From positions 1-43,945 of the forward strand of contig JAJPIS010000012.1 of the NCBI GenBank assembly GCA_021324635.1: DNA of 43,945 nucleotides, read 5' to 3'. The notes beneath the pieces were generated by a model. It was not told the DNA's origin. It was given only the letters and a program-made list of their open reading frames with translations, and did no database searches. This stretch comes from Gemmatimonadota bacterium (lineage in GTDB: Bacteria > Gemmatimonadota > Gemmatimonadetes > Gemmatimonadales > Gemmatimonadaceae). Positions 1-43,945 of the stretch are shown here, piece by piece (within the stretch, counting starts at the first letter, position 1; each line of letters starts with the position of its first letter). The position numbers and the translations under genes are program-made.

Positions 1-603
1 GCCGGCACGGCGCTGGCCTTCCAGTCCTCGCAGCAGGGACTGGTCGTCCTCCTCGGCCTCTCGATCTTCGTCATCTACGTCGTGCTCGGGATCCTCTACG
101 AGAGCTTCATCCACCCGATCACCATCCTCTCCGGCATCCCGTTCGCCGCCGTCGGCGCCCTCATCGCCCTCATGGCGACTCGGCTCGACCTCGACGTGTA
201 CGGCTATGTGGGGATCATCATGTTGATCGGGATCGTGAAGAAGAACGCGATCATGATGATCGACTTCGCGATCGCCTCGGAGCGGGCCGGGCACCGCTCG
301 GCCCGGGACGCCATCGTCGAGGCCGCCAGCATCCGGTTCCGGCCCATCATGATGACCACCATGGCGGCGATCATGGGGAGCCTGCCGATCGCGATCGGAC
401 TCGGGGCGACCGGGAGCTCGCGCCGGACCCTCGGGGTGACGGTCGTCGGCGGGCTCGCCATCTCCCAGATCGTGACCCTCTACATGACGCCCGTCTTCTA
501 TACCTACCTGGATGAGCTCCAGGGCTGGCTCGCGCGCCTGCTGCGCCGCGCCACCCCGCCGGTGCGCATCCCGTCCGCGATCCCCGTCCCGAGTGGGGAC
601 TGA
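1..603 (+). CDS. RND efflux pump inner-membrane subunit, C-terminal fragment
   Basis: The window opens inside this gene; the frame is open from base 1 to the TGA at 601-603, giving 200 residues of the C-terminal membrane half. It matches the end of the complete RND protein that follows almost residue for residue: the TM10 stretch GIVKKNAIMMIDFA (the KN lysine corresponds to AcrB Lys940 of the proton relay), the RFRPIMMT motif of TM11 (AcrB Arg971) and the closing TPVFYTYLDEL. Proteins of this HAE1 family are proton-driven exporters that trimerise in the inner membrane and work with a periplasmic adaptor and an outer-membrane channel. Only 6 bases separate it from the next gene, so the two are co-transcribed and probably form an MdtB/MdtC-type hetero-pump. 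Start, N-terminus and the adaptor gene, if adjacent, lie outside the window. Confidence 0.93.
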   Translation, partial: AGTALAFQSSQQGLVVLLGLSIFVIYVVLGILYESFIHPITILSGIPFAAVGALIALMATRLDLDVYGYVGIIMLIGIVKKNAIMMIDFAIASERAGHRSARDAIVEAASIRFRPIMMTTMAAIMGSLPIAIGLGATGSSRRTLGVTVVGGLAISQIVTLYMTPVFYTYLDELQGWLARLLRRATPPVRIPSAIPVPSGD

Positions 604-609
604 CCGCCC

Positions 610-3600
610 ATGACCCGTCTGTTCATCACCCGTCCCGTCATGACGACCCTCGTCATGATCTCGATCGTCTTCTTCGGCTACATCGCCTACACGCGCCTCG
701 CGGTCAGCGACCTGCCGAACGTCGACTACCCGACGATCACCGTCAACGCCACGCTGCCGGGGGCCAGCGCCGAGACGATGGCGGCGACGGTCGCGACACC
801 GCTCGAGAAGCAGTTCTCGACCATCGCCGGCATCGACAACATGACGTCGACGAGCAGCATCGGCGCGACGACGATCGTGGTCCAGTTCGTTCTCGATCGC
901 AACATCGACGCGGCGGCCCAGGACATCCAGGCGGCGATCACGCAGACCCTGCGGACCCTGCCGCAGGGGATCATCCCGCCGTCGTACCAGAAGACCAACC
1001 CGGCGGCGACACCGATCCTGTACTTCGCGATCATGTCGCCGGCGCTGCCGTTGTCGACCCTCGACGAGTACGGCGAGACGACGATCGCCCAGCGGCTGTC
1101 GACGGTCAGCGGTGTCGCCCAGGTCCTCGTCTACGGCTCACAGAAGTACGCGGTGCGGATCCAGTTGGACCCGGAGGCGCTGGCGTCCCGCGGCATCGAT
1201 CTCGAGGAGGTGAACGCGGCCGTCAACGCCGAGAACGTCAACCTCCCGACCGGCATCCTGTGGGGGCCGAGCGTGGCGTTGACCCTCCAGGCCAACGGCC
1301 AACTGCCGAGCGCCTCGTCGTTCGCGAACATGATCGTCGCCTACCGCAACGGCGCTCCGGTGCGATTGAGCGACATCGGTCGAGTCACGAACGACGTCCA
1401 GAACAACAAGACGGCGAGCTGGGTGAACGGCGAGCCCGCGATCGTGCTCGCGGTGCAGCGGCAGCCCGGCACCAACACGGTCAAAGTCGCCGACGGCGTC
1501 AAGGCGGCGCTGGCGCGCATCCACAACGAGATCCCGAACACCGTCCAGGTAGTCACCCTCTACGATCGGTCGCAGTCGATCCAGGACTCGGTGACCGACG
1601 TCAAGATGACGCTGCTCCTGACGCTCGGGCTCGTCGTGCTCGTGATCTTCGTGTTCCTCAAGAACGTGTCGGCGACGATCATCCCGAGCCTGGCGCTGCC
1701 GATGTCGATCATCGGCACGTTCTCGGTCATGTACCTGCTGAACTACAGCCTCGACAACCTGTCCCTGATGGCGCTGACCCTCGCCGTCGGGTTCGTGGTC
1801 GACGATGCCATCGTGATGCTCGAGAACATCGTCCGCCATCTCGAGATGGGAAAGCCGCGGATGCAGGCGGCACTCGACGGCTCGACCGAGGTCGGGTTCA
1901 CGATCCTCTCGATGACCCTGTCGCTGGCGGCGGTGTTCATCCCGGTGCTCTTCATGCAGGGCATCATCGGGAAGCTGTTCCACGAGTTCGCGGTCACCAT
2001 CGGCGTATCGATCCTCGTCTCGGGAGTCGTCTCGCTGTCGCTGACGCCGATGCTCTGTAGCCGGTTCCTGCGCTCCGACCACGGCGTCGTCCACGGACGC
2101 GTGTACACCACGGTCGAGGGTGCGTACGAGCGAGTGCTCCACGCCTACGAGCGGAGCCTCGCCTGGGTCATGGCGCGGCGGCTCGAGACCGTCGGGTTCT
2201 CGATCGCGACGCTGGTCATCACCGGCTGGCTCTTCTATGCCATCCCCAAGGGACTCTTCCCCACCGATGACACCGGGCAGCTCGTGGTCACGACCGAGGC
2301 CGCCGAGGGGGTCTCCTACGAGGCCCTGATCGCCCACCAGCAGGAGGTGGCGGCGATCATGGCCAAGGACCCGGACGTGCTCTCGGTGCAGGCCTCGGTC
2401 GGGACGCTGCCGGCCGCCAACCAGGGGCAGGTCACGGTCAACCTCAAGCCGGTGAACGAGCGCGCGCACTCGGCCCAGGAGATCGCGGTGTCGCTCGCCA
2501 AGGAAGTGGCCGGCGTGCCGGGGATCTCGGTGTTCGTCCAGAACCCGCCCGCGATCTCGATCGGCGGCCTCCAGACGAAGAGCCTCTATCAGTTCACGAT
2601 GCAGAGCGGCAACATCGCGGCCCTCGACTCGAGTGCCCGCGTGCTGGAGGACAGGCTCAAGGCGCTCCCGGGTCTCGCCGGCGTCACGAGCGACCTCCTG
2701 ATCGAGAATCCCGAGGTGACGATCCAGATCGATCGGCCCCGGGCCGCCTCGCTCGGCGTCTCGCCGTCCGAGGTCGAGAACGTGCTCTACGATGCGTTCG
2801 GCCAGCGCCAGGTGTCGACGATCTACACCTCGACGAACGAGTACTGGGTGGTGATGGAGGTGCTGCCGCGGTACCAGCGCGACATCAACTCCCTCAATGC
2901 GCTCTACGTCCGGGCGACGAACGGGCCGCTGGTGCCGCTCAGCGCGGTCGCGCGCTTCGTGCCGACGATCGGGCCGGTGACGATCAACCATTCCGGGCAA
3001 CTGCCGTCGGTGACGATCTCCTTCGACGTGCAGCCGGGCGTGTCACTCGGCACGGCGGTCGCCCAGGTGCAGCAGATCGCGCGGGAGACCCTGCCACCGG
3101 CGGTGACGACCTCGTTTGCGGGCACGGCGCAGGCGTACCAGACGTCGATGCAGGGCCTGCCGCTCCTGCTCGCCCTCACGATCTTCGTCATCTACATCAT
3201 CCTGGGCGTGCTCTACGAGAGCTTCGTGCACCCGATCACGATCCTGACCGGCCTCCCGTTCGCCGCCTTCGGGGCGCTGGTGACGCTGATGCTGCTGGGC
3301 ATGGATCTCGACATCTACGGGTTCGTCGGGATCATCATGCTGATCGGGATCGTGAAGAAGAACGCGATCATGATGATCGACTTCGCGATCGAGGCCGAGC
3401 GGACCGGACATCATACGCCGCGCGAGGCGATCCTCGAGGCGGCGAGCATCCGCTTCCGACCGATCATGATGACGACGGTGGCCGCCCTGATGGGCGCGAT
3501 CCCGATCGCCTTCGGCTGGGGCGCCGGGGCCTCGGTGCGCCGTCCGCTTGGGGTCGTGGTGGTGGGCGGGCTCGCGTTCTCGCAGCTGGTGACGCTATAC

Positions 3601-3732
3601 GTGACGCCGGTGTTCTACACGTATCTGGACGAGCTCCAGAGCTGGTTCCAGCGTCGCGCCGCCGCCCGGCGCCGCCTCGCCGGCGACGCCCCGGTCGCCG
3701 GCGGCCCGGTGCCTTTCCCGGCCGGAGATTGA
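610..3732 (+). CDS. RND multidrug efflux transporter (HAE1 family, MdtB/MdtC-like), complete
   Basis: A 1040-residue RND permease, the usual family length. It starts with the typical first helix (FITRPVMTTLVMISIVFFG) and a porter-domain motif (SDLPNVDYPTI). The proton-relay residues are all present: VVDDA in TM4 (Asp398, Asp399), KKNAI in TM10 (Lys917) and RFRP in TM11 (Arg948), so it should be an active proton antiporter. It is predicted to export hydrophobic drugs, bile-salt-like compounds or siderophore-like molecules from the inner membrane or periplasm; the substrate cannot be read from sequence. The gene follows a second RND gene by 6 bases, the arrangement of MdtBC/MuxBC pumps that form heterotrimers. 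No strong ribosome site precedes the ATG, which fits translational coupling. It ends 17 bases before the convergent stop of the next gene. Confidence 0.95.
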   Translation: MTRLFITRPVMTTLVMISIVFFGYIAYTRLAVSDLPNVDYPTITVNATLPGASAETMAATVATPLEKQFSTIAGIDNMTSTSSIGATTIVVQFVLDRNIDAAAQDIQAAITQTLRTLPQGIIPPSYQKTNPAATPILYFAIMSPALPLSTLDEYGETTIAQRLSTVSGVAQVLVYGSQKYAVRIQLDPEALASRGIDLEEVNAAVNAENVNLPTGILWGPSVALTLQANGQLPSASSFANMIVAYRNGAPVRLSDIGRVTNDVQNNKTASWVNGEPAIVLAVQRQPGTNTVKVADGVKAALARIHNEIPNTVQVVTLYDRSQSIQDSVTDVKMTLLLTLGLVVLVIFVFLKNVSATIIPSLALPMSIIGTFSVMYLLNYSLDNLSLMALTLAVGFVVDDAIVMLENIVRHLEMGKPRMQAALDGSTEVGFTILSMTLSLAAVFIPVLFMQGIIGKLFHEFAVTIGVSILVSGVVSLSLTPMLCSRFLRSDHGVVHGRVYTTVEGAYERVLHAYERSLAWVMARRLETVGFSIATLVITGWLFYAIPKGLFPTDDTGQLVVTTEAAEGVSYEALIAHQQEVAAIMAKDPDVLSVQASVGTLPAANQGQVTVNLKPVNERAHSAQEIAVSLAKEVAGVPGISVFVQNPPAISIGGLQTKSLYQFTMQSGNIAALDSSARVLEDRLKALPGLAGVTSDLLIENPEVTIQIDRPRAASLGVSPSEVENVLYDAFGQRQVSTIYTSTNEYWVVMEVLPRYQRDINSLNALYVRATNGPLVPLSAVARFVPTIGPVTINHSGQLPSVTISFDVQPGVSLGTAVAQVQQIARETLPPAVTTSFAGTAQAYQTSMQGLPLLLALTIFVIYIILGVLYESFVHPITILTGLPFAAFGALVTLMLLGMDLDIYGFVGIIMLIGIVKKNAIMMIDFAIEAERTGHHTPREAILEAASIRFRPIMMTTVAALMGAIPIAFGWGAGASVRRPLGVVVVGGLAFSQLVTLYVTPVFYTYLDELQSWFQRRAAARRRLAGDAPVAGGPVPFPAGD

Positions 3733-3749
3733 CGGCCGGCTGACGGGGG

Positions 3750-6380
3750 CTAGAGCGGGTCGGCGCTCCCGACCGGGGCGGGGCGCGCCGGCGCGGGCGC
3801 GGGGTCGCGGGGGACGGCCGCGAGGTCCGGGGCGAGGGCGAAGTCGGGGCCGTGGGCGAAGAGCAGGGTCTCGAGTTCGGCGGCCGGCACGGGCCGCGAA
3901 AAGTGGAACCCCTGCCCCAGCCCGCAGCCGAGCTCCTGCAGCCGCGCCCGCTGCTGCGGCTGCTCGATCCCCTCGGCGATCGTGCGCACCGAGAGCGTCG
4001 CCCCGAGCGTGATCACGGCCTGCGCCAGCGCGCGGCGGTCCGGGTCGGTGGGGTTCGCGGCCGCCGCGACGTCGTCGACGAAGGGCTTGGCGATCTTGAG
4101 GATGTCGATCGGGAACCGCTGGAGATAGCTGAGCGACGAGTAGCCGGTCCCGAAGTCGTCGATCGCCAGCCGCACGCCGACCGCCTTGACGGCCTGGAGC
4201 GCCGTGATGACGGACTCCGTCTGCGTCGTGAGCACGCTCTCGGTCAGCTCGAGGATCAGCGCGTGCGGCGCGAGCCCGGAGCCGTCGAGAGCGGCCCGGA
4301 CATCGTCGACGAACTGCGCGCTCTGGAGCTGCCGACCCGAGACGTTGACGGTGAGGACGAGCGGCGCGGCGTCGCCCCGCCGGGCGCGCCACTGCTGCAC
4401 CTGGCTGCACGCCTCTCGCAGCACCCAGGCGCCGAGCGGCATGATGAGCCCCGTCTCCTCGGCCATCGGGATGAACTGCGCGGGCGGGAGGAGCCCGCGC
4501 ACCGGATGCTGCCACCGGACGAGAGCCTCGACGCCGGTGATGCGTCCCGTCTCGAGAATCACGATCGGCTGATAGTGCAGCACGAAGTCCTCGTGCTCGA
4601 TCGCGCGGCGGAGGTCCGACTCGAGCTCGATGCGCTCGACCGCCGTGGCGTGCATCTCCGGCGCGAATCGCTCGTAGCGTCCCTTGCCGCGGGTCTTCGC
4701 CATGTACATCGCGACGTCGGCGTTGCGGAGGAGATCGTCGGCCCCGTCCCCGTCCTGGGCGGCCGCGATCCCGAGGCTCGCGCCGACGAAGATCTCCCGT
4801 CCGCTCATCGTGAACGGCCGGCCGAGTGCCGCGACGATGCGCTCGGCGACCTGCGAGCATTCGACATCCTCGCCGGGGTCCTCGATGAACACCGCGAACT
4901 CGTCGCCGCCCAGGCGGGCGACCGTGTCGGCCGCGCGGACGCAGGCGACGAGCCGACGGGCCGCCTCCACCAGGAGCGAGTCCCCGGCCGCGTGGCCGAG
5001 GCTGTCGTTGACGGTCTTGAAGTTGTCGAGGTCGAGGAAGAGCATCGCCAGCGGCGCGCGCTCCCGCCGGTGGCCGCGCGTCAGCGCATGGTCGGCCCGG
5101 TCGCGGAGCAGCGCCCGGTTGGCGAGGCCGGTCAGCGGGTCGTGAAAGGCCTGGTGCGTGAGCTGCGCCTCGAGCGCCTTGCGCTCGCTGACGTCGCGGG
5201 TGTTCAGCACGATGCCGCGGACGGACGTGTCCCGCAGCAGATTGGTCCCGACGCTCTCGACCGGGCGCCACGTCCCATCGCGATGCCACATGCGCCACTG
5301 GATCGGCACCGATGCGGCGCCGTCGGCGACCGAGCGGTGCAGGAAGAGCTGCACCGCGGCGGCGTCCTCCGGGTGCGCGAGATCGACGAGCGGCAGCCCC
5401 TCGAGCTCGGGCGGCTGGTGGCCGAACAGCCGGGAGATCGACGGACTCTGGTACGAGATGCGATGCGTGTCATCGACGACCGTGATCAGGTCCGACCCGT
5501 TCTGCACGAGTGAGCGGAAGCGCTCGTCCTGCCGGACGCGCTCCGAGACGAGACGGACATTGTCCCGCGCGGCCATCATCTGGCGACCGACGACGAGGGC
5601 GGTGAGCGCCAGCGAGCCCAGGATGACCTGCCCGAGCTCCTGGTCCCAGACCGGATACGAGGCATAGAGCAGCAGGCCGGCACCGCCGATCACCGACGCA
5701 TAGGGGAGGACCGACACTCGCGGGAGTGTGGCCGCCTCCTGCCGCTCGGGCGCCACGCCGCGCGAGGCGACGATCCACTGGACCCGGGCCGCGAGCGCGA
5801 ACAGGACGCCGGCGCTCAGCCAGATGACGTCGAGCACGTCCCCCGTTTGATAGTCGCTCGCCAGGCGCATGTTGCCGTAGACGAGGTCGGCCACGAACTG
5901 CGCGCCGATCGCCAGGACCAGGAAGTGCAGCGCCCGCCGCACGCTCTCGGCCGGGGCGCGCCCGAGCATCGTCGCGGCGGCGAGCAGGAGCACGAGGTCG
6001 CCGACCGGGAAGGCGATCGCCAGCCCGCCCTCGAGCCCGGGGCTGCGGGTCGCGAGCGCCGTGGGCCGGAGCACCAGGAACCACACCAGCATGCTGCCGC
6101 CGACGAGCACGGTCGCGACATCGAACCAGAACTTGGCCCGCTCTTCCCGGGCCCGCGGGGCGACGGGAAAGGCGAGGAGCCCGGCGAGCCAGAGGGGATA
6201 GCTGGTGAGCGAGACCAGGTCCGTCCACACCTGCGTCTGCTCGGTACCGAGCACGAGCTCGTAGTACATCCAGCAGGTGTCGCCGATGAAGACGCAGAAC
6301 GCCGCTCCGGCGAGGAACATCCACCCGCGCCGGAGTCCCGACCCGAGCGCCGGGTGCCGCGACGTCCGCCACGACAGCAC
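3750..6380 (-). CDS. Membrane PAS-GGDEF-EAL cyclic-di-GMP protein (start uncertain)
   Basis: Predicted cyclic-di-GMP turnover enzyme. Numbered from the GTG at 6380 (876 aa), residues 1-250 are mostly hydrophobic helices forming a membrane sensor, a PAS domain lies at about 290-400, GGDEF at 491-495, and EAL at 618-620. The diguanylate cyclase motif is intact and is preceded by an RxxD product-inhibition site (RAAD five residues upstream). The phosphodiesterase half keeps EAL, the VNVS and LELTES motifs, DDFGTG, a KI lysine and AEGIE, so both activities are possible; the usual KID is KIA here. The start is doubtful: the frame stays open upstream to a TAG near 6669 and translates into a convincing extra membrane helix (ALAIAVLAGYWLLRICW) that GTG 6380 would cut off. 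That extension has no ATG, GTG or TTG; a CTG lies at 6540-6542. An unusual start or a frameshift is possible. Confidence 0.88.
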   Translation of the reverse strand: MLSWRTSRHPALGSGLRRGWMFLAGAAFCVFIGDTCWMYYELVLGTEQTQVWTDLVSLTSYPLWLAGLLAFPVAPRAREERAKFWFDVATVLVGGSMLVWFLVLRPTALATRSPGLEGGLAIAFPVGDLVLLLAAATMLGRAPAESVRRALHFLVLAIGAQFVADLVYGNMRLASDYQTGDVLDVIWLSAGVLFALAARVQWIVASRGVAPERQEAATLPRVSVLPYASVIGGAGLLLYASYPVWDQELGQVILGSLALTALVVGRQMMAARDNVRLVSERVRQDERFRSLVQNGSDLITVVDDTHRISYQSPSISRLFGHQPPELEGLPLVDLAHPEDAAAVQLFLHRSVADGAASVPIQWRMWHRDGTWRPVESVGTNLLRDTSVRGIVLNTRDVSERKALEAQLTHQAFHDPLTGLANRALLRDRADHALTRGHRRERAPLAMLFLDLDNFKTVNDSLGHAAGDSLLVEAARRLVACVRAADTVARLGGDEFAVFIEDPGEDVECSQVAERIVAALGRPFTMSGREIFVGASLGIAAAQDGDGADDLLRNADVAMYMAKTRGKGRYERFAPEMHATAVERIELESDLRRAIEHEDFVLHYQPIVILETGRITGVEALVRWQHPVRGLLPPAQFIPMAEETGLIMPLGAWVLREACSQVQQWRARRGDAAPLVLTVNVSGRQLQSAQFVDDVRAALDGSGLAPHALILELTESVLTTQTESVITALQAVKAVGVRLAIDDFGTGYSSLSYLQRFPIDILKIAKPFVDDVAAAANPTDPDRRALAQAVITLGATLSVRTIAEGIEQPQQRARLQELGCGLGQGFHFSRPVPAAELETLLFAHGPDFALAPDLAAVPRDPAPAPARPAPVGSADPL

Positions 6381-6770
6381 GGCCGCGACGAGATAGACCG
6401 GCCAGTAGTAGATGGATGCGGCGATGCCGAGCGACTCGGTCGATCCGCGCCAGCAGATGCGCAGGAGCCAGTACCCGGCGAGGACCGCGATCGCGAGCGC
6501 GATGCTCGATGCGGCATCGTCATCCTTCCACCAGCGCGGCAGCGCGCGGGGTGTGTAGGGCGGATACGTGCCGGTAACCGGCTCGGAGCGGGTGATAGTC
6601 GGAGTCGGTGAGGGATGCGCGGCGCGGCACCGGGGGTGGGCGTCCGGTCCGGTGACCGCCTACAGACGATCTGGCCGCCCCGGACGTCAGGCGGGGCGGC
6701 CGAGCGGACAATTTGGCCGTTCGCGGTCCCGCAAAGGAAGGGGCAACCGCACGACGATGATGCCCCGCGC

Positions 6771-7200
6771 GTAGGGGCGGCATTCATGCCGCCCGCGATG
6801 CGCATCCCACACCGATGCCGGGCGGCATTCATGCCGCCCGCGATTCGCATCCCGCACCGATGCCGGGGCGGCGTTTCGCGCGCGATCCCGCGTCCCGCGG
6901 CCACCAACGGAACGGGGTTTATTGGATGGTGCAGGGGCAATTCGCGACGCGAATTGCCCCTGCACCGGAACCGGCGACGACCGGCGGGATGATGGTGCCG
7001 TCGTGGGCCCAGGGCGACGTGCGCGCCCCGTAGGGGCGGCATTCATGCCGCCCGCGACTCGCATCCCGCACGGATGTCTGGCCCCGCATTTCGGGCGCCC
7101 CCGTCCCTCCCATTTCGCACGAATGCCGGGGCGGCATTCATGCCGCCCGCGATTCGCATTCCGCACCGATGCCTGGCCCGGCATTTCGGGCGGCCGCCGT
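6771..7200. repeat. Cluster of four palindromic dispersed repeats in a gene-free patch
   Basis: Four exact copies of the 20-base palindrome GGGCGGCATTCATGCCGCCC lie at 6775-6794, 6820-6839, 7034-7053 and 7129-7148. The arms GGGCGGCAT/ATGCCGCCC surround a 2-base loop. At least two copies are preceded by GTAGG, and each is followed by a degenerate tail of about 30-50 bases (CGCGATTCGCATCCCGCACC, then GATGCC and a GGCATTTCGGGCG-like end), so the real unit is longer than the palindrome. The layout resembles REP/BIME or small non-autonomous elements of GC-rich genomes. No transposase of the REP-associated type is present in the window. Short open frames across this patch repeat the same peptide and are translations of the repeat, not genes. 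The stretch from about 6545 to 7275 holds no gene I can support. Confidence 0.85.
6931..6963. repeat. Perfect 16-bp-arm palindrome
   Basis: Bases 6931-6946 (GCAGGGGCAATTCGCG) are the exact reverse complement of 6948-6963, with a single A between them. The sequence is different from the neighbouring 20-base palindromes but shares the style of a GGGGC-rich outer edge and an AT-containing centre. It would form a cruciform or, in RNA, a very stable hairpin. It has no T-tract and does not follow a gene end directly, so a terminator is less likely than a second type of REP-like element. Confidence 0.85.
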
Positions 7201-7275
7201 TGGCGGAACGGCCCGCGTCCCGCGGCCGTCCCGGCATTGCAACGCCGCCCGCGGCCGCGGCCGCGCGACCGCCGG

Positions 7276-8445
7276 TTACGATCCGGGACGGGCGCGCATG
7301 GCCGCGGGGTCGAGGCCCTGGGCGTGGCACCAGCGGGCGTACGCGGCAGGGGAGACCTCGGACGGTTTGATCTCGCTCCGGCCGCCCCAGAACACGTTGG
7401 TGTAGCCGACGGCGATGCCGGCGTCGGCCAGGTGCCGGTCGATGGCGGCCTTGTGGGCGAGCACGGTCGCCTTGTCCGTCCCGTGTACCACCGCCATCAC
7501 GTTGACGTCCCGGAACTCCGGGCCGCCCTCGCGCCAGTAGGCGTGCGTCACGATGTAGTGGCGCCCGACCTCACGACCGGCATCGATCTCCCGCCCGGGC
7601 GGGACCCGCCAGTGAAACAGCGCATTGTAGCGCGTGACGCGGGTGCCCCCGACCGATGGCTTGACGTGCTCGAGAAAGGTCGAGAAGCGGCCGATCACCC
7701 CGCGCGCGGCGAGTCGCTCGGCGACATCGCAGAATGCGTCGAGCTCGACGCCGGCCTCGGCCGCGCGCGCCCGCCAGGGATCGAGCCGCACCTCGTCGGG
7801 CGCGAGCTCGCGCTTGAGGGCCTCGAGCACCTGCCACTCGTGCGGCGACAGCTCGACGATCGACGTGTCGATGACGTCGCCGAGCACCTCGGCGCGACTC
7901 CCGGGCTCGATCGCCCGGCGGCGCACGTGGCCAACGCCGAGCGCGAACAACCGCTTGGCCGGCATGAGCCGGTAGCGGTCGGCGCCCACCCGACGGGCCA
8001 GATAGTCGCAGTGCTTCGCCATCGCATACCCCTGCGGCACCTTCACCGTCGTCCAGAGTCGATACACCGACCCCGGCGTCTCGGCGTCGGTCGACCGGAT
8101 GACGACGTGGCCGGAGAACGGGTCGTCGCGGACCATGGTGTCGAACGCCGCATCCAACCGCTCGGCCGGGACGCACCAGGCGACGAGCGCACCCGGCGCG
8201 AGGCTCGTCGCCATGAGCGTCTGGCGGATGCGACGAATGGTGCCGGCGACGAGCATCGCCCGCAGCCGCTCGAGCACGGTCGCGACCGGCACGTCCGCCC
8301 GCTCGGCGATCGCCACGAACGGCTCTCGCAGGAACCCCGCGATCCGGTCCTCCGAGACGGCCAGGATCCGGGCGTTCGTGGGATCGGTGATCTCGACCGG
8401 GACGTGGATCGGGGCGGTCAGTGACGGGGATGCGATCTCTGGCAC
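7276..8445 (-). CDS. Two-domain Lrp/AsnC-type protein resembling fused AhbA/AhbB
   Basis: A 389-residue protein built from two Lrp/AsnC-like halves. Each half has a winged-helix segment (about 20-75: FVAIAERADVPVATVLERL then GTIRRI; about 200-260: ending ARGVIGRFSTFLEH) followed by a RAM-like ligand domain (about 80-150 and 270-350). The arrangement recalls the siroheme decarboxylase subunits AhbA/AhbB (NirD/L/G/H), where AFAELAERLG...GVIRRIG and THCYRR motifs are typical; here the second-half motif reads VTHAYWRE, so the catalytic arginine pair is not clearly kept. No haem biosynthesis gene is nearby. It starts with GTG and lies 69 bases from a divergent aminotransferase gene, so it may instead be an amino-acid-responsive regulator of that gene. 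I am sure of the fold family, unsure between enzyme and regulator. Confidence 0.7.
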   Translation of the reverse strand: MPEIASPSLTAPIHVPVEITDPTNARILAVSEDRIAGFLREPFVAIAERADVPVATVLERLRAMLVAGTIRRIRQTLMATSLAPGALVAWCVPAERLDAAFDTMVRDDPFSGHVVIRSTDAETPGSVYRLWTTVKVPQGYAMAKHCDYLARRVGADRYRLMPAKRLFALGVGHVRRRAIEPGSRAEVLGDVIDTSIVELSPHEWQVLEALKRELAPDEVRLDPWRARAAEAGVELDAFCDVAERLAARGVIGRFSTFLEHVKPSVGGTRVTRYNALFHWRVPPGREIDAGREVGRHYIVTHAYWREGGPEFRDVNVMAVVHGTDKATVLAHKAAIDRHLADAGIAVGYTNVFWGGRSEIKPSEVSPAAYARWCHAQGLDPAAMRARPGS

Positions 8446-8514
8446 AGCGGTGTGGAGAGGGTGAGCTTATGCAGGGGAAACATCGCCGTCCGTCCGGAAA
8501 AAGGGGAGAGATGC

Positions 8515-9672
8515 ATGCACCCGGCCCACCGCGCCGCCACGTTCACCGAGTCCGTGATCCGCGAGATGACGCGCGTCGCCCGCACACACGGCGCGATCAA
8601 TCTCGCGCAGGGCTTCCCCGATTTCCCCATGCCCGAGCCGATGAAGGATGCGGCGTGCGCCGCCATCCGGGGGGACGTGAATCAGTATGCGATCACCTGG
8701 GGCAGCCCGGCACTCCGGCTCGCAATCGCCGAGAAGTATCGCCGGATGCACGACCTCGAGATCGACCCCGAGCGTGAGATCACCGTGACGTGCGGCGCGA
8801 CGGAAGCGATGGCGGCGACGTTCCTGGCGCTGCTCAACCCCGGGGACGAGGTCGTCATCCCGGAGCCGTTCTACGAGAACTACGGCCCCGACGGTATCCT
8901 GGCCGGCGCGCGGCCCGTCTTCGTGCCCCTCGAGCCGCCCGCCTGGCGCCTCGATCCCGAGCGCCTCCGCCGGGCCTTCACGCCGCGGACACGGGCGCTC
9001 GTGCTCAACAGCCCCCACAATCCGACCGGCCGCGTCTTCACGCGTGAGGAGATCTCCGGCGTCGCGTCGCTGTGCCGCGAGCACGGCGTGTCGGTCTTCA
9101 CCGATGACCCGTACGAGTACATCACGTACGCCGGCCAGCATCACCCGATCGCCACCTGGCCCGGGATGCGGGAGCACACGGTCACGATCTCCAGTCTGTC
9201 CAAGACGTTCAGCATCACGGGCTGGCGCATCGGCTACGCGGTCGCGCCGCCCGAGGCGACGAACGCGATCCGCAAGGTGCACGACTTCCTCACGGTCGGC
9301 GCGCCGGCACCGCTCCAGGCGGCCGCGGCGATCGGCTTCGCGTTCGACGCCGAGTACTTCAATCTGCTGTCCCTGGACTACCGCCGCCGTCGCGACCTGC
9401 TCGCGCGGGCGCTGAGTGACGCCGGGTTCCGCTTCACCTCGCCGGAGGGCGCGTACTATTTCCTGGCCGACTTCTCGGAGCTGAGCGAGCTGCCGGACAC
9501 GGAATTCGCGCTCTGGCTCGCGCGCGAGATCGGCATCGCGACCGTCCCCGGCTCGAGCTTCTATCACGACCGGACGCTCGGCCGCCGCTACGTGCGCTTC
9601 GCGTTCTGTAAGAAGACCGAGACGTTGGAGGCCGCCGCCGAACGGCTCACAAAGGTGCGCGCGCTCGTCTGA
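8515..9672 (+). CDS. Class I/II pyridoxal-phosphate aminotransferase
   Basis: A 385-residue fold-type I aminotransferase. Visible landmarks are INLAQGFPDFP near the N-terminus (substrate loop typical of kynurenine/methionine aminotransferase-like enzymes), a CGATEAM cofactor-binding turn, NSPHNPTGRVF, TDDPYEYI, and SLSKTFSITGWRIGY with the Schiff-base lysine at residue 230. It transfers an amino group between an amino acid and a 2-oxo acid in the cytoplasm; the exact donor is not readable, with methionine, glutamine or aromatic amino acids likely. I chose the ATG at 8515 because GGGGAG (8503-8508) lies six bases upstream and the domain begins directly; the frame itself is open from 8452. The divergent Lrp/AhbAB-like gene begins 69 bases away, suggesting shared control. 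Confidence 0.93.
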   Translation: MHPAHRAATFTESVIREMTRVARTHGAINLAQGFPDFPMPEPMKDAACAAIRGDVNQYAITWGSPALRLAIAEKYRRMHDLEIDPEREITVTCGATEAMAATFLALLNPGDEVVIPEPFYENYGPDGILAGARPVFVPLEPPAWRLDPERLRRAFTPRTRALVLNSPHNPTGRVFTREEISGVASLCREHGVSVFTDDPYEYITYAGQHHPIATWPGMREHTVTISSLSKTFSITGWRIGYAVAPPEATNAIRKVHDFLTVGAPAPLQAAAAIGFAFDAEYFNLLSLDYRRRRDLLARALSDAGFRFTSPEGAYYFLADFSELSELPDTEFALWLAREIGIATVPGSSFYHDRTLGRRYVRFAFCKKTETLEAAAERLTKVRALV

Positions 9673-9758
9673 ACGCGCTCCGGCGACGAGATGGGATCAA
9701 TCTTGCATTGCGGGACCGGATGATCGGCCGGTCACCCCATCTTTTCAGGAGCGAGACA

Positions 9759-10250
9759 ATGGCCGCACGAAGAGCATCGACGCGGAAATCGGGCGCCCGA
9801 TCGGGCGGGCGATCAGGACATCGCAAATACAGCCGCGCCGCGCAGGAGACCGTCCACCAGGCGATGCGCCGCGAGAAGCGCGGCACGTTGCGGCGCTCGA
9901 AGCGGGGGCGCGGCGGGCGCGTCACCGATCCGAAGCAGGCGATCGCGATCGGCCTCGCCGAGGCGCGCCGCAAGGGCGAGAAGGTTCCACCCTCGCCGAG
10001 CGGCCGCCGGCGCTCGACGCGGAAGCGCTCGGGCTCCCGCCGCACGTCGGGTCGGACGACCGCGCGGTCGGCGCGGGGCCGGACTTCCAAGCGGTCCGCG
10101 AGCAGCCGCTCCAGCCGCAGCTCGAGTCGTAGCTCCAGCCGCGGCAGCTCGCGCGGCGGCTCGCGCGGCAGCTCGCGCGGCGGCTCGCGCGGCAGCTCGC
10201 GACGCGGCGGGCGTCGGACGAGCGCGCGGCGGCGGAGTAGTCGCGGATAG
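9759..10250 (+). CDS. Small basic DUF6496 protein with Ser/Arg/Gly-rich tail
   Basis: A 163-residue, extremely basic protein. The N-terminal third holds the DUF6496 signature: RKYSRAAQETVHQAMRRE, then a GGRVTDPKQAIAIGLAEAR segment and KGEKVP. Its function is unknown. The rest is a low-complexity Ser/Arg/Gly tail (SRSS, RGGSRGSS repeats) encoded partly by five 12-base units at 10143-10202 that alternate GGCAGCTCGCGC and GGCGGCTCGCGC. The tail resembles histone H1-like and other nucleic-acid-compacting tails, so DNA or RNA binding is a reasonable inference, not shown. The ATG at 9759 has a CAGGAG ribosome site (about 9746-9751) eight bases upstream; the frame upstream to 9708 looks non-coding. 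Confidence 0.82.
   Translation: MAARRASTRKSGARSGGRSGHRKYSRAAQETVHQAMRREKRGTLRRSKRGRGGRVTDPKQAIAIGLAEARRKGEKVPPSPSGRRRSTRKRSGSRRTSGRTTARSARGRTSKRSASSRSSRSSSRSSSRGSSRGGSRGSSRGGSRGSSRRGGRRTSARRRSSRG
10143..10202 (+). repeat. 12-base tandem repeat, five units, inside the DUF6496 gene
   Basis: Five consecutive 12-base units alternate GGCAGCTCGCGC and GGCGGCTCGCGC (the last ends GCGA), so the array can also be read as a 24-base repeat in two and a half copies. It encodes alternating GSSR and GGSR tetrapeptides. Unit changes keep the frame, so length variation between strains would only shorten or lengthen the basic tail. Confidence 0.85.
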
Positions 10251-10271
10251 CCGCGCCGGGGGTCACGACGG

Positions 10272-10295
10272 GAGGGCGGCCGTCGGACCGCCCTC
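10272..10295. terminator. Possible terminator hairpin after the DUF6496 gene
   Basis: GAGGGCGG (10272-10279) pairs with CCGCCCTC (10288-10295) across an 8-base loop, 22 bases after the stop codon. There is no T-tract, so Rho-independent activity is uncertain. The genes on either side are convergent and the hairpin could serve both. Further GC-rich direct repeats (GGCGGCCGCCGAG twice) lie at about 10386-10413. Confidence 0.35.
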
Positions 10296-10419
10296 GACCG
10301 CCCTCCGCTGGGGCCCTCGCGAGCGGCCTCCGCTGCCACCCACAGCCGCCCACTGCCGCGCCCGCAAGTGGCGGCAGCCGCAGGCGGCCGCCGAGGGCGG
10401 CCGCCGAGGGCAGCCCCCG

Positions 10420-12300
10420 CTAGTGCAACATGCCGACGATCCCCTGCTCGAGCCATGCGTGCCGGCCGTCGAGGACCTGGCGCGAGAGGCGGGTCAGGGC
10501 GGCGTCGTTGGGATTGAAGAGCTCGGAGAAGCGGCGGCGGATCCGGCCGCGTGCCTCGCGGCAGAACACGTCCGCCAGCGTCGCGGCCTCGGGCTGCCCT
10601 TCCTGCTGGAGCATCCGCGCGCGCACGCAGGCCGCCGAGATGGCAAACAGCTCGGCGCCGATGTCCACGGTGCGGAAGAGCACCATCTGCCGCCGCTCGA
10701 GTGTCGGCCCGTAGCGAACCATCGCATGCACGATCGCGCGCGAGAGCCGGCGCGTCGCACGCTCGGCGAACCGCAGGTGCGGCGCGAGCGACCCGAACTC
10801 GCCGTAGCTCGGCAGCTGACCACGCCCGACCCAGCGCGTGGCGTACCAGGCGGGGTAGAAACGCACGATGCGACCGAGCGCCCGGACGCGGTCGGACGCG
10901 GTCGCGCGCGGGTCGACGAGCGCGAACGCCGTCCGCATGTGGTGGTCGACCGCCTCACGCGCGATGAAGAGGCGCATGATCTCGGAGGACCCCTCGAAGA
11001 TCAGATTGATGCGGAAGTCGCGCATGGCGCGCTCGACCGGGATCGGGCGCTCCCCCCGTCGGGCCAGCGACTCCGCCGTCTCGTAGCCGCGACCACCGCG
11101 GATCTGGAGCGTCTCGTCCACGATCCGCCAGCCCGCCTCGGTGTTGTACATCTTGGCGATCGCCGCCTCGAGCCGGATGTCGTACCCGCCGCGCTCGTAC
11201 AGCAATGTGGCGAGCTCGGCGATGGCTTCCATCGCGAAGGTCGTCGCCGCCATGCTCGCGAGCTTGTGCGCCACGGCCTCGTGGCGGCCGATGGGCTGGC
11301 CCCACTGGACGCGCTCGGCCGCCCAGGTGCGCGCCACCTGGAGCATGCTCTTGCCGACGCCCGCACAGCCGCCGGGCAGGGTCAGGCGGCCGGTATTGAG
11401 GGTCGTGAGCGCGAGCTTGAGGCCCTTGCCCTCACCCCACAGGATGTTCTCGCGCGGCACGCGCACATTGGTGAACCGGATGAGGCCGTTCTCGATCGCC
11501 CGCAGCCCCATGAAGCGCAGCCGCTGCACGACCTCGACCCCCGGCATGTCGCGCTCGACGATGAAGGCGGTGATCTGCTTGCGGGGCCTGCCGCCGACCA
11601 CACGGTCTGGCGTCCGTGCCATGACGACGAACAACTCGGCACGCGTCCCGTTCGTGCACCAGAGCTTCTCGCCGTTCAGCACGAAGTGCGACCCGTCCTC
11701 CGACGGGACGGCGGCCGTCGTCATGTTGGCCGGATCGGACCCGGCATCGACTTCGGTGAGCGCGAAGGCCGAGATCGCGCCGCGCGCCAGGCGCGGGAAG
11801 TAGCGTCGCTTCTGCTCTTCGGTCCCGAAGAGCGCCAGCGGCTGCGGCACGCCGATCGACTGAGACGCCGACAGGAGAGCGGTCAACGACCCGTCCTTCG
11901 ATGTCACGAGCTCCATCGCGCGGACGTACGCGAGCGGTGAGAGCCCGAGCCCACCGTATTCCCGCGGGATCTTGATCCCGAAGGCACCGATCGCCCGCAG
12001 CTCGTCGACGACCGACTCTGGGATCTGTCCGGTCCGATCGATCGCATCGGAGTCCACCCGCTCGAGCAGCGCCCGCAACCGGGCCAGGAAGGGCTCGGCG
12101 CGCGCCATCGCCTCGGGGTCGGGGCGCGGATGCGGATGGATCAGATCGAGCCGGAACCGCCCGAGGAAGAGCTCGCGGACGAAGCTGGGGTGCGCCCACT
12201 CGGTCTCGCGCGCCGCTTCCGCGACGTCCCGCGCTTCGTGCTCGGACGCGGGCACGGGCGGTGCCGTCGCCGATGCGGGGCTCGCGACGGTGGTAGCCAT
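10420..12300 (-). CDS. Acyl-CoA dehydrogenase, long (VLCAD/ACAD9-like) form
   Basis: A 626-residue FAD enzyme of fatty-acid beta-oxidation that forms the 2,3-double bond of an acyl-CoA and passes electrons to ETF. The order is canonical: N-terminal helical domain (IGAFGIKIPREYGGLG), mid beta domain (ALTEVDAGSDPANM, LNGEKLWCTNG), and C-terminal helical domain (GRLTLPGGCAGVGKSM, QWGQPIGRHEAVAHKLA, QIRGGRGYE). IFEGSSEIMRLFIA holds the likely catalytic glutamate (Glu436) in the VLCAD/ACAD9 position. About 170 residues follow it, matching the extra C-terminal domain of very-long-chain enzymes. I chose the ATG at 12298-12300 with GGAG nine bases upstream; the open frame continues to 12426 but that part is Ala/Arg-rich and unlike the family. 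Substrate chain length is inferred only from architecture. Confidence 0.93.
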   Translation of the reverse strand: MATTVASPASATAPPVPASEHEARDVAEAARETEWAHPSFVRELFLGRFRLDLIHPHPRPDPEAMARAEPFLARLRALLERVDSDAIDRTGQIPESVVDELRAIGAFGIKIPREYGGLGLSPLAYVRAMELVTSKDGSLTALLSASQSIGVPQPLALFGTEEQKRRYFPRLARGAISAFALTEVDAGSDPANMTTAAVPSEDGSHFVLNGEKLWCTNGTRAELFVVMARTPDRVVGGRPRKQITAFIVERDMPGVEVVQRLRFMGLRAIENGLIRFTNVRVPRENILWGEGKGLKLALTTLNTGRLTLPGGCAGVGKSMLQVARTWAAERVQWGQPIGRHEAVAHKLASMAATTFAMEAIAELATLLYERGGYDIRLEAAIAKMYNTEAGWRIVDETLQIRGGRGYETAESLARRGERPIPVERAMRDFRINLIFEGSSEIMRLFIAREAVDHHMRTAFALVDPRATASDRVRALGRIVRFYPAWYATRWVGRGQLPSYGEFGSLAPHLRFAERATRRLSRAIVHAMVRYGPTLERRQMVLFRTVDIGAELFAISAACVRARMLQQEGQPEAATLADVFCREARGRIRRRFSELFNPNDAALTRLSRQVLDGRHAWLEQGIVGMLH

Positions 12301-12486
12301 GCGTGTCGTCTCCGCTCGTAAGGACGGCGTGGACCACGCCGCCCGCCGTGTGGCAGGACCGTGGACGGCCGACCCGGCCGCCGCCACCGCGGCAGCATCG
12401 GGCGAGACGACCGTCGATCGATCCAATCTAACGGCGAGGCGTCTCGGCCCGCGCCGCGATCGGTCCCCGTTGGGAGACGACGAGCG

Positions 12487-13800
12487 TCAGCGAAAGGTTC
12501 CGGGGCTCACATCGTACACGAGTTGATACGCGCCCGCCTCCTCCTCCGGGCCCCAGAACCCGAGCTGCTCGCTCCACCGCAGGGTCTGCACCCGCCGGCC
12601 GCCGAGCGTCACGAATCCGGCGGCGCGAGCCGTCACGACACCGAGCCGCCGGAGATCGCGCAATCCGCGGAGGGTCGTGCCCGCGCGCTCGCTCACGATC
12701 CGCCGCGCCGTCGCAGGTCCGATCCCGGGCACCCGCAGGAGCTCCTCGGCCGATGCGGTCCGCACTTCGACGGGGAACCGCTCGGGATGGGCGAGTGCCC
12801 AGGCGCACTTGGGATCGACGCCGAGCGGAAGGTTGCCGTCCGCACCATAGGCGATCTCGCCGGCGTCGAACCCGTAGCGCCGGAGGAGGTGGTCAGCCTG
12901 GTAGAGTCGGTGCTCCCGCAACGCCGGCGTCGCCCGCGCGCTCTCGAGCGGCGTCTCGCGGATCGGGCGAAAGGCGCTGAACTGGCTGTGGTGGATGCCG
13001 CCGCCGCGATAGAGCGCCGTCACGGTGTTCAGGATCCCCTGGTCGGTATCGGGCGTCGCGCCGACGACGAACTGCATCGTCATCCCGGCCGTCCCGCCGG
13101 GATGCAGCGGGTCGCGGGGCCGTCCGTAGCGCTCCTCGAGTCGCGCCGTGTTGATCTGCGCCCGCGCGCGCTCGAGGGAGGTCAGCGCGGCCGGGAAGCT
13201 CTTGTCGGGCGCGATGCGGGCCAGGCTCGCGCCGCACGGGGCCTCGAGATTGAGCGAGATCCGACTCGCCAGCGCAGTCAGTCGCTCGATCTGCGCCGCG
13301 TCCGCGCCGGGCACCATCTTGACGTGGATGTACCCCGCGAACCGATGGCGCTCGCGGAGCGACTCGAGCACCTGGATGAGATCGTCCATCACTTTGACCG
13401 GCCGTCCCGGGATACCGGTCGTGATGAACAGTCCCTCGCACCAGCCGCGCGCGTAGGCGCCGAGAAAGATGCGTACGAGCTCCTCCGGCTTGAGCAGCGT
13501 GCGCGGCAGGTTGCGGTCCCGGCGCATGGGGCAATAGTGGCAGTTGAAGCTGCACGCGTTGGTCATGAGGATGCGCAGCAACGAGGTGCGCACCCCCGCC
13601 CCGTACCGGAGCTGGCGGATGTTGAGCGGGCGGAGGGCCCCGACCTCCGCCGCGTGCCGCAATCGCGGCGGGACGACGCGCGGCGTGACCGGCGAGGCGC
13701 CCGCCCGGTACCCGGCCGGCACCGGGGCACGCGATGGCAGGCCCTCGTGGTCATCCTGCGCGAGCGACATCAACAGGTCGATCTTCTGCTGGAGCCCCAT
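12487..13800 (-). CDS. Radical SAM protein with helix-hairpin-helix tail (putative DNA modification/repair family)
   Basis: A 437-residue radical S-adenosylmethionine protein. The 4Fe-4S motif is NACSFNCHYCPMR (Cys83, Cys87, Cys90), followed by a TIM-barrel with GLFITTGIPGRP, GYIHVKMVPGA and ISLNLEAPC. A helix-hairpin-helix DNA-binding motif (LLRVPGIGPATARRIV) lies at about 354-369. This layout matches the family annotated as putative DNA modification/repair radical SAM protein (TIGR03916), usually encoded beside a DUF4130 protein and a uracil-DNA-glycosylase-like protein. Neither partner is in the window. The reaction is not established. The ATG at 13800 gives the normal family start; a GTG at 13812 with GGAGG five bases upstream would add four residues and has the better ribosome site. 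The frame continues open to 14895, overlapping the divergent gene, and is non-coding there. Confidence 0.88.
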   Translation of the reverse strand: MGLQQKIDLLMSLAQDDHEGLPSRAPVPAGYRAGASPVTPRVVPPRLRHAAEVGALRPLNIRQLRYGAGVRTSLLRILMTNACSFNCHYCPMRRDRNLPRTLLKPEELVRIFLGAYARGWCEGLFITTGIPGRPVKVMDDLIQVLESLRERHRFAGYIHVKMVPGADAAQIERLTALASRISLNLEAPCGASLARIAPDKSFPAALTSLERARAQINTARLEERYGRPRDPLHPGGTAGMTMQFVVGATPDTDQGILNTVTALYRGGGIHHSQFSAFRPIRETPLESARATPALREHRLYQADHLLRRYGFDAGEIAYGADGNLPLGVDPKCAWALAHPERFPVEVRTASAEELLRVPGIGPATARRIVSERAGTTLRGLRDLRRLGVVTARAAGFVTLGGRRVQTLRWSEQLGFWGPEEEAGAYQLVYDVSPGTFR

Positions 13801-13935
13801 GCCCCGGTCCACGGCCACCTCCGGCGACTCGTCCGGACACGATACCCGAACAAATACCGAAACGCAACCGCGTCGGCGGCTCCCGCCTGATCCACCGACC
13901 TGGGCCGTGCGCTGGACCGGTTCTTTCAGCGTTCG

Positions 13936-14058
13936 ATGAGTCCACCTCGTTTTCACTATATGAGCTATGCGCCGCTGCGCGACCTGATGAACGCCGTGCG
14001 CCAGATCTCCGCCACCGTCTAGGGCGACGCCGCCGCCGGCGAGACCGCGCCCGCGGTC
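13936..14058 (+). pseudogene. 5' part of the nitroreductase-like frame cut off by an in-frame TAG
   Basis: In the same frame as the nitroreductase gene an ATG at 13936 (and another at 13960) opens a reading frame that runs as MSYAPLRDLMNAVRQISATV, meets TAG at 14020-14022, then continues without interruption as GDAAAGETAPAVV into the conserved domain. The residues before and after the stop read like one normal N-terminal helix of a nitroreductase. This suggests a recent nonsense mutation (or a sequencing error) that leaves translation dependent on re-start at GTG 14059. No strong ribosome site is visible for either start. Confidence 0.5.
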
Positions 14059-14970
14059 GTGCTCCCGTTGCTCGCCGCGTACGGCGCGCTCGCGCCGTCG
14101 CCCTACAACATCCAGCCGTGGGAGTTCCGGGTGACGGCCGAGGCGCTCGAGATCTGCCTCGACTCGGGGCGTGGTGCACCGCTCGGCACGGCCGCCCACC
14201 GCGAGCCCGTGATCGGATGCGGCGCGGCGCTCTTCAATGCCCGTGTGGCGCTGCGCCACTTCGGCTACCACGACGCCGTCCAGCTCTTCCCGGATCGGTC
14301 CGACGAGCGCACGATCGCCCGCATCAGGGCTGGCGGACCCCTCCGCGAGTCCGACTACAATCGTGCGCTCTTCCACGCCATCCCGCATCGGCACACCGTC
14401 CGCCCCCCTGGCGTCCCGTTCGAGCCGCGCGATGTGCCGCCGGCGCTGATCGACGGCCTGGTCACCGCCGCGCGGTCGTGCGGCGCGTGGCTGCACGTGG
14501 TCCGGTCGGCGGAGGACCGCCGAGCGCTGGTCGATCTCGTGTTCGAGGCCGGCGAGGAGTCCGGCGCCGCGGCCGGCGTGCTGGGCAGCGAGGACGGGAT
14601 GGACGCACCGGCCGACGGGTGGGCGAGTCAGGATGCCGACCGGGTCGCCCATGCGATCGCCGAGGCGGAAGCGCACCGCGCCGGCCGTATGCTGCACGAC
14701 GCCCCCGTCGTCGCCGTGCTGGGGACCGAGAGCGATGACCCGGCGGCGTGGGTCGTGGCCGGTGAGGCGCTCGAGCACCTGCTGCTGCGCGCGGCCGCCG
14801 AGGGGGTGTTCGCGGCGTACGCCAATCAGCCGCTGCGCGTCCTCGGGCTCAGGCCCTGGGTGCGTTCGGTGGCGCGGCACCCGGGGGAGGCGCACGTACT
14901 GTTCGGCCTCGGATTCGCGCCGCCACCAGCCGGCCCACCACGCCGACGGGCGAGCGACGTGCTGGCCTGA
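14059..14970 (+). CDS. Nitroreductase-like (Acg-type) FMN protein, possibly N-truncated
   Basis: A 303-residue protein of the nitroreductase fold. The FMN/NAD(P)H-binding motif ALAPSPYNIQPWEF sits at residues 12-25, and the C-terminal LEHLLLRAAAEGVFAAYANQPL corresponds to the conserved segment in Acg-like nitroreductases. Members bind FMN and reduce quinones, nitro compounds or flavins; some Acg-like members only store FMN, so activity is not certain. The GTG at 14059 is the first usable start after an in-frame TAG at 14020-14022 and would leave only about 11 residues before the first motif, shorter than usual. It is divergent from the radical SAM gene and is followed 42 bases later by the ClC gene on the same strand. 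Confidence 0.75.
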   Translation: MLPLLAAYGALAPSPYNIQPWEFRVTAEALEICLDSGRGAPLGTAAHREPVIGCGAALFNARVALRHFGYHDAVQLFPDRSDERTIARIRAGGPLRESDYNRALFHAIPHRHTVRPPGVPFEPRDVPPALIDGLVTAARSCGAWLHVVRSAEDRRALVDLVFEAGEESGAAAGVLGSEDGMDAPADGWASQDADRVAHAIAEAEAHRAGRMLHDAPVVAVLGTESDDPAAWVVAGEALEHLLLRAAAEGVFAAYANQPLRVLGLRPWVRSVARHPGEAHVLFGLGFAPPPAGPPRRRASDVLA

Positions 14971-15012
14971 GCGACGCGGCCGCCGGCGCCCGGAGTGGTT
15001 AACTTGGAACCA

Positions 15013-16872
15013 ATGGACACCAATACTCCGGGCGGGGCGCCGCTGCCGGTCGCGCCGTCACTCGACGCGACGCTCGCCACGATCGGTCCGCCGCAGCAGG
15101 GCGAGCGCACGGGGCGGGTTCTGCTCCTGTCCGGGCTCGCCATCGTCGTCGCCGGGCTGGCCGCGCTCGCGGCCCGGGTGCTGACCGGAATGATCGGCCT
15201 GATCACCAACGTCGCCTTCTACGGCCACTGGTCGACGAGGTTCGTCAGCCCGGCCGACAACCATCTGGGGCCGGTGGTGATCGTCATCCCGGTGATCGGG
15301 GGGATCGTCGTCGGCCTCATGGCCCGGTACGGCTCGCCGGCGATCCGCGGGCACGGCATTCCCGAGGCGATGGAGCAGGTGCTCCTCAATGGAAGCCGGA
15401 TCTCGCCACGGATCACGTTCCTCAAGCCGATCTCGGCGGCGATCGCGATCGGGACGGGAGGACCGTTCGGGGCCGAGGGTCCGATCATCGCGACCGGCGG
15501 CGCGCTCGGCTCCCTGGTCGGGCAGCTCATCCGGACGACGGCCGATGAGCGGAAGATCCTGCTCGCCGCCGGGGCGGCGGCCGGGATGGCGGCCACCTTC
15601 GGGAGCCCGGTGTCGGCTGTCCTCCTGGCCGTCGAGCTGCTGCTGTTCGAGTACCGGGCGCGATCGCTCATCCCGGTGTCGCTCGCCGCCGCCACCGCCA
15701 CCGCCGTGCGGCTGGCCTTCCTGGGGCCGGCGCCGATCTTCGCCATGCCACAGGTCGGCCCACCGACCGGCGCCGCGCTCGCGACCTACGTCGTGCTCGG
15801 TGCGGTCATCGGCCTCATCGCCGTATACGTCACGCGGGCGCTGTACGCCATCGAGGACGGCTTCGAGCACCTGCCGGTCCACTGGATGTGGTGGCCGGCG
15901 CTCGGCGCGGTCGCTGTCGGCATCGTCGGGTGGATCGCTCCCCGGACACTCGGTGTCGGTTACATCAACATCGAGCAGACGGTCGCGGGCTCGCTCGCCG
16001 GCCGCGCCCTGCTGACGCTCGCCGTCTTCAAGTTCATCTCATGGGTGATCTCACTCGGCAGCGGTACGTCGGGTGGGACGCTCGCGCCGCTGTTCACGAT
16101 CGGGGGCGGGGCGGGCGCGCTCATCGGGGGTGTGCTCGCGCAGTACGCACCGGCGCTCCACGTCGACCCACGGATCGCGGCGCTCGTCGGGATGGCGGCG
16201 ATCTTCGCCGGCGCCTCGCACGCGCTGCTCGCCTCGGTCGTGTTCGCGTTCGAGACGACGCGCCAGCCGATGGGATTGTTGCCCCTCCTCGCCGGCTGCT
16301 CGGCCGCGTATCTCATCTCGCTCCGCCTCATGTCGTCCTCGATCATGACGGAGAAGCTCACGCGCCGCGGGACACGCATCCCGTCGGAGTACGAGGCCGA
16401 TTTCCTCGGGCAGTTGGTGGTGCGGGACATCGCGACCCGCGACCCGGTCAGCCTCCGGGCCGACGAAGCGGTCGAAGAGGTGCGGGACTGGATCGCGGCG
16501 CGGGCGCCGGGCTCGGGACACCAGGGGTATCCGGTGCTCGACCGCGACGGCTCACTGGTCGGCGTCGTGACCCGGCGCGACCTCCTGGACGGCGACCTCC
16601 CGCTGACGAGTCACGTGCGTGATCTCATCAGGCGTGCGCCGGTGGTGATCTTCGAGGACAACTCGGTCCGCGAGGCGGCAGACCACATGGTCCGTGAAGG
16701 GGTCGGCCGTCTCCCCGTCGTCTCCCGCGCCGACCCGCGGCGGGTGGTCGGGCTCATCTCGCGCAGCGACCTGCTCAGCGCCCATGCGCGGCGGCTGACC
16801 GCGGCCGACAAGGCCGAGCAGTCGTTCTCCCCCGTCCGGTTGGGCGGCGAGTGGCGCGCAGCCGCACGGTAA
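15013..16872 (+). CDS. ClC-family chloride channel/transporter with two C-terminal CBS domains
   Basis: A 619-residue integral membrane protein. The ClC signature segments are in order: GHGIPE (residues 113-118), GPFGAEGP (about 150-157, gating glutamate Glu155), and GTSGGTLAPLF (about 350-360). The gating glutamate is kept, so either a gated channel or a chloride/proton exchanger is possible. Two CBS domains follow, roughly 470-525 (VRDIATRDPVSLRADEAV) and 533-590 (VRDLIRRAPVVIFEDNSV), which in this family bind adenine nucleotides and tune transport. Start at ATG 15013; an in-frame GTG lies at 14995. It overlaps the next gene by 22 bases, so the regulator downstream is co-transcribed. Confidence 0.93.
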   Translation: MDTNTPGGAPLPVAPSLDATLATIGPPQQGERTGRVLLLSGLAIVVAGLAALAARVLTGMIGLITNVAFYGHWSTRFVSPADNHLGPVVIVIPVIGGIVVGLMARYGSPAIRGHGIPEAMEQVLLNGSRISPRITFLKPISAAIAIGTGGPFGAEGPIIATGGALGSLVGQLIRTTADERKILLAAGAAAGMAATFGSPVSAVLLAVELLLFEYRARSLIPVSLAAATATAVRLAFLGPAPIFAMPQVGPPTGAALATYVVLGAVIGLIAVYVTRALYAIEDGFEHLPVHWMWWPALGAVAVGIVGWIAPRTLGVGYINIEQTVAGSLAGRALLTLAVFKFISWVISLGSGTSGGTLAPLFTIGGGAGALIGGVLAQYAPALHVDPRIAALVGMAAIFAGASHALLASVVFAFETTRQPMGLLPLLAGCSAAYLISLRLMSSSIMTEKLTRRGTRIPSEYEADFLGQLVVRDIATRDPVSLRADEAVEEVRDWIAARAPGSGHQGYPVLDRDGSLVGVVTRRDLLDGDLPLTSHVRDLIRRAPVVIFEDNSVREAADHMVREGVGRLPVVSRADPRRVVGLISRSDLLSAHARRLTAADKAEQSFSPVRLGGEWRAAAR

Positions 16873-17372
16873 CGCCGCACTACGCGGCGATGTCGCTCGA
16901 TGCGCTGCGCCGAATCGTGCGGGCGCTCGGGACGTCGGCGCGCACGGCCGAGCGAACGGCAGGGATCACCGGCGCGCAGCTCCACGTGTTGGCCCAGTTG
17001 AGCGACGCGTCGGCCTCGTCGCTCAACGAGCTCGCGGCCCGGACGTTTACCCACCAGAGCACCGTCTCGGTGGTCGTCGACCGGCTGGTGCGCCGCGGCC
17101 TGGTCACGCGCACCCGTTCGGCGGAGGACGCGCGGCGCGTGGTGCTCGCGCTCACGCCGGCCGGCCGCGGCGTGCTGCGTCGCGCCCCGCCGCCCGCGCA
17201 GACGCAGCTCATCCAGGCACTCGAGCGCCTGCGCGCGCCGCAGTCGCGGGCGCTGGCGCTCGCCCTGGGCAGGGTCGTGCGGCGGATGGGCCTGAGCGAC
17301 GGACCGGCCACGATGTTCTTCGACGAGGACAACGGGCGCGGCGCTGTCACGAAGCGCGACACTCGGCGTTGA
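16851..17372 (+). CDS. MarR-family winged-helix transcriptional regulator
   Basis: A 173-residue MarR-type repressor-like protein. The recognition region reads SLNELAARTFTHQSTVSVVVDRL, followed by the wing RRGLVTRTRSAEDARRVVLALTPAGRGVL with the conserved D-x-R. Such dimers bind palindromic operators and are released by phenolic or lipophilic ligands. It overlaps the ClC gene by 22 bases when read from GTG 16851; an ATG at 16890 would remove the overlap and 13 non-conserved residues, and neither start has a strong ribosome site. The overlap suggests it controls its own transporter operon, but no operator palindrome was identified. Confidence 0.85.
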   Translation: MARSRTVTPHYAAMSLDALRRIVRALGTSARTAERTAGITGAQLHVLAQLSDASASSLNELAARTFTHQSTVSVVVDRLVRRGLVTRTRSAEDARRVVLALTPAGRGVLRRAPPPAQTQLIQALERLRAPQSRALALALGRVVRRMGLSDGPATMFFDEDNGRGAVTKRDTRR

Positions 17373-17397
17373 CAGTGTCGATCATCTTCACAACCGC

Positions 17398-17427
17398 TTG
17401 AAGGACAACCGGTTAGACGAAAATAAT
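17398..17427 (+). promoter_or_regulatory. Candidate sigma70-type promoter for the first PD40 lipoprotein
   Basis: TTGAAG (17398-17403) and AATAAT (17422-17427) are separated by 18 bases in an AT-rich pocket of an otherwise GC-rich region. The AATAAT box matches five of six consensus bases. Transcription would start near 17434, with GAGAGGA (17461-17467) and ATG 17474 downstream. Confidence 0.45.
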
Positions 17428-17473
17428 GTGGCTGGCCGCGCGGGCCGAGAGTCCTCCCACGAGAGGACCCTCC

Positions 17474-18784
17474 ATGACCCACACCACCGCCCGCGTGACT
17501 CACCGACGCTCGCCCCGCCCACCCCGCCCACCCCGCCCACCCCGCCTACCCTACTCGCTGCACGCGCTCTACCCGGTGCCCCCACACCACCGGATGGGCG
17601 GGCGCGCGGCGGGGCGCATGCTCCCCCAGGTCGCGGCCCTCGCCGGTCTCGCGACCCTCATGGGGCTCGCCGCGTGCGATGCGACGGCGCCGATCGCGAC
17701 GCCGACGGTGAGGATCGCGGCCACGGGACGTGCCGAGCGGGGGTCGACGCTGGCCCTCGAGCTGCGGGACGGGAGCGGAGCGATCCCCGGGAACGAGGTG
17801 GAGTGGGTGGCGACCTCGTCGACCGGCCGCAGCGCGATGGTCAGCACGCCCGGCCAGCTCCGGTTGCTCGACACCGGGCTGGTCACGATCATCGCCCACG
17901 GGCACGGAAAGACGGCGACGATCACGTTCCACGTCGAGATGCCGCCGACGATCGTCTTCGACATGCACGACGTCGACTCCAGCGGCAACCTCGGCAATCG
18001 CGACGTGTACCGTATGACCCTCGACGGCCAGGCCCTGACGCGCCTGACCTCCGGCGCGGGCGACAACGAGGAGCCGACGGTCGCCGGCGGGACGGTGATC
18101 TTCACGAGCTATCGTGACGGCTACCCGGCGCTCTACCGCACCACGATCGGCGGCGCTCAGGAGGCGCGGCTCGTCGGACTCACCGGCCCCGCGTACCAGC
18201 CCGCGCTCGCCCCCGACGGTGCGCATCTCGCGTTCGTCGCGCCCGACAGCGGCGCCGACAAGGTGTGGACCGCGGCCGCCGACGGCAGCGGTGCACGGCG
18301 CGCCACCGTCGGGTGGGGCACGGTCGACGCCGAGGAGGCGAGCCCGACGTGGGCGCCGGACGCCAGCGGGCTCACGTTCGTGAGCACGGCGTTCGGCGAC
18401 GCCGGGCTCGTGGCGCTCACGACGGCGACCGCGGCCACGCCCGCGCAGCTGCGATCGCTCACGGCGTCGGGCAGCACGACGGACGTCGAGCCCTCCTGGA
18501 GTCCCGACGGCGGCTCCATCGTGTTCTCATCGACCCGCGACGGCGACGTCGCGCTCTTCCTGTACGCGGTGGCTACCGGCACGGTCACCCGCCTCACGCC
18601 GGCCCCGGCCAACGCCGGCGAGCCGAGCTGGGTGAGTGACACCCGCATCGTGTACACCCAGTGGAGCTACACCGCGGACGGCCCGAGCTCGCAGCTCGTC
18701 TGGGTCGACGTCGCACACCCCGAGGTCGTGCACCCGATTGTCACGCCGCCGGGGATGCCCGAGCACGCACAGCCGGTTCGCTGA
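17474..18784 (+). CDS. PD40 (TolB-like) beta-propeller lipoprotein, first copy
   Basis: A 436-residue predicted lipoprotein. The start ATG 17474 has an excellent ribosome site (GAGAGGA, six bases upstream). After an unusually long Arg/Pro-rich leader comes a hydrophobic stretch ending in the lipobox LMGLAAC (Cys about residue 70), then an Ig-like segment and PD40 propeller repeats such as EPSWSPDGGSIVFSSTRDGD and QPALAPDGAHLAFV. Propellers of this type bind partner proteins or glycans in the periplasm; no ligand can be named. A second gene at 21552-22748 encodes a clear paralogue, sharing landmarks in the same order (RAERGSTL, RLLDTGLVTIIAH, PPTIVFD, GAGDNEEPTV). If the leader is not made, a start at ATG 17594 would give a normal signal peptide. 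Confidence 0.82.
   Translation: MTHTTARVTHRRSPRPPRPPRPPRLPYSLHALYPVPPHHRMGGRAAGRMLPQVAALAGLATLMGLAACDATAPIATPTVRIAATGRAERGSTLALELRDGSGAIPGNEVEWVATSSTGRSAMVSTPGQLRLLDTGLVTIIAHGHGKTATITFHVEMPPTIVFDMHDVDSSGNLGNRDVYRMTLDGQALTRLTSGAGDNEEPTVAGGTVIFTSYRDGYPALYRTTIGGAQEARLVGLTGPAYQPALAPDGAHLAFVAPDSGADKVWTAAADGSGARRATVGWGTVDAEEASPTWAPDASGLTFVSTAFGDAGLVALTTATAATPAQLRSLTASGSTTDVEPSWSPDGGSIVFSSTRDGDVALFLYAVATGTVTRLTPAPANAGEPSWVSDTRIVYTQWSYTADGPSSQLVWVDVAHPEVVHPIVTPPGMPEHAQPVR
17513..17548 (+). repeat. 9-base tandem repeat, four units, in the lipoprotein leader
   Basis: Four units of CCCCGCCCA (the last is CCCCGCCTA) encode Arg-Pro-Pro repeats between the start codon and the signal peptide of the lipoprotein. 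Unit gain or loss would keep the frame and change only the distance from the start to the hydrophobic core. Confidence 0.85.
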
Positions 18785-18833
18785 TCGCCACACCACGGGA
18801 CCGGGTCTCCCGGACCGTCCGTCGAATGACGAG

Positions 18834-18870
18834 AGAAGCCCCCGCGCTCTGCGCGGGGGCTTCTGTCTTC
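18834..18870 (+). terminator. Rho-independent-type terminator after the first PD40 lipoprotein
   Basis: AGAAGCCCCCGCGC (18834-18847) pairs perfectly with GCGCGGGGGCTTCT (18851-18864) over a TCT loop, followed by the modestly T-rich GTCTTC. It lies 50 bases after the stop codon. This isolates the first lipoprotein transcript from the propeller gene. The rest of the gap, 18871-19100, shows nothing I can name. Confidence 0.75.
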
Positions 18871-19102
18871 TGGAGCATCGGAGCGTCATCCGTCCGCTCG
18901 CTCGGGCCCGCGCCGTCACGGCGACGGCGCACACCATCACGTCGTGCACCACGACCGGGGGTGCGTACCGGTCAGCCGGTGAGCCGAATCACACTGGCGG
19001 GCGACCCAGACGCCGAGATTGGAGGCACTTAATCCCAGGCTGCACGGCGGCGCTCCAGGGTACGTGATCTTCCACCGCGGCCGCGCGTCTTCCTGGAGAA
19101 CA

Positions 19103-19149
19103 CATTGGAAGGTTCTAATGTCGCGTCGTGATCATTGGAAAGCTCTAAT
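19103..19149 (+). repeat. 30-base direct repeat spanning the start of the propeller lipoprotein gene
   Basis: CATTGGAAGGTTCTAAT (19103-19119) recurs as CATTGGAAAGCTCTAAT (19133-19149), exactly 30 bases later, with weaker similarity continuing past each copy. The first copy contains the ribosome site GGAAGG and the A and T of the start codon; the second falls in codons 6-11. It looks like a tandem duplication of the translation start region. Confidence 0.75.
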
Positions 19150-21475
19150 CCTCGTCGGGCTCGCAACGGTCGTCAGCGTCGTCAGCGCGTGCAGTGACTC
19201 GCGCGATGCGCTCGCCCCCGTGGCGCGGGCTCCGGAGAGCGCGACGCCGGGTGCCGCGCCCAGCCCGGCGGCGCGGGTCGCCCTCGACTGCCTGGCGCGC
19301 CTCGGGACGACGCCGACGGTGGCGTGCACGCCCGCCCGCGGCAGCGCCGCCGATGCCCGCGGCCGCACGATCGCCTACGACGTGATCATGGGCCGCCAGA
19401 ACATCGACGTCACCCTCGCCTTCTCCGGCTTCCGCTACAAGGTACTGGGCGGCGGCAAGGCGCACTTCTCGTTCAACGTCACGCTCCACAACCTGCTCAA
19501 CCAACCGCTCGGCACCACCGACGGGCAGAACCCGGCGCCGCAGCAGACGCGCGTCTTCGTGTACTCGGGCCCCTCCGTCACGACCGGCAAGGGGACGATC
19601 GCCGTCTCCAACCCGACCGGCTTCTCGACCTTCACGCAATCCAATCAGGCGTACTTCCAGTACGCCTCGCCGATCCAGCCGGGCGCGACGACACCGGCCA
19701 CGAGCTGGATCATGCAGCTCGACACCGCCGTTCACGGGTTCCAGTTCTCGGTCGAGATCGACGCCCCGTTGCCCGCCGAGAAGAGCGTGCGGCGCTGGAC
19801 GCTGCTCCGCCAGGGCCTCACGAGCGACTCGCTGACCGGCGTCTGGCAGCACACGGCGAGCGATGTCTTCGCCGTCGGCCTGGGCGGCACGCTCCTCAAC
19901 TACAACGGCTCGGCCTGGAACGCGATCAGCTTCGGCAGCGCATCGACCAACTACCGCGCCGTCTCCGGTCTCGTGAACGGATCGGCCGCGACGGTGTTCG
20001 CGGTCGGCGACAACGGCACGGTCGCGCGCGACTCGGCCGGCAGTTGGAGCTCCGTCAACTCGGGCACGACCTCCAACCTCTACGGCGTGTGGACGTCGGC
20101 ACCTGGACAGACCTTCGCGGTCGGCGCGGGCGCCACGATCATCCGCTCCTGGTTCGGTGGCTGGTTCGGCCTCCCCGCCCCCGGCGGGATCGGCAACGTC
20201 GATCTCCGCGGGGTCTGGGGCGCGGACGGATCGCATATCTGGATCGTCGGCGACAACGGCACGATCCTGTTCAGCAACAACGGCATCTTCTGGAACACCC
20301 AGGCGAGCCCGACGACGGCATCCCTCACCGCGGTGTGGGGGACGTCGGCGACGAACGTGTTCGCCGTCGGCGCCCAGGGGACGATCCTGCACTTCGATGG
20401 CACGACGTGGACGGCGCTGGCCAGCGGCTCGACGGCGAACCTCTCCGGTGTCGGCGGCGCGTCCGCGACGGACGTCTGGGCGGTGGGCGCGGCCGGGACG
20501 ACGCTCCACTACAACGGCAGCGCGTGGTCGGTGGTCGGCCCGCACGCCGGCATGCCGCTGTCGGCAGTCGCGGCCGGCTCCTCGACCCCGTGGGCGGTCG
20601 GCGCCGAGGGCAGCCTGCTCTCGTTCGACGGCGCCCGGTGGCAGGTGTCGCTCCAGAGCGGTCTGACGCTCAACGCGGTGTGGGCGAGCAGCGCGAGCGA
20701 TGTGTGGGTCGCGACGCTCGGGACGATGCTCCACTACGACGGCTCGACGTGGACCAACGCGTACGCCGCGCCCGGCGACAGCCTCACGGGTGTCTGGGGC
20801 GCGGGCGCGCAGCCCAGCGCGCTCTACACCGTGGGGACAGACTACGGCGCGCAGTACACGAGTGGCGCCTGGCTCGGGTCGGGTCTGCCCTACGCCTTCA
20901 CCAGCGTCACGGGCAGCGGCAGCTCGGCGTACGCGGCCGCGCGCGGCGGGACCGTCGCGACGTGGAGCGGCTCCGGGTCGCCCAGCTACCGGCAGATCAC
21001 GACCGGTGACCTGACGGCGATCTGGGCGGTGACCGGATCGGGGTCGACGACGGTGTTCGCCGCCTCGAGCAACGACTCGGTCTTCGTGAACAGCGGGTCG
21101 GGCTGGTCGGGCGCGCGTGGACCGGCGGCCGGGCAGCAGATGCTCGGCGTCTTCGGGAGCTCGGCGTCCGATGTGTACGCCGTGGGGACGGCCGGGACGA
21201 TCGGCCACTACACCAGCAAGGCCAGCGGCTGGACGGCGCTCGCCAGCGGCACGGGCGTGACCCTCCGCGGGGGCTGGGCGGACGCGCCCCAGGGCAGCTA
21301 CACGGCCGACGCGTACGCGGTCGGCGATGGCGGCACGGTGCAGCACTACAACGGCAAGGCGTGGCTCACCATGCCGACGCCGGTGACGACGACCCTCCGC
21401 GGCGCCTACGGGACCTCGGCGACGAACCTGTACGTGGTCGGTGACAACGGGGTGGTGTTGCTCGGCAGCCAGTGA
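19118..21475 (+). CDS. Lipoprotein with about 14 propeller-type repeats
   Basis: A 785-residue predicted lipoprotein. The signal peptide ends in VSVVSAC, with the lipid-bearing cysteine at about residue 25. Residues 30-240 form a domain I do not recognise, rich in beta structure (VLGGGKAHFSFNVTLHNLL). From about residue 245 the chain consists of repeats of about 40 residues with the pattern GVW-x-SATDVFAVG-x2-GTILHYDG-x2-W. I count 14 hits of the (V)(F/W)AVG position, which fits two seven-bladed propellers. The pattern recalls Ycf48-like/Kelch-like surface proteins common in myxobacteria and related soil bacteria. ATG 19118 has GGAAGG five bases upstream. It is 76 bases before the second PD40 lipoprotein and may share its transcript. 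Function unknown; a periplasmic or surface binding role is inferred. Confidence 0.82.
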   Translation: MSRRDHWKALILVGLATVVSVVSACSDSRDALAPVARAPESATPGAAPSPAARVALDCLARLGTTPTVACTPARGSAADARGRTIAYDVIMGRQNIDVTLAFSGFRYKVLGGGKAHFSFNVTLHNLLNQPLGTTDGQNPAPQQTRVFVYSGPSVTTGKGTIAVSNPTGFSTFTQSNQAYFQYASPIQPGATTPATSWIMQLDTAVHGFQFSVEIDAPLPAEKSVRRWTLLRQGLTSDSLTGVWQHTASDVFAVGLGGTLLNYNGSAWNAISFGSASTNYRAVSGLVNGSAATVFAVGDNGTVARDSAGSWSSVNSGTTSNLYGVWTSAPGQTFAVGAGATIIRSWFGGWFGLPAPGGIGNVDLRGVWGADGSHIWIVGDNGTILFSNNGIFWNTQASPTTASLTAVWGTSATNVFAVGAQGTILHFDGTTWTALASGSTANLSGVGGASATDVWAVGAAGTTLHYNGSAWSVVGPHAGMPLSAVAAGSSTPWAVGAEGSLLSFDGARWQVSLQSGLTLNAVWASSASDVWVATLGTMLHYDGSTWTNAYAAPGDSLTGVWGAGAQPSALYTVGTDYGAQYTSGAWLGSGLPYAFTSVTGSGSSAYAAARGGTVATWSGSGSPSYRQITTGDLTAIWAVTGSGSTTVFAASSNDSVFVNSGSGWSGARGPAAGQQMLGVFGSSASDVYAVGTAGTIGHYTSKASGWTALASGTGVTLRGGWADAPQGSYTADAYAVGDGGTVQHYNGKAWLTMPTPVTTTLRGAYGTSATNLYVVGDNGVVLLGSQ

Positions 21476-21551
21476 GACCCGGGCGGCCGGCCGGTCGTCG
21501 TAGGCCGTGCACCCGTCCGACGGTGTCGCCCATGCGCAGGGTCGGGGGAGG

Positions 21552-22748
21552 ATGACTCCTCCGACCCGCGTGGCATCGTGGGCCCGTCCGCGGCGAGGCA
21601 GCGGCCGCCGGCGCGCGGCGCGCGGGCTCCTCCGCGAGACAGCGTTCGGGATGCTCCTCGCAATGGCCGGCACGGCCGCCACGGCCTGTGACGGGCCGCT
21701 CGCGCCGGCGGCGTTCCGGATCGTGACGAGCGGGTACGCAGAGCGTGGCGGCACGATGACCGTCACACTGCTCGATCACGGAACGGTGCTGGCGCCGGCG
21801 CTCGTCCGGTGGGCCGCGGCCCCGGCGAGCATCGCCCGGCTGTCGGGGGACACGCTCCGCTTCATCGACACGGGGGCGGTGGCGGTCACGGCCCACACGG
21901 GCGACACGGCGGCGGCGGTGGCGCTGCGCATCGCCGCGCCGCCGACCGTCGTGTTCGACCTCCAGGACTCGACCGGGAACGGGAACCGGGAGGTGTACCG
22001 CGTCGACCTGGACGGCCAGGATCTTCAGCGGCTGACGCCCGGGGCCGGGGACAACGTGCAGCCGACGGTCGCCGCCGGCACGGTCGTGTTCACGAGCTTC
22101 CGCGACGGGGCCGCCGATCTCTGGACGGTGCCACTGGCGGGCGGCACGGAGCGACGGCTCGCCGCGCCGATGCCGGCATCGCAGCCGGCCCTCTCACCGG
22201 ACGGGCGGCGGCTCGCCTTCATCGCGCCGAGCGGCGGTGTCGATCACCTGTGGTCGGCGGCGTCCGACGGGAGCGCGGCCGCGCCGGTGAGCGGCAGCGC
22301 GAGCTTCGCGTCGGCCATCCAGGCGAGTCCGGCATGGTCACGCGCGGGCGACTCGGTGGCGGTCGTGACGACCCAGTTCGGCAATGCGGCGATCGTGGTC
22401 ATCGCCGGCGGCGGCGGCGCCGAGGTGCCGCTGACGACCGGGGCGTCCACCGACGTCGATCCGGCCTGGAGTCCCGACGGGCACACACTGGCGTTCGCCT
22501 CGACGCGCGACGGCGATCTCGGGTTGTTCCTGCTGACGGTGGGGACGGGCACCGTGCGCCGGCTGTCCCCGTCGCCGAGCACGCATGCCCAGCCGGCGTG
22601 GCTCCCGGATGGCCGCATCGTTTACGTGGCCGGCAGCGCCGACTCGACCCGGCTCGAGTGGATCGACCCCGCCCATCCGGGTCCGGGCCACGTGATCCCG
22701 ACGCTCATCGCCGGGACGGCGCCGGCGCATCCCCGGAGCGTGCGGTAG
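21552..22748 (+). CDS. PD40 (TolB-like) beta-propeller lipoprotein, second copy
   Basis: A 398-residue predicted lipoprotein paralogous to the one at 17474-18784. Signal peptide about residues 32-53 ending in GTAATAC, then an Ig-like segment (YAERGGTMTVTL, RFIDTGAVAVTAH) and PD40 repeats (QPALSPDGRRLAFI, DPAWSPDGHTLAFASTRDGD, QPAWLPDGRIVYV). The two copies align in order along their whole mature length, including GAGDN-x-PTVA and VVFTSFRDG, so they arose by duplication. Start ATG 21552 lies one base after GGGGGAGG, which is too close for an ideal ribosome site; a GTG at 21507 is the alternative. It ends 13 bases before the convergent peptidase gene. Confidence 0.8.
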   Translation: MTPPTRVASWARPRRGSGRRRAARGLLRETAFGMLLAMAGTAATACDGPLAPAAFRIVTSGYAERGGTMTVTLLDHGTVLAPALVRWAAAPASIARLSGDTLRFIDTGAVAVTAHTGDTAAAVALRIAAPPTVVFDLQDSTGNGNREVYRVDLDGQDLQRLTPGAGDNVQPTVAAGTVVFTSFRDGAADLWTVPLAGGTERRLAAPMPASQPALSPDGRRLAFIAPSGGVDHLWSAASDGSAAAPVSGSASFASAIQASPAWSRAGDSVAVVTTQFGNAAIVVIAGGGGAEVPLTTGASTDVDPAWSPDGHTLAFASTRDGDLGLFLLTVGTGTVRRLSPSPSTHAQPAWLPDGRIVYVAGSADSTRLEWIDPAHPGPGHVIPTLIAGTAPAHPRSVR

Positions 22749-22761
22749 GCGAGCGCCCGAC

Positions 22762-24795
22762 CTACCAGATTGCCGCTCGAATCGCCTCCGGTCGCACCAT
22801 CGGGTCGCCGGCGTGACAGGCGAACGCCTGCGCGAACGCCGGGATATTCGACAGCGGGCCGTTCACTCGCCACATCCACGGCGGATGCGGGTCCGTGTTC
22901 ACCTGCATCTTGAGATACTCGGGCCGCGCGACGACCCGCCAGAGATGCGCGAAGGCGAGGAAGAACCGCTGCTCCGGCGTATATCCATCGATCAGCGGCC
23001 GCGGCTTCCCCGCCAGGGCCCGCTCGAGCGCCGCATAGGCGATCGTCACGCCGCCGAGATCGGCAATGTTCTCGCCGAGGGTGAGCCGGCCGTTGACGTG
23101 GGTCGCACTGTCGACCACGGTGTACGTGTTGAACTGCTCGACGACGCGCTCCGCTCGCCGGCGATAATCGGCCGCATCCGCTGGCGCCCACCAGTCGCGT
23201 AGGTTGCCGTCGGCGTCGTACTTCCGCCCCTCGTCGTCGAACAGGTGCGTCATCTCGTGGCCGATGACCGTGCCGATGCCGCCGTAGTTCACGGCGTCGT
23301 CGGCCTGGGGATCGAACCACGGCGGCTGGAGGATGCCGGCCGGGAAGGTGATGGTGTTGAGTGGGGTGTCGGCGAAGGCGTCCACCGTCTGCGGCGGCGC
23401 CTCCCACTCCGACCGGTCGACCGGGTGCCCGATCTTGTGCAGGTTGCGGGCGCGCTCGAAGGCCGTGGCGCGGAGGAGATTGGTGACGAACGGCCCACGC
23501 GTGAGCGCGAGCCCCGAATAGTCGCGCCACCGGTCCGGATACCCGAGATGCTTGGTGAGGCGTGTGAGCTTCTCCAGCGCCTGCCGCTTGGTCGGGGCCG
23601 ACATCCACGTCAGATGCTCGATCCGGTCGTGCAACACGCTCTCGAGATTCCGGACGAGCGCCTCCACGCGCGCCTTGGCCTGGGGTGTGAACGCGCGCCT
23701 GATGTAGGCCTCGCCCAGCGGCTCGCCGAGCGCGGCGCTCGTGAGCTGGAGGCAGCGGCGGGCCCGCGGCAGCATCGCCGTCGTCCCGGTGAGCATCCCC
23801 TGGAACCGGAAGTCCTCGTTCACCCAGGCCGCGCTCAGCGCCGGCGCGGCCCGCCGGAGCACGTGCCAGCGGAGGTACGCCTGCCAGACCGGCACCGGGA
23901 CGGTGCCCAACAGCCGGTCCACCGCCTGCACGAACGCCGGCTGCTGCACGTTGATGGTGGTCACCGGCGGCGCACCGAGCGCGTCGAGGTAGCTGCGCCA
24001 GTCGAAGTCGGGCGTCAGCGCCTGGAGCGCGGCGACCGACATCTTGTGATAGGTCGCCTCATCGTCCCGCTGCTCGACCGGGGTCATCGAGGCGAGCGCC
24101 AGTTGCGTCTCGAGCGCCACGATGCTGTCGGCATCGCGCGCCGCGTCGGCCGCCGTCGCCCCGGCGAGCGCCAGCATCCGTGCCACGTGCGCGGTATACG
24201 CCGTCCGGAGCGCGCGGGACGCCGAGTCGGTGCGGGTGTAGTAGTCGCGGTTGGGGAGACCGAGCCCGCCCTGCCGGAGCGTGGCGATCATGTCGGCGCT
24301 GTGCTTGGGATCCTGCGCCGCGTAGAAGCCGAACGGCGCGCCCGACCCGCCCCGATGCAGGAGCCCGATCACCCGAACGAGGTCGGCGCGGGTCCGGGCG
24401 CCGGCGATCTGGCCGAGCCGCTCGGCGAGTGGGGCGAGCCCGGCCGCCTCGACCGCGGCCGAATCCATGCAGCTCCCGTAGAAAAGACCGAGCTTCTGGA
24501 GGTTACTGCCGGCCGGCGCCGCACTGTCCGCGCGCGCGTCCTCGACGATGCGCTGAAGGAGCGAATCCGTCCGGTCGACGGCTTCGTTGAAGCTGCCCCA
24601 CATCGAGTACGCGGGTGGGATCTTCGCCTGCCGCAGCCAGCCGCCGTTCGCGTAACGGAAGAAGTCGCGGCAGGGCGCGCAGGTGGTGTCGATCGCGCTC
24701 CGGTTCAACGGATCGCGCGTGGCGGCCGGCGGCTGCGCGCGGAGCCCGGCGGCTCCGGCGAGCGCGAGCACAACGAGACCGTGCCGCATGGTCAC
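22762..24795 (-). CDS. M13-family zinc endopeptidase (neprilysin/PepO-like), exported
   Basis: A 677-residue metallopeptidase of family M13. The zinc site is complete: HEMTH (His513, Glu514, His517) and the downstream GENIADLGG (Glu575, Asp579). Conserved family segments include NRDYY, FPAGILQPPWFD, NYGGIGTVIGHE and the closing NTDPHPP. An N-terminal hydrophobic signal (LVVLALAGAAGLRAQ) points to the periplasm. Such enzymes cut peptides of limited size at the amino side of hydrophobic residues. The gene starts 15 bases after the SusD-like stop, on the same strand, so peptides imported or captured by the SusCD pair may be its substrates. Start is GTG 24795 with GAGGA six bases upstream; ATG 24789 is an alternative. 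Confidence 0.95.
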   Translation of the reverse strand: MTMRHGLVVLALAGAAGLRAQPPAATRDPLNRSAIDTTCAPCRDFFRYANGGWLRQAKIPPAYSMWGSFNEAVDRTDSLLQRIVEDARADSAAPAGSNLQKLGLFYGSCMDSAAVEAAGLAPLAERLGQIAGARTRADLVRVIGLLHRGGSGAPFGFYAAQDPKHSADMIATLRQGGLGLPNRDYYTRTDSASRALRTAYTAHVARMLALAGATAADAARDADSIVALETQLALASMTPVEQRDDEATYHKMSVAALQALTPDFDWRSYLDALGAPPVTTINVQQPAFVQAVDRLLGTVPVPVWQAYLRWHVLRRAAPALSAAWVNEDFRFQGMLTGTTAMLPRARRCLQLTSAALGEPLGEAYIRRAFTPQAKARVEALVRNLESVLHDRIEHLTWMSAPTKRQALEKLTRLTKHLGYPDRWRDYSGLALTRGPFVTNLLRATAFERARNLHKIGHPVDRSEWEAPPQTVDAFADTPLNTITFPAGILQPPWFDPQADDAVNYGGIGTVIGHEMTHLFDDEGRKYDADGNLRDWWAPADAADYRRRAERVVEQFNTYTVVDSATHVNGRLTLGENIADLGGVTIAYAALERALAGKPRPLIDGYTPEQRFFLAFAHLWRVVARPEYLKMQVNTDPHPPWMWRVNGPLSNIPAFAQAFACHAGDPMVRPEAIRAAIW

Positions 24796-24810
24796 TGCCC
24801 GTCCTCGAGT

Positions 24811-26151
24811 CTATGCATTGCGGTCGATGCAGCCGTGGAACCTGGGGTTGTTCTGCTCCTCCTGCGGGATGGGCAGGTTCACATCGGTCCCGTACGGCGA
24901 CTGGTCGACCGGGCTGCTGGCCGGGCCACGGTACCAGGTGCCGATCGGGAACACCGTGGCGGCACTCCGACCATACTGCCGGATGAGCCGCCGCATGTCG
25001 CCCAGGCGGTGCGCGGTCAGGAAGAGCGAGAACGCGCGCTCCTGAAAGAGGAGCGTCACCTGACTGTCGCGCGACGCCGGCACGCTCGCGAGCGGCGTCA
25101 GGCCGCTGAACTCTGCCCGCGCCGCGTTCAGCTTGACGAGGAAGGTCGCCCCGTCCCCATGCTGGAGCGCCGACTCGGCCTCGATCAACCGGGCCTCGGC
25201 CGCCGTCGCCAGCGGCACCGATGAGCTCCGCGTCGGGTACATGAGCTGGACGAAGAGCGGAGTCACCCCGTCGAACCCCGTCGTCATCGCGTTCGCCCAG
25301 AGCACGCGCGGATCGTTGGCGCTGCGGTACGGCAGCCCGTTCACCCCCTCGCTGTCCGACACCGTGGCCTGCCCGTTCTCGTTGATCCGGAACTCGACGC
25401 CGTTCGTCTCGCGGAGCGTGTTCGCCGAGGCGCCGATCAGGTAGTGATAGCCGGCCGGCACGCCGCTCACCGCCGCCGCGGCAGCGTCGAACTGTCCGGC
25501 GTCGAGCAGGACACGCCCGCGGCCGATGGCGATCAGGTTCCGCACCGCGGCGTCGGCGATCGGGAGTCCGGCGGCCGAATCGAACTTGGCCAGCGCGCGG
25601 GCCCACACGGCGGGCGTGGGCAGCGGGTCGCCGTAGGTGATCACCGTGCCGGTCGCATCGATCGTGCTGAACGGAATCCCGGAGCAGTAGCTCTCGCCCA
25701 TGAGGAGCGTCGCGAAGCCCGAGAGCGCGAGCGCCAGGGCGTGTCCGCTGCTGTCCGGGGCGAACTGCGCGTAGGCCGCGGCGACCCGGTCGGCGCTCGC
25801 CCGCGCGATCTGAATGTTCCGGAAGAGGAACAGGTTACTGGTCGAGATGAGCGGCGTGTTGCGTTGGTCGATCTGGTTGTGAACGACGAGGTTGGTACTG
25901 GAGCGCAGCTCGTCGGCGAGCAGTCCGGTGCCGGCGATCAGTCCCCCGCCGTCGTTGGGGTCGGCGCCCAGGTAGGCGAACGCGAAGTCGCCGATCGTGC
26001 CATTGAGGAGGACGGGCAGCGCGCCCGGCCCGGTGAGGGACTTGGGGCCGGGGACGTCCGGATCGCGGACGGTGAGGAGATCGTTCGAATTGCACGCGCC
26101 GAGCGTGGCGGCGAGGAGCGCGAGCGCGGCGACTGGGAGTGCACGGCGCAT
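24811..26151 (-). CDS. SusD/RagB-family outer-membrane lipoprotein
   Basis: A 446-residue surface-binding lipoprotein. The lipobox LLAATLGAC places the lipidated cysteine at about residue 19. It begins with the typical TVRDPDVPGP region, has TPR-like helices (LLMGESYCSGIPFS; WARALAKFDSAAGLP) and the conserved end FLTAHRLGDMRRL, TVFPIGTWYRG, NLPIPQEEQNNP. SusD proteins form the lid of a SusC transporter and capture glycans or, as in RagAB, peptides. ATG 26151 lies two bases after the SusC stop codon (TAA), so the two are translationally coupled. The neighbouring M13 peptidase argues for peptides over sugars as ligand; this is inference. Confidence 0.92.
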   Translation of the reverse strand: MRRALPVAALALLAATLGACNSNDLLTVRDPDVPGPKSLTGPGALPVLLNGTIGDFAFAYLGADPNDGGGLIAGTGLLADELRSSTNLVVHNQIDQRNTPLISTSNLFLFRNIQIARASADRVAAAYAQFAPDSSGHALALALSGFATLLMGESYCSGIPFSTIDATGTVITYGDPLPTPAVWARALAKFDSAAGLPIADAAVRNLIAIGRGRVLLDAGQFDAAAAAVSGVPAGYHYLIGASANTLRETNGVEFRINENGQATVSDSEGVNGLPYRSANDPRVLWANAMTTGFDGVTPLFVQLMYPTRSSSVPLATAAEARLIEAESALQHGDGATFLVKLNAARAEFSGLTPLASVPASRDSQVTLLFQERAFSLFLTAHRLGDMRRLIRQYGRSAATVFPIGTWYRGPASSPVDQSPYGTDVNLPIPQEEQNNPRFHGCIDRNA

Positions 26152-26153
26152 GG

Positions 26154-29138
26154 TTACCACCCCAGGGTGAGGCGCACAGTGTAGTAGCGCACCTGGGGCG
26201 TCACGGCCAACTCGAGCGATGACGGCCCGGTCGCCGGGAACGTATTGGCCTCCGGATCCAGCCCCTTGTAGCGCGTCCAGGTCGCCAGGTTGCGGCCGGC
26301 GAACGTGAGGGTCCCCGACGTGAGACCCACCGCGCGTGGCCAGCGGACCGGCGCGTCGATGCTGACGGCGAGCTCGCGCCACTTCCAGAAGGAGGCGTCC
26401 TTGATGTACGTCCCGAGGTCGCCGAAGGCGGCGCCCGCGACCGCGTCGGCCTGGTCGGCGAGCGGCGTCCGCCGGTCCTGGATCGCCTGGCAGTTGAGGG
26501 CGAGTGCGCACCGGACCGCGGCGTCGAGATCCCAGAGCTTCTGTCCGCCCCGGTAGTCGAAGAGCGCCGAGAGGCGGACCAGGCGGAACAGCGTCACCCT
26601 GGGCGTCACCGACAGCTCGCGCAGCGGGAACGGAGTCCCGACATACTGCGGCGTCGGGCTCATCGTGATCTCGTTGGGCTCGATGATCCCGTCGTGGTTG
26701 GCGTCGGCGAAGTGCTGGATCGTGGGCGCCCAGTAGCCGCCGAGCGGCGAGCCGGCGCGGTCCTGGATGTAGCCCAGCAGGAACGTCAGGGGCGGGATCC
26801 CGGAGCCCAGCGAGATCAGCTTGTTGGCGTTGGCCGAGCCGTTGAGACCGAGGTCGAACACGACCGGCTGGGCATCGACGACGCGGGCGTTGACGAGGAG
26901 CTCGAGGCCGCGGTTCCGGACCTCGCCCAGGTTCACGAACCGCGTCGCGGCCCCGCCGATGCTCGGCGGGAGCGGCTGCTGGACGAGGGCATCGGAGGTG
27001 ATCTTGTTGTAGACCGTGAGCTCGACATTCACGCGCTCGCGGAACAGCCCCGCGTCGAAGCCGCCCTCCAGCTCGCGGGACTGCTCCGGCTTGAGGGCGC
27101 CGTTCCCGGTGCCGCCGACGGTCACCCCGGGCGCGTCGGTGCCGTTGATGGCGACGGGCACTGGCGAGTAGAAGGAGAGCGCCTGGCGGAAGCGCGGGTT
27201 CTGGCCGGATTCGCCGTAGGCCGCGCGGAGCCGAAGCGAGCTCACGACGTCGGTCCGCGGGAAGAAGGGCTCGTCGCTCGTGACCCAGGACAGGTTCACC
27301 GAGGGGTAGTAGACCCGCTTGAAGTCGAAGCCGAAGGCGCTGTTGCGATCCGTCCGCACGGCGCCGCTCAGGTAGACCCGATCGCGCCAGGCGAACTGTT
27401 GTTGGGCGAGGTAGCCGACGGTGACGATCGTCTCGTGCGACTCGCCGACCGTGAACAGCGAGCTCGCCCCCTGGAGCGACTGCGTCCCGGGGCTCAGGTT
27501 GGACCCCGAGGCGCTCGACGAGGTGGTCGCCGTCTTGTAGAAGGAGGCGCCGAGCGTGGACGTCGCCGAGAGCGTCGGACGGAGGGTGTAGCGGGCGCTC
27601 GCGCTGCCGTTCGCCGTGTAGGTGAAGAGGTGTGTCGGCTCGACCTCGCGGAATCCGATCGCCAGGGCCGGGTTCTCCGGGATGGCGCCCGTCGGCAGGT
27701 ACTGCACGTCGGAGCGGTCGACGTCGTCTTCCCCGGCGACGCCGGTGAGGGTGAGCCAGGGCACGGGCAGGAAGTTCGCGGTGGCGCTTCCCGAGAGCCG
27801 GTGGAGATCCTGGAGCGTCTGGAACTGCTCCACCTGGTTGAGCGGGTAGAACGCGTACCCGTGCTTGATCGGATCGTCGAACGCCGAGCCTTGCAGGCCG
27901 CCCAGGATGATGCCGGTGCCCTGGTCACCGTTCTGTGGGCGCGTGAGCCCGCCGTCGACATAGCCGGCGCTCACGGCGAGGTCGAGATTGTCGCGAAGCT
28001 GGGTATGGAGATTGGCCCGGGTGGAGAGGTTGCGCCGCACGTTGTTGATGTACGTCCCGTCCTCGCGCTCGAAGGCGCCGCTCACGTAGTACGTCGTGGC
28101 GGGCCCGGCGCCGCCGCTCACGCTCATGCCGTAGTTGGCGACAGCCCCGACCCGGAATGGGCTGTACCGTTGCAGGGGATTGAGGGAGACGAGAGAGTCG
28201 GATGTCGGCGTGCAGACGCCCAGCCCCTGGGCGATGAGGTTGCAGTTCGTCGTGCGTCCGCCGCCCGCGAGGGTCCCGATCTGCGCGAAGTTCGCGGGGA
28301 AGTCGGCGGGCTGGTGGAGCGCCCCCTGCTCGCCGTAGGCGTCGAACCGCGCGCGGCCCTGGCGCCCCTGCTTGGTCCTGATCTGCACGACGCCGTTGGC
28401 GGCGGCGGTGCCGTAGAGCGCGGTCGCCGCCGGTCCCTTGATGACCTGGATGTCCTCGATGTCGTCGGGGTTGAGATCATTGAGGCGGGACGGGGCCCCC
28501 TCGCCGGTCCCGATGTCGGCCGGCTCCGACGCCGACGTGTTGTCGGCCCGGACGCCGTCGATCACGAGCAGCGGATCGTTGGAGAGTGACACCGAGTTGG
28601 CGCCGCGGATGTGAATCCGGGAGCCGGTGCCGACGGTGCCGCTCCCGAGGGACACGGAGACGCCCGGAAGGCGGGCCGACATGACGTCGGCCACCGTGCT
28701 CACCGCCGCGAGCGGCACGGAGTCGACGGCGAGCGTGCCGATGTTGGACCCGTCCTCCCGCTTGCGCTCCGACGCCCCGGTGGCCGTGATCACCTGCTGG
28801 TCGAGCGTGGCGATGGTCGCCGCGAGCGCCACGTCCAGCGTCGCGCCGGCGCCATCGGGGACGGCGACCTCGCGGGTGACGCTCCGGTAGCCGATGCGGC
28901 GGACGGTGACCTGGTGGGTCCCCGGCGGGACGCTGGCGATCCGGAACCGTCCGTCGTCGCCGGCGACGGCGCCCAACGCGGTCCCGCCGACCTGCACCTG
29001 CGCGGCAGCGATCGGCGCCCCGCTCGCACTGTCCGTCACCCGGCCCGTGATCTCGCCGGTCGCCTGCGCCCGTGCCGCGACGGGCACGAGCGCGATCGTG
29101 GCCGCCCACACCGCCCGCCACACCCGCCAACTCCTCAT
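26154..29138 (-). CDS. SusC/RagA-family TonB-dependent outer-membrane transporter
   Basis: A 994-residue TonB-dependent receptor. After a signal peptide (cleavage near AARA-QA, residue 23) comes a carboxypeptidase-regulatory-like domain (GEITGRVTDSASGAPIAAA, about 26-110), then a plug domain (LPGVSVSLGSGTVGTG, RIHIRGANSVSLSNDPLLVI, GPAATALYGTAAANGVV) and a 22-strand barrel-type C-terminus (VRYYTVRLTLGW). It imports ligand across the outer membrane using TonB energy together with the SusD lipoprotein encoded directly downstream. Start ATG 29136-29138 has GGGAGG nine bases upstream; an ATG nine bases earlier sits right against that site. A MocR regulator gene starts 220 bases away in the opposite direction, so the intervening region probably carries its operators. 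Confidence 0.93.
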   Translation of the reverse strand: MRSWRVWRAVWAATIALVPVAARAQATGEITGRVTDSASGAPIAAAQVQVGGTALGAVAGDDGRFRIASVPPGTHQVTVRRIGYRSVTREVAVPDGAGATLDVALAATIATLDQQVITATGASERKREDGSNIGTLAVDSVPLAAVSTVADVMSARLPGVSVSLGSGTVGTGSRIHIRGANSVSLSNDPLLVIDGVRADNTSASEPADIGTGEGAPSRLNDLNPDDIEDIQVIKGPAATALYGTAAANGVVQIRTKQGRQGRARFDAYGEQGALHQPADFPANFAQIGTLAGGGRTTNCNLIAQGLGVCTPTSDSLVSLNPLQRYSPFRVGAVANYGMSVSGGAGPATTYYVSGAFEREDGTYINNVRRNLSTRANLHTQLRDNLDLAVSAGYVDGGLTRPQNGDQGTGIILGGLQGSAFDDPIKHGYAFYPLNQVEQFQTLQDLHRLSGSATANFLPVPWLTLTGVAGEDDVDRSDVQYLPTGAIPENPALAIGFREVEPTHLFTYTANGSASARYTLRPTLSATSTLGASFYKTATTSSSASGSNLSPGTQSLQGASSLFTVGESHETIVTVGYLAQQQFAWRDRVYLSGAVRTDRNSAFGFDFKRVYYPSVNLSWVTSDEPFFPRTDVVSSLRLRAAYGESGQNPRFRQALSFYSPVPVAINGTDAPGVTVGGTGNGALKPEQSRELEGGFDAGLFRERVNVELTVYNKITSDALVQQPLPPSIGGAATRFVNLGEVRNRGLELLVNARVVDAQPVVFDLGLNGSANANKLISLGSGIPPLTFLLGYIQDRAGSPLGGYWAPTIQHFADANHDGIIEPNEITMSPTPQYVGTPFPLRELSVTPRVTLFRLVRLSALFDYRGGQKLWDLDAAVRCALALNCQAIQDRRTPLADQADAVAGAAFGDLGTYIKDASFWKWRELAVSIDAPVRWPRAVGLTSGTLTFAGRNLATWTRYKGLDPEANTFPATGPSSLELAVTPQVRYYTVRLTLGW

Positions 29139-29286
29139 CGTTCGCATCCTCCCGGAGGCCTGGCGGCGCGGGTCCACCCCCCGCCGCGCGCGGCTCGTCA
29201 ACCGTCGCCCCTGACACAGCCTGACACAGCCAAGACACCTGTCCCGCCGTGCGCCCCAACACAGTAAGACGCTTGCATCGATATGT

Positions 29287-29343
29287 CCATACGCTTCGCC
29301 ACACGGTAGTATCTTGTATGGGTGTTGCGCTGGCCTTCCATAC
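29287..29343. promoter_or_regulatory. CCATAC boxes between the susC-like and MocR genes (candidate operators)
   Basis: CCATAC occurs at 29287-29292 and 29338-29343 on the plus strand and as its complement GTATGG at 29316-29321. Two further plus-strand copies, 22 bases apart, lie at 30813-30818 and 30835-30840, downstream of the MocR gene. MocR/GabR regulators are known to bind pairs of short direct repeats. A TAGTAT sequence at 29307-29312 could be a -10 box for the regulator. Assignment as operators is inference. Confidence 0.4.
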
Positions 29344-29358
29344 ACCGAGATTGACGTC

Positions 29359-30744
29359 GTGTCGGAGTGGACCCCGAAGCTCGGATCGCGGCGCGCGCCG
29401 CTGTATGTGGCGATCGCCGAGGCGATGGCCGATGACGTGGCCGCGGGGCGCCTTCGCCCCGGGGAGCGGATGCCGTCGCACCGGCTGCTCGCGGCCCGGA
29501 TGGGGATCGACCTCACCACCGCCACCCGGGCCTACGCCGAGGCGCGGCGGCGTGGGCTGATCGTCGCCCATTCGGGGCGGGGCACGTTCGTGCGGACCCC
29601 GTCGGGCGGCGCGCCGGGCCCGCTCGCCCGGGTCGTCGACCTGACGCTGAACGGTCCACCGGAGCTCGAGGACGGCGCCGGGCCCAACCGGGCCTGGGGG
29701 GCGGTGCTGGGCGAGCTGGCGGCCGACGCCGGGTTCGCCCGCCTCACCGGGTACGGCGACCCGCAGGGCGTGAGCGAGCACCGGGAGGCGGGGGCCCACT
29801 GGATCGCCGCCCGCGCCCTCGACGCCGCACCCGACCGGGTGATCGTCACCTGCGGCGCGCAGCACGCGGTCGCGGTCGTCCTCGCCAGCCTGGGGGCCGC
29901 CGGCCGGGTCGTGCTCGCCGAAGGGCTCACCTTCCCGGCCATGCTGCCGCTCGCCCGCTACCTCGGCGCGCAACTGGTCGGCGTCACCATCGACCGGCAT
30001 GGTCTCCGCCCCGACGCCCTCGCCGCCGCCTGCCGCGAGCATCGCCCGGTCGCGCTCTGCTGCGTCCCGACGTTCCAGAATCCCACGGTCGCCGTCATGC
30101 CCGAGGCGCGGCGGGCGGAGATCGCCGCCGTGGCCCGCGATCACGGGCTGGCGCTGGTCGAGGACGATGCCTACGGCCCGATCGCCGCCGACGCGCCGAC
30201 GCCGCTCAGCGCCTACGCGCCGGAGCTCAGCTACTACGTCGCGAGTCTCTCCAAGAGCGTCGCCCCGGGACTCCGCATCGCCTACGTGCTGGCGCCCGAC
30301 GCGCGGCGCACGCGGCGGGTCGCGGCCGCGACCGGCGCGACGGTCTGGATGGCCGCCCCGCTACTCGGCGAGATCGCGGCCCGCTGGGTCGGCGACGGCA
30401 CGGCGGCCACGATCATCCGCGCCCGCCGCGACGAGGGCACGGCGCGCCACAGCCTGGCGACGTCGATCCTCGGGCCACGCCTCACGGTATCGCACCCGCA
30501 CGCCTACCACGCCTGGATCGCGCTCCCCGAGCGCTGGTCGAGCCAGGCGTTCGCGGCCGCGGCACGCCTGCGCGGGGTCGCCGTCACGCCGTCGGAGACG
30601 TTCGCCGTCGACCCGACGTTCGCCACCGCCGGTGTCCGGGTCTGCTTCGGAAGCGCCCGCACGCGCGCCGACCTCGCCGACGGGCTCCGCATCCTCGGCA
30701 GGCTCCTCGACGACGAGCCGGAGCACGCCTCGATCCTGCTCTGA
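29359..30744 (+). CDS. MocR/GabR-type PLP-dependent transcriptional regulator
   Basis: A 461-residue fusion. Residues 10-80 are a GntR-type winged helix (PLYVAIAEAMADDVAAGRLRPGERMPSHRLLA is split by the usual turn, then LTTATRAYAEARRRGLI and GRGTFV). Residues 110-455 are a fold-type I aminotransferase domain with the cofactor lysine in SLSKSVAPGLR (Lys299), ALVEDDAYGPI and the CCVPTFQNPTV substrate loop. MocR proteins bind pyridoxal phosphate and sense amino acids or vitamin B6 to switch a neighbouring gene. It is transcribed away from the SusC-SusD-peptidase operon, its likeliest target. I chose GTG 29359 because the winged helix begins directly after it; the frame is open from TTG 29314 and no ribosome site is strong for either. 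Confidence 0.88.
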   Translation: MSEWTPKLGSRRAPLYVAIAEAMADDVAAGRLRPGERMPSHRLLAARMGIDLTTATRAYAEARRRGLIVAHSGRGTFVRTPSGGAPGPLARVVDLTLNGPPELEDGAGPNRAWGAVLGELAADAGFARLTGYGDPQGVSEHREAGAHWIAARALDAAPDRVIVTCGAQHAVAVVLASLGAAGRVVLAEGLTFPAMLPLARYLGAQLVGVTIDRHGLRPDALAAACREHRPVALCCVPTFQNPTVAVMPEARRAEIAAVARDHGLALVEDDAYGPIAADAPTPLSAYAPELSYYVASLSKSVAPGLRIAYVLAPDARRTRRVAAATGATVWMAAPLLGEIAARWVGDGTAATIIRARRDEGTARHSLATSILGPRLTVSHPHAYHAWIALPERWSSQAFAAAARLRGVAVTPSETFAVDPTFATAGVRVCFGSARTRADLADGLRILGRLLDDEPEHASILL

Positions 30745-30886
30745 CACCGGCCGGCAGCGCCCCCGTCCGCCAGCGGCGCCGACCCTCCGCCGATCCGAAC
30801 GCACGCCGCTGGCCATACGCTTTGTCTTTTGGATCCATACATTGGGTGACGGGTCGCGCGGGCGCGGTGGCCGCTCGCAACCCCGG

Positions 30887-31840
30887 TCACTCGATCCTGG
30901 CGACTCCGTTCCCGGGCGTGGGGAAGCGAGTGAAGATCGCCGGGTCGTGGCCCGGCAGGATGAACCGGGGGTCGGCCGCGAGCGAGCGCATCCGGTCCTG
31001 GGCGGCGAGGTTGGCCGCCGAGTCGGCGGGCGCGAAGGTCGCCGCGATCGGCCGGTGCTGGGCGAGGTTCTGGTAGGTATAGACGTTGTCGGACGCGAGG
31101 ACGACCGTGCCCGCCGGTGTCGCCACGCTGATGTACTCCGACGCGAAGGTGTGGCGGCCGCCCGTGTAGGCGGTGATGCCGGGGACGACGACCTTGGCGT
31201 CGCCGTCGATCAGACCGACCCGCCCCGCACGGCGCAATCGGGCGAGCATCATCGCATCGACGGTATCGATGGCGCCCGCCAGCGGCCGGCCGTCGCGTCC
31301 GACGTAGTGCTCGTACTCGGCGCGCTGGAGCCAGATGCGGGCGCGCGGGAAGAGATCGGCGCCGTCCAGGTGATCCCAGTGAACGTGCGAGATGATGACA
31401 TCGGTGACCGCCTCGGGGCGGACGCCCGCGCGCGCGATCGCCTCGGACGGCCGAGTGAAGTCGACGGGCTTCCAGGCAGTGAGGAACTTCTGGCGGTAGA
31501 AGCCGGCGTCGAACAGCACGACGTGCCCCCCCGGCGCGCCGACCGGCTCGAGCACCCAGACGACGAAGGCGAGATCCTGCCGCTCCGTCGAGTCGGCGCC
31601 GAGCACGAGGTCGCGGAGCGGGAAGCCGCGGTAGCCGGCGAACTTGACCGCGTATACGTCGTATCGCGCGGTGGCGGCGGGCGTCTGCGTGCCGCCGGTG
31701 CGCGCCGAGGCGACGAGCGCGAGCGCCGCCGCGAGCGCCGCCGCGAGCGACGCCAGCAGGATGCCGAGCGGCGAGCGGTGCGCGCCGGGTGCCGGCGCGG
31801 TCCACGTCCGGGCGGCGACATGCGGTCGAGCGATGGCCAT
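30887..31840 (-). CDS. Metallo-beta-lactamase-fold hydrolase, lactonase-like, membrane-anchored or exported
   Basis: A 317-residue metallo-hydrolase. The metal site is complete: SHVHWDHLDG (His152, His154, Asp156, His157), GGRHTF (His230), ASDN (Asp251) and LPGHDP (His298). The sequence style (VVWVLEPVGAPGGHVVLFDAGF near the N-terminus) is that of N-acyl-homoserine-lactonase-like and related lactone or ester hydrolases. A hydrophobic segment at 26-45 suggests an inner-membrane anchor or export signal, unlike the cytoplasmic AiiA. It follows the symporter gene by 32 bases on the same strand. ATG 31840 has AGAGAG six to nine bases upstream; ATG 31858 is an alternative. Substrate not determined; a lactone is my best guess. 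Confidence 0.85.
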   Translation of the reverse strand: MAIARPHVAARTWTAPAPGAHRSPLGILLASLAAALAAALALVASARTGGTQTPAATARYDVYAVKFAGYRGFPLRDLVLGADSTERQDLAFVVWVLEPVGAPGGHVVLFDAGFYRQKFLTAWKPVDFTRPSEAIARAGVRPEAVTDVIISHVHWDHLDGADLFPRARIWLQRAEYEHYVGRDGRPLAGAIDTVDAMMLARLRRAGRVGLIDGDAKVVVPGITAYTGGRHTFASEYISVATPAGTVVLASDNVYTYQNLAQHRPIAATFAPADSAANLAAQDRMRSLAADPRFILPGHDPAIFTRFPTPGNGVARIE

Positions 31841-31872
31841 CTCGTTCTCTCTGATCATGGGAGACCGGAACA

Positions 31873-33165
31873 TTAGCACCCGGTCGCCCCGCCGAAGGAG
31901 GGCGCAGGGGCACCGGCCAGCGTGGATTCGCGGACGCCCACGTCGGCGCGGGCGACGAGGAGTGCGGCCGTGAGGTTGCCGGTCGTGTTGACGACGGTGG
32001 CGAAGAGGTCGGGGATCGCGTCGACGGCGATCAGGATACCGAGCCCCTCGACCGGGAGCCCGACGGCCATGAACAGGGGGGCGAGCATCAGGAAGGCGCC
32101 GCGCGGGATACCCGGTGCGACGAATCCGAGAAAGATGCTGCCGATCGTGAGGAGCAGGAGCGCCTGCGTGTGGAGCGGGATGCCGTAGAACCAGGCGACG
32201 AAGAGTGAGCCGATCGGCCACGCGATCGGTCCGGCGATCTTGAAGGTGGAGACCGCGACCGGGAGCACGAAGCCCGAGACGCGGTCGTCGAGGCCGAGCT
32301 GTTGCTCCGCCGACTCGATCAGCGCCGGTAGCACCGCGATCGATGAGCTGGTGCTGAAGGCAATGAGCTGCGGCGGGAGGGCCGCGGCGGCGAACCGCCG
32401 GAGCCCGACACGGGTGGCGAGCGCCACGGTGGGGTAGAGCAGGAGTGTGATGAGGATGCAGCCGGCCGAATAGGCGACGACATAGAACCCGACCGCTCCG
32501 GCGAGCGCCGCGCCGCCCTGGGCGGCGAGCGGCAGAACGAGCGCGAAGACACCGATCGGCGCCAGCGCGATCACCCATCGGACGAGCACCAGCATCGCGT
32601 CCCGAAGCGCGGCGAAGGGTGCGACGATCCGCTCGCGCGTCGTGGCAGGTAGTCGGGTGAGCGCGAGGGCGAACAGGACCGTGAAGATGATGAGCGGCAC
32701 CATGGCGCCGTTGGCGGCGGCGGCGACCGGATTGGCCGGGATGAGTGACACGAGCCAGCTCCCGAACGACTGCGTCGGCTGCCCGCCGAGCTGACCGGCC
32801 GCTTCGGCGGCGCCGGCGGGGAGCGGCGGCCGGACGGTGATCGTGCGCGCGAGCGCGCGGAACACCATCGGCGCCAGCGGGACGATGACGAGCGCCGTGC
32901 CGGTGAGGAGCAGGCCAAAGGCGGCGGCGGTGCGGATGCCGATCCGGCCGATCGCCTTCATGTCGGTCGCCGAGGCGACGCCGGTCACGAGGAGCGAGAC
33001 GACGAGCGGGATGACCGTCATCCGGATGGCGTTGATCCAGGCGGTGCCGATGGGCGCGATGAGGCTCGTGTCGTGGAGCAGCGTGGCGCTCCCCGCGGCG
33101 GCGATCGCGACGCCCAGCACGAGGGCCGCGACGAGCGCGATCAGCACGGTGACGCTCTCTCGCAT
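31873..33165 (-). CDS. Dicarboxylate/amino acid:cation symporter (DAACS family)
   Basis: A 430-residue membrane transporter of the GltP/DctA/GltPh family. It has about eight helices and the two re-entrant-loop landmarks: the serine-rich AFSTSSSIAVLP (about 270-281) and the TM7-8 region VNTTGNLTAALL near the C-terminus, where glutamate carriers have NMDGT then a conserved arginine. The family moves acidic amino acids or C4-dicarboxylates with protons or sodium. The NTTGN variant is less common and the substrate may differ. Start ATG 33165 has GGGAGG six bases upstream. It lies 16 bases after the SDR gene and 32 before the hydrolase gene, which makes a three-gene operon likely. Confidence 0.9.
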   Translation of the reverse strand: MRESVTVLIALVAALVLGVAIAAAGSATLLHDTSLIAPIGTAWINAIRMTVIPLVVSLLVTGVASATDMKAIGRIGIRTAAAFGLLLTGTALVIVPLAPMVFRALARTITVRPPLPAGAAEAAGQLGGQPTQSFGSWLVSLIPANPVAAAANGAMVPLIIFTVLFALALTRLPATTRERIVAPFAALRDAMLVLVRWVIALAPIGVFALVLPLAAQGGAALAGAVGFYVVAYSAGCILITLLLYPTVALATRVGLRRFAAAALPPQLIAFSTSSSIAVLPALIESAEQQLGLDDRVSGFVLPVAVSTFKIAGPIAWPIGSLFVAWFYGIPLHTQALLLLTIGSIFLGFVAPGIPRGAFLMLAPLFMAVGLPVEGLGILIAVDAIPDLFATVVNTTGNLTAALLVARADVGVRESTLAGAPAPSFGGATGC

Positions 33166-33181
33166 GCTGAGCCTCCCTGGC

Positions 33182-33940
33182 TCAGACCATGAGGTCGCCG
33201 CCGTTGATGTCGAAGGACGCGCCGGTGATGTAGCCGGCGGCCTCCGAGGCGGCGAAGCAGACGAGGTCCGCGACTTCCAGCGGGGTACCGAGTCGCGGGA
33301 TGGGAAAGCCGGCGGCGAGCCGATCGAGGAGCTCGGCCGACGCGGTTTCGCGCGTCAGCTCGGTGTCGATCATGCCGGGGCAGATGGCGTTGACGGTGAT
33401 GCCGAACGGGCCGAGCTCCTTGGCGGCGGCGCGGGTGAGACCGAGGAGGCCCGTCTTGGACGTCGTGTAGTGGGCGCCGCCGAGGGTGCTGACCGTCTTG
33501 CCGGCGGTGGACGAGATGTTGACGACCCGGCCGTAGCGTTGGGCGCGCATGGCGGGGAGCGCCGCCCGGATGAGGAGAAACGGGGCGGTGAGGTTGACGT
33601 CGATCGTGGCCCGCCATTCGGCCGGCGTGAGTTGCTCGAAGCGGGTCGGCCGCGCGACGGCGGCGTTGTTGACGACGATATCAACTCGGCCGAAGTGGTC
33701 GAGCGTGTGGCGAACGAGCAGGTCGGGAACCGCCGGGTCGGCGAGGTCGCCGGGGGCGGCGAGCGCGCGGGCGCCGAGCGTGCGGGCGACGGCCGCGGCG
33801 CGATCGGGGTGGCGGGTATTGATGGCGACGCACGCGCCGAGCTCGTGGAGGCGAGTGGCGGCCGCGCGTCCGAGCCCGCGGGCGGCGCCGGTGACGATGG
33901 CCACACGGCCCGTGAACGGGCCTTCGTCGGGTGAGGCCAT
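33182..33940 (-). CDS. Short-chain dehydrogenase/reductase (FabG-like)
   Basis: A 252-residue classical SDR. The nucleotide motif TGAARGLG is at 17-24, NNAA at 91-94, the serine in NISSTAG (143-144), and YTTSK gives Tyr158 and Lys162. GASFDINGGDLMV closes the protein as in FabG and related alcohol/3-oxoacyl reductases. It interconverts an alcohol and a ketone using NAD(P)H in the cytoplasm; the substrate is unknown. ATG 33940 has no clear ribosome site, and a long G/C homopolymer lies only 65 to 110 bases upstream. First gene of a likely operon with the symporter and the MBL-fold hydrolase. Confidence 0.9.
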   Translation of the reverse strand: MASPDEGPFTGRVAIVTGAARGLGRAAATRLHELGACVAINTRHPDRAAAVARTLGARALAAPGDLADPAVPDLLVRHTLDHFGRVDIVVNNAAVARPTRFEQLTPAEWRATIDVNLTAPFLLIRAALPAMRAQRYGRVVNISSTAGKTVSTLGGAHYTTSKTGLLGLTRAAAKELGPFGITVNAICPGMIDTELTRETASAELLDRLAAGFPIPRLGTPLEVADLVCFAASEAAGYITGASFDINGGDLMV

Positions 33941-33997
33941 GGGCGGCGAATATGGGGGCGGCGGGCCCGCCCCCACAACCGCGACGGCCCCGGGAGC

Positions 33998-34034
33998 GGG
34001 GGGGCCGGGGGGGGCGGGGGGCGGGGGGGGGGGG
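33998..34034 (+). repeat. G-homopolymer tract with four long runs (potential G-quadruplex)
   Basis: On the plus strand runs of 7, 8, 6 and 12 G are separated by CC, C and C only. This is a very strong G-quadruplex pattern. It lies in the 154-base gap between the SDR start and the esterase stop, so in the SDR message it would be a C-rich leader if transcription begins upstream of it. Such long runs are also prone to length change and sequencing error. Confidence 0.9.
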
Positions 34035-34094
34035 CGGGCGGCCGGGCGGAGGGGGCTCCAACGGTTGTCGCGCGGTGCCGGGGCGGCCGCGCCG

Positions 34095-35420
34095 TCAGTG
34101 GGGAGCGGTGCCGCCGAAATGCTCGACCGTGATGATCGAATCGGTGGGCGGGGGCGGCCCGCCACTATCGGCCGTATCCGCGAGCGTCCGGTCGAAGAAT
34201 GCCCGCAGATATGCGCGCACGAGATCGAGGTCGTGCCGCTGCTCCTCCCGCGCGCTCGTGTCGGCCGCCTGGAGCAGCTTGAGGTCGATGAACGTGCGAT
34301 GCGTGAACGTCGCGGCCTCCGCCATCACCCGCTCCGCGCCGCCCGGCATGCGCGCCAGCGCCTCGTCCTGGTTGTGCTGATACAGCGCCGTGATCGAGTC
34401 GTACTGCGCGCGGGTGAGCTTCATCCGGTCGAGCGCTTGGGCGGTCGGCGGCGGTGTTCGCGCGCTGACGTAGATCGAGTGCCCGCTCGCGAAGAACAGG
34501 AATGGCTGCTTGATGAGGTGCGCGGCCGGGCCCCCGGCGAAGGGCCGCCCTTCGTCGTCCGCATCCTCGTTGGCGCACGCGCGGATCCGCGCATCCACTC
34601 GGCAGGCGTCCGCGGCCGCGACCCCGCCCAGCGAGTGCCCGAAGGCACCGACCCGACCGAGATCGAGCCGATGCGCGAAGGGGTTGCGCGGAGCGGGTCG
34701 CGCGTCGAGCCCTGTGACGCGGTCGAGCACGAAGCGCATGTCGTCGGCCCGCACGGGCACCTGCGCCAGTTGGTACGCCACCGCGCCGGTGGGCCGCTGT
34801 CGGGCAGAGTCCCAGCTCGAGGCGGCGAACGGGACGACGCGCCCGTCGGGGAGCCACACCGCAAAGGCGTCGGAGGGATGCTCGATCGCGAACACCACGA
34901 AGCCATGGCTGGCGAGATCGGTGAGCTGGGCGGCGTAGGTGAGCGACGTCTCGCCGAACCCGGGTGAGAAGACGAGCACCGGATAGCGCGGCCGCGCCCG
35001 CGCGAGCGGCGGCCAATCGAGTGCGTACGAGTCGACATCGCCGGCGAGGACGCGGGGCAGCGCCGCGCCGAACTCGTCCCGCATGAGGGAGTCGCCGAGT
35101 GCATGCGCGATGGCGTCGACGTGCGGCACGTACGGCGCGCGTCGCCCCGTGACGCCACGGTCGGTCGGATACCACACGTAGACCATCACCTCGCGCCGCG
35201 TCGCGAGCCGCCTCGCGAAGGGGTCGGTGCGGGACGGGTCCACCCAGTGCAGGCTCGTGCGGCCGACCTGAAACACCCCACTCGGCGCGGGCAGTTGCGC
35301 CCCGCCCTGCTGCGCCGTTGCGCCCTGCTGGGCCGCTGCGCCATGCAACCCCCCCGACAGCACGAGCGCTCCCGCGGCGCACACCCAAACGGCGCCGGCG
35401 GGTCTCTTGCCCCTGGCCAT
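34095..35420 (-). CDS. Exported alpha/beta hydrolase, PAF-acetylhydrolase/dienelactone-hydrolase-like
   Basis: A 441-residue esterase. A signal peptide (VWVCAAGALVLSGGLHGAAA) is followed by a short Gln/Ala-rich linker. The fold is marked by VMVYVWYPTD, YPVLVFSPGFGET (oxyanion region), GFVVFAIEHPSDA and the nucleophile elbow FGHSLGG (Ser263). These are the landmarks of the platelet-activating-factor acetylhydrolase II branch, which cleaves short acyl esters from phospholipids or similar esters. The residues at 35304-35343 include a small QQGATAQQGG repeat in the linker. ATG 35420 is preceded by GGAGGCGGAGG. Substrate is inferred; the fold is firm. Confidence 0.87.
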   Translation of the reverse strand: MARGKRPAGAVWVCAAGALVLSGGLHGAAAQQGATAQQGGAQLPAPSGVFQVGRTSLHWVDPSRTDPFARRLATRREVMVYVWYPTDRGVTGRRAPYVPHVDAIAHALGDSLMRDEFGAALPRVLAGDVDSYALDWPPLARARPRYPVLVFSPGFGETSLTYAAQLTDLASHGFVVFAIEHPSDAFAVWLPDGRVVPFAASSWDSARQRPTGAVAYQLAQVPVRADDMRFVLDRVTGLDARPAPRNPFAHRLDLGRVGAFGHSLGGVAAADACRVDARIRACANEDADDEGRPFAGGPAAHLIKQPFLFFASGHSIYVSARTPPPTAQALDRMKLTRAQYDSITALYQHNQDEALARMPGGAERVMAEAATFTHRTFIDLKLLQAADTSAREEQRHDLDLVRAYLRAFFDRTLADTADSGGPPPPTDSIITVEHFGGTAPH

Positions 35421-35531
35421 TCCTCCGCCTCCGGGTCCGGATGTCGTCCTGCTCGCATCGCGCGAGGTCGAGCGCGCCTCGGGCGAGGCGCTACGCGTAC
35501 TCACTTTGGATCGATATCGGCATCGGCGCCG

Positions 35532-36143
35532 CTATCCGCCGCGCGGTGCGCGGTATCGGAAGCAGCCGGTGAGGTGGTCGTTCACGAGGCCCACCGCCTG
35601 CATGTAGGCATAGATGGTCGTGGAGCCCACGAACGCGAACCGCCGGAGCTTGAGGTCCCTGCTCAGGCGGTCGGACTCGGGCGTGGTGGCGGGCACATCG
35701 GCGGGTCGCCGCCGGTGGTTGATCCGCGGCTGGCCATCGACGAAGCGCCAGACGTAGGCATCGAACGTTCCGAACTCCTGTGCGATCGCCAGGAACGCCC
35801 GGGCGTTCCGGACCGCGGCCTCGATCTTCGCGCGATTCCGGACGATCGCCGGGTCGGCGAGCAGCTTCGCGACGCGACGGTCGGTGAACCGCGCCACGGT
35901 GACGGGGTCGAAGTCGCCGAACGCGCGGCGGTAGCCGAGCCGTTTCCGGAGCACCACCGACCAACTGAGCCCGGCCTGTGCGCTCTCGAGCAGCAGGAAC
36001 TCGAAGTGCACCCGGTCGTCGTGGACCGGGACGCCCCATTCCTCATCGTGGTAGCGGGTCATGAGGGGATCGTCGCCGCTGGCCCAGGGACACCGGCGGA
36101 CCGGCGGCGGGGTCACCCTGCCCGTCGGCCGAGGGGCTCTCAT
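35532..36143 (-). CDS. tag: DNA-3-methyladenine glycosylase I
   Basis: A 203-residue base-excision enzyme that removes 3-methyladenine from alkylated DNA. It carries the Tag hallmarks: RRCPW (Cys18) and YHDEEWG (His32), ESAQAGLSW in the active-site pocket, and GSTTIYAYMQAVGLVNDH followed by GCFRY (His190, Cys194). The four Cys/His positions match the zinc ligands of E. coli Tag (Cys4, His17, His175, Cys179). The N-terminus is about 14 residues longer than in E. coli; GTG 36116 would give a near-standard length and either start is possible. No neighbouring repair gene is visible. Confidence 0.95.
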   Translation of the reverse strand: MRAPRPTGRVTPPPVRRCPWASGDDPLMTRYHDEEWGVPVHDDRVHFEFLLLESAQAGLSWSVVLRKRLGYRRAFGDFDPVTVARFTDRRVAKLLADPAIVRNRAKIEAAVRNARAFLAIAQEFGTFDAYVWRFVDGQPRINHRRRPADVPATTPESDRLSRDLKLRRFAFVGSTTIYAYMQAVGLVNDHLTGCFRYRAPRGG

Positions 36144-36313
36144 GTCCGCACGCTAGCGGCGAGCGCGGGTGGCAGCAATGACAAGGAAGGAGGTCACTTT
36201 CTGCCACAGCGGCCCACCGTCGCCGTTATCGGCCCCTGGCGCTCTACGGCCGAGCGCCGACGAGAATCCATTCAGGTAGCGCCCGCTCAGGCCGCGACCC
36301 GGGTCTCCGTGGC

Positions 36314-38716
36314 TCACTCCGCTCGGAGCGCCACCACCGGGTCCACGCGCGCCGCACGGCGCGCCGGCAACCAGGCCGCGGCGCTGGCCGCCGCCACCAG
36401 CACGATCGACACCACGGCCAGTGTCGTCGGGTCGCCCGGCGCGACGCGGTACAGCACGCTGGCCAGATAGCGTCCCAGGACGACAGCGCCTGCCAGGCCG
36501 CCAAGGAGTCCGACCAGGACGGGGCGTCCTGCCTGGACGGCGATGAGGCGCACGATGTCGCGCGGCGCGGCGCCAACCGCGATCCGCACGCTGATCTCGC
36601 GCCGACGCTCGACGACGAACTGCCGCAGGACGCCCGACAGCCCGACCGTTGCGAGGAGCAGCGCGAAGGCCGCGAAGGCCGTGAGCAGCAGGGCGCGGAA
36701 GCGAGGATAGGCCAGGAGGCGCGCCACGCGCTCACGCATCGTCTGCATCTCGCCGATGGCGATGCCGGCGTCGAGACCGTCCAGTGCGCGGCGGAGGGCG
36801 GTCGTGCTGCCAGGGAACGCGATGACCGCCGAGAGCGGCGGGTCCTGTGCGAGCGGGGTGAAGACCTCGTCACGTTCGACCCATCCGATCTCGTGATAGC
36901 TGCTGGAGGTCTTTTCGTCGGCGACCACGCCGACGACACGGCGCCAGGGGTTGTCTGCTGCCGGCGTGCCGACGGCGAGCATCTGCCCGATCGGATCGAC
37001 GCGGGGGAAAAGCTGGCGAGCGACCGACTCGTTGATCACGATGACCGGGTCCGAGCCCGCACGATCGCGGACGTCGAACGCCCGTCCCCGCAGCACACGA
37101 ACGCCCAGCTCGCCGAAGTAGCTCGCGCTGACCGTCCGGTGCCCCACCCGATGCACGTCGGACGGATCGACGGCTGGGGCGCCCTGGACATAGAGGCCCC
37201 GGGTGATCCCGGGCCCGTCCGGGGGGAGGCTCGTGGCGATGACCGCCTGGCCGCCGAGCCGACCCGAGACACGCTCGTACAGCTGGAGCCGGGCCGCGCT
37301 GCTCGGGTAGCGTGCCACGGGAAGGCGCACGTCGGCGACCGCGAGCCCGGTCGCCCGGAACCCGAGCGGTTCGTGACCCATCCGAAAGAGGCTCTCGATC
37401 AACAGCCCGGCCGCCACGAGCAGCGCGAGCGAGAGCGCCATCTCGGCGGTGATGAGCCCACCGACGAGGCGTCGCGACATCGTGGTACTACCGCGCCCAC
37501 CCGACTTGAGGCCCTGGACCGGGTCGACCCGCGACACTCGCCACGCGGGCACGAGGCCGAATACGACGACGGTCGTGGCCGACAGGAGCAGGGCGAACAG
37601 CAGCACGGTGGGGTTGATTGCCACGTGCGATCCGACCGGCATCTCCACCGGATTGACCGCCCGGAACGCGGCCACGGCCGCCCCGGCGACGCCGATGCCC
37701 GCCGCGCCGCCGATCGCTGCCAGCACGATCGCTTCCATGAGCAACTGGCGGACGATCCGCCGGCGCCCACTGCCGAGGGCCAGGCGCACGGACAGTTCGC
37801 GCTCGCGGCCGAGGGCTTGGGCCAGTAGCAGCGTGGCGAGGTTGAAGCACCCGATGAGCAGCACGAAGCCCACGGCGCCGGCAAGGATCCAGAGCGTCGT
37901 CTCGAGATCGGCTTCGGCGAGGAAGGTGAGCTCTTCCTGTAGGCTGTACACGACCGGCACGAGGTCGTGCTCACGGCCGTCCGCGCGGTGGAGGGCGGCG
38001 TGCAGTGCCGAGACCTCGGCCTGCGCCCGGGCGATCGTGGTGCCCGGCCGGAGACGCGCAAAGATACCAACCGGCAGAGTGTCGCGGGCGGGCGCACCGT
38101 GTGGCGTCAGGAGGACCCACAGGCCGGCCGTCTCCGGGTAAAATGCGAAGCCGGGCGGCATGATACCGACGACGGTGCACGGCTCGTCGTCGAGCGTGAT
38201 GGCACGGCCGACGAGCGTCGGGTCCGCGCGCATCGATTGCCGCCAGAGATGATCACTCAACACGATCGTGCATCCCTGCCGGTCATCGTCCTCCTGAAAC
38301 ACCCGGCCGCGCGCCGGCGCGACGCCCAGCAGCGGGAAGAACGACGCGCTGACCGGCATCGCCAGCACGCTCCGTGGCGGGCCCTGCCCGCTCAGCAGCC
38401 GGCTCTCGACGGCCCAGGTGGCAGTCGCGACGATACTGAACGCGCTGGCATGTGCGCTGATCTCGCGGAAATCGGCATAGCTGTCGAAGATCTTCGAGGT
38501 CCCGCTGGCCTTGGCGATCCGGTCCCAGACGGCGACGAGACGGGCCGGTTCGCGGTACGGAAGCGGGTGCAGCAGCACGCCATCGACGATGCTGAACACG
38601 GCGGTGGTCGCTCCGATGCCGAGCCCCAGCACGACCGTGGCCGTGATCGCGACGCCGGGCGATCGAGCAGTGGACCGCCAGGCGTGGGTGAGCTCCTGAC
38701 GCAGCGCGGCTATCAT
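36314..38716 (-). CDS. MacB/FtsX-type ABC transporter permease (stand-alone, ADOP-like)
   Basis: An 800-residue permease with two MacB-core plus FtsX units. The first starts with a short cytoplasmic helix and TM1 (ITATVVLGLGIGATTAVFSIVDGVLL), then a large periplasmic domain (about 50-270). Helix groups follow at about 275-400 and at about 670-800 (RREISVRIAVGAAPRDIVRL, PARRAARVDPVVALR). Proteins of this architecture are abundant, often as orphans, in Acidobacteriota and Gemmatimonadota and are called ADOP permeases; they need a separate MacB-type ATPase, which is absent here. They are thought to work as mechanotransmission machines on periplasmic substrates. ATG 38716 has GAGG four bases upstream. 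The VWD-domain gene starts divergently 247 bases away. Confidence 0.92.
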   Translation of the reverse strand: MIAALRQELTHAWRSTARSPGVAITATVVLGLGIGATTAVFSIVDGVLLHPLPYREPARLVAVWDRIAKASGTSKIFDSYADFREISAHASAFSIVATATWAVESRLLSGQGPPRSVLAMPVSASFFPLLGVAPARGRVFQEDDDRQGCTIVLSDHLWRQSMRADPTLVGRAITLDDEPCTVVGIMPPGFAFYPETAGLWVLLTPHGAPARDTLPVGIFARLRPGTTIARAQAEVSALHAALHRADGREHDLVPVVYSLQEELTFLAEADLETTLWILAGAVGFVLLIGCFNLATLLLAQALGRERELSVRLALGSGRRRIVRQLLMEAIVLAAIGGAAGIGVAGAAVAAFRAVNPVEMPVGSHVAINPTVLLFALLLSATTVVVFGLVPAWRVSRVDPVQGLKSGGRGSTTMSRRLVGGLITAEMALSLALLVAAGLLIESLFRMGHEPLGFRATGLAVADVRLPVARYPSSAARLQLYERVSGRLGGQAVIATSLPPDGPGITRGLYVQGAPAVDPSDVHRVGHRTVSASYFGELGVRVLRGRAFDVRDRAGSDPVIVINESVARQLFPRVDPIGQMLAVGTPAADNPWRRVVGVVADEKTSSSYHEIGWVERDEVFTPLAQDPPLSAVIAFPGSTTALRRALDGLDAGIAIGEMQTMRERVARLLAYPRFRALLLTAFAAFALLLATVGLSGVLRQFVVERRREISVRIAVGAAPRDIVRLIAVQAGRPVLVGLLGGLAGAVVLGRYLASVLYRVAPGDPTTLAVVSIVLVAAASAAAWLPARRAARVDPVVALRAE

Positions 38717-38751
38717 GTGACCTCGAGCTGGTTGCCTTTCGGATCCAGTTC

Positions 38752-38791
38752 ACTATATCCGCGACAAGGGAAGATACGCGCGACAAGGGAA
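38752..38791 (-). promoter_or_regulatory. Direct repeats and -10-like box upstream of the permease gene
   Basis: The 12-base sequence GCGACAAGGGAA occurs at 38761-38772 and again at 38780-38791, 19 bases apart, just upstream of the permease gene. On the minus strand TATAGT at 38757-38752 could be a -10 box. The 19-base period, about two helical turns, is typical of tandem activator or repressor sites. I could not find a matching -35 at standard distance. The function is inferred. Confidence 0.4.
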
Positions 38792-38963
38792 CCAGCCGAC
38801 GCCCGCGTTGTTCCGTCCGGTTCCACGATCGTTATCGGACCTGGCCCGAGCAGTCGAAATCCTGTGCCGCGTGTTCGGACGGGTGTGGACCCACGGCCGA
38901 CTGGCATCGCGCTCCCTGCCCTGCTAGCGTTAGCCCCCGGGCCCCCACGTCCCGGGAGGTGGC

Positions 38964-41900
38964 ATGCGACACCGTCCGATGGTGGCTGGCGTATCGCTTG
39001 CTCTCGCTGTCGTGCTGGCGCTCGTGATCGGAAGGCACCTGCGGTCACGACCGGCGTCGCCGGGGACGACGGCCCCGCCGGCGCAGCAGACTGCCGCCGG
39101 CCCACCCGCGGCGGGACCCGCGTCGGCAGCCCCGCCGAGCCCGACACCGCGGCACCTGCTCGCCGACATCATCGAGCAGGGAGTGACGCCCGAGCGGGCC
39201 AAGCTCCTCTTCAGCATGGCGGTCGGCCCCCTGCCCGGCGTGACGGTCCCCGCGGCGCAGCGCCGTGACCCGACCGACTTCGATGGCACGCTGGCGGTCG
39301 GCTACATCACCCAGGAGTGGGATTCACTGACGCCGGAGCAGCGGCGCGCCGCCGACCGATTGATCCACCCCGCCCGCCGCAGCCCCGGCGGGCAGCGCTC
39401 CGCATCGGCCGCGCCGCGCTCGATGGTCCTGCCGGTGGCCTACGTGCCGGCGATGGAGGGTCCGGCGTACGACTACAACACCCTGGCCAGGAACGCCGAC
39501 GCCACGATCGCCGCCTTCGTCGCCCAGCAACCGGTCACCTTCACCCTGGACACCAATTACGGGCCGCCGCCAGGAAGCGAGGCCGCCCACACCTGGTCCT
39601 GGTTCATCTCGCCGCTCCATCCCGACGAGTCGTACAAGGACGTGCCCTACCCCTCCGGATGCGAGATCACGATCAACGATCAGGCGTTTCGCCCGTTCAA
39701 CGCCACCGACGCGCAGGCCATCATCACGCACGAGATGTTTCACTGCTTTCAGCAGCGCGTCGCCGGGAGCGCCTCGCGATGGTGGAGCGTGCGCGCCTGG
39801 ATCCTGGAAGGGCAGCCTTCGTGGGTCATGCAGGCGGTCGTGCCCGGCGTCTCGGGCGCCACGATGGACAGCGTGTGGCTTCCATACGTCAGGGAGCCGA
39901 CCAAGCCGTTCATCAACCGCTCGTACGACGCGGATGGCGTCTACGCCCACCTGGCCGACCTGGCCGGCGATGCCGCGGTCTGGCCCAAGCTCCTGCCGAT
40001 GTTCGGCGCCGGGATGGGCGGTATCAGCTCCCCGCAGGTCGACGTCAACGCGTTCGACTTTTTGATCGCCGGGCATGAGGTCACGTACTTCACCGACTGG
40101 GGCTCGAGCTACTTCGAGGTGAATCAGAAGACGCCGTGGGACATGCTGACGCGGATCCCGGCCGGGTCGAAGGGGCCAGAACCGCAGCCGGTGACGGTGG
40201 ACAACACGACAACCGAAATGCTCCCGGCGGCCGGGCAGTTCCAGGGCGAGTTGTTCCATCTCGACGGATCGGCCGATATCGTCATCGTGTCGCTGCTGAC
40301 CGGATACGGCCGCCTGCACGACGAGGGCTTCAAGATCGACGAGGCGCTCGACGTGGGTGGCCCGCTCGCGCTGTGCCTCAGGCAGGGCGGCTGCAAGTGT
40401 CCCGACGGGTCGGCGGGCGCCTCGCTGTTCACCAAACCGGCGACCCGGCCCATCGCCATCGGCATCAACGGCGGCGACCACACGACGCAGGTGGGCGTGG
40501 CGGGAGAATCCCTCGACAAGTTCTGCAAGCAGCCGGACCCGCCGGCGCCCCCGAATGCGTCTGCCGGGGGCGGTGGAGAGCGGGGTGGACCCCCGATCTC
40601 CGGGGACTCGTTGCCCTCGCCACCCGAGGGAGCATCACGCGGCGATCCCCACGTCGTGACCATCGACGGCCTCAACTACGATCTCCAGACCGTCGGCGAG
40701 TACACCCTGGTGAAATCGACGAAGGACGATTTCGTGGTCCAGGTGCGCATGGTGCCCGTCCGCGGCTCCGACGCGGTCAGCATGAACCAGGCGATCGCCA
40801 CCACGCTCGATGGTCATCGGGTGACGGTGGCGATCGAGAATGCCACCGAGGTCCTGCGGGTGGACGGCAAGGAAGTGTTGGGCGAGCCCCCTGCGCCGCT
40901 CCGTGGGGCGGTGCTCTGCACGGAGACCATGTACGGCCCGAGCTGCCAGCTCAACTGGCCCGACGGGACGATCGTGCGCGCGACGCAGATCGAGCGGTTC
41001 GCGCTCAATGTCGACGTGCGGCCGGCGCGCGCGCGCCTCGGCACGCTCGCCGGCCTCCTGGGCGATGGCGATGGCTCGACAGCCAATGACCTGGTGGGCC
41101 TGGGCGGTGCGTCGCTCGGCACGTCACCAAGCCCACAGGCCATCAATCGCTCGCTGGCCGACAGGTGGCGCGTCCGGTCCGGCGCGTCGCTCTTCGACTA
41201 CCTCCCGGGCCAGTCCAGCCGGACCTTCGCGGACACGACGTTCCCCCGCAGCGATGCCGGCCGGCTCGCCAACCGCGATTCCGCCGAGCGGGTGTGCCGG
41301 CAGGAAGGGATCACCGACGTGGCCTTGCTCGACGACTGCGTCACGGATCTCGCCGCGACGAACAACGTCGCCTACGCCAGCGTGTACAGTCACACCCAGC
41401 GCGTCGCCGATGCGCGCGCGGCGCTCCGGCAGACCGCGATGCGCGGCGTGGTGCGCACCCTGTACATGGACGGTACCATCACCGACACGTCCCGGCCGCC
41501 GGTGTTCACGTTCGCGGCCAAGGACTCGGACGTCATCTGGATCGACTCGACCGGCTGCAAGGACGGCAACGGGACGATTGTCCTGCATCCGCTGTGGCAC
41601 CTCCCCGGCGATGCGAGCAGCACGTGGGATCTTCAGCAGAACGCGCTGCCGCTTTTCGAGCCCGGACTCGGTGACCCGACGCGAGTCTCCGCCTGTCGCG
41701 CGGGCCGGCTCAAGCTCATGGCTGGCACGATCGCCTTGTTGGCCACTCCGCTCAAAGGCGCGGGCGGCGGATATCACATCCCGATCCGCTTCATCCGCCA
41801 CGACCACATCCGCGCCATCACCTACGGCACCACGGTCGACGGCGAGATCGAGAATCCGGCCGCGCGCGACGTCTACACGTTCATCGGGCACCCTGGGGAC

Positions 41901-42134
41901 ATCATTCGGATCTCGGGGGACGGCTGTGACCTGGGCCACATGATCACCGGGGTGGTGCTCCCGGGCCAATACGCGCAGCAGGGGCCCGTGTGCAGCGGCG
42001 GGGATTTCACAGTGCCGCCGAGATCCGCGGCCGGCTCGATGGACTCGACCACACAGTTCATCATCAATTTCGGGAACAACGCCGGCCGGGCGAAATACCA
42101 CTTCGTCTTCCGCGGAGCGCCGGCGAAGAACTAG
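38964..42134 (+). CDS. Exported protein with gluzincin-like HExxH motif and von Willebrand type D domain
   Basis: A 1056-residue exported protein. A hydrophobic segment (VAGVSLALAVVLALVIG, about 7-23) is followed by a Pro/Ala-rich spacer. Residues about 80-420 contain HEMFHCFQ (His256, Glu257, His260) and, 22 residues after the second histidine, an EGQPSWV glutamate (Glu282), the spacing of gluzincin-type zinc proteases. From RGDPHVVTIDGLNYDLQ (GDPH at 560-563) to LAGLLGDGDGSTANDLVG is a von Willebrand type D domain, and SLFDYLPG ... CRQEGI ... LLDDCV is the C8-like segment that usually follows. The C-terminal 250 residues look like all-beta, possibly PPC-like, units (EIENPAARDVYTFIGHPGDII). 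ATG 38964 has GGGAGG five bases upstream. A protease that acts outside the cell is plausible, unproven. Confidence 0.8.
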   Translation: MRHRPMVAGVSLALAVVLALVIGRHLRSRPASPGTTAPPAQQTAAGPPAAGPASAAPPSPTPRHLLADIIEQGVTPERAKLLFSMAVGPLPGVTVPAAQRRDPTDFDGTLAVGYITQEWDSLTPEQRRAADRLIHPARRSPGGQRSASAAPRSMVLPVAYVPAMEGPAYDYNTLARNADATIAAFVAQQPVTFTLDTNYGPPPGSEAAHTWSWFISPLHPDESYKDVPYPSGCEITINDQAFRPFNATDAQAIITHEMFHCFQQRVAGSASRWWSVRAWILEGQPSWVMQAVVPGVSGATMDSVWLPYVREPTKPFINRSYDADGVYAHLADLAGDAAVWPKLLPMFGAGMGGISSPQVDVNAFDFLIAGHEVTYFTDWGSSYFEVNQKTPWDMLTRIPAGSKGPEPQPVTVDNTTTEMLPAAGQFQGELFHLDGSADIVIVSLLTGYGRLHDEGFKIDEALDVGGPLALCLRQGGCKCPDGSAGASLFTKPATRPIAIGINGGDHTTQVGVAGESLDKFCKQPDPPAPPNASAGGGGERGGPPISGDSLPSPPEGASRGDPHVVTIDGLNYDLQTVGEYTLVKSTKDDFVVQVRMVPVRGSDAVSMNQAIATTLDGHRVTVAIENATEVLRVDGKEVLGEPPAPLRGAVLCTETMYGPSCQLNWPDGTIVRATQIERFALNVDVRPARARLGTLAGLLGDGDGSTANDLVGLGGASLGTSPSPQAINRSLADRWRVRSGASLFDYLPGQSSRTFADTTFPRSDAGRLANRDSAERVCRQEGITDVALLDDCVTDLAATNNVAYASVYSHTQRVADARAALRQTAMRGVVRTLYMDGTITDTSRPPVFTFAAKDSDVIWIDSTGCKDGNGTIVLHPLWHLPGDASSTWDLQQNALPLFEPGLGDPTRVSACRAGRLKLMAGTIALLATPLKGAGGGYHIPIRFIRHDHIRAITYGTTVDGEIENPAARDVYTFIGHPGDIIRISGDGCDLGHMITGVVLPGQYAQQGPVCSGGDFTVPPRSAAGSMDSTTQFIINFGNNAGRAKYHFVFRGAPAKN

Positions 42135-42222
42135 GGGACAGGGACGGGGGTGCGGGCCATCGGTCTCCCGGGCCGCCCGCAAGTACATCCCGTCCGTCGC
42201 GCCCGTTACTTTTTAGGCACTC

Positions 42223-42295
<73 letters not shown>

Positions 42296-42560
42296 TTCGG
42301 TCGGACAACAACTTGGAACGCGCGGCACGAACGGGCGCGAACCCAAAATGAAGGGTATGGGTCTTCGCCGGTACTGCGGTTCGCGCGGCGGAGCGCCGGG
42401 TGAATCGCGTTCTTGGCATCCCGCTTCGCCTGTCGTGCCGCGGTGTTTCCATCGCGGCGGGCGCCCGAGAGCTCTTCAGTCAGCTCGTCCATTGCGACCC
42501 GCTCGGTCGACCGGGCGGTGATGGCGAATCGCTCACTTGGAAGAACACGAGCAGTGTAAT
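42296..42560. other. Gap after tRNA-Phe, no recognisable gene
   Basis: Open frames exist on both strands (for example 42400-42630 on plus and part of 42064-42675 on minus), but the minus one runs through the tRNA and its peptide is an antisense translation of the tRNA. I see no integrase and no repeat of the tRNA 3' end in the rest of the window that could serve as an attachment site. Confidence 0.5.
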
Positions 42561-42562
42561 TG

Positions 42563-42596
42563 TTGAAATATCTGCCATGGTTGACAGATATTTCAA
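42563..42596. promoter_or_regulatory. Perfect inverted repeat over the -35 box of the AbiEi-like gene (candidate operator)
   Basis: TTGAAATATCTG (42563-42574) is the exact reverse complement of CAGATATTTCAA (42585-42596), with a 10-base spacer that contains CCATGG. It overlaps the TTGACA -35 box (42581-42586) and part of the spacer. Binding of a dimer here would block RNA polymerase. AbiEi proteins are known to repress their own promoter by binding inverted repeats, so autoregulation is the simplest reading. Confidence 0.75.
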
Positions 42597-42609
42597 CCGC
42601 CCATATCAT
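42581..42609 (+). promoter_or_regulatory. Near-consensus sigma70 promoter, leaderless start
   Basis: TTGACA (42581-42586) is a perfect -35 box. After exactly 17 bases comes TATCAT (42604-42609), a good -10 box. Transcription should start about seven bases later, at 42616 or 42617, which is the first base of the GTG start codon at 42617. The transcript would therefore have no leader, or only a few bases. Confidence 0.75.
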
Positions 42610-42616
42610 TGCAACA

Positions 42617-43732
42617 GTGCGCGAGATTGATGCCCACGTTCGCCATGGTATCACTCGTCTCCTCGCCGAGTACACGGGAGAGGAGGCTCGTCTCGTCGCG
42701 CCGGAGGCGTGGGGACGTCAACTCGGCACGCAGCAGCGCCAACTCAGCCCAGACCTGGTTGTAGACGCAGCCGGAATCCGCTTCGTGGTCGAAACTAAGG
42801 CGAGTGGCGCCGCAGCGCCGGTCGCAGCTGGCCTCAGGGTACTCAAGGCCTACCGCAGCGCATTCGAGGCACCTGACCGCAGAGCGCGCCGCAGCGTGCC
42901 GCTCCTCGTGGTCCCATTCATGGGTGAGGTAGGCCGGGAACTGTGCACCGAGGCTGGCATATCGTGGCTCGACCTGGCCGGCAACGCACGCATTGCCGCG
43001 CCAGGACTCCGCGTCCGGGTCGAGGGGCGACCGAATGTCGACGCGCGGCGGACGTCGCTGGTGAACCCTTTCGCGCCGCGTGCCGCGCGCGTGCCACGCC
43101 GCCTGCTCCTCGCGCCCGAGCGGGCATGGACGCAGCATGCGCTCGCCAAGGAGACAGGGCTCGACAAGGGCTTCGTAAGCAAGGTGGTCGGTGCCCTCGT
43201 GAGCCAAGAGCTCCTCGCCCTGGAGCGCGAGAAGGCCGGTGTAGGGGCGCCGCGCACCCTCCGCGTCGTCGATCCGGACGCGCTGCTCGATGCGTGGCGC
43301 GAGGTATACGCCTTCGACAAGCACGACGTCCACCGCGGCTTGGTCGCGGCGCGGTCGGGGCCAGAGCTCCTCGAACGCCTGGCGGCGCGCTTCGGGGAGT
43401 CCGACAGGCCGGCTGGGCGCTACGCGGCAACGGGTCTGGCTGCAGCCTCGCGGCTCGCTCCCTACGCTGACTTCAGGACGGTGACGTTCTACTGCGAGGA
43501 GCTGCCGAGCGCCAGTGTTCTCGCCGATCTCGGCTTTCAGGACGGGGTGCGCGGCGGCAATGTGTGGCTCGCCGTGCCCAGCGACATGGGCGTCTTCGAT
43601 GGCACCGCGACTGCCGGCGGTGTCCCATGCGTGAGCGCCATCCAAACGTACTTGGACCTGTTCGCGCATCCCGAACGTGCGCGGGATGCCGCGGTCGAGG
43701 TCCGCGCCCAGTGCCTGTCTTGGCGTCACTGA
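42617..43732 (+). CDS. AbiEi-like protein (type IV toxin-antitoxin regulator family), 371 aa
   Basis: A 371-residue protein of mixed architecture. Residues 1-100 include SPDLVVDAAGIRFVVETKASG, a D...ExK pattern of PD-(D/E)xK nuclease-like folds. A winged-helix motif follows at about 165-215 (AWTQHALAKETGLDKGFVSKVVGAL, split by the turn). The C-terminal part (DPDALLDAWREVYAFDKHDVHRGLV, LERLAARF, AIQTYLDLFAHPERARDAA) resembles the AbiEi_2-type antitoxin/regulator domain of type IV systems. I chose GTG 42617 because the promoter starts transcription at this base; the open frame continues to TTG 42560 but that part overlaps the operator. Codon use is less GC-extreme than in the genes before the tRNA. 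A partner nucleotidyltransferase toxin (AbiEii) would be expected downstream; only 213 bases remain and show none. Confidence 0.65.
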   Translation: MREIDAHVRHGITRLLAEYTGEEARLVAPEAWGRQLGTQQRQLSPDLVVDAAGIRFVVETKASGAAAPVAAGLRVLKAYRSAFEAPDRRARRSVPLLVVPFMGEVGRELCTEAGISWLDLAGNARIAAPGLRVRVEGRPNVDARRTSLVNPFAPRAARVPRRLLLAPERAWTQHALAKETGLDKGFVSKVVGALVSQELLALEREKAGVGAPRTLRVVDPDALLDAWREVYAFDKHDVHRGLVAARSGPELLERLAARFGESDRPAGRYAATGLAAASRLAPYADFRTVTFYCEELPSASVLADLGFQDGVRGGNVWLAVPSDMGVFDGTATAGGVPCVSAIQTYLDLFAHPERARDAAVEVRAQCLSWRH

Positions 43733-43945
43733 GGAGGTCGCGGACGAACCGCTGCATCAGACCGGAGCGCGTCGCCACACACCAGGCCGAGAAGCTCCCA
43801 GGACGACGCGTTCCCTCAAAGGCCTCGATAGCATGACAGCGGTGGGCAGGATCCCCTACGGCGCGGCGAAGCGTGGCTCACCGATCGAAGCGGGCCGAGG
43901 TGTCTCGGCGCGGGCCGGTCCTGGTGTTCTTGCCGGAAGGGCAAA
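43733..43945. other. End of window: short open frame, no gene recognised
   Basis: A plus-strand frame opens at ATG 43834 and runs to the end (MTAVGRIPYGAAKRGSP...), 37 residues with no match I recognise and no ribosome site. Minus-strand frames have stops. It could be the start of a gene that continues outside, or nothing. Confidence 0.25.

Follow-up and report, generated by a model that had tools for sequence, protein, structure and literature searches.

A probably leaderless AbiEi_2-family gene with a putative operator over its -35 box, beside tRNA-Phe in a Gemmatimonadota bacterium

The tRNA-Phe locus

The window analysed here is a whole contig of a Gemmatimonadota assembly (G000:C120:1-43945; 43,945 nt) that ends 213 nt past a gene of the AbiEi_2 family, and this gene begins 321 nt after a tRNA-Phe gene (Table 1). 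Just upstream of the tRNA gene, the window (38964-42134) encodes a 1056-aa protein that contains a von Willebrand type D domain, and a paralogue of the 3' part of that gene is found on contig C106 (72% DNA identity). The tRNA-Phe site is likely an integration hotspot because two other genomes carry an AbiEi_2 homologue or an AbiE operon at tRNA-Phe: in G210 the homologue likewise follows the tRNA gene, and in G002, a member of the same genus (locus L144, G002:C5:353800-366000), an IS3-like transposase comes next after tRNA-Phe, and then a partial tRNA-Phe copy and an AbiEii/AbiEi pair. The assembly was searched for a direct repeat of the 3' end of the window's tRNA-Phe, and none turned up elsewhere. 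At a further locus (L145, G001:C82), the intact tRNA-Phe has several partial copies of its 3' end downstream, suggesting tandem integrations.

Table 1. Features of the AbiEi_2 locus in window coordinates
Feature	Position	Strand	Basis
tRNA-Phe (GAA), likely integration hotspot beside the gene	42223..42295	+	tRNA scan, Rfam, homologous loci
Inverted repeat GTTGAAATATCTG-N10-CAGATATTTCAAC, putative AbiEi operator	42562..42597	no strand	repeat search, shuffles, genome search, relatives
-35 hexamer TTGACA	42581..42586	+	sequence and promoter scan
-10 hexamer TATCAT	42604..42609	+	sequence and promoter scan
Predicted transcription start, leader of 0-1 nt	42616..42617	+	inferred from the -10 ending 7 nt before GTG; in homologues mostly 6 nt before ATG
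AbiEi_2-family protein, 371 aa, GTG start	42617..43732	+	Pfam, homologue alignment, structure model
N-terminal PD-(D/E)XK-like domain, residues 1-138 (D46, E59, K61)	42617..43030	+	model, fold match, alignment
Winged-helix domain, residues 145-223	43049..43285	+	Pfam, model, fold match
AbiEi_2 C-terminal domain, nucleotidyltransferase-like fold, no obvious DxD, residues 245-371	43349..43729	+	Pfam, fold match, alignment
Contig remainder, 213 nt, no AbiEii/nucleotidyltransferase start found	43733..43945	no strand	partner scans

The AbiEi_2 protein and its domains

The AbiEi-like identity proposed in the first-pass annotation agrees with a Pfam match above the cutoff to AbiEi_2 (PF09952, which we take to be linked to COG4861; 28.9 bits against a cutoff of 21, E 1.7e-6, residues 235-386 of the longer frame). 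A MarR_2 match in Pfam stays below the cutoff, PADLOC gives a weak match only, NCBIfam gives no match and a PDB profile search returned no significant relative. A structure model built from a 45-row alignment (mean pLDDT 88.6, pTM 0.66) predicts three domains. In VIA-align, residues 4-122 superpose on NucS, in its nuclease domain (2vld; Z 8.3, 102 residues aligned), and residues 5-127 on XisH (2okf; Z 8.1), both at the edge of the noise range of the aligner, and the profile match to NucS has an E of 0.28. The middle domain resembles MarR-type winged helices (Z up to 8.0), and residues 246-370 resemble MenT1 (8rr5; Z 9.8) and ANT(2'') (Z 8.2). Since these Z values barely exceed the noise of the tool and Foldseek alone gives no E below 0.001, the folds are regarded as probable, not proven.

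The D...ExK pattern seen earlier in the N-terminal region is present as D46, E59 and K61, and the model places this domain in the restriction-endonuclease-like fold. The glutamate is kept in 34 of 45 homologues and the lysine in 36 of 45 (the aspartate column is not reliably alignable), so a nuclease active site seems dispensable. In the C-terminal domain, the DxD of the GS/GG...DxD motif is absent from residues 262-300 of the window protein and from most aligned homologues; thus, if this domain has a nucleotidyltransferase fold, it looks inactive. It is extremely unlikely that the protein is chiefly a nuclease and the inverted repeat its target rather than an operator: the NucS and XisH matches and the presence of the three residues would suit such an enzyme, but its glutamate and lysine vary among homologues as described, and the palindrome tracks the promoter and not the domain.

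Promoter, inverted repeat and start codon

The promoter described in the first-pass annotation (TTGACA, a 17-nt spacer and TATCAT) is found as given. It matches the consensus at 11 of 12 positions, where shuffles lead one to expect 0.2 promoter-like sites per region. The palindrome over the -35 box is also present and perfect, with arms one base longer on each side than the 12 bases first claimed: the 13-bp arms (42562-42574 and 42585-42597) are separated by 10 nt, and they reach 16 nt when one mismatch is allowed. Dinucleotide shuffling of the 300-nt region, repeated 200 times, gave perfect arms of at most 9 bp. The repeat spans the -35 box and leaves the -10 box free, and its centre falls 1.5 nt upstream of where TTGACA begins. 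Two other roles for the palindrome were rejected. As the repeat is a single copy in the 4.09-Mb genome, it is not a dispersed repeat, and the real dispersed palindrome of this genome differs in sequence; it is not a terminator either, since the region has no terminator-like site. Above its threshold, Rfam reports the tRNA alone and no other known RNA element.

Given the 17-nt spacer and a -10 box that ends 7 nt before GTG 42617, a normal distance from -10 to +1 predicts a transcription start at 42616 or 42617, that is, a leader of 0-1 bases. A search for a Shine-Dalgarno-like sequence upstream of this GTG found none, and the leaderless start first proposed for the gene is thereby supported, as a prediction from spacing and sequence. 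The open frame itself begins at TTG 42560; the alternative upstream start codons are TTGs only (42560, 42563 and 42581, all within the palindrome or at its edge), and downstream of GTG 42617 no in-frame start precedes the ExK motif, save a GTG codon directly before it. The closest homologue (L026, the same as record L054, from a Gemmatimonadetes MAG) has an ATG that coincides with GTG 42617 in the alignment, both being residue 1. No conserved N-terminus running through the palindrome was found, and homologue N-termini fit this GTG as the start. The in-frame TTGs would also allow a leadered message, begun upstream (for instance by read-through from tRNA-Phe) and translated from a TTG in or just before the palindrome, which would then be coding or act post-transcriptionally. 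We regard this as very improbable, because of the alignment of homologue N-termini at the GTG, the same promoter geometry around homologue palindromes and the lack of a terminator-like structure in the region.

A rule for leaderless-type promoters was applied to a sample of about 219 kb of the same genome, which holds 128 gene-like ORFs. Only 2 passed, one being the AbiEi_2 gene of the window and the other an AbiEii gene on contig C87; as the gene calling was crude, this result is suggestive only.

Upstream geometry across relatives

Homologues are found in the same order and phylum and widely in Proteobacteria, Acidobacteria, Verrucomicrobia and others. Homologues on plasmids are annotated as AbiEi, several of them with AbiEii; a single-protein scan of genome_contigs and a scan of viral_contigs returned no relatives. 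The comparison of palindrome and spacing in relatives suggested by the first-pass annotation was made on 76 non-redundant homologue loci, the window included, and the geometry recurs. A strict leaderless-type promoter is present at 16 of the 76 loci, against 2.3 +/- 1.4 in shuffles (maximum 6 in 100 runs), and the other 60 fall outside this rule, in part through the exclusion of -10 boxes of the CATTTT type and of uncertain start choices. Exactly 6 nt separate the -10 box from the start in 12 of these 16 loci. Additionally, 10 of the 16 carry an inverted repeat, its arms 6 bp or longer, that is concentric with the 5' end of the -35 box (shuffles 1.6 +/- 1.0, maximum 4). Since both counts exceed those of shuffles, leaderlessness, as predicted from these upstream regions, and the -35 palindrome are family traits of AbiEi_2. 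The combination was first described as unusual, a view that is not supported, since homologues of several phyla have the leaderless-type spacing, the repeat concentric with -35 and the ExK domain. The promoter design seems undescribed for this branch, and what is odd about the window copy is that no toxin is visible beside it.

Many relatives share the pattern TGAAA - N - TTGACA - N1-2 - TTTCA - N - TATTTT - 6 nt - ATG, and the half-site TGAAA...TTTCA occurs in the window's repeat too. Among the concentric repeats, that of the window ties with L090 as the longest. Its centre, at -1.5 relative to the -35 edge, almost agrees with that in relatives (0 to +2 nt), and its half-sites, as read from the sequences, are more widely spaced, 27 bp apart from centre to centre, compared with 18 bp in L063 and L090. 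In the closest homologue (41-43% identity) the operator differs in sequence and a leaderless promoter is not clearly recognisable; read from its sequence, the upstream region contains nested concentric repeats, GTTTCCTAAA...TTTAGGAAAC around GTTTCT...AGAAAC. In many relatives the ATG lies within a second palindrome, TTTTCAGCAAATGCTGAAAA. Paired AbiEi_2 genes are seen at L063 (Paraburkholderia phenazinium), L061, L110 and others, with the start codon in a palindrome of this type, so that the operator and the first codons overlap.

The toxin partner

A nucleotidyltransferase-like gene is located at the stop codon in at least 86 of 121 homologue loci. This count was obtained with a broader motif, since the first one missed most partners of the GGAVPWLL type, and it is a lower bound because the broader motif still misses some (e.g., L004, L005, L012 and L014). 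Of eight partners tested, six match AbiEii or NTP_transf_8, weakly to clearly. Partner starts overlap or adjoin the antitoxin stop, typically at -13, -19 or -4 nt. In the window, no adjacent AbiEii nucleotidyltransferase gene is found in the 213 nt between the stop and the contig end, and the sole open frame downstream (89 aa) matches no family. The earlier statement that the window holds no toxin is thus true but says little, the window being the entire contig. A toxin on another contig was also considered and rejected: the AbiEii of C87 belongs to its own operon with AbiEi_4. That operon (L154:64-1580, G000:C87) is toxin-first, and an imperfect 21-bp palindrome adjoins the predicted leaderless ATG of its AbiEii.

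An improbable explanation is that a complete AbiE operon was cut by the assembly and that the toxin lies just past the contig end. The position of the gene at the end of the contig and the presence of a partner at most homologues would agree with this, but with the overlapping or adjoining starts seen in homologues the first residues of the toxin should be visible, and the one short frame downstream resembles no family. Because no toxin is found in the available downstream DNA and the closest homologue is also without a partner, the window copy is most likely solitary, an orphan antitoxin or regulator; other copies without a detected partner exist (e.g., L009, L019, L025 and L039). Somewhat unlikely is a decayed remnant, an orphan antitoxin that has lost its toxin and whose promoter and operator persist without present function. 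The missing partner, the solitary closest homologue and the mobile tRNA-Phe site next to the gene are consistent with decay; on the other hand, the 371-aa frame, its three predicted domains and the family-invariant residues are intact, as are the perfect palindrome and the near-consensus promoter.

Comparison with known systems

AbiEi of Streptococcus agalactiae (type IV AbiE; PMC3985639) is a winged-helix repressor of the AbiEi family that exerts negative autoregulation by binding its own promoter at inverted repeats, which extend over -35, -10 and +1. It differs from the window protein in being of the COG5340 type with an N-terminal winged helix, in its ribosome-binding site, in its two 23-bp repeats with a 3-bp gap and in its adjacent toxin (PMC3985639). 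Rv2827c of Mycobacterium tuberculosis (PMC7319586) is a similar AbiEi-like repressor that acts on several inverted repeats immediately upstream of the start codon; its COG5340 fold, four 23-bp sites and adjacent toxin set it apart, and a leaderless start is not stated in the text consulted. The same source assigns Rv0837c to COG4861. The COG4861-COG4849 antitoxin/toxin pairs mentioned in PMC3985639 probably have the same type of antitoxin, with AbiEi_2 followed by a nucleotidyltransferase, unlike the window copy, which is without a partner in the available DNA. Restriction-modification C proteins (PMC4824078) offer another parallel, since their controller genes are autoregulated, have operators at the promoter and give leaderless messages, although they belong to an unrelated protein family and are also activators. 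Operators of the AbiEi_2/COG4861 branch appear to be uncharacterised; the accessible portions of the literature mentioning COG4861 describe none for it.

Proposed mechanism and significance

We consider it likely that the gene encodes an AbiE-type antitoxin or repressor, probably leaderless from a promoter at its GTG, autorepressed through the putative operator and most likely solitary. The strong promoter would start RNA at the GTG or one base before it, and the message would be translated leaderless. The winged helix would then probably bind the repeat as two half-sites, and its occupancy would block the sigma factor from the -35 box, keeping the protein at a low steady level. We infer the autorepression from the anatomy of the locus and from published work on AbiEi and Rv2827c (PMC3985639; PMC7319586).

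A stronger version of this proposal, in which leaderless translation is itself a selected regulatory feature of AbiEi_2 antitoxins, is unlikely. Operator, promoter and start codon would here be fused, the ATG lying inside TTTTCAGCAAATGCTGAAAA in many relatives, so that one binding event would control the entry of RNA polymerase at the start codon; leaderless antitoxin messages may go on being translated under stress while leadered mRNAs are not, which would favour antitoxin over toxin. Joined to its winged helix, the antitoxin would carry a PD-(D/E)XK-like domain and a copy of the toxin's nucleotidyltransferase fold that has no activity. For the likely reading, that of an autorepressed AbiE-type regulator, the recurrent geometry (a repeat centred on -35, and a -10 box six bases before the ATG) provides a concrete operator model that can be tested in a widespread toxin-antitoxin family. 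Additionally, a leaderless message does not depend on a ribosome-binding site matched to the host, which suggests a simple explanation of how AbiEi_2 genes could function after transfer.

Dispersed palindromes of the genome

A near-perfect palindrome of 39 nt, GGTGCAGGGGCAATTCGCGACGCGAATTGCCCCTGCACC, lies at 6925-6970 of the window and recurs at 25 other genomic sites. Its 33-nt core is present in 26 REP-like copies across the genome, several of them no more than 260 bases from a contig start.
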